Source of the DNA: a virus
Strand: one strand, 5' to 3'
Length of the DNA stretch: 33,945 nucleotides
Virus record (IMG/VR): IMGVR_UViG_3300045960_000027
Span: 1 to 33,945 of that record
The number at the start of each line of letters is the position of its first letter. The first letter of the stretch is position 1. Both the position numbers and the translations under genes were made by a program. Below are positions 1 through 33,945 of this stretch, piece after piece. The notes beneath the pieces were generated by a model. The model was not told the DNA's origin. It ran no database searches and saw only the letters and a list, made by a program, of their open reading frames with translations.

Positions 1-238
1 AAATATCACAAAACTACAAATTCCATATATCGATTTATGCAAATATAATGATCAATGCTGTGCGCTGGCGGAGTCTTCCAAGTCAACCCTCTTACCGCAT
101 AGCACGATATAGCTTTTTATGCAATACAATATGTAGATTTTTTGGCACAATTTTGGATTATTGTCTAATATGGAGGGACGATTTATTGTGGTATGACTGA
201 TTCGTACGTTCGAAATATTGATATATGCCACTGTATCA

Positions 239-440
239 TTATGACTCAGCGTAATTATATTAACGTAGCGTAATTATTTTAATCAAAACTATTACACACA
301 GTAATAAAATAACAATAAGTAATTATTACTCCGCGTGACATCCCTACACAAAGTTATTATAACTCAGAGTGGTGTCACATTTTATTTAATGATATGTGCT
401 AATTCACAATAATGAATATAGTTACACAGAGTGACATTAC
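239..440. repeat. Series of imperfect quasi-palindromic repeats in AT-rich non-coding DNA
   Basis: At least six degenerate copies of a TTAC-N-C-N-G-N-GT(G/A)A-type motif occur about every 30 to 60 bp, near 241, 261, 292, 326, 361 and 421. Examples are TTACTCCGCGTGACATC (326) and TTACACAGAGTGACATT (422). Looser relatives lie at 841 (GTCACCCACCGTGACATC) and 1121. The surrounding 500 bp are AT-rich and contain no ORF. Spaced repeats of this kind can be replication-initiator iterons or repressor operators; the sequence alone does not decide. No initiator or repressor gene is recognisable next to them. Confidence 0.5.
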
Positions 441-543
441 ATTTTGTAATGCATATTATGCAATTCATTGCCAAGGCACAATACCCGCCCAGGCGCCGTG
501 AATCTGCGTTCTATGCATTAAAATGACTGTCCAATGTCTACAT

Positions 544-627
544 ATTGATGCACGTTAGCCGGGGGGATTCTGCGTGAATCCCTAGATTTCCCCGGAAAAT
601 CTCGCGGGATCAGAGATGCGCATCAAT
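544..627. other. Predicted three-way-junction structured element
   Basis: Closing helix ATTGATGC (544-551) pairs with GCATCAAT (620-627). Inside are two arms. The first is CCGGGG (559-564) with CCCCGG (590-595), capped by GGATT/AATCC (565-569/577-581). The second is ATCTC (599-603) with GAGAT (613-617). All these helices are exact Watson-Crick, and the element stands out as GC-rich in AT-rich surroundings. It could be a small RNA, a cis-acting DNA structure at an origin, or a packaging site. The transcribed strand is unknown and no promoter was identified. Confidence 0.45.
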
Positions 628-704
628 GTTACGTACATCTATTTAGTGTCCGTTATGTTACTTTAATATGTATATTTTATTCAGTTATATCATTAGGCAT
701 GGAG

Positions 705-815
705 GGGGGGGGCAGGTTTGGGGCCGAAAGGCATGCATCCGAACTTAGTCAGCCAGCCATCGCAACTAGGACTTCTGTTGGTGCATGCCCCTACGGCACC
801 TAACCTGCCCCCCCC
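705..815. other. Long GC-rich hairpin, candidate non-coding RNA or cruciform
   Basis: Eight G plus CAGGTT (705-718) pair perfectly with AACCTG plus eight C (802-815), a 14-bp stem. After a T-T mismatch the helix goes on with GG/CC, a G-A mismatch and GCCG/CGGC (723-726/794-797). It then continues with GGCATGCA (730-737) against TGCATGCC (782-789), a bulged T and CC/GG, and ends in an inner AGTC/GACT arm (747-750/770-773). The whole 111 nt folds into one rod-like hairpin. On the plus strand it is followed by ACTTTTATAT. It matches no RNA family I can name. Confidence 0.55.
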
Positions 816-879
816 ACTTTTATATAATTAAACGTCAAATGTCACCCACCGTGACATCTCGTCGAACCCATCTCGCGCC

Positions 880-1007
880 TCGAATCGCACACGACACGCC
901 ATCTGTGTGTCGGCAGGGTTCCATTCAATACGGGTGCCTATCGCTATGCCCTTTGTAAAATCGGCTAAAAGCCTATGGCATGCGATGTCGTGTAAGTGGT
1001 GCGTCGA
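880..1007. other. Second predicted long-range folded element
   Basis: Nested complementary segments run inward: TCGA (880-883) with 1004-1007, CGCAC (886-890) with GTGCG (999-1003), ACGACA (891-896) with TGTCGT (986-991), and GCCAT (898-902) with ATGGC (975-979). A small GGCT-AAAA-type hairpin lies inside (963-973). Individual helices are short, so this fold is less certain than the 705-815 hairpin. It lies next to the terminator at 1039-1076. Confidence 0.3.
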
Positions 1008-1032
1008 ATTTAAGTCGATTTCTCAGGGCAAA

Positions 1033-1076
1033 CAAAAAGGGGCACGATGACCCGACGAATCGAGACACCGTGCCCC
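1033..1076 (-). terminator. Intrinsic terminator of the leftward gene block
   Basis: GGGGCACG (1039-1046) and CGTGCCCC (1069-1076) form a perfect 8-bp stem with a 22-nt loop. Read on the minus strand the stem is followed directly by TTTTTGTTTG. This suits a rho-independent terminator about 190 bp downstream of the primase-helicase stop codon, ending the leftward transcript. Confidence 0.75.
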
Positions 1077-1269
1077 TCAATACAACACACGCGTATATTC
1101 AATTTAGTTCGATGAAATCACATTACCCAGTGTGATGTGACACAGCGTTACCATAGTGCGATATTCGACGTGCCGCATCGCACTACAATACGATAATAAT
1201 AGTACAGTAATATAATGCTCGACAATACATTACGCCATAGCGTGTTCGACAGCCCGCGCCACCATAGTG

Positions 1270-3504
1270 TCAATTGATTAATATTCCTCGATAACCTCGC
1301 ACACCACGTTTCTTGACGGGCACGACGGGAAAGTCCTTGGCCACGACGATGGTACTGGCGAACGCCTCATAGAATCTCTGTGCGCTCATTTGATGGAAGC
1401 CATTCAATAACGCCCATGTCGTGTACTCCGAGTACACCGTCGTCCTCGGTGTGAAGTCGCCGAGCCCCGGCGGCCTTGTGCACACTCGCTCCTCTATGAA
1501 CGAGCGCATGGGGTCAGCGTCACGTCTGAAATTCGCGGTCGCTTTCTGCACTGATTTTGGAATGGTGAATTTTCCGCGACGGAGTACTTGTTGCAGCCCA
1601 CCGACCGAATAACGCAGTAGTCCCTGCATATTGTCGATAGTGGTCAACTTGTCCACTAAGTTTGTGTCAGCCTTACCAGCTGGAAAGAAATTCTCGAATG
1701 GCACGACAACCCATCTGGAAAAGAACCCCTCTGTCGTGTCCGCCGTACGGGGTAGGGCATTGAACGCTGCGATCATCAAGGCACGGCACCTGAATACGAA
1801 TGGGTCCTTGTGCTTGTTTTGAGCGGTCATATAATCACCGCCTGTCAACTGCTTGAATTTCTCTGTCGATTTGAATATCTTGGGATCGACGTCACCGACC
1901 AAATTCGCCAATTTACCATGAAGTTGTGCGGCCGTGAATTGCGATGAGTCTAGGTCTTGTGGGGTGATGGCCGCTATATTGCTGTGGCCAACCAACATAC
2001 GCGCCAATCGTATGAATGTGCCCTTACCGTTACGGCCCGAACCATACAGTAGAATAGCCTTGTGTAGCGGATTGTCGTTATACAGCATATAACCCAACAA
2101 TTCATAGGCCAATTCGACTGCGTCATTCGGTAATATCTCGCCGAGGAATTTGTCGATCATAGGACATTCCGCGTCCTCATTCCATGGTATTGGTATTCTG
2201 ATCGTGCTGACAATATTAGGGTTATGTGGATGCAGCTTGCCTGTTCTCCAGTCAAGTAGACCATTTGGTAAATTCAGATAATCGGTGTCTTGCTTGTCGT
2301 CACGTATGAATGGAACACGTGACTCAATTACGGATTTGACATTGATCGCATGACTGGGTCTCCAACGTTGCCGCAATAATGACACGGTTCGACGTGTGAT
2401 CTCATAGTCACCGTCATTCGACCACACGCCATCATGGTGTCGGTAAATTATTCCGCCAGTGCCCGCGGCAAGATTTCCAGTCAACTCAACGGCATTGCGC
2501 AGTGTCTCGGAGCGCAGACCGTGCTTTGGGTCGAAGAATCGATCTGGACTCTTGTGTCGTTCTTTTTCCTCTATCAGGCAGGGGTCATCGGCTCTGACAA
2601 CACCCAGTGCGGATTTCTCCACCGCCCCCACGCACGCGCGTGACCATTCCGCCTCCGCTTGTCCCGGTTGTCGTCGTCCGCACTGTTCTATCAAATACAA
2701 AAATAAATCTTTTATCTTCCGCAATTCCACAACTCCACCGGTATGTCCAGTGCTTATCTCTGACACTATGGCCCATACGGCGTTTGTCATGGCGTCATGT
2801 AATCCGCCATCGCTGTGCTTTTTGATCAGTCGTATGTGTGTGTTGACCACACGCCGCATCTGTGGACACGCGACACCCTTCCCATGTTCACGAAGCCATA
2901 GACGACTGTCAACATTAGCTCTGTCACGACGGACATAGCCGCCACGACCCGCTAGTGTCAACCATTTTTCGGGTATGTCGGCGAACTCATCCGTACCAGG
3001 GAAATACGCGGTTGATGTGCGTAGTATTTTGCCGTTGAAATTGGCCCATCGATAGTGTGCGCCCGATGGGTGAACGGATGGTGGGATCACCATATATCTG
3101 TAGTGACGATATATGAGGTCGAGTCCAATGGACAATTTGCCTGGCCACACCGTCCCCGCGGGTGTGGTAAACCACAGATGATAGTGTTCGGGATCCCCTC
3201 TATAGGATACCCAGGTCCGCGGAAGTTTACCGTATTCGTATTCTAATTCGTCCAATGACGCTTGACCCGCGGCACCATCGATGTCGAGAACTACCACGCC
3301 ATCGGGAACCACTGTACCAATGTTGTGTTGTCTATTGGATGACAGCCAACCCGTCACGCTGTCGTCATCCACTATCACATCATTAGGAATACCAGAGGGT
3401 GGCGGGTACTTCTTACCGAATGGCAATGGGATTGGAAGGTATCCAGCGTTTAAATAGTCATCAGCCGCGACATGGAAGGGGGACCAACTATCCTTATTCT
3501 TCAT
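1270..3504 (-). CDS. Primase-polymerase / SF3 helicase (phage primase-helicase)
   Basis: This 744-residue protein should prime and unwind phage DNA at the replication fork. The N-terminal part is a bifunctional primase/polymerase domain. It has the metal-binding LDIDG motif (residues 73-77), the HYHLW motif (107-111) and a third conserved segment, PPSVHPSGAHYRW (about 141-153). The C-terminal half is a D5/P4-type superfamily 3 helicase with Walker A GSGRNGKGT (about 488-496), GDVD as Walker B (537-540), and the typical FNALPRTADT plus FFSRW segment (581-598) with sensor Asn and Arg finger. The start is supported by AGGTGATC 7 nt upstream. It is the last gene of the leftward block, with a terminator downstream. 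Part of its 3' region (1440-1518) is repeated inverted at the contig end. Confidence 0.92.
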   Translation of the reverse strand: MKNKDSWSPFHVAADDYLNAGYLPIPLPFGKKYPPPSGIPNDVIVDDDSVTGWLSSNRQHNIGTVVPDGVVVLDIDGAAGQASLDELEYEYGKLPRTWVSYRGDPEHYHLWFTTPAGTVWPGKLSIGLDLIYRHYRYMVIPPSVHPSGAHYRWANFNGKILRTSTAYFPGTDEFADIPEKWLTLAGRGGYVRRDRANVDSRLWLREHGKGVACPQMRRVVNTHIRLIKKHSDGGLHDAMTNAVWAIVSEISTGHTGGVVELRKIKDLFLYLIEQCGRRQPGQAEAEWSRACVGAVEKSALGVVRADDPCLIEEKERHKSPDRFFDPKHGLRSETLRNAVELTGNLAAGTGGIIYRHHDGVWSNDGDYEITRRTVSLLRQRWRPSHAINVKSVIESRVPFIRDDKQDTDYLNLPNGLLDWRTGKLHPHNPNIVSTIRIPIPWNEDAECPMIDKFLGEILPNDAVELAYELLGYMLYNDNPLHKAILLYGSGRNGKGTFIRLARMLVGHSNIAAITPQDLDSSQFTAAQLHGKLANLVGDVDPKIFKSTEKFKQLTGGDYMTAQNKHKDPFVFRCRALMIAAFNALPRTADTTEGFFSRWVVVPFENFFPAGKADTNLVDKLTTIDNMQGLLRYSVGGLQQVLRRGKFTIPKSVQKATANFRRDADPMRSFIEERVCTRPPGLGDFTPRTTVYSEYTTWALLNGFHQMSAQRFYEAFASTIVVAKDFPVVPVKKRGVRGYRGILIN
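1440..1518. repeat. 79-bp inverted repeat, internal copy (within primase gene)
   Basis: These 79 bp are an exact reverse complement of 33867-33945, the last bases of the window. This copy encodes an integral part of the primase-helicase C-terminus, so it is the native one. Identity stops abruptly at 1518/33867. Confidence 0.9.
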
Positions 3505-3583
3505 GTGTGATCACCTATACCATAGAGAAAGTCAATCCCACAACCAAATCCACGTGTCCAGTCCACTATTCCATACATATTTT

Positions 3584-3597
3584 CCCAATACATTGGG
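3584..3597. promoter_or_regulatory. Small palindrome upstream of the primase gene
   Basis: CCCAATACATTGGG is a near-perfect palindrome with 6-bp arms about 80 bp upstream of the primase start, in the 494-bp gene-free gap 3505-3998. It may be an operator. No clear -35/-10 pair was identified around it. Confidence 0.25.
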
Positions 3598-3757
3598 TTC
3601 GCTATGTATTTTTCCATTCCATCGTTTGGATCCAATCAGTGTCAAACCATTGCATGGTCCCCCAATGGCGACTCTGTATAATTTTTCATGGTAGACATCT
3701 GATCTATCCTTGACATCGGTTCTGGCCATTATATCGTTCCAATTCGTGAGAATAGAA

Positions 3758-3794
3758 AGAGGGCATCTCACCCTCACCCGATGAGATGCCCTCT
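3758..3794 (-). terminator. 13-bp hairpin, probable leftward terminator
   Basis: AGAGGGCATCTCA (3758-3770) pairs perfectly with TGAGATGCCCTCT (3782-3794) around an 11-nt loop. On the minus strand the stem is followed by TTCTATTCTC, a moderately T-rich tail. It would end transcripts coming from the resolvase and 74-residue gene before the primase gene. Confidence 0.5.
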
Positions 3795-3796
3795 CT

Positions 3797-3995
3797 GATA
3801 TGGCTACGCCACTGCATGAATAGCCATATCGTGGTCTATCGCCACCCTGCGATAGACCTTGTGTAGCGCTTTGGATGTGCCGACTGTCTATCTCAATGCG
3901 TGGACAGGCCATTTCGGAGGTGTAACAGACAGTCGGCACATCCAACCAAGTGTGCGTTTCACACTACGTGGTGTCAAGTGTGTTCCGCAACACAC
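3797..3995. repeat. Array of five further consecutive perfect hairpins
   Basis: Immediately right of the 3758-3794 hairpin lie five more inverted repeats. They are GATATGGCTA/TAGCCATATC (3797-3806/3821-3830), GGTCTATCGC/GCGATAGACC (3833-3842/3849-3858), a 19-bp perfect pair (3871-3889/3927-3945) with a 37-nt loop, AGTGTG/CACACT (3949-3954/3960-3965), and GTGTGTT/AACACAC (3978-3984/3989-3995). Arms are perfect and unrelated in sequence, so this is not one repeated unit. The gap carries no convincing gene. The array may act as a leader or RNA processing region, or as a structured non-coding RNA. Confidence 0.7.
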
Positions 3996-3998
3996 AAA

Positions 3999-4223
3999 TT
4001 AATCTGATTCGTTCACGATAGAGATGACGTCGTTCTTGTGCACCATCATCAAGAATCGTATTGATGTTCCAATCATGATGACATCGGGGTCTAATTCTGG
4101 CATCTTTGGGTCCATGTATACCGGAACGACTATGCTCATGTAATCTTCCGACAGTTTGACCAACTGCCCGTGAACAAATTCTGTCTCAGCGGTAACCGGT
4201 GTCTCACAACACACATTCATCAC
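3999..4223 (-). CDS. Hypothetical protein, 74 residues
   Basis: A small leftward gene whose start overlaps the end of the RuvC-like resolvase gene by 20 bp, which suggests translational coupling. The product is mostly beta-prone, with a VVPVYMDP segment and an acidic C-terminus (NESD). I recognise no domain. It sits at the downstream end of the pol-resolvase run, just before the hairpin array, so it may be an accessory replication protein, but that is only inference from position. Confidence 0.6.
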   Translation of the reverse strand: MMNVCCETPVTAETEFVHGQLVKLSEDYMSIVVPVYMDPKMPELDPDVIMIGTSIRFLMMVHKNDVISIVNESD

Positions 4224-4698
4224 TCGTCACTGACTTCTGTTTCAACCTACGCAGCCACACAATGGCATGTTGCATAGCGGCGAACTCATCCTTTTTGAAA
4301 CTACGGGTGAATCCGAAACTGCGCATCCTATCTCTGGTGACGTTGGTACGCATAGTACGCTTTTGCGTATTGAAGGTCACACCACTTTTATAGCATTCCC
4401 ATGCCAGCACGGCGTTGATACGCACTGGACTCAATAGATTTCTCCCGCCGAGCATCTGAGTCAGTTCGAAGTCCTCAACCACCACGTCAAAATGAGCGTT
4501 CTGTCTTCGATATCGAATCATTTTTGCCGCAAGGGTCAGCTGCTCATGCTCGTTTCCATGCAACTCCCCCGCCGACCACTCGTCGACATTGGCCAATATC
4601 TTATTCTCTGGCTTGGCGAACGCGTTCATGTCAACTATGAATTTCGCCCAACCTATCACGCCGCCGGGGTCGAAGACTAACACTATGTATTTACTCAT
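4204..4698 (-). CDS. RuvC-like Holliday junction resolvase
   Basis: The 164-residue protein starts with a RuvC/RNase H-fold signature, VLVFDPGGVIGWA, in which Asp10 is the first metal ligand. VVVEDFEL (72-79) supplies Glu75/Asp76, and KKDEFAAMQHAIVW (135-148) supplies the C-terminal Asp137/His144 pair. The segment RNLLSPVRINAVL is also typical of phage resolvases. Length fits phage RuvC-like nucleases. It would resolve branched replication or recombination intermediates before packaging. It lies directly downstream of the polymerase genes and overlaps the next small ORF. Confidence 0.82.
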   Translation of the reverse strand: MSKYIVLVFDPGGVIGWAKFIVDMNAFAKPENKILANVDEWSAGELHGNEHEQLTLAAKMIRYRRQNAHFDVVVEDFELTQMLGGRNLLSPVRINAVLAWECYKSGVTFNTQKRTMRTNVTRDRMRSFGFTRSFKKDEFAAMQHAIVWLRRLKQKSVTSDECVL

Positions 4699-4699
4699 T

Positions 4700-4900
4700 T
4701 TAGTTTACTTTGGGAAACTTTGGGAATTCATAGTTGAGTTCCCCCCATTCGGACAACAGAGCGTCATAGACGGTCAATTTGACTGTGGCATCGGGCTCGA
4801 TCACCATGTCAACGATTTCAATGACATCGACAGTGCCACTAGATTTATCGTTCACGTTATCCTTATTCCATCTTTTTATTTCACATATCCATGACCCCAT
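4700..4900 (-). CDS. Hypothetical protein, 66 residues
   Basis: Short ORF overlapping the 3' end of the polymerase palm gene by 25 bp and ending 1 bp before the resolvase start. Its tight fit between two recognised genes supports it as real. The product is acidic in the middle (DVIEIVDMVIEPD) and ends in PKFPKVN. No domain is recognised. Confidence 0.6.
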   Translation of the reverse strand: MGSWICEIKRWNKDNVNDKSSGTVDVIEIVDMVIEPDATVKLTVYDALLSEWGELNYEFPKFPKVN

Positions 4901-5727
4901 GATGGCCCATACACCTTGCCGCTGGCGGTCAATGGAACATCATTGATTGTTGTGCGCATGATCGAGCAATAGCGCTCGATATAATAATCAGCCTCATCGC
5001 TGGGTACCTGTGCTAGAAATTCGTCATGTATTGGCAATAGCAATGTTGGTGCCAGAATACTATCGTCCATCACACGCAATAGTGCTGTCGCCATGACATC
5101 ACGTGCCGTACTCTGTATCTCATGATTTACCACGGTGAACGCCTTCTCGGCGTCAATTATCAAACGACGACCAAACAATGTCGTCGTGTATCCAACCTTC
5201 CCACCTAGTAGTCGATGTATTTGCCTTTTAATTATTCGTCGCGCGACGAGTCCCTCGGATGTGTCGGCTCTAACTGTGTACATTCGTTGTCGTAGTGCCT
5301 TGTACACTCTCGAATCACATGGTGTGAGAGCACTATTCAATAGCGCATTTTGTTTCATAACTTTATAGCGCTTCAAGTATGGGAACGCCATCTCATAATC
5401 TGCTATGACTTTCGCCGCTTGATTGATTGAGATGTGTACCTGCTTCGACAGTGTGTCCGCGCCACCCCCGAACAGCCATCCAAAATTCAGATTCTTTGTA
5501 TAACGATATTGGTCGGGAGTGTAGTCAGGCCCAAATAATTTGATGGCCGCGGTCTTGTGCAGCGATTCGCCACGTTTGGCGGCGTCAATCAGACTGATCT
5601 CACCGGACAGTGCCGCGGCTATGCGCAATTCGATTTGGTCGTAGTCAACACTGATCATAGTCATGCCGGGGTCCGGAATGAAACAACGCCGGACCGCGGC
5701 GGAACTCAGTATGCTAATGCGTGTCAT
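4876..5727 (-). CDS. polA: Family A DNA polymerase, C-terminal palm-fingers subunit (split polA)
   Basis: The 283 residues contain the polymerase catalytic core. Motif A is ISVDYDQIELR with catalytic Asp28, motif B is YTKNLNFGWLFG (76-87) with Lys78 and Phe82, and motif C is LLPIHDEF (230-237) with Asp235. The N-terminus begins just before the VRRCFIPDPG stretch that normally precedes motif A, so the gene starts where the exonuclease/thumb gene (5994-7187) stopped. The start codon overlaps the stop of the 85-residue gene by ATGA, so translation is probably coupled. Oddities: the motif B position equivalent to E. coli Arg754 is Tyr74, and that of Tyr766 is Phe86. The two fragments must associate to form one enzyme; that is inference. 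Confidence 0.88.
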   Translation of the reverse strand: MTRISILSSAAVRRCFIPDPGMTMISVDYDQIELRIAAALSGEISLIDAAKRGESLHKTAAIKLFGPDYTPDQYRYTKNLNFGWLFGGGADTLSKQVHISINQAAKVIADYEMAFPYLKRYKVMKQNALLNSALTPCDSRVYKALRQRMYTVRADTSEGLVARRIIKRQIHRLLGGKVGYTTTLFGRRLIIDAEKAFTVVNHEIQSTARDVMATALLRVMDDSILAPTLLLPIHDEFLAQVPSDEADYYIERYCSIMRTTINDVPLTASGKVYGPSWGHGYVK

Positions 5728-5981
5728 GTTTTTTTGTATTTGGTCTTCGGTCCATTCGACGTGTCCTTGTACGCGGCGACCGCGCGTCGTTTGTCATAGT
5801 CGACCATTGACGCGTACACCTCGATTCGCACCGATGCGGCAATCTCCAACAGGTCCTCCAAGGGCATGGACTTCAATTTCGCCTCATATTGCTGAATAAT
5901 CTCCAAAGTCAATTGTTCACGTGTCGCGGTTGTGAATGAGCCAGCGACGGCGGCAGTCAATGGGTCATATGGCGTAGTCAT
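5724..5981 (-). CDS. Hypothetical protein inserted between the two halves of the DNA polymerase
   Basis: An 85-residue, largely helical protein with a charged middle (EIIQQYEAKLKSMPLEDLLE) and a basic tail (PKTKYKKT). It lies exactly between the exonuclease/thumb and palm/fingers genes. It is in the same frame as the upstream fragment but separated from it by in-frame TAG and TGA codons, and it overlaps the downstream fragment by 4 bp. No homing endonuclease, intein or intron motif is visible. It may be a bridging subunit of the split polymerase or an unrelated insertion. Confidence 0.65.
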   Translation of the reverse strand: MTTPYDPLTAAVAGSFTTATREQLTLEIIQQYEAKLKSMPLEDLLEIAASVRIEVYASMVDYDKRRAVAAYKDTSNGPKTKYKKT

Positions 5982-5993
5982 ATGTCATTGTCT

Positions 5994-7187
5994 CTATTCA
6001 TTGTTTTTGGTGGGCAGCTGCTGCAATGGCGGATTACTCACGGACATCCTAGCGGTTCGTGCCGCCAGAATGTTGATGGATGGATGGATTCTCCCATTGT
6101 CATCCATTTCGCGTAGCATACTCTCCGTATAACTCTTTCTTCGTTTCGCACAACGCTTAGCCTCTAGCACACAATCGATGAACGCGAATAGGTATGTATC
6201 CTTTGTGATCGTTGTGCCATCCGATTGATAGGCATTCGATAGATCACGCAATACCGAATCGGTGACTTGCAACTTTCCCGTGGGTGTTCTCTTGGACAGA
6301 GTACCGCCGAGAGTGATGATTGTATCGGCCAATTCCTTGGTGCTATTCAGGTTGGAACAGCCACAAAATTTGATGTGTGTCATATCCATGTCATACACAG
6401 CGCCATATGATTCATTCAATCTACGTGTGTAGTCGACATCCAATCGAATGGCCCGCCGCTGTAGTGTGTCAGCGACTCGCGCCACACGTAGATCAAATTC
6501 ATACAACTCTTTGAATTGGTTGACAACTGGCTCCAATTTGTGCCATAGACGATAGGTCAATAATGGATCACTTCCGGCGTAGGCTATATACTCAGGGCAT
6601 CGCTTGTTCACCAAACGCCAACCCTCCGACAATCGCGCGGCGCGCGTTCTTCTCTGTCCCTTCTTCGGTCCCTGCTTATAGTGACCCTTTATCGGTACGC
6701 GTAGTGTTTTGAATAATTTCTTTAATGCTGTCTCCCACTTCCCGGCGGAACTGTCGACATAATGAATCGCCAGTTCCTTCAGACCATGACCAACACCACC
6801 CTCCGCGGCATTCCGTGGGTCGATATGATGCGACGGTATATGCGTTTCCATATCGCATTTGACACCTGTGTCATATCCAAGATATCTGTCTATACAGCGA
6901 ATGTCATGACAGCCATTGTGTCCAATCCACCGAATCGGTTGTCTCATCACCCACGCTATCAATGAGCGCCTCTCGGCGGGTATCACATAACTTGTGACGG
7001 CATCACCGATCTGTAGTGTGCGCAGTTTCCATGAATGGGAATAGCAATTGAGTCCTGTCGACTCTGTGTCAATGCCCAGTATGGGATTGCTGTTGACAAA
7101 GTGCTTTACTTGTGGATAATCCTCTTTACTATTGATATATTTGAATGTTATATGATCACCAGCCAATGTATCATGTATGGTCAACAT
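5994..7187 (-). CDS. polA: Family A DNA polymerase, N-terminal 3'-5' exonuclease and thumb subunit (split polA)
   Basis: The protein has an intact DnaQ-like proofreading domain: Exo I GIDTEST (Asp40, Glu42), Exo II HNGCHD (Asn91, Asp95) and Exo III YAGSD (Tyr203, Asp207). Thumb-like sequence follows. It ends at GRIHPSINILAARTARMSVSN then PPLQQLPTKNNE, the segment that in ordinary PolA proteins runs directly on to the palm. The reading frame stops there, and the palm follows 267 bp away as a separate gene. The start overlaps the upstream 176-residue gene by 17 bp. At 397 residues plus 283 the total matches a full phage PolA, so no catalytic part seems lost. Confidence 0.88.
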   Translation of the reverse strand: MLTIHDTLAGDHITFKYINSKEDYPQVKHFVNSNPILGIDTESTGLNCYSHSWKLRTLQIGDAVTSYVIPAERRSLIAWVMRQPIRWIGHNGCHDIRCIDRYLGYDTGVKCDMETHIPSHHIDPRNAAEGGVGHGLKELAIHYVDSSAGKWETALKKLFKTLRVPIKGHYKQGPKKGQRRTRAARLSEGWRLVNKRCPEYIAYAGSDPLLTYRLWHKLEPVVNQFKELYEFDLRVARVADTLQRRAIRLDVDYTRRLNESYGAVYDMDMTHIKFCGCSNLNSTKELADTIITLGGTLSKRTPTGKLQVTDSVLRDLSNAYQSDGTTITKDTYLFAFIDCVLEAKRCAKRRKSYTESMLREMDDNGRIHPSINILAARTARMSVSNPPLQQLPTKNNE

Positions 7188-7701
7188 CAGAACACACGAT
7201 CGTGTCGACTATATTGTCCACGGCGTCTACGGCTGATGTCAGTTTGTCTGTCACAATTTGTGATCTGAAATTCAATGTGCACCTACTCAATCGTATCTCG
7301 AACTCAATTCGCGAGATTGGAATAGCCCACTCATCAGAGTGCCATCCATCATAGTCGACTATATCTAGGTGATCATATCGCGCGTCGTGTAGCCATTCGC
7401 ACGGCCTGCGCAATTCTCCCGCGATTCGTGAGGTGATGAAACCTAGATAACCCAGTACCAACCCTTCTTTGGTGTGTACGGGGCATGCTGGGTGGGGTTC
7501 CTGTGGCAATCGATACCCGCCAGAGTCGCTGATTGACCATTCACATATACAATAGTCAGTTGTCACACTCGTCTCAATGGCCTTGATGTATTCCGCGGCC
7601 ATCTCTTTCTTGGTGTTCCGCCTACCCGAGTTGAACAGTTCACTCATTGGTCGATCATCAGCGGAATTGGCCTTGGTCTTACGCTTGAATAGTCTCATCA
7701 C
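7171..7701 (-). CDS. Hypothetical protein with Cys/His cluster
   Basis: A 176-residue soluble protein. Its N-terminus is basic (RLFKRKTKAN), and a middle segment DYCICEW ... CPVH has Cys and His residues placed as in a small zinc site. The start is GTG 7701 or ATG 7698, immediately after the stop of the preceding membrane protein gene. It overlaps the exonuclease gene by 17 bp. No family is recognised; position suggests early, replication-time expression. Confidence 0.65.
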   Translation of the reverse strand: MMRLFKRKTKANSADDRPMSELFNSGRRNTKKEMAAEYIKAIETSVTTDYCICEWSISDSGGYRLPQEPHPACPVHTKEGLVLGYLGFITSRIAGELRRPCEWLHDARYDHLDIVDYDGWHSDEWAIPISRIEFEIRLSRCTLNFRSQIVTDKLTSAVDAVDNIVDTIVCSDVDHT

Positions 7702-7962
7702 TCACCATGTCACGAACATTCGAATGTTTAGATACATGAAAATCAATCCAGCGATGAACACGCCCGCGGCCATTGTCACAATTATTTGAGTCAGTGACAC
7801 GACTGGCTTTCGTTTATGTCTGATTATGGGTGACATGAATTTCCGTTCCGCGACTGTTCCATTCGCCAGACTATCTTTGATGCCATCACCGCAACCAGCG
7901 GCGTTCAATATGGTGATCACATTTGGGGAATTGTAGGCCAATCTATGTTTAGGCACATACAT
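7702..7962 (-). CDS. Small single-span membrane protein
   Basis: The 86-residue product has a soluble N-terminal half and one strong transmembrane segment near the C-terminus (SLTQIIVTMAAGVFIAGLIF, about 56-75). A GAGGT ribosome-binding site lies about 10 nt before the ATG. The stop is contiguous with the start of the next gene. Function unknown; small early membrane proteins of phages often modify the host envelope or exclude other phages, but nothing here shows that. Confidence 0.6.
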   Translation of the reverse strand: MYVPKHRLAYNSPNVITILNAAGCGDGIKDSLANGTVAERKFMSPIIRHKRKPVVSLTQIIVTMAAGVFIAGLIFMYLNIRMFVTW

Positions 7963-7991
7963 GACGCACGTACCTCACTTTCACTCAAACA

Positions 7992-8026
7992 TGCGAGAGC
8001 ACATTCGCCATGAATATGCTCTCGCA
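7992..8026 (-). terminator. Intergenic hairpin, terminator-like
   Basis: TGCGAGAGCA (7992-8001) and TGCTCTCGCA (8017-8026) form a perfect 10-bp stem, extended inside by ATTC/GAAT. It lies 11 bp after the stop of the small gene at 8037. The downstream minus-strand sequence TGTTTGAG is only weakly T-rich, so it could be a leaky terminator or an RNA-stabilising hairpin. Confidence 0.45.
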
Positions 8027-8036
8027 CAATTTATGT

Positions 8037-8246
8037 CTATTGACTTTGTGTACCATTAAGCGCGTTGAGTACTCTCATCCAGGAACTGGCCACGTCCTCA
8101 TTAGGTAAGCGTTCGGCCAATCTTAACAACCACGCCGCGTGTCGATACACTTCCTGCTTAGTTCTGAACACAGGCGACCGCGGAGGCTCCATGACAATGA
8201 ACGCTCGCCTGCCAGCGATGGCGAAGGATGAATTCAATTGACTCAT
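8037..8246 (-). CDS. Small hypothetical protein downstream of SSB
   Basis: The frame is open up to 8534, but the upstream part is low-complexity Thr/Lys/Ser that mirrors the acidic-tail codons of the SSB gene in another frame. I therefore place the start at the internal ATG at 8246, giving 69 residues (MSQLNSSFAIAGRRAFIVM...). The segment AFIVMEPPRSPVFRTKQE, followed by a helix HAAWLLRLAERL, looks like a genuine small folded protein. No good ribosome-binding site precedes 8246, so the start may be a non-ATG codon slightly upstream. Function unknown. Confidence 0.6.
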   Translation of the reverse strand: MSQLNSSFAIAGRRAFIVMEPPRSPVFRTKQEVYRHAAWLLRLAERLPNEDVASSWMRVLNALNGTQSQ

Positions 8247-8283
8247 ACCAACGCGTAGACCGTATTCGTTGGCGATATTGATA

Positions 8284-8868
8284 TTAGAAGGGTTCGTCGT
8301 CGTCGTACTCGTCGTCGTCGCTTTCTTCTCCGTACTCGTCGTCTTCGTCGTCTTCGTCTTCGACGGTGTCGTCATACTCATTCTCCGAATCGTTTTTGGG
8401 AACCGCTCCCATCCAACCGATCTCTTTCCGTGGGTTACCGTTTTGATCCTGGCCTTCTTGCAAACGCGCCAAGATTGTAACGGCACCGGTATTACGCCAG
8501 TGACCAAACTGTTTGATATTTCCCTCATTGTCAACGATCATTTGATTACAGAACTCACGTCCCGTGATACCGATGGCATCGCAGAATGGAACATATGTGA
8601 ATTGGTTATTAGCTGTGATGGTACGGAATACCATGATGAAGTAACCCTTGTACTTCCGTTCCTCTGGAAAATTCCTGCGCGGTTCCAACTGTAGGCCAAT
8701 ATACAGTTGTGGGTGCGTTGTCTTCGTCCTCGGCGTGCTTCTCAGCGTCTTGATTCTAAACTCATACACACCAACCGGAGGGACCGGCCCTGTATATGGA
8801 GCGAAAATGGTACTACGATCGAAATTATCGATCAATGACGGGTCGATACCCCACGAACCTCTAGGCAC
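8284..8868 (-). CDS. ssb: Single-stranded DNA-binding protein with acidic DDDEPF tail
   Basis: A 194-residue protein with a roughly 140-residue N-terminal globular part rich in beta-strand segments and aromatic residues, followed by a highly acidic tail. The final residues DDDEPF resemble the C-terminal tip of bacterial SSB (DDDIPF), through which SSB recruits partner proteins. The gene follows the Sak4-like ATPase gene with an 8-bp overlap, a pairing known from phage recombination modules. Start is GTG 8868 with AGAGGG upstream. The OB-fold itself is inferred; the tail and neighbour are what I see. Confidence 0.72.
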   Translation of the reverse strand: MPRGSWGIDPSLIDNFDRSTIFAPYTGPVPPVGVYEFRIKTLRSTPRTKTTHPQLYIGLQLEPRRNFPEERKYKGYFIMVFRTITANNQFTYVPFCDAIGITGREFCNQMIVDNEGNIKQFGHWRNTGAVTILARLQEGQDQNGNPRKEIGWMGAVPKNDSENEYDDTVEDEDDEDDEYGEESDDDEYDDDEPF

Positions 8869-9688
8869 TTTCGGTTCCCTCTTTCGGTTCTGAGATCATG
8901 TCCATGATTTTGGGTATGGTGGGTGAAGCCATATAGTTGCCCAAACAACCATACTTCTCGCCGGCGATATAACGAACACCATCATTGCCATTCCCGCCGT
9001 CACGATCGGGACTGGTGAACCACAGTCGACGGGATGTGACCATTTTTTGTGTTCGTTTCGATCGCACACGTCGTGCCTCGAAATACCCTGTGATATCCAT
9101 CAAACCGGAGATGGCATTAGCCGTTTCGGTGACCTTTCCCTGTAAACCTGGGAACACCAACAATTCTCCATTATCGGTTTTATCAGTTCTATACGCGTGT
9201 GCTGTAATCAATAGATTGGTTGGAAGATCAACCAGCATGGGCACCCATGACTTTAGAAAATTCTGAGTATTGAAATAGTCGGGTCTATCCGGCAGATTTC
9301 TATGCGCTCGTTTCGCTGGATTGGCGTCAAATGCCTCCGCGGCATACGCCAGTCTGAACCGATCTTGCATAGTCGACAGTCCATCCACCACAATCCAGTC
9401 GAATTTACTGTATCTTTTCTTATCCTCCAACCAATCCAACGCCGCCAACGCGGTAGCGGTGTCCGCCACTCTCCTAACATATCCTTGCGCGCCATGTCTA
9501 GCCGCCGTCTTGTATCCCGGTTCGCCGACAAGCCAGAACACCCTACCCGGGCATGTGCCGGCGAATACCGTTTTCCCGGCGTTGGAGTCGCCATAGGCCA
9601 GTATATTTATGGATTCGGTTGCCGCCGTTAGTTTTGTTATCTCCGCGGCGAAGTCGGATTGTTCTTGTGGTCTGCGCTCTGTCGCCAT
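8861..9688 (-). CDS. Sak4-like RecA-fold ATPase (annealing/recombination)
   Basis: The 275-residue protein has Walker A GDSNAGKT (33-40) and a Walker B-like WIVVDGLST near residue 100, then a motif LLITAHAY typical of RecA-like AAA_24/Sak4 proteins. Such proteins promote single-strand annealing and need a cognate SSB. SSB is the next gene downstream and the RecB/Cas4-like nuclease is immediately upstream, so the three form a recombination cassette. Start ATG 9688 follows the nuclease stop by 3 bp, with GGGGTAG as likely ribosome-binding site. Confidence 0.8.
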   Translation of the reverse strand: MATERRPQEQSDFAAEITKLTAATESINILAYGDSNAGKTVFAGTCPGRVFWLVGEPGYKTAARHGAQGYVRRVADTATALAALDWLEDKKRYSKFDWIVVDGLSTMQDRFRLAYAAEAFDANPAKRAHRNLPDRPDYFNTQNFLKSWVPMLVDLPTNLLITAHAYRTDKTDNGELLVFPGLQGKVTETANAISGLMDITGYFEARRVRSKRTQKMVTSRRLWFTSPDRDGGNGNDGVRYIAGEKYGCLGNYMASPTIPKIMDMISEPKEGTESA

Positions 9689-9691
9689 GCA

Positions 9692-10684
9692 CTACCCCAA
9701 TTCGAAGCTTGCCGGTATTTCGGTATTGCGTGTATATTCATATGGATCTACCACGCGGTACATCTTTTCAATTAGATCGTCTATGTTTCCACCATAGGTG
9801 CGATTTAGGCATAATGTGAAATAATCACAATGTGAGCACGATGTATGTGGTGTACTAAGCACTTCGGACGCATCCATATAACCAATTCGTGCCAGACTTG
9901 TGGCTTCGGCTATCTCCTCACATTCGCGGACGAGTCGGTTAAGCGTGTCAATCTTACCTAGTGTAGGTATGCGAATTGGAACACGAACAAAACTATCAGC
10001 GACTTGACGCTTTGACACTGTACCGTTCTTATTCAACGCCAATCCCTGATCATTGTGTTGGCGTGAATCCATACGTGTTTTTCGTATAAAATTGTATATG
10101 ATACCGTGAAGTGATGTAGCGGATGTGAACAAATCACTATTAATTAAACAACGTTCAGACAGAGCTATGTACGCCAATGTTTGTTCAGCCAATGGCAGCC
10201 ATACGCGATTAATGCTTTTAGCTGTTTTATGCTCCATGATCCATACGTGCCCAAATGGATCACAGAATACCATGTCCAATGTCATACCATACGTCAAACC
10301 AGGCGCTATTTTGAATTTTAACGGTACCTCACATTTTACCGGAATCACGTCGGCGTCATTGTGACGATAATGGCGCTGATACCCTAGCATCATCTCCATG
10401 CCAAGTTGAGCTAATTCTGATATCTTCTCCTTTTGATACTCCATCAAATCATCAGGTTGAGTATTCATATCGTCAGCGACTACTTTATTGAACACATCGG
10501 CCAATTGATTGTTTCGATCACCGGAGTACCATGCGGCTAGCGCAGCGTGTATCCAACGACCTAGATCGAGGTCACCATACGTTCGTGCCATTGGGACAAG
10601 TCCCATGCGCCAATGCCAATACCATTTTAGCTGGCACCGTTTATAATCAATACGTTCGTGTGTTCTAATTTCGATATCGCTCAT
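9692..10684 (-). CDS. PD-(D/E)XK exonuclease, RecB/Cas4-like with Fe-S cysteines
   Basis: About 330 residues. The core has DMVFCD followed by WIMEHKTAK, the D...ExK catalytic pattern of the PD-(D/E)XK superfamily. One Cys lies near the N-terminus (YKRCQLKWYWHW) and a C-terminal CSHCDYFTLC cluster (C-x2-C-x5-C) completes the four-cysteine arrangement of iron-sulphur Cas4/AddB-like nucleases. It probably generates single-stranded ends for the Sak4/SSB pair. I chose ATG 10684 (MSDIEIRTHERIDYKRC); the frame can be extended to GTG 10714, which would overlap the upstream small gene. Confidence 0.78.
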   Translation of the reverse strand: MSDIEIRTHERIDYKRCQLKWYWHWRMGLVPMARTYGDLDLGRWIHAALAAWYSGDRNNQLADVFNKVVADDMNTQPDDLMEYQKEKISELAQLGMEMMLGYQRHYRHNDADVIPVKCEVPLKFKIAPGLTYGMTLDMVFCDPFGHVWIMEHKTAKSINRVWLPLAEQTLAYIALSERCLINSDLFTSATSLHGIIYNFIRKTRMDSRQHNDQGLALNKNGTVSKRQVADSFVRVPIRIPTLGKIDTLNRLVRECEEIAEATSLARIGYMDASEVLSTPHTSCSHCDYFTLCLNRTYGGNIDDLIEKMYRVVDPYEYTRNTEIPASFELG

Positions 10685-10691
10685 ACACCAA

Positions 10692-10874
10692 TCATCCCCG
10701 GAATCCAGCGGCACGCGCTATGCGCTGTTGTCTGTCAATTATCATCAGATAGTCAGGGTGCAGTGTGCAAGGGTTGCATTCCGTACATCTCGATGGTGGC
10801 CGACCACGGCGTATTGGGATATTAAACGTACCACCATGGACACTGCAAGTGATTTGTTTGACTCTTTCTGGCAT
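10692..10874 (-). CDS. Small AT-hook/zinc-type protein
   Basis: A 60-residue protein with ITCSVHGGTFNIPIRRGRPP then SRCTECNPC. The pattern C-x2-HGGTF-x2-P-x-RRGRPP-x2-C-x5-C has zinc-ligand spacing, and RRGRPP is an AT-hook-like core. The same module opens the 246-residue protein at 13808-14548. It is probably a DNA-binding or regulatory protein; that is inference. It lies between the tRNA gene and the nuclease gene. Confidence 0.65.
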   Translation of the reverse strand: MPERVKQITCSVHGGTFNIPIRRGRPPSRCTECNPCTLHPDYLMIIDRQQRIARAAGFRG

Positions 10875-10908
10875 AATTCCGCTCTCTGTGAATTATATGG
10901 CTCTTATT

Positions 10909-10984
10909 TGGTGCTCTTAGTGAGATTCGAACTCACACTATACGACTTTTAAGGTCGCTGCCTCTGCCATTGGGCTATAAGAGC
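10909..10984 (-). tRNA. tRNA-Leu(UAA) with short variable loop, CCA encoded
   Basis: On the minus strand GCTCTTA and TAAGAGC form a perfect 7-bp acceptor stem, followed by A73 and encoded CCA. The T arm is GTGAG-TTCGAAT-CTCAC. The anticodon arm is GCGAC-CTTAAAA-GTCGT, with T33 and anticodon TAA, reading codon UUA (Leu). The D arm is GCC/GGC plus a C-A opposition. The variable region is only five nt (ATAGT), whereas bacterial tRNA-Leu normally has a long extra arm. It sits between leftward genes at 10874 and 11032 and is preceded by a hairpin. Confidence 0.85.
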
Positions 10985-10985
10985 A

Positions 10986-11021
10986 TGTGACCACCACAGC
11001 TGAGATGCCATGGTGGTCACA
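10986..11021 (-). terminator. 11-bp hairpin upstream of the tRNA
   Basis: TGTGACCACCA (10986-10996) pairs perfectly with TGGTGGTCACA (11011-11021). It lies between the acidic-tail gene stop and the first base of the tRNA. On the minus strand no T-run follows, so processing or stabilisation is as likely as termination. Confidence 0.4.
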
Positions 11022-11031
11022 CAATCACTAT

Positions 11032-11874
11032 TTAGAACAGAAAGTCATCGGCACCACCAATTCGGTCGTGATCCGTTGACTTGGATTGCGCCTTTGGCCT
11101 TGTCTTGGGTCGCGTTTTGGCCACGGTCGTGGGCACTCGACTACCACTATTAATCTTTGGCCTATTCGGCGCGACTGCCGTGCGCTTGCCTGTCACTACC
11201 GGCGGTTCTTCTTCATCGTCTTCATCAAATTCGTCGTCTTCGTCTTCGTCGTCTTCGTCTTCGTCTTCGTCGTCTTCGTCGTCTTCGTCGTCTTCGTCGT
11301 CTTCGTCGTCTTCGTCTTCGTCTTCGTCGTCCTCATCTTCCTTGTTGTCGTTGTCGTTGCTGTTGTCTTCGTCGATGTCGTACGCGTCGCTCTCTTCGTC
11401 GTCAGTGTCTTCATTGATATCTTCAATGGTGTCATCTTCGGCGATATCAATATCAATTGTCTTCGATGAAACCTTTGACGCACGTCTCGTAGCCCTATTT
11501 GGTTCAACAATCATCTCAGGTTCTGACTCCTGTGATGGTTTACGACCGCGGCGTGCGGTTCCCTTAGTCGCATACCACTTCTCCAGATGCTCACTCGCCA
11601 TAAAAGCCGTGCGCGCAACAGAGGCGATGCTGACACCACGCAAGAATGCGGCGCGCTTACTCGGCGCGACATCGGGGTCATAGCCAACCTCATCCACAAT
11701 CCAACGTGCGAATGTCTTGTGGTAATCAGTCGGTGGTTTCGTCGCGTACATCGTGACATCTCGACTTGTCGCCTGCACACGATCCGTGGTCGCATTGGGC
11801 GCCGCCGCGGCGGGTGGCATCTTTGGACTACGCCGCTTCGCTGTCGTGGCCTTCTTAGTCGTGCGCTGATTCAT
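11032..11874 (-). CDS. Basic/acidic low-complexity phage protein of unknown function
   Basis: 280 residues in three zones: a basic Lys/Thr/Pro N-terminus (1-30); a folded segment with DYHKTFARWIVDEVGYDPD and SKRAAFLRGVSIASVARTAF (about 50-110), a pattern I associate with actinobacteriophage hypothetical proteins; and a long, almost pure Asp/Glu tract (about 150-220) before a basic Pro/Lys/Arg tail. RRGRKPS near 113-119 resembles an AT-hook. It overlaps the end of the SNF2 helicase gene by 4 bp (ATGA). The polyacidic tract might mimic DNA or chaperone basic proteins; unproven. Confidence 0.7.
   Translation of the reverse strand: MNQRTTKKATTAKRRSPKMPPAAAAPNATTDRVQATSRDVTMYATKPPTDYHKTFARWIVDEVGYDPDVAPSKRAAFLRGVSIASVARTAFMASEHLEKWYATKGTARRGRKPSQESEPEMIVEPNRATRRASKVSSKTIDIDIAEDDTIEDINEDTDDEESDAYDIDEDNSNDNDNKEDEDDEDEDEDDEDDEDDEDDEDDEDEDEDDEDEDDEFDEDDEEEPPVVTGKRTAVAPNRPKINSGSRVPTTVAKTRPKTRPKAQSKSTDHDRIGGADDFLF
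11203..11340. repeat. Trinucleotide/nonamer tandem repeat encoding the Asp/Glu tract
   Basis: Plus strand reads as imperfect tandem GTCGTCTTC and GTCTTC units for over 100 bp. On the coding strand they are GAT/GAC/GAA/GAG codons. All units are multiples of three, so length change by slippage would keep the frame. A shorter region of the same kind encodes the SSB tail near 8290-8370. Confidence 0.85.
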
Positions 11875-13772
11875 TCCTGACCTCTCGAATCGGAATCACT
11901 CAAATTCAAAACAGTACGAACATAATCAATACCACGTCTGGTGTCAAGTAAACGATGGGTATCCGCCAGAGCTTGTTTATTGTACAGTGCGGTACCCACA
12001 TCCACACTATGGAGTGATCGAAGATAGTAGTACATGCACTTCCGTGGATTGCTAACCCTATGAATCCTGTCCTCGGCTTGGCGCTGTTGATCGGGTATCG
12101 CGGTCTCGCTCACAAATATCATTCGGTCCGCGGTGTCGAGTGTGATGGCGGTACCTCCCGCCTTCACGTTTAGAAACATCACTTGTTCATTGCCACTGGT
12201 GTTGAATCTGTTAATAATTCTGTCTCTGTCGCGCATGGGTGTCGTACCTGTGATGGACGTACACAGAGGCGCGTTCTTGCGTGTTTTGAAGTGCTTCTCC
12301 ACACCCTCTCTGAACAATTCCAATATTCCTGTGAAGAAGCTGACTATGACAACTTTGGTATCGGGTTTTGGAAAACCCCATTCCTCCAAATGCTCGATTA
12401 TCCAATTATATTTGTTTGATGGCAGTTGTGGTATGTATCGCTGTCGCATGGACCCATTGGCCATACGTGACAATTTTATATCGCCATACGCACTGGCCAA
12501 TTGCTTCAACCTAGTCAATTCCGCCAGTGCCGTAATAGTTTCCAATCGGCCTGATTCAAGCTCTACAACACTATTTTTCAGAACACTGTTGTACGCATTG
12601 GCCTGTGCGGCTGTCATCGGAAGCCATATACCTATGGGACTATCACTGTCGGTTGGATCCAATAGCGAACCAACCTCCATCTTCGGCGGTAGATCCTTGG
12701 CTACCTCGGATTTAGTGCGTCTCAGTGCCACAGAAGCCAATGAATCCCATAATAGGCGTTCACGATCCTTGCGCAATTCACCAATGTTATACCCTGTGTA
12801 GCCTCCTTTTTGCCAGTACAGCTCACTCCAACGATGGTATGCCTTGTAATTCAAGGGATCCAACCAATTCAGGGTACCCCATAACTGATTTGGCTTTGAA
12901 TTGAATGGTGTACCGGACATGGCAATACGCAATCCATCATTGCGCAATCGCAGTCTGTCCAATCCACGACGCCGTTGTGTTGGAGTCGATGATCGCCTGA
13001 TCAGGCAATCATGTGACTCGTCAACGACTATCGCACCCCATTGTTGATCAAATATGATTGGATAGTTTGTCTCACCTACCCGGCGGGTCTTTCTGTCTTT
13101 CACGTGACCACATATTAAATCACGTTGTTGTTTGGTGGTCGCCTTGGTGCGTGTCGAACAGACCGCGCACTCATACCAATCCTGGTAGGCCAGCGCTTCC
13201 GGATTGACAATCAACCATAGTGTTTCGTCATACACTAAACTATTCAGTAGACGACTTCTATTGTCACGCAGTTCTGGCAATGTCACAGCTCTGTAATGCT
13301 TCGGAAGCCAGCGTGTTATCTCACGTTGCCATACGGATGTTGTCGCCGTTTTTGGAGCAACGACCAAATATGGGCCTGCCACATCCGATTCGACAATTCC
13401 GGCTAGAGCGATCAGTGTCTTGCCCAATCCGGGGTCGTCCGCTATCAGCGACGCCGAATTATTCGCTATGAATTTGGCACCAACGCACTGGTATGGTCGT
13501 GCCATGATGGCGGCATACAGATTTGGCGCTTTTATATTGACCAAATCGAGACGCGCTGTTTTTTTTCTGCTTAAGCTCTCCATAGCCCTACGTGAGTGCC
13601 GTACACTCATAGCCCATTTGCGTAATTCTTTGCCTATCACCAACCTATCCTTGAAATGCTCGCGCAATAATATGCACGATTCTAAGCATAGTGGAACCGT
13701 CCAATGACCCGCCACGGCCTTGTACGCACCTGGAATCGTTGTGCGCAGCGATAAATTCATATCACTGCGCAC
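11871..13772 (-). CDS. SNF2-family DEAD/DEAH-like helicase/ATPase
   Basis: A 633-residue superfamily 2 protein. Motif I is DDPGLGKT (112-119), motif II is DESH (250-253) and motif III is SGTPFNSKP. The C-terminal helicase lobe has NVKAGGTAITLDTADRM followed by QRQAEDRIHR, the SNF2 motif VI. An insert before motif II holds CAVC (201-204) and CGH (220-222), a likely zinc site. It probably remodels or unwinds DNA during phage replication or recombination. The start is GTG 13772, or ATG 13760 (MNLSL); no strong ribosome-binding site helps choose. It overlaps the next gene by ATGA. Confidence 0.88.
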   Translation of the reverse strand: MRSDMNLSLRTTIPGAYKAVAGHWTVPLCLESCILLREHFKDRLVIGKELRKWAMSVRHSRRAMESLSRKKTARLDLVNIKAPNLYAAIMARPYQCVGAKFIANNSASLIADDPGLGKTLIALAGIVESDVAGPYLVVAPKTATTSVWQREITRWLPKHYRAVTLPELRDNRSRLLNSLVYDETLWLIVNPEALAYQDWYECAVCSTRTKATTKQQRDLICGHVKDRKTRRVGETNYPIIFDQQWGAIVVDESHDCLIRRSSTPTQRRRGLDRLRLRNDGLRIAMSGTPFNSKPNQLWGTLNWLDPLNYKAYHRWSELYWQKGGYTGYNIGELRKDRERLLWDSLASVALRRTKSEVAKDLPPKMEVGSLLDPTDSDSPIGIWLPMTAAQANAYNSVLKNSVVELESGRLETITALAELTRLKQLASAYGDIKLSRMANGSMRQRYIPQLPSNKYNWIIEHLEEWGFPKPDTKVVIVSFFTGILELFREGVEKHFKTRKNAPLCTSITGTTPMRDRDRIINRFNTSGNEQVMFLNVKAGGTAITLDTADRMIFVSETAIPDQQRQAEDRIHRVSNPRKCMYYYLRSLHSVDVGTALYNKQALADTHRLLDTRRGIDYVRTVLNLSDSDSRGQE

Positions 13773-13807
13773 AATGATACGGCGCCCTTGTTTTTCTATG
13801 TGTACAG

Positions 13808-14548
13808 CTATCTTTTACTCCTAATCCCAACGGATCGCACACGCATCAACGCGCCAACCCTAAACGCTCTGAAACTGCCCTCACCATGTGTTGTGAATTT
13901 TACAATTCGATCAGCGGGAGTCTCATCACCGATTCCGTTATACATGTGAGTGATTTGGATTTTGTTACCTACGATGGCCATCTCCTCTTTTTGAGCTAGA
14001 TTGTTCCACCAAAAGACGCGCATACCCGCCAAGGCCGCTACTAGTGCTTTATCCGGTACTTCGTCCCACTCGGAAGCGATAAACGCATCATTTCCAGGTG
14101 GCGACGGTGGGTGGTCGACATCCCACAATGAATAATCTTGTGACACACAGGCGTTGTCGCGAAACATCATTGTCAGTACTTCCACACCACGTGTGGCGCA
14201 CAGTGTGCTGTTTGGTTTTTCAGCACACTGCACTGTCCAGCCCTCATCACGTAGTTTATTGGCTGCCACCGTGGCCGCTACAGTCACGGACTCAGTTCTA
14301 TCGACGGCTTCGCGTGGTCGTGTACCGTTCCCTCGTTCCTTTGGCTTGGCTTCCGATGCCCATACCAACGAGTCGACTCGCCGTGCTACGGCCACTGGAA
14401 TTGATTTAGGGCTGACTGATTCCGATTGAACACATGGATTGTCTTCTGTACATTTGATGGGCGGGCGTCCCCTACGCACCGGGACGCTAAAGGTACCGCC
14501 ATGAACTTTGCAAATGATCGTTCGCAAGATTCCTCTAATCCTCATCAT
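13808..14548 (-). CDS. Hypothetical protein with N-terminal AT-hook/zinc module
   Basis: 246 residues. Residues about 12-39 carry CKVHGGTFSVPVRRGRPP then IKCTEDNPC, the same module as the complete 60-residue protein at 10692-10874. The C-terminal part (about 95-240) is a separate globular region including VAATVAANKLRDEGWTVQCA and VFWWNNLAQKEE, with no family I recognise. The two parts look like a fusion of the DNA-binding module to a new domain. It overlaps the upstream small membrane protein gene by 14 bp. Confidence 0.7.
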   Translation of the reverse strand: MMRIRGILRTIICKVHGGTFSVPVRRGRPPIKCTEDNPCVQSESVSPKSIPVAVARRVDSLVWASEAKPKERGNGTRPREAVDRTESVTVAATVAANKLRDEGWTVQCAEKPNSTLCATRGVEVLTMMFRDNACVSQDYSLWDVDHPPSPPGNDAFIASEWDEVPDKALVAALAGMRVFWWNNLAQKEEMAIVGNKIQITHMYNGIGDETPADRIVKFTTHGEGSFRAFRVGALMRVRSVGIRSKR

Positions 14549-14717
14549 CTCTGAATAGAACCATACCCGAGATACACGCTAGCAGTGTGCCACCGATCAG
14601 ACATGACCAACAAATGATGGCGCCGAATGAGTATGGCTCCTGAGAGATACCATAGACTGATGCGGTCAATAGCATAACGCAACCTATAATGAAGAAAAAC
14701 AAATCACAAAATCGCAT
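14535..14717 (-). CDS. Small two-span membrane protein
   Basis: 60 residues with two hydrophobic segments (about 5-25 and 31-53) and an acidic end, RDDED. AGGAGTGGA directly before the ATG is a strong ribosome-binding site. It lies between the tRNA-like element and the 246-residue gene. Function unknown; far from the lysis genes, so a holin role is not favoured. Confidence 0.6.
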   Translation of the reverse strand: MRFCDLFFFIIGCVMLLTASVYGISQEPYSFGAIICWSCLIGGTLLACISGMVLFRDDED

Positions 14718-14747
14718 TCCACTCCTTTTTGATATACTATATTTCGT

Positions 14748-14805
14748 GCTCTCACTGAGAGTCGAACTCAGCCACCAACATGTTGGGCGGATACCTATTG
14801 AGAGC
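14748..14805 (-). tRNA. tRNA-like element or degenerate tRNA lacking a normal D arm
   Basis: On the minus strand GCTCTCA and TGAGAGC form a perfect 7-bp acceptor-like stem. CTGAG-TTCGACT-CTCAG is a perfect T arm with the TTCGA loop. Only 27 nt separate the acceptor 5' strand from the T arm, too few for normal D, anticodon and variable regions. CCGCC/GGTGG can form an anticodon-like stem with a nine-nt loop centred on CAT. The 3' end is ACGA, not CCA. It is either a tRNA remnant or a tRNA mimic. Its acceptor and T arm resemble those of the tRNA at 10909-10984. Confidence 0.5.
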
Positions 14806-14872
14806 GCACGGAGGGCACGGGCGTTCTATAGCAACCATACCCCCCGGCGTTTATTCAATTGTGATTGCCAAT

Positions 14873-15109
14873 TCAGTCTTCGGCGAGTATCTCATGTTGT
14901 TTTGACTTATCCAATCTAGAAGCCAATAAGGTGAATGCCATGGTTTCCGCCAGTGTGATGTCTCGTCGCATCTGTGTCAGTAGACGAATGTGATCACTAA
15001 TGACCATGTACTCATTGGCCAACGCATAGTCAAATTTCCCAGTTGGTATCATATGCGACCCTGCATCCATCAGATTCGTTATCGTCATTTCTATGACATT
15101 CGGTGCCAC
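14873..15109 (-). CDS. Hypothetical protein, 78 residues, end of small-ORF cassette
   Basis: Leftward ORF overlapping the end of the AP..YW gene at 15030-15344. It is largely helical (NEYMVISDHIRLLTQMRR). No clear ribosome-binding site; ATG 15088 (MTITNLMDAG) is an alternative start. It lacks the AP..YW motif of its neighbours. Its first bases correspond to the conserved 3' end (CHRNDDN-coding) region of the neighbours, suggesting it arose from or beside a duplication junction. Confidence 0.5.
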   Translation of the reverse strand: MAPNVIEMTITNLMDAGSHMIPTGKFDYALANEYMVISDHIRLLTQMRRDITLAETMAFTLLASRLDKSKQHEILAED

Positions 15110-15344
15110 AAGATATTATTGGACTCTGTTGACCTCCATGAGATTCGGCAATTATCTTGTACCGAGATTCGATAGACAAATCTGGAAATTGTCTGTCAAT
15201 GGCACTCACAGCGACAGTGGTAGCCAAGTCGATCAAATCGATCGAACATATATTCACACCGTCAAAAGCAGTCACTATTCTGTTGTATTCATGTGACCAG
15301 TAAGCCAATGGTGCCATATCAAGGGCTTCATCTAAACTCAGCAT
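15030..15344 (-). CDS. AP..YW family small protein, copy D
   Basis: 104 residues beginning LSLDEALDMAPLAYW, with EYNRIV, then DRQFPDL and CHRNDDN. It aligns with the gene at 15398-15676, and similarity is visible in the DNA around both 3' ends. Compared with that copy the FYYYLC segment is replaced by IISCGTEC and the C-terminus is longer, so an indel has changed the end. AGAAGGA precedes the ATG. Function unknown. Confidence 0.6.
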   Translation of the reverse strand: MLSLDEALDMAPLAYWSHEYNRIVTAFDGVNICSIDLIDLATTVAVSAIDRQFPDLSIESRYKIIAESHGGQQSPIISCGTECHRNDDNESDGCRVAYDTNWEI

Positions 15345-15397
15345 CGAATCCTTCTTCAGTCATCATATGACTCTATCATTTTCTGTAATCAGCTAAA

Positions 15398-15676
15398 TCA
15401 GTTATCATCATTTCTGTGGCACAAGTAGTAGTAGAACGCATTTGGATACTGCTGGCTTCTATGAAAAGCGACAAACAAATCTGGAAACTGTCTGACAGTG
15501 GCGTTCTCAGCGGCAACAATGGCCGCTCTAATCAAGTCATATGGATTCATATCAAAATCGGCTATCAAACCGTCGCATTCCACCATTCTATATGGTGTAC
15601 CTACAAACCGATTGTATTCGTATAACCAGTAGGTTTGCGGTGCCTCATCAAGCGCCTCATTCAAACTCAGCAACAT
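15398..15676 (-). CDS. AP..YW family small protein, copy C
   Basis: 92 residues from ATG 15676, chosen because AGGAAGGG lies about 4 nt upstream (the frame is open to 15703). It reads LSLNEALDEAPQTYW, EYNRFV, VRQFPDL, AFYYYLCHRNDDN. It shares all conserved positions with copy D and the AP..YW and RQFP motifs with copy A. Start and end overlap or abut neighbours, so the cassette looks like one operon. Confidence 0.65.
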   Translation of the reverse strand: MLLSLNEALDEAPQTYWLYEYNRFVGTPYRMVECDGLIADFDMNPYDLIRAAIVAAENATVRQFPDLFVAFHRSQQYPNAFYYYLCHRNDDN

Positions 15677-15917
15677 TGAGCCCTTCCTCATAGGCGAACA
15701 CAAGAAAATTATAGAAGCTCGAACCTCCCGCGAAACTTGTTTTATATAAATTCCAGTGTTTAGTGTACTGTTGTCTGGTTAGCTCGTCCGCGATACCCTC
15801 TAGAAATTTTAAATTTCGTGCGAGGTTTGAGTATGGGCCATACCAAGTTTCCACTTGTTGGCGTGATCTAAGCCAATACTCAACGGGAGCGTAGTCAATC
15901 GCGGATTCAATTGGCAT
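15657..15917 (-). CDS. AP..YW family small protein, copy B (divergent)
   Basis: 86 residues from ATG 15917 (a TTG lies just before). It has AIDYAPVEYWLRSRQQVETWY at the N-terminus, TRQQYTKHW in place of RQFP, and SFYNFLVFAYEEG near the end. It is the most divergent of the four, but the N-terminal helix pattern and FY-x-FL ending are kept. It overlaps copy C by 20 bp. Confidence 0.6.
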   Translation of the reverse strand: MPIESAIDYAPVEYWLRSRQQVETWYGPYSNLARNLKFLEGIADELTRQQYTKHWNLYKTSFAGGSSFYNFLVFAYEEGLNVAEFE

Positions 15918-15921
15918 CAAG

Positions 15922-16245
15922 TCAATTCACCGTCAAGCACGTGTTTTGAACAAGCGTCTTATTACCAAGCACATATATTGCCACTTCAATATCACATACC
16001 GCACAGAGAAACTCGTAAAATGTATTAAATCTTGAATGTACGTCGTCTGAAAGGTATGCTTGGTCCAACATTGGGAATTGTCGTGCTGTCTGTAGATCTG
16101 CCACAGCAGCACAAGCGTACATTTCAGTTTGATACAAGGCGGTGTCATCGATGTTGGGCGTATACCATCTTTTTTTATGTTGAATCCGTGCTTGGTACCA
16201 ATACTCACTAGGCGCTTCAATGAGTGCCCTATCAAGTGTCATCAT
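15922..16245 (-). CDS. AP..YW family small protein, copy A
   Basis: 107 residues starting at the double ATG 16245/16242, preceded by GGAGG with ideal spacing (the frame is open to 16311 but that part lies in the structured leader). Motifs: ALIEAPSEYW, ARQFPMLDQAY, TFYEFLCAVCD. It is the first gene of the cassette and the only one with a strong ribosome-binding site and a dedicated leader, so it probably heads the operon. No known family is recognised. Confidence 0.65.
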   Translation of the reverse strand: MMTLDRALIEAPSEYWYQARIQHKKRWYTPNIDDTALYQTEMYACAAVADLQTARQFPMLDQAYLSDDVHSRFNTFYEFLCAVCDIEVAIYVLGNKTLVQNTCLTVN

Positions 16246-16275
16246 AGTAATACCTCCAATATTGGCCATACAAAC

Positions 16276-16360
16276 GATCATACGACAAGTGATCGAGTCA
16301 CTTTGAGGCAACCATGGATGGCAAGAAAGCCGATTTAATCCGTGGGACTGTCGTATGATC
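16276..16360 (-). promoter_or_regulatory. Three-way-junction leader in front of the AP..YW cassette
   Basis: GATCATACGACA (16276-16287) pairs perfectly over 12 bp with TGTCGTATGATC (16349-16360). Inside lies AGTGA-TCGAG-TCACT (16288-16302) and a second arm with GGAT/ATCC enclosing GGC-AAGAAA-GCC. It lies 31 bp upstream of the first cassette start codon. It may act as a riboswitch-like leader, attenuator, or protein-binding site. Confidence 0.5.
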
Positions 16361-16392
16361 TATTGTACATCCAATATTAAAAAATATAGATA

Positions 16393-16445
16393 TCGTCGTG
16401 GCCATTCCCGATAGCGATCATCAATCGCCTTGCCATTCACGACGA
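16393..16445 (-). terminator. Branched hairpin with T-rich flank
   Basis: TCGTCGTG (16393-16400) pairs with CACGACGA (16438-16445) and encloses GCGAT-CATCA-ATCGC (16414-16428). On the minus strand TATCTATATTTTTTAATA follows within a few nt. It may end leftward transcription from the region downstream of the holin. T-runs also exist on the other side, so it may work in both directions. Confidence 0.45.
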
Positions 16446-16478
16446 CTCTATTATGATTTTTTATGCTGTGTTAATTAG

Positions 16479-16611
16479 ATGTTTTTGGTATGTGGTAGAT
16501 GGTCCTAACCACTCCGGACATCACGCAGACAGCACTCCGATCACTCGGCGCGTACGCAACTATATATGTATATATAGAACACGTGGCATCTAATACACAT
16601 ACCAAAAACAT
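16479..16611. repeat. 16-bp perfect inverted repeat with nested AT palindrome
   Basis: ATGTTTTTGGTATGTG (16479-16494) is the exact reverse complement of 16596-16611, 101 bp apart. Between them lies an AT-only near-palindrome CTATATATGTATATATAG (about 16559-16576). A second overlapping pair ATTAGATG/CATCTAAT (16474-16481/16587-16594) reinforces the symmetry. The 75-codon frame here is probably not a gene. Candidate origin or regulatory cruciform. Confidence 0.55.
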
Positions 16612-16776
16612 ACGGTAGGTAATTGGTTCACCGATGGGACCACTCCCCACGGGCTCACGTATCCGAACATCGGGCGTTTGAACCGTTCCCCTGTTCAACT
16701 GCTGCGGTCGACACTACCCCGTGACATGGAAAGTCAATAGCTTTAGATAGTGTGTCCTGAGTCACATTTTTAAAGA

Positions 16777-16995
16777 TCATTCAGTGGTGCTAGTCACCTC
16801 CGGCAATCCCGCCAAAGATGTGAGCAGAGATATGACAGCCGCCAGAGAGGCCACAGAGACCGCGGTCGCCCAACTCACGTCGGTGACACCGATTCCAACC
16901 TGCTGTACGGCTAGCGTGGCCAGCAAGCTCTGTGCGAATGTCTTCACAGCGCGCACTGCCGCGGCGAGACACCACGTTTTCCAAGACGCTCGCAT
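16777..16995 (-). CDS. Holin, r1t-like
   Basis: A 72-residue membrane protein with the r1t-type holin pattern: short N-terminus with Trp, then RAVKTFAQSLLATLAVQQVG (first span) and a second span WATAVSVASLAAVISLLTSLAG, with acidic/polar C-terminus STTE. It would accumulate in the inner membrane and release the endolysin at the end of infection. AGGAG lies 8 nt upstream of the ATG. Oddly it is encoded on the minus strand, divergent from the endolysin gene rather than in tandem with it. Confidence 0.82.
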   Translation of the reverse strand: MRASWKTWCLAAAVRAVKTFAQSLLATLAVQQVGIGVTDVSWATAVSVASLAAVISLLTSLAGLPEVTSTTE

Positions 16996-17110
16996 AATTT
17001 GACTCCTAACATAAATTTTGTCTGACTTAACATACTTAGTGCGTTCACAGCATGCTCTGCTAGAGTCTCACGCGCACACCACGTTCGTGGTGACGATCGA
17101 GAGGGTTGGC
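16996..17110. promoter_or_regulatory. Divergent intergenic region between holin and endolysin operons
   Basis: 115 bp separate the holin start (minus) from the small ORF start (plus). It contains a TTGACT at about 16998, AT-rich stretches around TTAACATAC and TAACATAAATT, and a 7-bp palindromic hairpin CACCACG-TT-CGTGGTG (17077-17092). Both lysis promoters and shared control should lie here. The exact -35/-10 pairs are not clear. Confidence 0.4.
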
Positions 17111-17284
17111 ATGAACAAGGACGAGAATGAGAGTGCGATCGACGTTCAACAGGTGAGCGCGATTGAGTACATCACAGAGCCCGTGAACGGGGCTGGCTAC
17201 ACGCCAGGTGACCCCGATCAATCCGCCGTCGTTCAAGATCCTGACATGGTTATGGACATTAACACAACCACGGAGGTGAATTGA
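17111..17284 (+). CDS. Hypothetical protein, 57 residues, upstream of endolysin
   Basis: I place the start at ATG 17111 (MNKDENESAID), with GAGAGGG upstream; the frame could be read from 17018 but without a ribosome-binding site. The product is acidic and polar and has no membrane segment or signal peptide. Its TGA stop shares its last A with the ATG of the endolysin, so the two are translationally coupled. It might be a lysis accessory protein, but no motif shows it. Confidence 0.6.
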   Translation: MNKDENESAIDVQQVSAIEYITEPVNGAGYTPGDPDQSAVVQDPDMVMDINTTTEVN

Positions 17285-18057
17285 TGGGCACCGCGAAGGG
17301 TATGGTCGCGGCGATGGCCTCACTGATTGGCGTTGGAGAGGAGACGACCAATCATAATTTTTTGACCAGATGGTATGCCGACAGGATGGGCACGGCCTAT
17401 CGCGTCTGTCCGTGGTGTGATATCGCGGTTAGCTATGCCGCCGCGGCATCTGGTAATACAGACGCCACATGCGGCATGCACGCGTGGACTGTTGAGCACG
17501 CCAGAGCGTTCGACAGCGCTGGACTATGGAATTTCGGCAGTGCTGGTATCGGTGTCGGCGATATTGTGTTCTTCGATTGGACTGGTAAACAGGATATCGC
17601 TAAAATTGACCATGTTGGTGTGGTGGAATACATAACCACCAGTGGTTATATCGGAACCATTGAGGGCAACACCGATGACGTCTGTAAAAGGCGCTTACGC
17701 TCGCCATATTATATCGCCGGATATGGTCGCCCAGCCTATGACGGAACGTCGTCGATTACCAATGCATTGATTGTTGACGGTGAGTTTGGTCCATTGACCA
17801 TCAAGGCTTTACAAAGACAACTAAACGATGCGTTGTCGATTTCGCTAGATATTGACGGTGAGTTTGGTCCATTGACCAAAAAAGCTTTACAACGCCATTT
17901 GAACGCGAAATTACCCACTAATCTAATGGTCGATGGTATTATTGGATTTTGGACCACATGTGCGCTACAGCGTCACGTGGGTACGACTGTCGACAGTATT
18001 TGGGGCAAGCTCACCACAAAGGCGATTCAACGTCGTCTAAACGCGGTGTCATTCTAA
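17284..18057 (+). CDS. CHAP-domain endolysin with C-terminal peptidoglycan-binding repeats
   Basis: 257 residues. The N-terminal CHAP amidase/peptidase domain has catalytic Cys45 in VCPWCDIAVSYAA, His110 in KIDHVGVVEY and Glu127/Asn129 in TIEGN. The C-terminal 100 residues hold four tandem repeats of the DGEFGPLT-x-KALQR-x-LN type (about 162-182, 188-208, 213-232, 236-252), a PG_binding_1-like cell-wall anchor; the last two are degenerate. No signal peptide, so export depends on the holin. ATG 17284 is chosen because GGAGGTGA lies 7 nt upstream. This and the preceding small ORF are the only plus-strand genes. Confidence 0.88.
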   Translation: MGTAKGMVAAMASLIGVGEETTNHNFLTRWYADRMGTAYRVCPWCDIAVSYAAAASGNTDATCGMHAWTVEHARAFDSAGLWNFGSAGIGVGDIVFFDWTGKQDIAKIDHVGVVEYITTSGYIGTIEGNTDDVCKRRLRSPYYIAGYGRPAYDGTSSITNALIVDGEFGPLTIKALQRQLNDALSISLDIDGEFGPLTKKALQRHLNAKLPTNLMVDGIIGFWTTCALQRHVGTTVDSIWGKLTTKAIQRRLNAVSF

Positions 18058-18065
18058 ATTTTAAT

Positions 18066-18110
18066 CACAAATGTGGCCAGTAGATTTGATGTCTACTGGC
18101 CACATTTGTG
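18066..18110. terminator. Bidirectional terminator between endolysin and tail genes
   Basis: CACAAATGTGGCCAGTAGA (18066-18084) pairs perfectly over 19 bp with 18092-18110 around a 7-nt loop. It lies 8 bp after the endolysin stop and 18 bp beyond the stop of the convergent tail gene, the expected place for a shared terminator. Confidence 0.75.
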
Positions 18111-18128
18111 CATTGGTATAACTGACCA

Positions 18129-18731
18129 TCAGGTTTCGGTGGCCAATTTTCCAATTGAGGTCAGACTGATGGTAAATGGGTATACCGCTGCTGCGATGAA
18201 TTTGTTTACCGCCGCCCCCAATGTGCGGGTCGCTTTCAAAACTGGTGTGAAAGTGTCATCACCACCTGTTCCCGCTCCCGCCTCCCATAGAGTGCGCATA
18301 TTGACCCTAACCGCTCCGGCGGAAGTGTAAAGATATACGTAGGTCGACACAACTGATGCGGTACCATTCAGCAAGTCTAATTTGGCCTCATTGTCATTGC
18401 CGGCATACGGACCGTATGTTATGTTCACATCGACCCAATAACTTTGCGCCGCTGGAATGGTCATGGACGAACCCGTGAATATGGTTGTGATGGTGGTGAA
18501 TGTCGATCCTACGGGATCCGATGACGTATCTCGGTAATATCCCGCCATCTGTCCAGCACATAATTGCCACGACGCGCCATTCCAGAAAAAATATAGCTTG
18601 GTATCAGTTTGATATAGTGTGTCTCCGACCGTCTTGCCCGTCAACGCCACACGCGCGGCACTGTTGGCCACTATGTATGGTGTTTGACTATCCTCGGCTC
18701 TGATTATCTCGCCAGCATATTGACCACTCAT
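18129..18731 (-). CDS. Putative minor tail / tail-tip protein
   Basis: 200 residues. The N-terminal part (TPYIVANSAARVALTGKTVG, then DTLYQTDTKLYFFWNGASWQ) resembles short tail-spike collar repeats that mention a displayed value and a W-rich end. The rest is beta-rich with many Thr/Ser. It is the last gene of the tail operon, right after the large minor tail protein, where receptor-binding or fibre proteins usually lie. No catalytic motif. Receptor binding is inference. Confidence 0.6.
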   Translation of the reverse strand: MSGQYAGEIIRAEDSQTPYIVANSAARVALTGKTVGDTLYQTDTKLYFFWNGASWQLCAGQMAGYYRDTSSDPVGSTFTTITTIFTGSSMTIPAAQSYWVDVNITYGPYAGNDNEAKLDLLNGTASVVSTYVYLYTSAGAVRVNMRTLWEAGAGTGGDDTFTPVLKATRTLGAAVNKFIAAAVYPFTISLTSIGKLATET

Positions 18732-18746
18732 TTGACATGCTCCCGA

Positions 18747-21530
18747 TCATCTGGCATACACGCTTGGATGGGCCAATGACACACCACTGCCCGCGCTGTG
18801 GCTTTTCACAACCCCATTCACCGAGCGTGTCACGGTGAACGTTTGGGGTGATGTCGTGCCACTGACAGCGGTAACGGTGATGATCTCACCACCAATTTTA
18901 ATGTCAAATGGCAAGCTAGCGGCGTCATCCGTGGCACGCACCCACCTGTTCGTTGTGAATGTGGCATAAATCGTCGTATCGGTGGTGTTGATGGCACTGG
19001 AAAGTGTCGACAGCGCGGTATCATACCTAGAATTGCTGTTGTATATGCCAACATCCCAACCATTCGCCGGGGTACAATTCAATTTTATCGTCAATAGTTT
19101 GGCATTCAGTGTCTCTGTGTATCCCCTGATAATCAACTTGGCGTCGTCATTACCAACGAATTTGACTGGTAAATTTACTAATGTCAACACACGTGGCACA
19201 TCGGAACCCATTATCCCATTCAGCGTGACATCCGCCGAACGTATCTCTGATCTATGTAATTCCAGCGTCAGTGTTGGATACCTGACCTGATCAACCGTCC
19301 CCAAGCCAACCAACCAACTAGCCGCGTGTGCCAGTTGTGTATCTGAGTACACATTCCATGTATATTGCACATCGTACAATCCAACGCCATTCGGGTCATC
19401 ACCGGGATCATTGACATTCAATGACCCCGTTGTCTTCGTGTACACACTTGACGATCCCTTGTTTCTCGCCACAGTCACTCTATTAGCCGTGGCGAAATCA
19501 TCAACGGCGGGTTCCAATTTTCCAGATAATATCGCCTGTGAATAGTCAATGATCACACCTGTTTGACAACACAGCGCATCTCGTGTGGTGTATATCAAAC
19601 CAATCGAGACGCGTGAATCACATAATATTCCACCATCCACTGTCGCACAATCGCTAAGTACTCCCATGAACGTGGCGACAGGTTGTGGTCCCATGGCAGC
19701 CGTAGTGTCCAATGGACCGATTACCGTTAATGGAACACCCTTCTCAGAGCATAGGCGGGTTATTCGATCACCCGCGGTCTCATTTGGCCAACCTAACATG
19801 GCTTGATACATGTCAGGTTGGCCAACGGCGTCATACACGGCTATATGGCCTGTCGACATTGACGACATGTATGTGCTATCCGTTGACATCACCGTGACCT
19901 CGGTGATACCACCCTGATAGAACGTTCCGGTACCGGAACCTATCACCACGTCATCCACTATCACATCAGTGGATAATGATGTCGTGGTGATTTGTGTCGA
20001 CTCAATCCGAAAATGATGCCACTCTCCATCGGCATAGGCGGAGGCGGCATCAGCCACGGTGATGGTGATTTGGTCTGTATAGGTATCAGTCTCGATACCG
20101 TGCACGGTCACCTGATCGAGCACTCCCGATTGCCACAGGAACTGCACATACCATGAGCTATTGGTACCATACCAGATAATGGGTATCGGTGAGTTCATCA
20201 CTCCCGTTTGCAGTACCCCTCTGAATATGAAATCCAATGTCCATGTGTCATCACTGACCACATTCAATTTAGTGGTCAACGCCGGTAATGAACCTGTTAT
20301 GTCCTGTGCGAATTCTGGTAGATTGCTTGGTGCCCCATTGGGGCCCGTGATAGCACTCCAAGTGAATGCGGCATCAGAATTGAAACCAGGTTGCCCCGAT
20401 ACAGTCGACCCGCCAGAAGCAGCTGACGTTCCATCATCCAATGGCCAATACGCCAATGGATCCAATGACTCTATGAAGCGTGGCAACGCACCTTTCAATG
20501 GTTTGGCACCCTGTGTCAGGCGTCTAATGGATCCCGAGGCGGTCAGCTCCAACCACGCGTCATGTTCTGACTCATCCCACCGTGGCGGTAGATCGGAGAT
20601 CTCACCATAGAATCGTGCCTCATTGTCTATGGTGTAGCGTACGGCGATATTACGGCCCAATAGACCATAGTAAATACTATTTGGATTTCTATTGGACAAT
20701 AGACCATCAGCGTTATTCAATTGCAGTGTCAACTTGGTGGCGGACACTGTCGTCGCCTCATCCGCCGAGCCTCTTGTCACGGTGATTCCGGGATCATTTC
20801 TGACACGACTCGTGACATCTACCCAAGTGGAGTCTATATACAATTCCACTTGTTTATTCCACATGCCATCTGTGTCTATCAAAGTGGCTTCCTCCGCCAC
20901 TTCCAACGCTATCCAATTGTTTATCGTCCCCGTCGTTGGCGCCGTTGACGCTATGGTGACGGTTGACGCCACGGCGACAGCCGCGGTTAATTTGGCAAAC
21001 CAAACAGTCCATGTACCCGCCGCGTAGTCCACCCACGTATCTCCTGAATATGTAGTCGTGTTCGCCGCTGGAGTGGGCACGGCTTGCGCGCCGATATCGA
21101 AATTGACAAGCCAAACCTGAGATCCGTCATATTTGGTTGTGATGGCCTGACTCACCACGGCCACGACACTGGTGCCCTCAATCATGGTGGGCAATGGATT
21201 CGACAGTTTGGCACCAGTGAACACGATGACCTGAATGGCGCACACATTGTATCCCGTATCGAGCTGACCATATGTGACACTCATGGTCACGCTCTCTGGC
21301 ACCGTTGTCCAATAAACAAGTGTGTTGGAATTGGTGTCACGATAGGCCAATTGCCAACACACACCACGCGAGTCACTCATGGCGTGTGTTGGGATTGGAA
21401 CATTATAGTGATAGGTCCCAATCATTCCTATCAATAGGGCACCAGCGGGTGGAGTGAAATCGGCCGTGGTAACCGTATTGGCATTACTGGTCACCATATC
21501 CGGGCTAGACGCGTCAACGGCCAATGTCAT
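18747..21530 (-). CDS. Large minor tail protein (distal tail / baseplate-like, with LamG-type domain)
   Basis: 927 residues from ATG 21530, which overlaps the tape measure stop codon (TGATG). The order is an N-terminal beta-rich domain (1-210), a distal-tail-like segment with WVDVTSRVRNDPGITVTRG and NSIYYGLLGRNIAVRY (about 235-300), LAYWPLDDG opening a concanavalin/LamG-like domain (about 350-560), then a tail-hub-like region. The end carries GGEIITVTAVSG and TVTRSVNGVVKSHSAG, a short beta module common in actinophage tail proteins. It is likely part of the tail tip that contacts the cell. Similar modules occur in the connector at 26111-27175. Confidence 0.82.
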   Translation of the reverse strand: MTLAVDASSPDMVTSNANTVTTADFTPPAGALLIGMIGTYHYNVPIPTHAMSDSRGVCWQLAYRDTNSNTLVYWTTVPESVTMSVTYGQLDTGYNVCAIQVIVFTGAKLSNPLPTMIEGTSVVAVVSQAITTKYDGSQVWLVNFDIGAQAVPTPAANTTTYSGDTWVDYAAGTWTVWFAKLTAAVAVASTVTIASTAPTTGTINNWIALEVAEEATLIDTDGMWNKQVELYIDSTWVDVTSRVRNDPGITVTRGSADEATTVSATKLTLQLNNADGLLSNRNPNSIYYGLLGRNIAVRYTIDNEARFYGEISDLPPRWDESEHDAWLELTASGSIRRLTQGAKPLKGALPRFIESLDPLAYWPLDDGTSAASGGSTVSGQPGFNSDAAFTWSAITGPNGAPSNLPEFAQDITGSLPALTTKLNVVSDDTWTLDFIFRGVLQTGVMNSPIPIIWYGTNSSWYVQFLWQSGVLDQVTVHGIETDTYTDQITITVADAASAYADGEWHHFRIESTQITTTSLSTDVIVDDVVIGSGTGTFYQGGITEVTVMSTDSTYMSSMSTGHIAVYDAVGQPDMYQAMLGWPNETAGDRITRLCSEKGVPLTVIGPLDTTAAMGPQPVATFMGVLSDCATVDGGILCDSRVSIGLIYTTRDALCCQTGVIIDYSQAILSGKLEPAVDDFATANRVTVARNKGSSSVYTKTTGSLNVNDPGDDPNGVGLYDVQYTWNVYSDTQLAHAASWLVGLGTVDQVRYPTLTLELHRSEIRSADVTLNGIMGSDVPRVLTLVNLPVKFVGNDDAKLIIRGYTETLNAKLLTIKLNCTPANGWDVGIYNSNSRYDTALSTLSSAINTTDTTIYATFTTNRWVRATDDAASLPFDIKIGGEIITVTAVSGTTSPQTFTVTRSVNGVVKSHSAGSGVSLAHPSVYAR

Positions 21531-23107
21531 CACACCACCGCCTTTGCCAGTATTGTGATGTCGCCGGTACGCACCAATTTCATGAACGCCGACGCGAAGG
21601 CGGAGTCGGTGTTACCCGCGAATTTGACCTCTAATACCGTGGTTTGATTGTTGACCGTAGTGGCTAACGCTGTACCGGCCTGGCTATTGGGTATGACATG
21701 TGTGCCACTTGGCAAATCCAATAGTTCCGTGCCTCGCTCATTCAATTGCGTCAAACCCGACGCGATACCACCCGTGGCGAACGTACTGATGTTTGGTGTG
21801 TTTAATGTGAATCCTCCGAAGGTACCGATACCCGGAACACTCACACTTGGCAATGAGAAACTAAGACCATTCCATTTGTTGATTATCCAGTTTATGGAAT
21901 TTTTAAACGCGTCTTTGATACCGTCCCACATACCAGACGCCGCACTGGAAATTCGCTTTGGCAATCCCTTCACATAGTCAACCAAGGCGTTGAATTTGTC
22001 TTTGATCCATTGCCACGCGTTGGAGAAGAAGTCAAGAAATGGTCCACTGAACCACTCACCAACCGCTGACGCACCTGACTTTATCTTATCCCAAAGACCA
22101 ATCCAGAACTCTCGGAACCAATCACACTTATTCCACAACAGCACGAATATTGCTATCAACGCGACTATGGCCAATACAACCAATCCAATGGGATTGGCCG
22201 TCATGGCTGCGTTCAGAAGCCACTGCGCCGCGGTCTGCGCACCCGTGGCGACCGTGGAAGCCATAGACGCTGCCTTATTGGCTACCATGGATACCGTATT
22301 GGCCAGCCAACCGGCACTGGACGCGGCCACGGCCGTACTTATCAGATTGACCACTCCAGCCAATCCCATTGCCGCCGAAGACGCCAATTGTAGATTAGAG
22401 CTCCAAGTCGACACATCACTTGATTGATAGTCAACTTCTTGCTGTGCGTCGGATAGATTCAATGTCGCGTCGGTGGCGTCAATCGTCGCCTGCGCACTGT
22501 CGGCTGTCGCCTGTTCCGCCTCCAACGCCGCTTGTGCGCCGTCAGCGGTCGCCTGTTCCGCGTTGATTGTTGATTGTGACAGATCGATTTGCGCTTGGTC
22601 TAGCTCATTCGAGGCGTCTTTGGCCTCCCGAGAATTAGAGCCATATTTTGCGATTGCCTCACTCAGCGCCTTTTGCGCGTCGGAAACGGCTAATGCCGCC
22701 TCCTTCCCCTCGACTTGTGCCTGCGCGTAATCCAGTTCCGCCTGTTCGGCGTTTATACCCGCCTGTGTCAAATCCACTTCGGCTTGACCTAGGTCTATGA
22801 CCGCTTGCTCGGCGTCAGCTGAAGCCTGTTCAACATCATTTTCGGCTCTGGCCAGCGCGACACTCTTCTGCCTGGCGGAATCCTGTATATCGGTAAGAGT
22901 GTCTAAACCCGAGGTGACATCACCAGCTGCGGTCGCGACACCATCACACGCACCGCTGACGGATTCCAAACCGCTATTAAACCTACCCAACACCGTTTTG
23001 GATCCACTGACAACGCTGAGTAGATCAGATGTGTCACCTCTAACACGATTGATGGCCGTGCTGGCGTTGTTCTCACCATCGATGTTTATTATCACATTGT
23101 TTGCCAT
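21530..23107 (-). CDS. Tape measure protein
   Basis: 525 residues. An N-terminal start MANNVIINIDGENNAS is followed by a long Ala/Gln/Asp-rich helical region (about 70-215) with repeating AEQAxxDxxQAxxxL-type units, likely coiled coil. Hydrophobic segments come next, including NPIGLVVLAIVALIAIFVLL (about 300-320), then WNKCDWFREFWIGLWDKI. The C-terminal GTHVIPNSQAG region is typical of tape measure ends. The usual scale of about 0.15 nm per residue would give a short tail near 80 nm. GGAGGTGAT precedes the ATG. The frameshifted chaperone overlaps its first 16 bp. Confidence 0.88.
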   Translation of the reverse strand: MANNVIINIDGENNASTAINRVRGDTSDLLSVVSGSKTVLGRFNSGLESVSGACDGVATAAGDVTSGLDTLTDIQDSARQKSVALARAENDVEQASADAEQAVIDLGQAEVDLTQAGINAEQAELDYAQAQVEGKEAALAVSDAQKALSEAIAKYGSNSREAKDASNELDQAQIDLSQSTINAEQATADGAQAALEAEQATADSAQATIDATDATLNLSDAQQEVDYQSSDVSTWSSNLQLASSAAMGLAGVVNLISTAVAASSAGWLANTVSMVANKAASMASTVATGAQTAAQWLLNAAMTANPIGLVVLAIVALIAIFVLLWNKCDWFREFWIGLWDKIKSGASAVGEWFSGPFLDFFSNAWQWIKDKFNALVDYVKGLPKRISSAASGMWDGIKDAFKNSINWIINKWNGLSFSLPSVSVPGIGTFGGFTLNTPNISTFATGGIASGLTQLNERGTELLDLPSGTHVIPNSQAGTALATTVNNQTTVLEVKFAGNTDSAFASAFMKLVRTGDITILAKAVV

Positions 23108-23696
23108 GGTATATCACCTCCCTCATCATTGGATTCGGCCATATGGTATATGTTCAATAGTGCCAATACATACTGTGACTCGCCAAGTAATTCACTTGGT
23201 AGGCATTTCCATCTATCGCATAGTCCTATTATAAATCTGGCGTTCGTCAGCTCCCATGGTTCGTCAACACTGGTATCTCCCGCAGCAATGGATTCAAGGG
23301 CGTCACTAAAGGGCTATCCTTGGCAACCCCCCCGGCATGCTCCAACCACTCGTTGACTAATAGTAGAAAGATGTCATCGGATAGAATGTTCAATCCATCG
23401 ATATCGCAGGGCACATCGACTATTGTACCGTGTTCTCTGCGTTGCATATTCCAACTGATCAGTATACTGGCGAATTTCTCCCTTAGTTCATTCCATGGTT
23501 TGGTGATTGTCAGTACCCTATCCGGCGATAGATTAGTCGTGTTACCCATTGTCATGTTTTTCAGTTTGTTCAATGTCTCCAATATATTCAATACTTTGTG
23601 AATATTCACTTCTTTCAATGTTACATGTAGCCCACTCAATCTATGTGTGCCCGTGAATTCCAATTCGATATTAGTTTCCTCATATATGAAAACCAC
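23092..23696 (-). CDS. Tail assembly chaperone, long form by -1 ribosomal frameshift
   Basis: Frame 0 from GTG 23696 is read through codon 130, then the ribosome slips back one base at C CCT TTA (23313-23307) and reads 71 more codons to TGA 23092. The predicted product is about 201 residues. The -1 extension reads SDALESIAAGDTSVDEPWEL then TNARFIIGLCDRWKCLPSEL, a Trp/Cys-bearing segment of the kind seen in second tail chaperones. It ends inside the tape measure start. This is the conserved layout of lambda G/GT-type genes between tail tube and tape measure. Confidence 0.78.
23247..23696 (-). CDS. Tail assembly chaperone, short form
   Basis: 149 residues in frame 0, ending at TGA 23247. It has an N-terminal beta-rich part (VFIYEETNIELEFTG, HRLSGLHVTLKE) and a helical C-terminal half with LLLVNEWLEHAGG. 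It should bind the tape measure protein during tail assembly together with the longer frameshift form. The start GTG lies 1 nt after the stop of the preceding tail gene. Confidence 0.8.
   Translation of the reverse strand: MVFIYEETNIELEFTGTHRLSGLHVTLKEVNIHKVLNILETLNKLKNMTMGNTTNLSPDRVLTITKPWNELREKFASILISWNMQRREHGTIVDVPCDIDGLNILSDDIFLLLVNEWLEHAGGVAKDSPLVTPLNPLLREIPVLTNHGS
23307..23313 (-). promoter_or_regulatory. Programmed -1 frameshift slippery heptamer
   Basis: On the coding strand AGC CCT TTA GTG in frame 0 contains the X XXY YYZ heptamer C CCT TTA. After a -1 shift the codons are CCC TTT AGT. The -1 frame is closed by TAG just upstream (GAT AGC) and then open for 71 codons from the slip site, so the heptamer is the natural switch point. 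Confidence 0.75.
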
Positions 23697-23697
23697 G

Positions 23698-24096
23698 TCA
23701 GCTCCAAACCGCCACGGTGCCGTCAGCGCCCATACCCTTGACCTTCCAGGTCAACTCACCCTTATCAGACCTTGACAACGCGTAGTCGTCGAATAACACG
23801 GTCGGTGGTGTTAGCGTCTGTGACAACACCCCCAATGTCATGGTTCTGGTACCCGAACCGAAGTCTCTGAACACCAAATGACTGACAGCGGGATTCATGA
23901 TCCCATTCATTGTGATTTGAAAATCGGCCAATAAATGAAGCCGCTCGATGGCACTCTTGTCCAATCCGGTCACTTCTTGCATGGCTCGCGGTGTGGAGAT
24001 GTCCAAACTGTTGACGTCATTCACGATGTTAATCACCGCGGCTGTTGAGTCGGTGCATGTGAGTGTTGTCCACGCGATACCCGATGACTTAGCCAT
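23698..24096 (-). CDS. Tail protein, paralogue of the major tail tube protein
   Basis: 132 residues. AIERLHLLADFQITMNGIMNP and DYALSRSDKGELTWKVKG closely match segments of the 250-residue tail protein at 24528-25280 (AIERIHLLRDGSIKFKSYFNP, DYPLTRSDKGELSFDIEA). It is shorter and lacks the C-terminal domain. It may be a second tube or tail-terminal ring component. It lies directly before the tail chaperone. Confidence 0.7.
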   Translation of the reverse strand: MAKSSGIAWTTLTCTDSTAAVINIVNDVNSLDISTPRAMQEVTGLDKSAIERLHLLADFQITMNGIMNPAVSHLVFRDFGSGTRTMTLGVLSQTLTPPTVLFDDYALSRSDKGELTWKVKGMGADGTVAVWS

Positions 24097-24116
24097 GTCA
24101 ATACCCTTCTAATACT

Positions 24117-24515
24117 CTAATGATTGATAATTGAATTCAATTTGTCTTGGTTGGTGGAAAAATCGTCTAACCAAGTCTCTGGCGTGTGCTTGATATTTCT
24201 TCCATTCGATGGCAGTCCACGCCAGGATCGTGCCACATAGATTTCCTGTCTGTCCAACCTTATCTTATGAGTATCCGCCACGAAGCAGGGTTGCCCCGCT
24301 GAGAACTCTAGATACGTCTCTCCATCAGCGACATTCACCACCGTATAATGCCTTCCAGAGTGTATGGCCGCTTGCAATAGCTCACGTGATATTGCCTCAC
24401 AATGAATTCTCCATCCATTCCGCCAAGCGATACAGCCGAATTCCTCGCACGTACACCTACGCCAATGTGTATTGTAAGGCGTTCGAATACTGAATGTCTT
24501 CATGGGCATTTTCAT
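24117..24515 (-). CDS. Conserved tail-region protein of actinophage type
   Basis: 132 residues starting MKMPMKTFSIRTPYNTHWRR, then CTCEEFGCIAWRNGW, an aromatic- and Cys-rich pattern that I recognise from hypothetical proteins in actinobacteriophage tail operons. GQPCFVADTHKIRLDRQEIY and WLDDFSTNQDKLN follow. Four Cys near the middle may bind zinc. AGGAGGT gives an ideal ribosome-binding site. Function unknown. It sits between two tail tube paralogues. Confidence 0.75.
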   Translation of the reverse strand: MKMPMKTFSIRTPYNTHWRRCTCEEFGCIAWRNGWRIHCEAISRELLQAAIHSGRHYTVVNVADGETYLEFSAGQPCFVADTHKIRLDRQEIYVARSWRGLPSNGRNIKHTPETWLDDFSTNQDKLNSIINH

Positions 24516-24527
24516 GGTATACCTCCT

Positions 24528-25280
24528 TCAAAAACTAATTGAATACGCATTTTTAACAACCATCACCGCATATGTTATATCGGTTAAAGTACCCGCTGTA
24601 GTGACATTGACACGAAGCCAACGTCTAACCGTTTGCGTGCGTCCCGATTGTATCCTTTCCGCCGTTGGAACGGCAGCCAATGCCACACTAGTGAACACAC
24701 CACCTGTGACATCCGCCCAACCCGTCGAACCATCGGCACTGTCCTGCACGGCGACCACGGCATCGGTGCCATCCATGTCAAATACATGTAAATATGCCTG
24801 CAAGCCATAGGATGTCGCACCAGAGAAGTCAATCGCGGTGGTCACCCCGGCGCCCGATTGAATGAGTTTTCCAGGCGTTAATTGAATACCCCATTCCAAG
24901 CCGTAACCATTGGCCACCGCCTCAATGTCGAATGACAATTCTCCCTTGTCGGATCTTGTCAATGGGTAGTCGACCTGTTTCGCCGTCATTGCCGCGGATA
25001 TATTACCCAATGACGTACCATGATTGTATGTGACCAGCACATCAGCGGTTGGCAATGTGGAAAAGCAATCGTGCTCTTGCCCGGCGGATGGGTTGAAGTA
25101 TGATTTGAATTTGATTGATCCATCACGCAGCAAGTGAATTCTCTCGATGGCCAATTTGTCGATGGCCGTAATCTGTCCTATGGCTATCGGAGACGATATC
25201 GTGTCCACACTACCGGTATCGCCGGACACGTCATATCCAGCCACATATAGATTATCCCCAAGACCGCTCTCTTTGGCCAT
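24528..25280 (-). CDS. Major tail protein (tail tube)
   Basis: 250 residues from ATG 25280, whose first base overlaps the TAA of the tail terminator gene. N-terminal half: NLYVAGYDVSGDTGSVDTIS and AIERIHLLRDGSIKFKSYFNP, then PLTRSDKGELSFDIEAVANG. C-terminal half is a Thr/Ser-rich beta domain (TPGKLIQSGAGVTTAIDFSG, DSADGSTGWADV), probably exposed on the tube surface. Position between tail terminator and chaperone genes supports the tube assignment. Confidence 0.82.
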   Translation of the reverse strand: MAKESGLGDNLYVAGYDVSGDTGSVDTISSPIAIGQITAIDKLAIERIHLLRDGSIKFKSYFNPSAGQEHDCFSTLPTADVLVTYNHGTSLGNISAAMTAKQVDYPLTRSDKGELSFDIEAVANGYGLEWGIQLTPGKLIQSGAGVTTAIDFSGATSYGLQAYLHVFDMDGTDAVVAVQDSADGSTGWADVTGGVFTSVALAAVPTAERIQSGRTQTVRRWLRVNVTTAGTLTDITYAVMVVKNAYSISF

Positions 25281-25741
25281 TACCGCACCTGCTCCCACTC
25301 ATTCGTCACTATCGTTGATATGTCAATGGTGACGATACGATGCACAATCTTTTGTATATTCATGTAGCCATAGGTTGCACGCAATGGAACACCCGTGCTA
25401 CCCAACGCGTCGATTTCGATCCCATCGGCCAATTCGATGTCACCTGTGTACAGCCGCATACACGCGTCCGCGGCATCCATCAACCGCGAATCGATAGTCT
25501 CCAAATCCACGGTCATATTCGCGTACAATATCTGTCTGATCGCCACGACAATGCTAGTGGAAGCCAATCCCGAGTAACGGGCGACAGGTGTTTGTCCACT
25601 CACCACCACCGATGTGTTGATTCCCGACACCGTGGCCGTCAACGCCTCGTGTTGTATGACTGAATTGAACTCTCCCGTTTCCAAGAGATGCGTCATGATG
25701 GCGTTCAAAATCGTGTTGGTGTAGTCAGCCATTCCACTCAT
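25280..25741 (-). CDS. Tail terminator-like protein
   Basis: 153 residues with a pattern of N-terminal helix (NTILNAIMTHLLETGEF), central beta region, and ends VHRIVTIDISTI. Size and place directly before the major tail protein match phage tail terminator (lambda gpU-like) or minor tail completion proteins. Start ATG 25741 overlaps the stop of the upstream gene by 17 bp; ATG 25732 is possible. Confidence 0.6.
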   Translation of the reverse strand: MSGMADYTNTILNAIMTHLLETGEFNSVIQHEALTATVSGINTSVVVSGQTPVARYSGLASTSIVVAIRQILYANMTVDLETIDSRLMDAADACMRLYTGDIELADGIEIDALGSTGVPLRATYGYMNIQKIVHRIVTIDISTIVTNEWEQVR

Positions 25742-26111
25742 CCACCAATTTGACTATCATATCATTGGCCACGTCCGAGGCTTCTTCCGCCAGTGCCGCA
25801 CTGGCCTTCACCCAATGATCATACCCCTTGAATGACGACGTGGAATTCCTACTTCCAACACCCGCCAACCATGGACCGTATACCACCCCCTGATCATGTG
25901 TCGTCGCCACGCCATTGACAACCTCACCAATGAGTCTCGACTCATAGAATCCCGTCGGATTTATCAATTGTGGATGTAAATAGGTTCTAACAATCTCAGC
26001 GCCTCTCTCAGCCAACGCCAAATACACATCTTCGGCGGCATCCTTCAAATCATCTTCCATCTTCCCATCGAACAGCGGTCCATCGTTCTCAATACGCAAT
26101 TCATAGGCCAT
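25725..26111 (-). CDS. Head-tail joining protein, HK97 gp10-like
   Basis: 128 residues. The helix EDDLKDAAEDVYLALAERGA followed by IVRTYLHPQLINPTGFYESR and a GVVYGPWLAGVG loop is typical of HK97 gp10-like connectors (neck, stopper/adaptor region). Start ATG 26111 overlaps the connector stop (TGATG), with GGGAGGG upstream. Order connector - gp10-like - terminator - tube is the standard siphovirus order. Confidence 0.7.
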   Translation of the reverse strand: MAYELRIENDGPLFDGKMEDDLKDAAEDVYLALAERGAEIVRTYLHPQLINPTGFYESRLIGEVVNGVATTHDQGVVYGPWLAGVGSRNSTSSFKGYDHWVKASAALAEEASDVANDMIVKLVDEWNG

Positions 26112-27175
26112 CACACAGCCCTCCCGTAGCTAGTTCTATGATAGTTATTGATTACCGTGTCCTTTAGCGCGTTCAATTGATCAGCGCTTCTCTTTGACGC
26201 CGTACCCCCCTCACCAACTGTGCCTTGTGCCATTCCAATCTCCAACGCCAATCCAGCCAAAGTCATAGCGGTGCACAATTGACTCACAGGTGACGGTACT
26301 CTCAGCTCGTTTATTTCCGCACTCAGTAAATGCGTGGCCGCGGTAGTGCCCAAAGCACCCCTAGTCACTGTCAACACCCTTGGAACACTTATCAGCGGAC
26401 CACTACCCGTCGCGGTGTGCACGGCCAATACACTACCATTGACGGCACGACGCACTGTCATAGTCGTTCCAACCACTGATGACACTCTCATCTGCTCGGA
26501 ATCGATGAGGATGACCTCACCCACGGCGGGCGCGTCAGTCGTTCCGGACAGTGTGACACTGACATCGGACTTGGCCGCGGTCAAATTGTTGGTCATATAC
26601 AATGTCAATGCTCTGAATGTCTTATCGGTGACCAACATCCACTCAGAGTCTATTTTGATGGTAGATCCCGCGTCAGTGGCACAACCATCCGATGTGTTAA
26701 GTGTTGTCGCCGTGGTACTCGATATGGCGGTACTCAACACCCCCGCCGAGGTCACGTCCTGTGTATAACCCCATGTACCGGCAACACTTATGGCTCGCTG
26801 TGATGTGCTGCCAGACGCGAATGACGAATTGGTGGCTTTATTAACTTCCAAACATGAGTAGGGTGGACCCTCATTCCAAGGTTCCAAGAAATAGTCTGTG
26901 GCGGGAATGGTCACACCACCCGCTATCACTGTGGTAGCGCTAAGCAAATCCAATCCGTCGAGCCACAATTGCCATGACGTTGGATTACGTCTATTCGGCC
27001 ACGTGAAATACTTAGTCGCCAGTGTTGGATAGAATGTTCTATTGGCTAAATCAGGCCCCTCTATCAATCTACTGGATGAATCACTCAGGTCATCCACACG
27101 CTGCCGTAGCATACTGTCGATTTGCGCATCGGTACTCGCTAGAACCGCACCTCTGGTGCAGTATTTCACACCCAT
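26111..27175 (-). CDS. Head-tail connector-like protein with internal beta modules
   Basis: 354 residues. The N-terminal STDAQIDSMLRQRVDDLSDS and TFYPTLATKYFTWPNRR segments and the C-terminal SQLCTAMTLAGLALEIGMAQ helix resemble a gp6-type head-tail adaptor. Between them lie two beta modules of the type IKIDSEWMLV and VILIDSEQMRVSSV / VRRAVNGS, like the module at the end of the minor tail protein. The protein is therefore longer than ordinary adaptors (about 100-200 residues). Confidence 0.65.
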   Translation of the reverse strand: MGVKYCTRGAVLASTDAQIDSMLRQRVDDLSDSSSRLIEGPDLANRTFYPTLATKYFTWPNRRNPTSWQLWLDGLDLLSATTVIAGGVTIPATDYFLEPWNEGPPYSCLEVNKATNSSFASGSTSQRAISVAGTWGYTQDVTSAGVLSTAISSTTATTLNTSDGCATDAGSTIKIDSEWMLVTDKTFRALTLYMTNNLTAAKSDVSVTLSGTTDAPAVGEVILIDSEQMRVSSVVGTTMTVRRAVNGSVLAVHTATGSGPLISVPRVLTVTRGALGTTAATHLLSAEINELRVPSPVSQLCTAMTLAGLALEIGMAQGTVGEGGTASKRSADQLNALKDTVINNYHRTSYGRAV

Positions 27176-27192
27176 AATTCCACCCTATATGG

Positions 27193-27218
27193 AAGGGGAC
27201 CCAATTTAGGGTCCCCTT
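27193..27218. terminator. 10-bp hairpin between zinc-ribbon and connector genes
   Basis: AAGGGGACCC (27193-27202) and GGGTCCCCTT (27209-27218) pair perfectly around AATTTA. On the minus strand no strong T-run follows (CCATATAG), so it may set relative expression of capsid and tail genes rather than end transcription. Confidence 0.45.
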
Positions 27219-27234
27219 GATTTGGAATACAAAT

Positions 27235-27528
27235 TTAAAATTCGTCGTCTGGTACAGCCGAGCGTTTTTTCCTTCTAACGGATGGCACTCGCGGCATCAC
27301 GGGGATATCGCCATCCGTCATAGGGGCAATAGAGTTCTCCACTCCCTGAGTACTGGAGTGGTTGTCCATCGTTGGGGCAGGCTCTAGGTGGGGCTGACTC
27401 ATTGACTCGTCGCCACTCGACTCTTTCCTCAATAATGGATTGTAATTGCTCCCATGACATCTACTCACACTCCCGATCGATTGTCGCTTTGGCATCTCCG
27501 ATGGTCCGCGCCTCGTTGTCTTAGCCAT
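27235..27528 (-). CDS. Possible small basic/polar protein overlapping the zinc-ribbon ORF
   Basis: 97 codons from ATG 27528, with AAAGGA upstream, starting MAKTTRRGPSEMPKR and ending RRKKRSAVPDDEF. The middle third shares DNA with the better-supported zinc-ribbon ORF in another frame. Both ends lie outside that ORF and are free of other genes, so the frame may be translated, wholly or in part. I rate it uncertain. Confidence 0.35.
   Translation of the reverse strand: MAKTTRRGPSEMPKRQSIGSVSRCHGSNYNPLLRKESSGDESMSQPHLEPAPTMDNHSSTQGVENSIAPMTDGDIPVMPRVPSVRRKKRSAVPDDEF
27275..27460 (-). CDS. Small zinc-ribbon protein downstream of the capsid genes
   Basis: 61 residues: MSWEQLQSIIEERVEWRRV, then ACPNDGQPLQ and LYCPYDGWRYPRD. 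The two CPxDG knuckles are a zinc-ribbon pattern that I recognise from small proteins near capsid genes of actinobacteriophages. GGAG lies about 9 nt upstream of the ATG. Role unknown; may help head completion. Confidence 0.65.
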   Translation of the reverse strand: MSWEQLQSIIEERVEWRRVNESAPPRACPNDGQPLQYSGSGELYCPYDGWRYPRDAASAIR

Positions 27529-27539
27529 TGACACATCCT

Positions 27540-28058
27540 TTACGCGTTGGGTTGTGCCAGCAAGTCAGGTCGTCTCATGATGTGCAAGTCGCTCGTGATG
27601 TAGAACAGGCATCCTGGAATCGTCCCCCCGGTACCGGGGTCGGCGATATTCACACTAAGCCACTCAAATCCATCACTCAATTGCGCAGCTTCGATCTCAT
27701 AGAAAATCAGACACTGCAATGCCGCATAGGTGGAACCCGTCAACGTGATCGTGGCAACCGCGGACTGAGTAACCTCGGTCCAAGTCTCGTCACCATCAAG
27801 ACTCGCTTCGCTCTTGACATAATAGGTGTCGACAACGGCTAGATCTTGTGACACACCACTAGTGGCCGCGTCATGTTCTTGCAGAGTCAAAACTAAACTA
27901 TCGGTTCCGGCACTGGCGATTCCCTTGGCGAATAGCACACCCAACACGCCGTAATTGCGCATATGAACACGGTGACCTGTGTTATCACCAGCCGCCAAGT
28001 CAGCCACGGGGACGATTCCGGAACAAACGTCAATCTTATTTCCCAATGCCCACACCAT
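27540..28058 (-). CDS. Head decoration-like or minor head protein
   Basis: 172 residues with AAGDNTGHRVHMRNYGVLGV near the N-terminus and ATITLTGSTYAALQCLIFYE and LHIMRRPDLLAQPNA toward the end. It follows the major capsid gene by 12 bp and has a strong AGGAG site. Beta-rich composition and place after the capsid gene suggest a decoration or head-fibre-type protein. No catalytic motif. Confidence 0.55.
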   Translation of the reverse strand: MVWALGNKIDVCSGIVPVADLAAGDNTGHRVHMRNYGVLGVLFAKGIASAGTDSLVLTLQEHDAATSGVSQDLAVVDTYYVKSEASLDGDETWTEVTQSAVATITLTGSTYAALQCLIFYEIEAAQLSDGFEWLSVNIADPGTGGTIPGCLFYITSDLHIMRRPDLLAQPNA

Positions 28059-28070
28059 CGTTATTTCTCC

Positions 28071-29426
28071 TTAGACGTGAGTGGTGAGTTTGACAAATGG
28101 ACTCAACGTGGCTCCGCCGTTCATTGGTGTGACAGCGGAAGCCAGCCAAGGCCGACCATCGATACGTTCGATGATACGGAACGCTGTGATGTCCTTGTCG
28201 AATTTGAAGTCTTCCGATTGCCTCGCGGTCATCGCTTGCCTGTCGCCCAAAAGGTAGAACCCAAAATCCACCAAGTTGATGTCTCCGGAATCCCCGATGG
28301 CGCTGGCCTTCTCGGAGACGATTAGCGGCAGTCCGAGCATCGTCATCGGTGGTGCCATGGAACCCGACGCGAATCCACCCCCGCCCATCCACACCGCGCC
28401 CGATGTGGTGGTAACGGTCATTGTCAGCAGCGAAGGCAACGCGTCCGGCGCGACAATCCACACCGCGCGCGAAAGACTCTGTGGGAGCATGCGCGCGAAC
28501 ATGTTGACAATATCAATCCACTCGATATTCTCACCAGCGACCGTCGTCGATCGTGTTACCGAGATGGCGGCAGGTGCGTTGAGAAATCCCAATGGCTCAC
28601 CAACACCGCCACCAACAAAGCAGGCAACATCCTCAAACCACGCGGCTGCTTCAGGGAAAATATCCTCAATGAACGCGGCCATACTGGGTTGTGCGTCCCT
28701 GATCAACTCATCGGGAACCTCGGTGTACAACACCAACTTGTTCGCACGCAATTCGACACGACCAAATCGAGGTTGCGACTCAGTCAATGTCGCACCTTCC
28801 TCGGTCCAATACCCAGTGATACCACCATAGACGCTTGACACATTCGACGACGCGTCAACCGTGGGAAATGGCACAGTCAAACTGTCCATTGGAATCACTC
28901 GCGCACGCGACCGTACAATCGCCTTCTCCAGAGCGACTCTTAGAATCTCAGCACGTAGAATCTCCGGAATCAGGAATCCACCATCCGCGGGTTTGATCGA
29001 TCCCATGGCGTTCTTCAAATTACCCAATTTTCGAGAGAGCGCGTCATCCTTATACGAATGGGATGAGATGGCGTGGAAGTACTCTCCAAGACTCTCGAAT
29101 GAACTATCGTATTTGGCACCAACAGCCTTCTTGTTGTAGATGGTACTGGGTCGAACGCGTGACACGGTATTTGGATTCGACAGATTGAATTTGTGGCGCA
29201 TATCCGCCACGGCAGTGCTATTCTCTCGCAGCCAATTGGTCATGAACAGATCGGTCTGTTCCTTCACTTGGTCGGCGATTCCGGCGTCTCTGGCCATTGA
29301 CGCGCTGACATAGTTGTTGATGAACTCTCCGAATTTCTCGGGATCATCAAGTAACTCGGTCATCACCTTCTTGTCAGTCAACATCTCTTGCAATTCGTCC
29401 CTTGAAACTGGAATGCATTTAGTCAT
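28071..29426 (-). CDS. Major capsid protein, HK97 fold
   Basis: 451 residues from ATG 29426 (GGAG 9 nt upstream; GTG 29432 also possible). The first 110 residues are helical and charged, as in an HK97-type delta/scaffold domain. Then GGFLIPEILRAEILRVALEK, SLTVPFPTVD and YWTEEGATLTESQPRFGRVE mark the start of the capsid fold (N-arm and E-loop region), and GEPLGFLNAPAAI is typical of HK97 P-domains. It follows the prohead protease, which probably removes the N-terminal part during maturation. Confidence 0.88.
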   Translation of the reverse strand: MTKCIPVSRDELQEMLTDKKVMTELLDDPEKFGEFINNYVSASMARDAGIADQVKEQTDLFMTNWLRENSTAVADMRHKFNLSNPNTVSRVRPSTIYNKKAVGAKYDSSFESLGEYFHAISSHSYKDDALSRKLGNLKNAMGSIKPADGGFLIPEILRAEILRVALEKAIVRSRARVIPMDSLTVPFPTVDASSNVSSVYGGITGYWTEEGATLTESQPRFGRVELRANKLVLYTEVPDELIRDAQPSMAAFIEDIFPEAAAWFEDVACFVGGGVGEPLGFLNAPAAISVTRSTTVAGENIEWIDIVNMFARMLPQSLSRAVWIVAPDALPSLLTMTVTTTSGAVWMGGGGFASGSMAPPMTMLGLPLIVSEKASAIGDSGDINLVDFGFYLLGDRQAMTARQSEDFKFDKDITAFRIIERIDGRPWLASAVTPMNGGATLSPFVKLTTHV

Positions 29427-29428
29427 AG

Positions 29429-30484
29429 TCACACTCTCCGTAACGCACGCTGTGTTTGCTCGATAATACTAAGTCGATCGATTGGATTTGGCGCCTTGTC
29501 TCTGCTTGTGTATTTGTACCCTCTATTCGTTGTTCGATGCTTGCGATTCATCGGTTCCTCTGGTACCGATTTCTTCGGTGTCGGCTCTGGTTCTGGTGCT
29601 GGTTCTGTCTCTGGTTCTGGCTCTGGTTCCGATGGTACTCCAGGTGCGGGCGCATCACGCTTTGGTTGTACGTATACCTCATCCGCGAGGCCCAATTCCA
29701 GAGCCTCACTGGCGAACATCCATGTCTCGGCGATCATACGTTCACGCCATTCCGCAGGCGTCCCGTCAGCTTTGTTGGCGTAGATTGACGCGACATTCAT
29801 AGATTGTTTATCCAAGAATATCGCCATGTCACGCATCTCTTGCGCATTGCCAATCAGATTGCCACTGGCGTCATGGATCATCATCTGCGATCCAATCATC
29901 ATGACACACTTATCACCCGCCATGGCTACGATTGACGCGCCACTGGCCGCAATGGCGTCAACATATGTCGTCACATACGCCGTATGGTGAACCAACGCGT
30001 TATAGATGGCAATGGAGTCGAATAGATTACCACCTGGCGAATTGATACGAACATCGATTTTCGGTGTCGTAATATTCTGTAGTTCCTCGACAAACTCTAG
30101 GGCACTGACACCGAACGAACCACCAATTTCGTCATAGATCAAAATCTCGGTAGTCTCGTCATCGGTGACGTTCGTATTGATACCATCAACATTATCATCG
30201 CTCTCGCCAGCATCGCTCACGGTATTGATTTGATACCAGGGCAATCTCAAATGGCGAATGGCATTTTCAAGCTTTGGGTCGACAACTCCAATCCGTGACA
30301 GCATCTTTTGTTTGTACAAATTGACAGCTCGATTATTATGTCGCACCATATCCCGTCCTCGCGCACATGATTCCTCGGTCTCCCGCTGTATCACCGAACA
30401 ATACCCGGCGGGATCTTCCTTGTCCAAATTCCGGTTAACACAGTCATCAAAATCATCATACTCGCAGAGAGCACCGAATGGCAT
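29429..30484 (-). CDS. ClpP-like prohead protease with N-terminal Cys-rich extension
   Basis: 351 residues. Residues about 1-40 (ALCEYDDFDDCVNRNLDKED, PAGYC) form a small domain usually seen as a separate phage module. The S14 protease part has VRINSPGGNLFDSIAIYNAL, the nucleophile region DAIAASGASIVAMAG, and MMIHDASG with the catalytic His. The C-terminus has a (PE)n stretch PSEPEPEPETEPAPEPEPTP and a basic tail. It should cleave the capsid protein and scaffold domain during head maturation. The repeat tract is encoded near 29580-29640. Confidence 0.82.
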   Translation of the reverse strand: MPFGALCEYDDFDDCVNRNLDKEDPAGYCSVIQRETEESCARGRDMVRHNNRAVNLYKQKMLSRIGVVDPKLENAIRHLRLPWYQINTVSDAGESDDNVDGINTNVTDDETTEILIYDEIGGSFGVSALEFVEELQNITTPKIDVRINSPGGNLFDSIAIYNALVHHTAYVTTYVDAIAASGASIVAMAGDKCVMMIGSQMMIHDASGNLIGNAQEMRDMAIFLDKQSMNVASIYANKADGTPAEWRERMIAETWMFASEALELGLADEVYVQPKRDAPAPGVPSEPEPEPETEPAPEPEPTPKKSVPEEPMNRKHRTTNRGYKYTSRDKAPNPIDRLSIIEQTQRALRRV

Positions 30485-30496
30485 TTCCTCTCACCA

Positions 30497-31753
30497 TCAT
30501 TTCTTCATGGTCGTCGTCAGTGTTGCTGTCGGTGTCGTGTTACTCGTACCTAACCAGCGCATACGCGGCAATCCCATGGCATCGGTCACATCATCCGGAT
30601 GGTATCCGGCACCGACCAAGGCCGCGGCGGCACTCGCCTGGCTACCTCGCTCACGATCACGCGCTTCCGCATTCGCGGGTGTCGGGTCATCGTAGTCCAG
30701 TTCCAATGACTTACCGTTACTGAATTGTGGTACTAAATACGCGTTGATGAAATCCTTCCATCTTGCCAGTCTCGGAATCGTCTGATTCTCCGCCATGATC
30801 TCGCGACCCGCGACCGCATTGGCACGATTGACGTCGTCGACTGTTCCCAACATCGGTTTGGGAAACGCGTACGCCTCGCGAATGAGCTCACGTGGAAGAT
30901 TACGTAACTCAGTGAATTGCATATCCGTCATACTGAAATTAGTGTCCTGCCAGGTGGCGGCTTCCAAGACAGCCACATGATGCGCGTTGGCCACACCCTG
31001 ATGTTGACTGCGCCAGCGCGACACGAACTCATTGAATTCCGGTTCGGACATCCTATGGTCTACGGTGATTATGCCGCCTGGTTTGGCGCCATTTATAAAG
31101 AAATTTCTGTTCCATTGCGCTGAGTACTTAGCAGCGTCAATATCAGCGAGCATGGATTGAACGGGTCCCAACCCCCTATAGGGGTCCGCTGGATTGGGTA
31201 GTTTGATGTGCACCACCTTATCCAACTCCAATGGCACTTCCTCACCATCGGGTGCTGTGTATATATAGCCCGTTATGAATTTCTTTGGATCCTTGACAGG
31301 CTCAATTCTATCTGGTCTGACTGGCCACATCTCGGTAATCAATTTGCCAGTCTTATTTAAAATAATCACACCCTCACCAACTAGATCTATATGTTGCTGT
31401 ATTGTCTCCCTAAAATATCTGCCAGTGTAGAATGGATTTGGTTGATTCCACACAGTCATGAAACTGTTGTTCAGTACCTCCACACGACGTGACTTGTCAC
31501 GCGCGCTAGTCTTTTGGTATAGATGCCATTCGGTACTGGCGAACGCGTTTCCAATCTGACTGACAATGGCGAACAGGGTACCAACGGCGCCATAGGCGTC
31601 ATAGGCCGATTCGGCCCCGGGCAAATTATCCTGATACCCGCCGAAGATTGACGCCTTGGCGCTCGAATATGGTACCGGTGCCTGATTGGTCACCACGGTT
31701 TTGCGTGATCCCATGGATCTCCGCAACGCGCCTATCAAAGTGTCCACAGTCAT
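30497..31753 (-). CDS. Portal protein, HK97 family
   Basis: 418 residues with AYGAVGTLFAIVSQIGNAFA, LVGEGVIILNKTGKL, IHIKLPNP-like segment HIKLPNPADPYRGLGPVQSM and NFFINGAKPGGIITVD, the standard portal landmarks of HK97-type phages. It forms the dodecameric DNA channel at one capsid vertex. The start overlaps the stop of the small membrane protein (ATGA). It lies between terminase and protease genes as usual. Confidence 0.9.
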   Translation of the reverse strand: MTVDTLIGALRRSMGSRKTVVTNQAPVPYSSAKASIFGGYQDNLPGAESAYDAYGAVGTLFAIVSQIGNAFASTEWHLYQKTSARDKSRRVEVLNNSFMTVWNQPNPFYTGRYFRETIQQHIDLVGEGVIILNKTGKLITEMWPVRPDRIEPVKDPKKFITGYIYTAPDGEEVPLELDKVVHIKLPNPADPYRGLGPVQSMLADIDAAKYSAQWNRNFFINGAKPGGIITVDHRMSEPEFNEFVSRWRSQHQGVANAHHVAVLEAATWQDTNFSMTDMQFTELRNLPRELIREAYAFPKPMLGTVDDVNRANAVAGREIMAENQTIPRLARWKDFINAYLVPQFSNGKSLELDYDDPTPANAEARDRERGSQASAAAALVGAGYHPDDVTDAMGLPRMRWLGTSNTTPTATLTTTMKK

Positions 31754-31989
31754 TTCCTCAATCTAGTCTGACTATTATCATTATCCTCATTGTTCGATGA
31801 CGACAGTGTGACCAACCAAGCGAACACAAAACATGATATACCCGCGACGACTAGACCAATGGCCTTGTTGAATGTGGCACCAGCGGCCACCAAACACGCG
31901 AATCCAGCTATATGCGTCACATAGTAGAATATTCTCTCGATCAATGACAACCACTTTTTATAAGTTGGGTTGCCGCGGGATCCATTCAT
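31750..31989 (-). CDS. Small membrane protein between terminase and portal
   Basis: 79 residues with two hydrophobic spans (about 20-40 and 43-64) and a polar, Asn/Asp-rich tail. It starts 3 bp after the terminase stop and overlaps the portal start by 4 bp, so it is part of the head operon. A membrane protein here is unusual; it could be a second holin, or a host-membrane modifier. No motif decides. Confidence 0.65.
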   Translation of the reverse strand: MNGSRGNPTYKKWLSLIERIFYYVTHIAGFACLVAAGATFNKAIGLVVAGISCFVFAWLVTLSSSNNEDNDNSQTRLRK

Positions 31990-31992
31990 CTA

Positions 31993-33378
31993 TTATCTCT
32001 CTATCAATGAGGCACGCGGAATGTTCCTCGTGTCCAGGTGTGCGACCATGTATCTCACACAGTCCAAGCCATCATCATACAGCTTGCGTGGTTCTTCCTG
32101 TGTGTTCTCGTTAGACGTCTTCCACTCGTACATTCCCCACTCGTCATTCAGACACAGTGGCTTCGCCCTATCGGCGAGACGTTGATCCCTCTCCACCAAC
32201 GCGTCCTCCATTATCCGTATCTCGCCGTTGTCCAATCGACGCATGACCAAGTCTATTCCCTCATTGACTCTCTTGACAGCGGGTACCGTCGATAGCCCTG
32301 TGGCGCGTTCGAAATTGCGTCGACTCTCCGCGTCATGGTCACATATCACCGCATTTGGTCGTGGTTCCACCCACTCGGTTATCTCCTGCGTCACCATACG
32401 CTTATTCAAATGATCATAATATTCCGTAGTAGTTGTTGGTCGCACTATGTCCATTATCGTTTGAGCGTGTTCGCCGACAGTTTTGTTAGTCATATATATC
32501 TCTCGATACATATACAGCACGTCAGCGGGACTGACCGCCCAACATTGCAGCACAAATGGATGCACGAAGCCGAAGTCTATGACCCAATACCTAGGCCACG
32601 TCTCGGGTAATTCCACACGTTTACCCGCGGAATCAAATTCCCAGCACTTCCTATGTACTTCCTCATCATAATTCTCATACACAACACCCTCGGCGGACCC
32701 CCACAACCCCTTTCGCAGTCGTTTGTATCTGACTCCAGTCAAATTATCCAAAATTTTGATATACTTTTGCCCTTGTTTTGTCAATACCCCATTATCATCA
32801 TACAACCTTGGATTGTCTTCATGTCTTGACCTGATAAGTGTCGTCGTACCCTCATCAACGCGCAATTTAAGCCAATGCCGCGAGCTATTCGGGTTACAGT
32901 CCATAATCAATTGCTGAAAACTGATATTCCAGTTGCGTAGACGAGTGTTTATCAATTCAAGGTCATTCAGCGTTATCTCGGTGGCTTCCTGTACGAATAT
33001 GATGTCATATTCCGATGACATGATTCGCACCGGATTATCCAACCCACCTATGGTGATGGTGCTGCCATTCTTGAATCTATATTGTGGTGGCTCCTGTGAG
33101 CTGCCTCCGTAGTACACGACATTTCCCGTGGCTATCGCCTCCTTGGCAACGTATCGTCGCCATGTCGTCAACGCCGTGGAACCCAGTGATCGCAGTGTCT
33201 TTCGCAATATCAATCCGCGAGTCCCCCTATTCATCAGACACACGGTCAACATCTTCTCCAAACACGCGCGAGACTTTCCAGTACCCGCCGGGCCCGATAT
33301 CAATACCTCATCATCTCGGCACTCCATCAACTCTTTACAACCACCGCGAGGCGTGTACACGTGCTCTAGGCGTGTCAT
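31993..33378 (-). CDS. terL: Terminase large subunit
   Basis: 461 residues. The ATPase part has Walker A SGPAGTGKSR (28-37) and Walker B YDIIFVQEATE (about 124-134). The nuclease part has VIDFGFVHPF, VICDHDAE and DDGLDCVRYM, the three acidic clusters of the RNase H-like fold. It cuts and pumps DNA into the prohead. It overlaps the small subunit stop by ATGA. The presence of both catalytic domains in intact form supports a functional gene. Confidence 0.92.
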   Translation of the reverse strand: MTRLEHVYTPRGGCKELMECRDDEVLISGPAGTGKSRACLEKMLTVCLMNRGTRGLILRKTLRSLGSTALTTWRRYVAKEAIATGNVVYYGGSSQEPPQYRFKNGSTITIGGLDNPVRIMSSEYDIIFVQEATEITLNDLELINTRLRNWNISFQQLIMDCNPNSSRHWLKLRVDEGTTTLIRSRHEDNPRLYDDNGVLTKQGQKYIKILDNLTGVRYKRLRKGLWGSAEGVVYENYDEEVHRKCWEFDSAGKRVELPETWPRYWVIDFGFVHPFVLQCWAVSPADVLYMYREIYMTNKTVGEHAQTIMDIVRPTTTTEYYDHLNKRMVTQEITEWVEPRPNAVICDHDAESRRNFERATGLSTVPAVKRVNEGIDLVMRRLDNGEIRIMEDALVERDQRLADRAKPLCLNDEWGMYEWKTSNENTQEEPRKLYDDGLDCVRYMVAHLDTRNIPRASLIER

Positions 33379-33854
33379 CGCATCGACTCCATGTCCACAC
33401 CCTGAATGTCGACGGACAGAACGTCATCTCCGGCGGACTCACCCGAACCACGGTGTAACAACTGTCCCAACTCATTTGCCGCTAAAATCAAATAGCTTCT
33501 GAACTCTCGCACAGTTACTGAGTCACAACTGTCCTTGGCATGCTTATATAACACTTCCGATATCTCTTGCAGTCTGTAGAGTCGCTGAAACTTATTGGTT
33601 ATCCACAAATCCGACAGCTGAGATGGCGTCAATGTATTGGACTCGTCTCGCGGTTCGTCATCAGTCTCGGGATCGATTGACTCCACTGAATTAGCCATCA
33701 ATGTCAATCGATCCCTATTGTCGTCCACGAAATTACGTAGTTCCTCCACAGGCACCCCATACCATTTAGATATGTCATTGGCAGTGCCCGAACGATTGAT
33801 GATGTCGTTTATCATTTGTCTTCTATCCTCAGATGACAGTTCATGTAGTCCCAT
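33375..33854 (-). CDS. terS: Terminase small subunit (helix-turn-helix)
   Basis: 159 residues. The N-terminal part (INRSGTANDISKWYGVPVEE, then LRNFVDDNRDRL) is a helix-turn-helix region; the middle and C-terminal parts are helical (oligomerisation). It overlaps terL by 4 bp and is the first gene of the leftward head operon. No good ribosome-binding site is seen before ATG 33854, and the DNA just upstream belongs to the 79-bp inverted repeat, so the true upstream region may be missing. Confidence 0.78.
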   Translation of the reverse strand: MGLHELSSEDRRQMINDIINRSGTANDISKWYGVPVEELRNFVDDNRDRLTLMANSVESIDPETDDEPRDESNTLTPSQLSDLWITNKFQRLYRLQEISEVLYKHAKDSCDSVTVREFRSYLILAANELGQLLHRGSGESAGDDVLSVDIQGVDMESMR

Positions 33855-33866
33855 GCGCTTATGATA

Positions 33867-33945
33867 GCTGACCCCATGCGCTCGTTCATAGAGGAGCGAG
33901 TGTGCACAAGGCCGCCGGGGCTCGGCGACTTCACACCGAGGACGA
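33867..33945. repeat. 79-bp inverted repeat, terminal copy (contig end)
   Basis: The last 79 bases are the exact reverse complement of 1440-1518, within the primase gene. The repeat runs to the final base of the window and starts 13 bp upstream of the terminase small subunit gene. In this position the sequence has no coding sense of its own. The most likely explanation is an assembly junction. Confidence 0.9.

Follow-up and report, generated by a model that had tools for sequence, protein, structure and literature searches.

The window analysed here is a single virus record of IMG/VR (IMGVR_UViG_3300045960_000027), taken at its full length of 33,945 bases. Nearly all of its genes lie on the minus strand, in the order terminase, head and tail genes, and replication genes, the latter encoding an SNF2 helicase, a PD-(D/E)XK nuclease, an AAA ATPase, a split family A DNA polymerase and a Prim-Pol/D5 protein (Table 1). 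Next to its other domains, this last protein matches the C-terminal domain Pox_D5 just below the cut-off (21.2 bits versus 21.4, E 4e-4). Its gene, termed the primase gene in what follows, stops at position 1270, and beyond it comes a hairpin-rich stretch, positions 1-1269, in which no credible ORF is found, as the initial annotation had also concluded. The closest named phages are Dagobah (MCP 43%, TerL 45%) and P1312 (TerL 51%), both of which infect actinobacteria, so an actinobacterial host is likely for this phage as well. A further hint of such hosts comes from DUF2637 proteins encoded near the small terminase gene (TerS) in relatives, namely, at 588-1070 of L008 and at 2919-3539 of L183 (above cut-off in L008, weak in G031). 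The two DNA polymerase A genes (4876-5727 and 5994-7187, both on the minus strand) correspond to the exonuclease/N-terminal part and to the C-terminal part, with a small unrelated ORF (5724-5981) between them; G031, G032 and G036 have a two-part polymerase gene as well.

Table 1. Coordinates of the features discussed in the text, in positions of the window.
Feature	Position	Strand	Remarks
One arm of long inverted terminal repeat (1-1439 assigned from relatives)	1..1518		Outer end beyond record
Module of box A (AAAAGTCCAGTGA-like) and box B (CTATTAAAATC-like), fixed 48-nt spacing	175..242	-	PWM score 23.9
Seven dyads TNAC-N5-GTNA (242, 261, 292, 310, 326, 422, 437)	242..449		Clustered
Three-way junction	544..627	-	z -3.6; no counterpart in relatives (blastn of 1-1270)
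Rod hairpin, proposed stem-loop replication origin	705..815	-	z -8.6; compensatory changes in 10 repeats
Further dyad TNAC-N5-GTNA	842..854
Nested fold	880..1007		z -1.5/-2.3; indistinguishable from background
Intrinsic terminator of leftward primase transcript	1038..1077	-	-31.9 kcal/mol, z -6.9, then TTTTTG
Two further dyads TNAC-N5-GTNA (1123, 1138)	1123..1150
Prim-Pol / SF3 (D5-like) helicase replication protein	1270..3504	-	PF09250, D5_N, DUF5906 above cut-off
RuvC-like Holliday-junction resolvase (fold level)	4204..4698	-	AlphaFold pLDDT 86
TerL	31993..33378	-
Small terminase subunit (TerS), by position	33375..33854	-	Directly upstream of TerL; conserved family A8
First 79 bases of other, inverted arm	33867..33945		100% reverse complement of 1440-1518; record stops there

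Comparison of positions 1-8000 with 50,697 phage records by blastn gave no match. Since single-protein scans with the primase and with a tail protein also gave nothing, relatives had to be reached through an alignment of TerL, which led to relatives with 57-63% identity. A search of viral contigs with the pattern GGGNGCAGGTTRGGTG returned 26 loci, mostly chance occurrences, yet including L014, G001 and G028.

The last 79 bases of the window are the inverted copy of a segment of the primase gene, whose 3' part (1270-1518) would thus lie within a repeat, and they sit upstream of the small terminase gene, which adjoins the inner edge of this second copy. The same arrangement was recorded in relatives. 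In a relative of 41,130 bases (G031) both arms are complete, inverted and identical over 1,121 of 1,121 bases, and they reach both contig ends; two other relatives have exact inverted end overlaps of 127 bases (G036) and 97 bases (G032). More generally, an inverted copy of the primase gene's 3' end region lies beside TerS in 24 of the 37 related loci; this copy begins with codon 589 in most of them, and with codon 663 in the window. The other 13 loci have no inverted primase fragment, and not all of them can be accounted for. Direct terminal repeats were absent from every record tested, beyond chance 16-mers. On the basis of the 79-base inverted match, the two arms of G031 and the inverted primase fragments of the relatives, we conclude from sequence comparison that this tailed phage has a long inverted terminal repeat, of which positions 1-1518 are one arm, with 1-1439 assigned to it from the relatives. 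The primase part of the arms is only 72-78% identical between different genomes, and the identity of the G031 arms therefore indicates that the two arms of one genome are homogenised.

Whether they approach the repeat from the primase gene or from TerS, contigs stop similarly far inside it, at about a k-mer length, and L008, one of the loci without the inverted fragment, ends exactly at the repeat edge that is seen in L009. For linear plasmids whose termini are inverted repeats, the reported signature is that both arms collapse into a single graph node (PMC9453081). G002, which had been considered as a counter-example, was dropped as such, since this contig stops exactly where L009, of the same species, enters the arm.

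Within the arm, the initial annotation had described three consecutive folds, of which the rod hairpin is by far the most prominent. Its predicted free energy is -68.4 kcal/mol on the plus strand and -73.5 kcal/mol on the minus strand (z -6.8 and -8.6, respectively), and in a scan of the whole record in 1,128 windows of 120 nt it was the strongest fold, its minus-strand z being reached by 0 of the 1,128. The rod is about 110 nt long (111 nt in the window), with an internal loop and a partly conserved apical sequence, and no T-run follows it in the window. Every repeat that we recovered contains a rod, with z from -3.4 to -9.5, and it is the most stable fold in eight arms; its distance from the primase stop codon is 453 nt in the window and 3-404 nt in relatives. 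The covariance check proposed by the initial annotation bore out the rod, with compensatory changes: in an alignment of ten sequences, both partners have changed without loss of pairing in 25 of 33 pairs, a figure that 0 of 500 shuffles reached and that fell to about half or less when the structure was slid along the alignment. No counterpart of the other two folds was found, blastn of 1-1270 against the relatives giving no homologue of either. Of these, the three-way junction does form, as had been claimed, but its stability is moderate, and this on the minus strand only (z -2.1 on the plus and -3.6 on the minus strand, 32 of the 1,128 windows lying below the better strand), and the nested fold proved ordinary, with z of about -1.5 to -2.3 and some 115 of the 1,128 windows lower.

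A covariance model (R1) built from eight rods, that of the window among them, gave 83 bits on the window's rod, as a member of the training set. Independent matches were obtained in L009 (E 5e-13) and L205 (E 5e-8), and weak ones after the primase gene of G028 and of a prophage-like locus from Mycolicibacterium; in the latter, the hairpin and the 3' end of the primase gene overlap. The model did not match the stem-loop of phage BPP-1, nor was a rod found in six extra loci (L221, L224, L227, L233, L237 and L238). G-rich hairpins were also seen at the 3' end of Prim-Pol/D5-type genes in a Mycolicibacterium MAG (L176, 8537-8643, inside the reading frame) and, by eye, in a Kitasatospora genome (L175, about 8547-8640). 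In the distant relative G028 (L143, about 2190-2500), the primase gene, three hairpins bounded by GATCAAGGGTGCA and TGCACCCTTGATC, and the terminase gene follow one another on one strand; no inverted repeat was seen there, and this layout is perhaps ancestral.

The rod is accompanied by other elements. The module of boxes A and B occurs in 10 of 10 arms tested, the window included. The next best PWM score in the whole window is 2.0 and that of shuffled sequences at most 10.4; the module has no conserved fold on either strand. Used as the sole pattern, it led to L205, a locus with TerS, TerL and an inverted primase fragment, which then proved to carry the rod. The module also scores 22.5 bits near 722 (minus strand) of L237, a TerS-bearing contig with neither rod nor primase fragment, which runs on into other sequence. 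The repeats that the initial annotation had noticed correspond to the dyads TNAC-N5-GTNA. Positions 1-1270 hold 10 of them and the remaining 32.7 kb hold 7, with 0.4 expected for 1-1270 from shuffled sequences, and most other arms are likewise enriched in dyads. Proteins acting at the genome ends probably bind the dyads and the A/B module. Small ribbon-helix-helix-like ORFs were seen by eye inside the repeat of G001 (L006, about 660-880) and of G034 and G035 (L152 and L153, after the primase fragment), and their products are candidates for dyad binding. The neighbouring terminator had likewise been correctly recognised. Elsewhere in the window, a strong fold at 18001-18180 (z about -7.5 on both strands) lies between the convergent endolysin (plus strand) and tail genes (minus strand) and is probably a bidirectional terminator, and further strong folds are found at 3721-3840 (minus strand, z -6.5), inside the ORF 3532-3945, and at 16261-16380 (z -6.0).

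As to the ends themselves, perfect terminal palindromes are present in two contigs only, namely, G032 (98 bases) and L014 (54 bases); the ends of the G031 contig have no long terminal palindrome. Both lengths equal k-1, for k = 99 and k = 55, which is what an assembly graph would be expected to leave on reaching the axis of a longer palindrome, if these assembler settings are assumed. These palindromes suggest hairpin ends or head-to-head junctions. A search for the catalytic domain of protelomerases (ResT-TelK, PF16684) gave no match in 11 records, some possibly incomplete, with a positive control in one genome. A RuvC-like gene is found a few genes upstream of the primase gene in 10 of the 11 records. 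Pfam and PDB sequence searches with its product returned nothing, and it was the predicted fold that matched, the best Foldseek matches being RuvC of D. radiodurans (E 3e-5) and the resolvase of fowlpox virus (E 5e-5). Phages that lack such ends commonly encode RuvC-like resolvases too, and as these enzymes also serve other tasks in phages, a role in telomere resolution is here put forward as a possibility.

For the function of the rod, the plasmid pRN1 provides a precedent. A 100-nt stem-loop downstream of its Prim-Pol/SF3-helicase gene is required for replication, as shown by deletion, and together with the replication operon it is sufficient; moreover, restored pairing brought back the replication that one stem mutation had abolished (PMC4234260). 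According to the authors, Bordetella phage BIP-1 has a comparable stem-loop; they noted that direct proof of origin function was still lacking (PMC4234260). The likeness of our locus to pRN1 consists of a stem-loop of about 100 nt, 3' of a gene for a Prim-Pol and SF3 helicase, with the structure kept and the sequence varying, and of a terminator between stop codon and stem-loop. With BPP-1 it shares the order primase, stem-loop and terminase genes; the proposed BPP-1 origin is single and internal, whereas here it would be double, terminal and within an inverted repeat. It is this precedent, together with the similar gene order of BPP-1, that leads us to read the rod as an origin.

Thus, we propose that the rod serves as the origin at which this phage's Prim-Pol/SF3-helicase protein acts. 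The protein, whose gene lies immediately upstream, would melt and prime DNA at the extruded stem-loop, by analogy with pRN1. Because the rod lies in a repeat found at both ends, each genome would have two origins, which may fire inward from the termini. The ends would probably be hairpins or head-to-head palindromes that are resolved during replication, hairpins as such having about an even chance, and the conserved RuvC-like protein could possibly resolve them in the manner of poxvirus telomeres, which we rate below the hairpins themselves. Taken as a whole, an inverted terminal repeat with a pRN1-type rod origin at both ends and probable hairpin or head-to-head ends is the explanation that we favour with fair confidence. 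Among the options raised by the initial annotation, namely, non-coding RNA, replication origin and packaging region, the origin fits best; that annotation was thus partly supported, although the main point, the long inverted repeat arm, could not be seen by it.

The rod might instead be a transcribed structured RNA, either a regulator or a packaging RNA. Strong pair covariation would be expected of such an RNA, but DNA hairpins share this property, and what speaks for RNA in particular is a weak strand preference of G-U pairs, with 34 on the primase-sense strand versus 18 on the other. However, the rods fold well on both strands in 8 of 8 cases and are more stable on the other strand in 3 of these 8, the window's rod lies downstream of the strong terminator of the primase transcript, and its position and size match those of a tested stem-loop origin (PMC4234260). 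The initial annotation had recognised no RNA family either, and Rfam gave a single match in the whole window, the tRNA at 10912-10984 (a tRNA-Leu with anticodon taa, 10909-10984, minus strand), with nothing above the gathering score in 1-1270. We therefore regard an RNA as unlikely, and find it somewhat less likely still that the rod is simply a transcription terminator or insulator closing the gene array. The latter would agree with the distance of 3-15 nt between primase stop and rod in several relatives, yet the window has a separate terminator, and a rod of this length and architecture, lacking a T-run, is not what a terminator would call for.

That chimeric inverted joins, arising during assembly or amplification, have created the inverted repeat artificially seems very improbable, even if all sequences are metagenome contigs and assembly graphs can produce short terminal palindromes. 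More than 20 diverged genomes have the inverted arrangement, most of them sharing the boundary codon, the fragments have diverged by 22-28% between genomes, G031 has both full arms, and the contig ends follow the pattern described for genuine linear plasmids of this architecture (PMC9453081). A far stronger contender, to which we give a little less than an even chance, is that the repeat is real and the ends are not hairpins, the molecule being either linear with protein caps, or a circle with a giant palindrome that is cut centrally by terminase. Contig ends would then look much alike, and the presence of a terminase and the failure to find a protelomerase agree with this. On the other hand, protein caps alone would not yield long terminal palindromes, and the polymerase belongs to family A; a search for the protein-primed family B polymerase (PF03175) had no match, as was also the case for its control. 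Perfect palindromes of 2-3 kb, as the circle would demand, are unstable in bacteria; in sequence, a linear molecule and such a circle would look alike.

The proposed arrangement, with rod origins in both repeat arms and probable hairpin or head-to-head ends, resembles several known systems in part. Phages of the N15 type are tailed phages with palindromic ends too. In N15 there is a short palindrome only, and the hairpin telomeres are made by a protelomerase, whereas here the inverted repeats are of kilobase size and no protelomerase domain was found in the 11 records. Poxviruses share long inverted terminal repeats, a D5-like primase-helicase and a resolvase of RuvC fold, the fowlpox enzyme being among the best structural matches; in contrast, ours is a tailed phage of the HK97 type that encodes a terminase and a family A polymerase, and its hairpin ends are putative. 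Linear replicons of the Streptomyces type and enterobacterial linear plasmids have terminal inverted repeats of about 1 kb and an equal signature at short-read contig ends (PMC9453081), but they are plasmids or chromosomes with terminal proteins, and in the present tailed phage no terminal-protein gene was identified. Even the nearest named phages differ, the terminal repeats of Streptomyces phage Dagobah (1,187 bp) being direct rather than inverted, and Thermobifida phage P1312 being recorded as circular.

The tailed-phage genomes described so far mostly have cohesive ends, direct repeats or headful ends, hairpin ends having been described for phages that encode a protelomerase. A stem-loop origin is in itself of a known kind; what appears to be new, as far as the literature searched goes, subscription journals excepted, is such an origin within long inverted terminal repeats, in a clade of tailed phages without a recognisable protelomerase. 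Because the assembler collapses the two arms, contigs of this sort are filed as incomplete 'linear' fragments. The rod model may serve as a marker for origins tied to Prim-Pol/SF3 replication proteins, in phages as well as prophages. If our reading is true, a clade with kilobase inverted terminal repeats, each bearing a stem-loop origin, and no recognisable protelomerase would represent a further solution to the replication of DNA ends, one that is directly testable.

Follow-up and report, generated by a model that had tools for sequence, protein, structure and literature searches.

When the gene for a family A DNA polymerase is found in a phage genome in two pieces, with a further small gene lodged between them, are we looking at a ruin, at an interrupted gene whose product is made whole again, or at an enzyme that works as more than one chain? 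The question is posed by a virus record of 33,945 bases (below, the window, by which we mean this entire stretch of DNA), for which the original prediction left the choice between a two- or three-subunit polymerase and a decayed insertion. The answer to which the comparisons described here lead us, with a probability that we put at about 0.86, is that the family A polymerase of this phage lineage would be an obligate two-subunit enzyme, a stable heterodimer of the proteins that we denote PolA-N and PolA-C.

The two halves of the polymerase

The three open reading frames foreseen for this region are indeed present and lie consecutively on the minus strand: PolA-N (5994-7187; 397 amino acids, ending with TAG), the gene of an 85-residue protein modeled as a helical hairpin (5724-5981), and PolA-C (4876-5727; 283 amino acids). 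Within the junction on the 3' side of PolA-N (5982-5996, minus strand), both expected in-frame stops, TAG at 5996-5994 and TGA at 5987-5985, can be read, followed by the ATG of the 85-residue gene, which continues in the frame of PolA-N after these two stops and whose own stop overlaps the ATG of PolA-C as ATGA (5727-5724). That PolA-N and the small gene share a frame is, judging by the relatives discussed below, a coincidence, because these differ both in frame and in the length of the gap.

PolA-N consists of a 3'-5' exonuclease domain (a Pfam match to PF01612 with E=1e-10, and the motifs Exo I GIDTESTG, Exo II HNGCHD and Exo III YAGSD), the thumb and the first palm segment, ARTARMSVSNPPLQQLP; this segment contains the equivalent of Arg668 of E. 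coli Pol I, the primer-contacting arginine. PolA-C comprises the remaining palm and the fingers, with motif A (SVDYDQIELR), the O-helix region YRYTKNLNFGWLFGG and motif C (IHDE), and hence also the catalytic aspartates of motifs A and C. In the window, the DNA_pol_A profile of Pfam (PF00476) is matched over positions 23-136 by PolA-N and from position 139 onward by PolA-C. The proposal that the break entails no visible loss thus holds, and it does so equally in 11 relatives, where the two matches (approximately 2-145 and 128-380) are likewise complementary. Taken across the two chains, the DNA_pol_A domain has its motifs A, B and C as well as the palm segment that precedes motif A, and the exonuclease domain retains its DEDD motifs, which are found in all 12 of the records compared.

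In a profile alignment with the Klenow fragment, PolA-N ends at chain position 363 and PolA-C resumes at 365, which convert to approximately residues 686 and 688 of Klenow. The cut accordingly falls within the palm, in the loop that follows RMSVSNPPLQQLP, so that the Arg668 equivalent and the catalytic aspartates reside on different proteins.

The same replication module includes a protein that combines a Prim-Pol with a D5-type helicase (1270-3504, minus strand); the Prim-Pol is present in the records of 9 of the 11 relatives, that is, in 10 of 12 when the window is counted. Several other features of the region deserve mention in their own right, all on the minus strand: a 194-residue protein (8284-8868) whose C-terminal tail is acidic and has Phe as its last residue, as in phage single-strand-binding proteins, and for which there is no Pfam match; a tRNA-Leu gene with the anticodon TAA (10909-10984); and a 280-residue protein (11032-11874) that contains a very long tract of Asp/Glu, opposite which a poly-Ser reading frame (11081-11683) is probably spurious.

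Conservation and origin of the break

Relatives were collected from IMG/VR, where a scan with the palm half yielded five and a profile scan ten (L001-L005 and L008-L012), to which a scan with the first half added one full relative (L117) along with a near copy, L118, and the fragment L125. The set used for assessing conservation consists of the window and 11 relatives, 12 records in all, which are uncultured metagenomic contigs. The halves of the relatives are 45-57% identical to those of the window, and the cut falls at one and the same residue of the polymerase in all 11 (Klenow ~686/688). Their first halves end with QQLPT and a brief tail (KDRDDEEG, for example); their second halves begin with (M/V)KLLSSAAIRRC or a near variant, from an ATG or GTG placed ahead of KLL or its equivalent, and where some of the relatives have frames that start farther upstream, these were regarded as mere open frame. 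The second half of L005 runs off the end of the contig, and in L012 PF00476 is reported as two stretches within what is a single frame of the C half; no third piece of PF00476 was found in any of the 12 whole records. The distant polymerases recovered in the same scans, like the actinophage enzymes, are uncut and continuous across this point, as in QQLPSGDWKVRR.

In a maximum likelihood tree of the joined halves and the uncut relatives, built with a quick method, the 12 split enzymes form one clade (SH-aLRT 100) on a stem of 0.84 changes per site, and the nearest intact polymerases are L016, L127 and the actinophage enzymes. Given this grouping, the history is most simply read as a single cut that would predate the ancestor shared by the known relatives, at least 12 in number, and was then kept while the halves diverged. 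Differences from the window at the three codon positions amount to approximately 0.38/0.30/0.67 in the N half and 0.38/0.28/0.67 in the C half, a pattern from which we conclude that both halves are under purifying selection. The exonuclease and polymerase motifs are conserved across the 12 (motif B by inspection of the alignment), which bears out, for the relatives as well as for the window, the claim that all proofreading and polymerase motifs are present across the two pieces, with the C half of L005 truncated by the contig end. Because the stop codon of PolA-N differs between relatives, being TAG, TAA or TGA, a stop codon that is read through does not account for the arrangement. Neither a PolB, nor a PolIII alpha subunit, nor an intact PolA was recognized in the whole records of the 12.

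Two further observations concern the sequences themselves. In family A polymerases, the residue that corresponds to Phe762 of E. coli Pol I influences which nucleotide is selected; in the O-helix (P0001, residues 74-90) this residue is Phe in the window and Tyr in L001, L004 and L012, and the O-helix region of L009, L010 and L117 shows additional changes (NFTWAFGG or NFTFAFGG). In the uncut relatives, the stretch LPS.D resembles both the end of PolA-N (LPTKD) and the start of PolA-C (LLSADT in L004 and L008), and the Pfam matches of the two halves overlap by about nine positions in two records. If the breakage of the gene produced a small duplication, the repeated LPS.D-like stretch would be accounted for; the stretch is too short for proof.

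The gap and the small helical protein

The gap between the halves, in the window and its relatives together, ranges fivefold in length, from ~0.3 to 1.6 kb, with differing frames, and contains one to about five short genes. The packing is tight and operon-like: the genes mostly overlap by 1-20 bases, and for some of them a purine-rich sequence resembling a ribosome-binding site lies within the codons for the acidic tail of PolA-N. Among ten gap proteins that were scanned, a VapB-like fold (L001 and L009) and SLOG/YspA (L005) were recognized, and no endonuclease family scored above the cut-off. The gap of L012 might encode a membrane protein, and several other gap genes (L001-L005, L008-L012) belong to no recognized family. 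The break in polA is, then, a landing or parking place for varied small accessory genes.

The most frequent occupant is a family of proteins of ~75-130 residues with the core EMTREELIEEI..Q.A.L....DLK..II..R...Y..RLV.EA.L., which became visible only when the gaps of the relatives were read; a direct sequence search with the 85-residue protein of the window (P0002) in phages and viral contigs returned no homologue. That protein is a divergent member of the family, scoring 16.2 bits against a profile built without it, compared with a best score of 8.0 bits among 2000 shuffles of itself. When the family was sought at the other split PolA loci, as had been suggested, it turned up in the gap of 10 of the 12 records, and the gap is its sole location within these ten. 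It was not found anywhere in the records of L003, the first-branching member of the split clade, or L009, an 18 kb fragment. The mean identity within the family is 30%, against 59-60% for the polymerase halves, so the small protein evolves faster. AlphaFold models the 85-residue protein as a long helical hairpin with a pLDDT of ~95 in the core, for which Foldseek found no significant structural match in the PDB or BFVD.

Attempts to assign the family to something known were given up in three cases. A Rho_N/SAP identity is contradicted by the score (for Rho_N, 19.8 bits where the cut-off is 24.9, and this for the member in the window alone out of eight) and by the model, which is a hairpin; sequence matches in the PDB, at E-values of 0.003 or weaker, were to helical proteins, designed helical repeats among them, and were taken to reflect helix bias; and a resemblance to gp14 of phage MEP401 noticed by eye (RLVETSGL against RMVAEAKL) scores ~5 bits, the level of shuffled sequences, with an hhalign probability of 12-15%. 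Since the family is missing from L003 and L009, the hairpin protein is best seen as a favored accessory, perhaps a modulator, rather than an obligatory third subunit; it might modulate or stabilize the enzyme, as the most common among the short genes that the break would now host, with no need for it in every member of the lineage.

Two chains, the alternatives and known split polymerases

How would such an enzyme work? We infer that PolA-N and PolA-C, separated in a palm loop near Klenow residue 687 and made side by side from one tightly packed operon, assemble noncovalently such that the palm and the active site are completed across the chains. With its exonuclease, PolA-N would do the proofreading, and it would also contribute the thumb and the first palm strand with its primer-contacting arginine; everything else in the palm, together with the fingers and the catalytic aspartates, would come from PolA-C. 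When PolA-C is modeled alone with AlphaFold, the fingers are well predicted (pLDDT ~90) and Foldseek still recognizes the Pol I fold, and the pLDDT drops below 50 for residues 1-27, 228-239 and 268-283, stretches that contain or border on motif A, motif C and the C terminus. This low-confidence palm would fit, if weakly, with assembly onto PolA-N, considering that the model is of the C half alone, from a shallow alignment of 11 sequences and with no intact control, and that the apparent disorder could stem from the alignment. The activity of the split enzyme appears to be supported best by its conservation together with the precedent of Aeromonas phage 25, whose gp43A and gp43B, made separately, co-purify and polymerise (PMC2988022).

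Of the readings that compete with a two-chain enzyme, a decaying pseudogene, or an assembly or sequencing error in an ordinary polA, might be the first to come to mind, in-frame stops being a common sign of either, but it is next to inconceivable given that the identical break recurs in 11 relatives, each assembled separately, and that the motifs are intact and selection on both halves is purifying; with it goes the decayed insertion, as far as the polymerase is concerned. It is also very improbable that the pieces are exons or exteins that are rejoined by a self-splicing intron (group I or II) or a split intein, even though introns often reside in the DNA polymerase genes of phages, as in KASIA (PMC8541194), and an intron was considered for the split polymerase of the OM43 phages (PMC10580990). 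There is no Rfam match at gathering scores in the window or in 10 loci of the relatives, nor at E<=1 over 5600-6100 of the window, although a previously undescribed type of intron would be missed in this way; the gap varies greatly in length and content, differs in frame and is in most cases filled with coding genes, which is hard to reconcile with an intron or, for that matter, a frameshift; and both halves keep a conserved stop and start of their own. Inspection revealed no intein splicing blocks and no intein-like sequence in the PolA-N tail, and the pieces end between a few and ~20 residues from the break, which leaves no room for an intein domain. The element that could restore one continuous chain, named beforehand as a possible counter-argument, was sought by both routes and did not appear. 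Somewhat less far-fetched, and still improbable, is the view that the halves are separate enzymes, with PolA-N a lone exonuclease, PolA-C a remnant in some other use and the phage replicated by a host polymerase. The exonuclease domain could fold by itself, the phage also encodes the Prim-Pol/D5 protein, and a host enzyme could in principle do the work; against this, the thumb is complete and the primer-contacting palm segment present in PolA-N, and the polymerase motifs are retained in PolA-C, in 12 of 12 records (with the cut C half of L005), neither half makes sense alone, and no other polymerase is recognized in these records.

A more serious contender, which we nevertheless consider unlikely, is a three-subunit polymerase in which the hairpin protein joins the halves, as a structural subunit or clamp, or acts as a processivity or strand-displacement factor. 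The gap-restricted occurrence of the family in 10 of 12 records, the score of P0002 well above that of its shuffles and the confident hairpin model all speak for it, as does the presence of a different small protein, likewise helical in appearance, at the split of phages of the OM43 type (PMC10580990). What tells against a third subunit is that L003 and the fragmentary L009 have the split and lack the family, that the small protein diverges faster than the halves, that the halves in Alcaligenes phage QDWS535 have no gene between them and that the similarity to gp14 of the OM43 phages does not rise above shuffled sequences. The stronger version, a heterotrimer that has the gap-only hairpin as a subunit devoted to assembly or processivity, with different small helical proteins recruited to the same end by other phages with split PolA, seems to us slightly more doubtful still. 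From the original prediction, then, the multi-subunit polymerase survives in its two-chain form, given the same-residue split in 12 related phages, the intact motifs and the lack of an alternative DNA polymerase; the interposed partner is retained as a linked gene, and its rank as a third subunit is called into question by its absence from two records, its faster evolution and the presence of other small genes in the gap.

Split PolA as such is already known. In the OM43 phages MEP401 and MEP402 (Zobellviridae; OP830906 and OP830907), PolA is encoded in two halves that are separated by a small ORF, and their describers wondered about an intron (PMC10580990). As in the window, the exonuclease and thumb gene comes first and the palm and fingers gene second. 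In contrast to the window, whose break lies upstream of V/IRRC, the cut in these phages is ~15 residues later, immediately before motif A, with which gp15 starts (MILNADAK); their PolA is on a distant branch of the tree, so the split of MEP401 (L007, 6111-8221) is independent of that in the window lineage. The conserved ORF at their split, of 61-78 residues, is encoded at 17 viral loci, and gp14 of MEP401 is not detectably homologous to the hairpin family. The cultured Alcaligenes phage vB_Af_QDWS535 (OK172329, L141, 1311-3226) resembles the window in having the PolA halves in two adjacent, overlapping genes, but there is nothing between them, the cut is before motif A and the enzyme groups with MEP401. 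With a break of the MEP401 type located elsewhere in the protein and on a distant PolA branch, split PolA has arisen at least twice on the tree.

Beyond family A, the B-type polymerase of Methanobacterium thermoautotrophicum reportedly consists of two polypeptides (Kelman et al. 1999, cited in PMC3984812); it shares this feature with the window but is archaeal and belongs to family B. The gp43 of Aeromonas phages 25 and 44RR is, as here, a replicative phage polymerase in two polypeptides (PMC2988022), but one of family B, with a seg homing endonuclease or an intercistronic sequence at the split, neither of which was recognized in the window. The nearest uncut relatives, the intact PolA of Arthrobacter phage SWEP2, Mycobacterium phage D29, L127 and L016, have the same motifs in a single chain that is about 25-37% identical, and SWEP2 and L127 even share the junction sequence PPLQQLP with the split lineage.

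No published description of this lineage was found in the open-access literature, so what the window adds to these known systems is, as far as can be read from the genomes, an ancient, stable and conserved split polymerase in a phage lineage without an earlier description in the literature searched. Annotation pipelines will label such polymerases truncated. The 12 diverse pairs offer material for studying how an active site is assembled from two chains, their natural breakpoint could be useful for split-polymerase tools, and they allow a test of whether small proteins that have settled in a split gene become subunits or are mere passengers. Set beside the OM43 phages, the lineage indicates that a split in the family A palm can be tolerated and retained over long evolution in a separate line of descent and at a different position of the cut.
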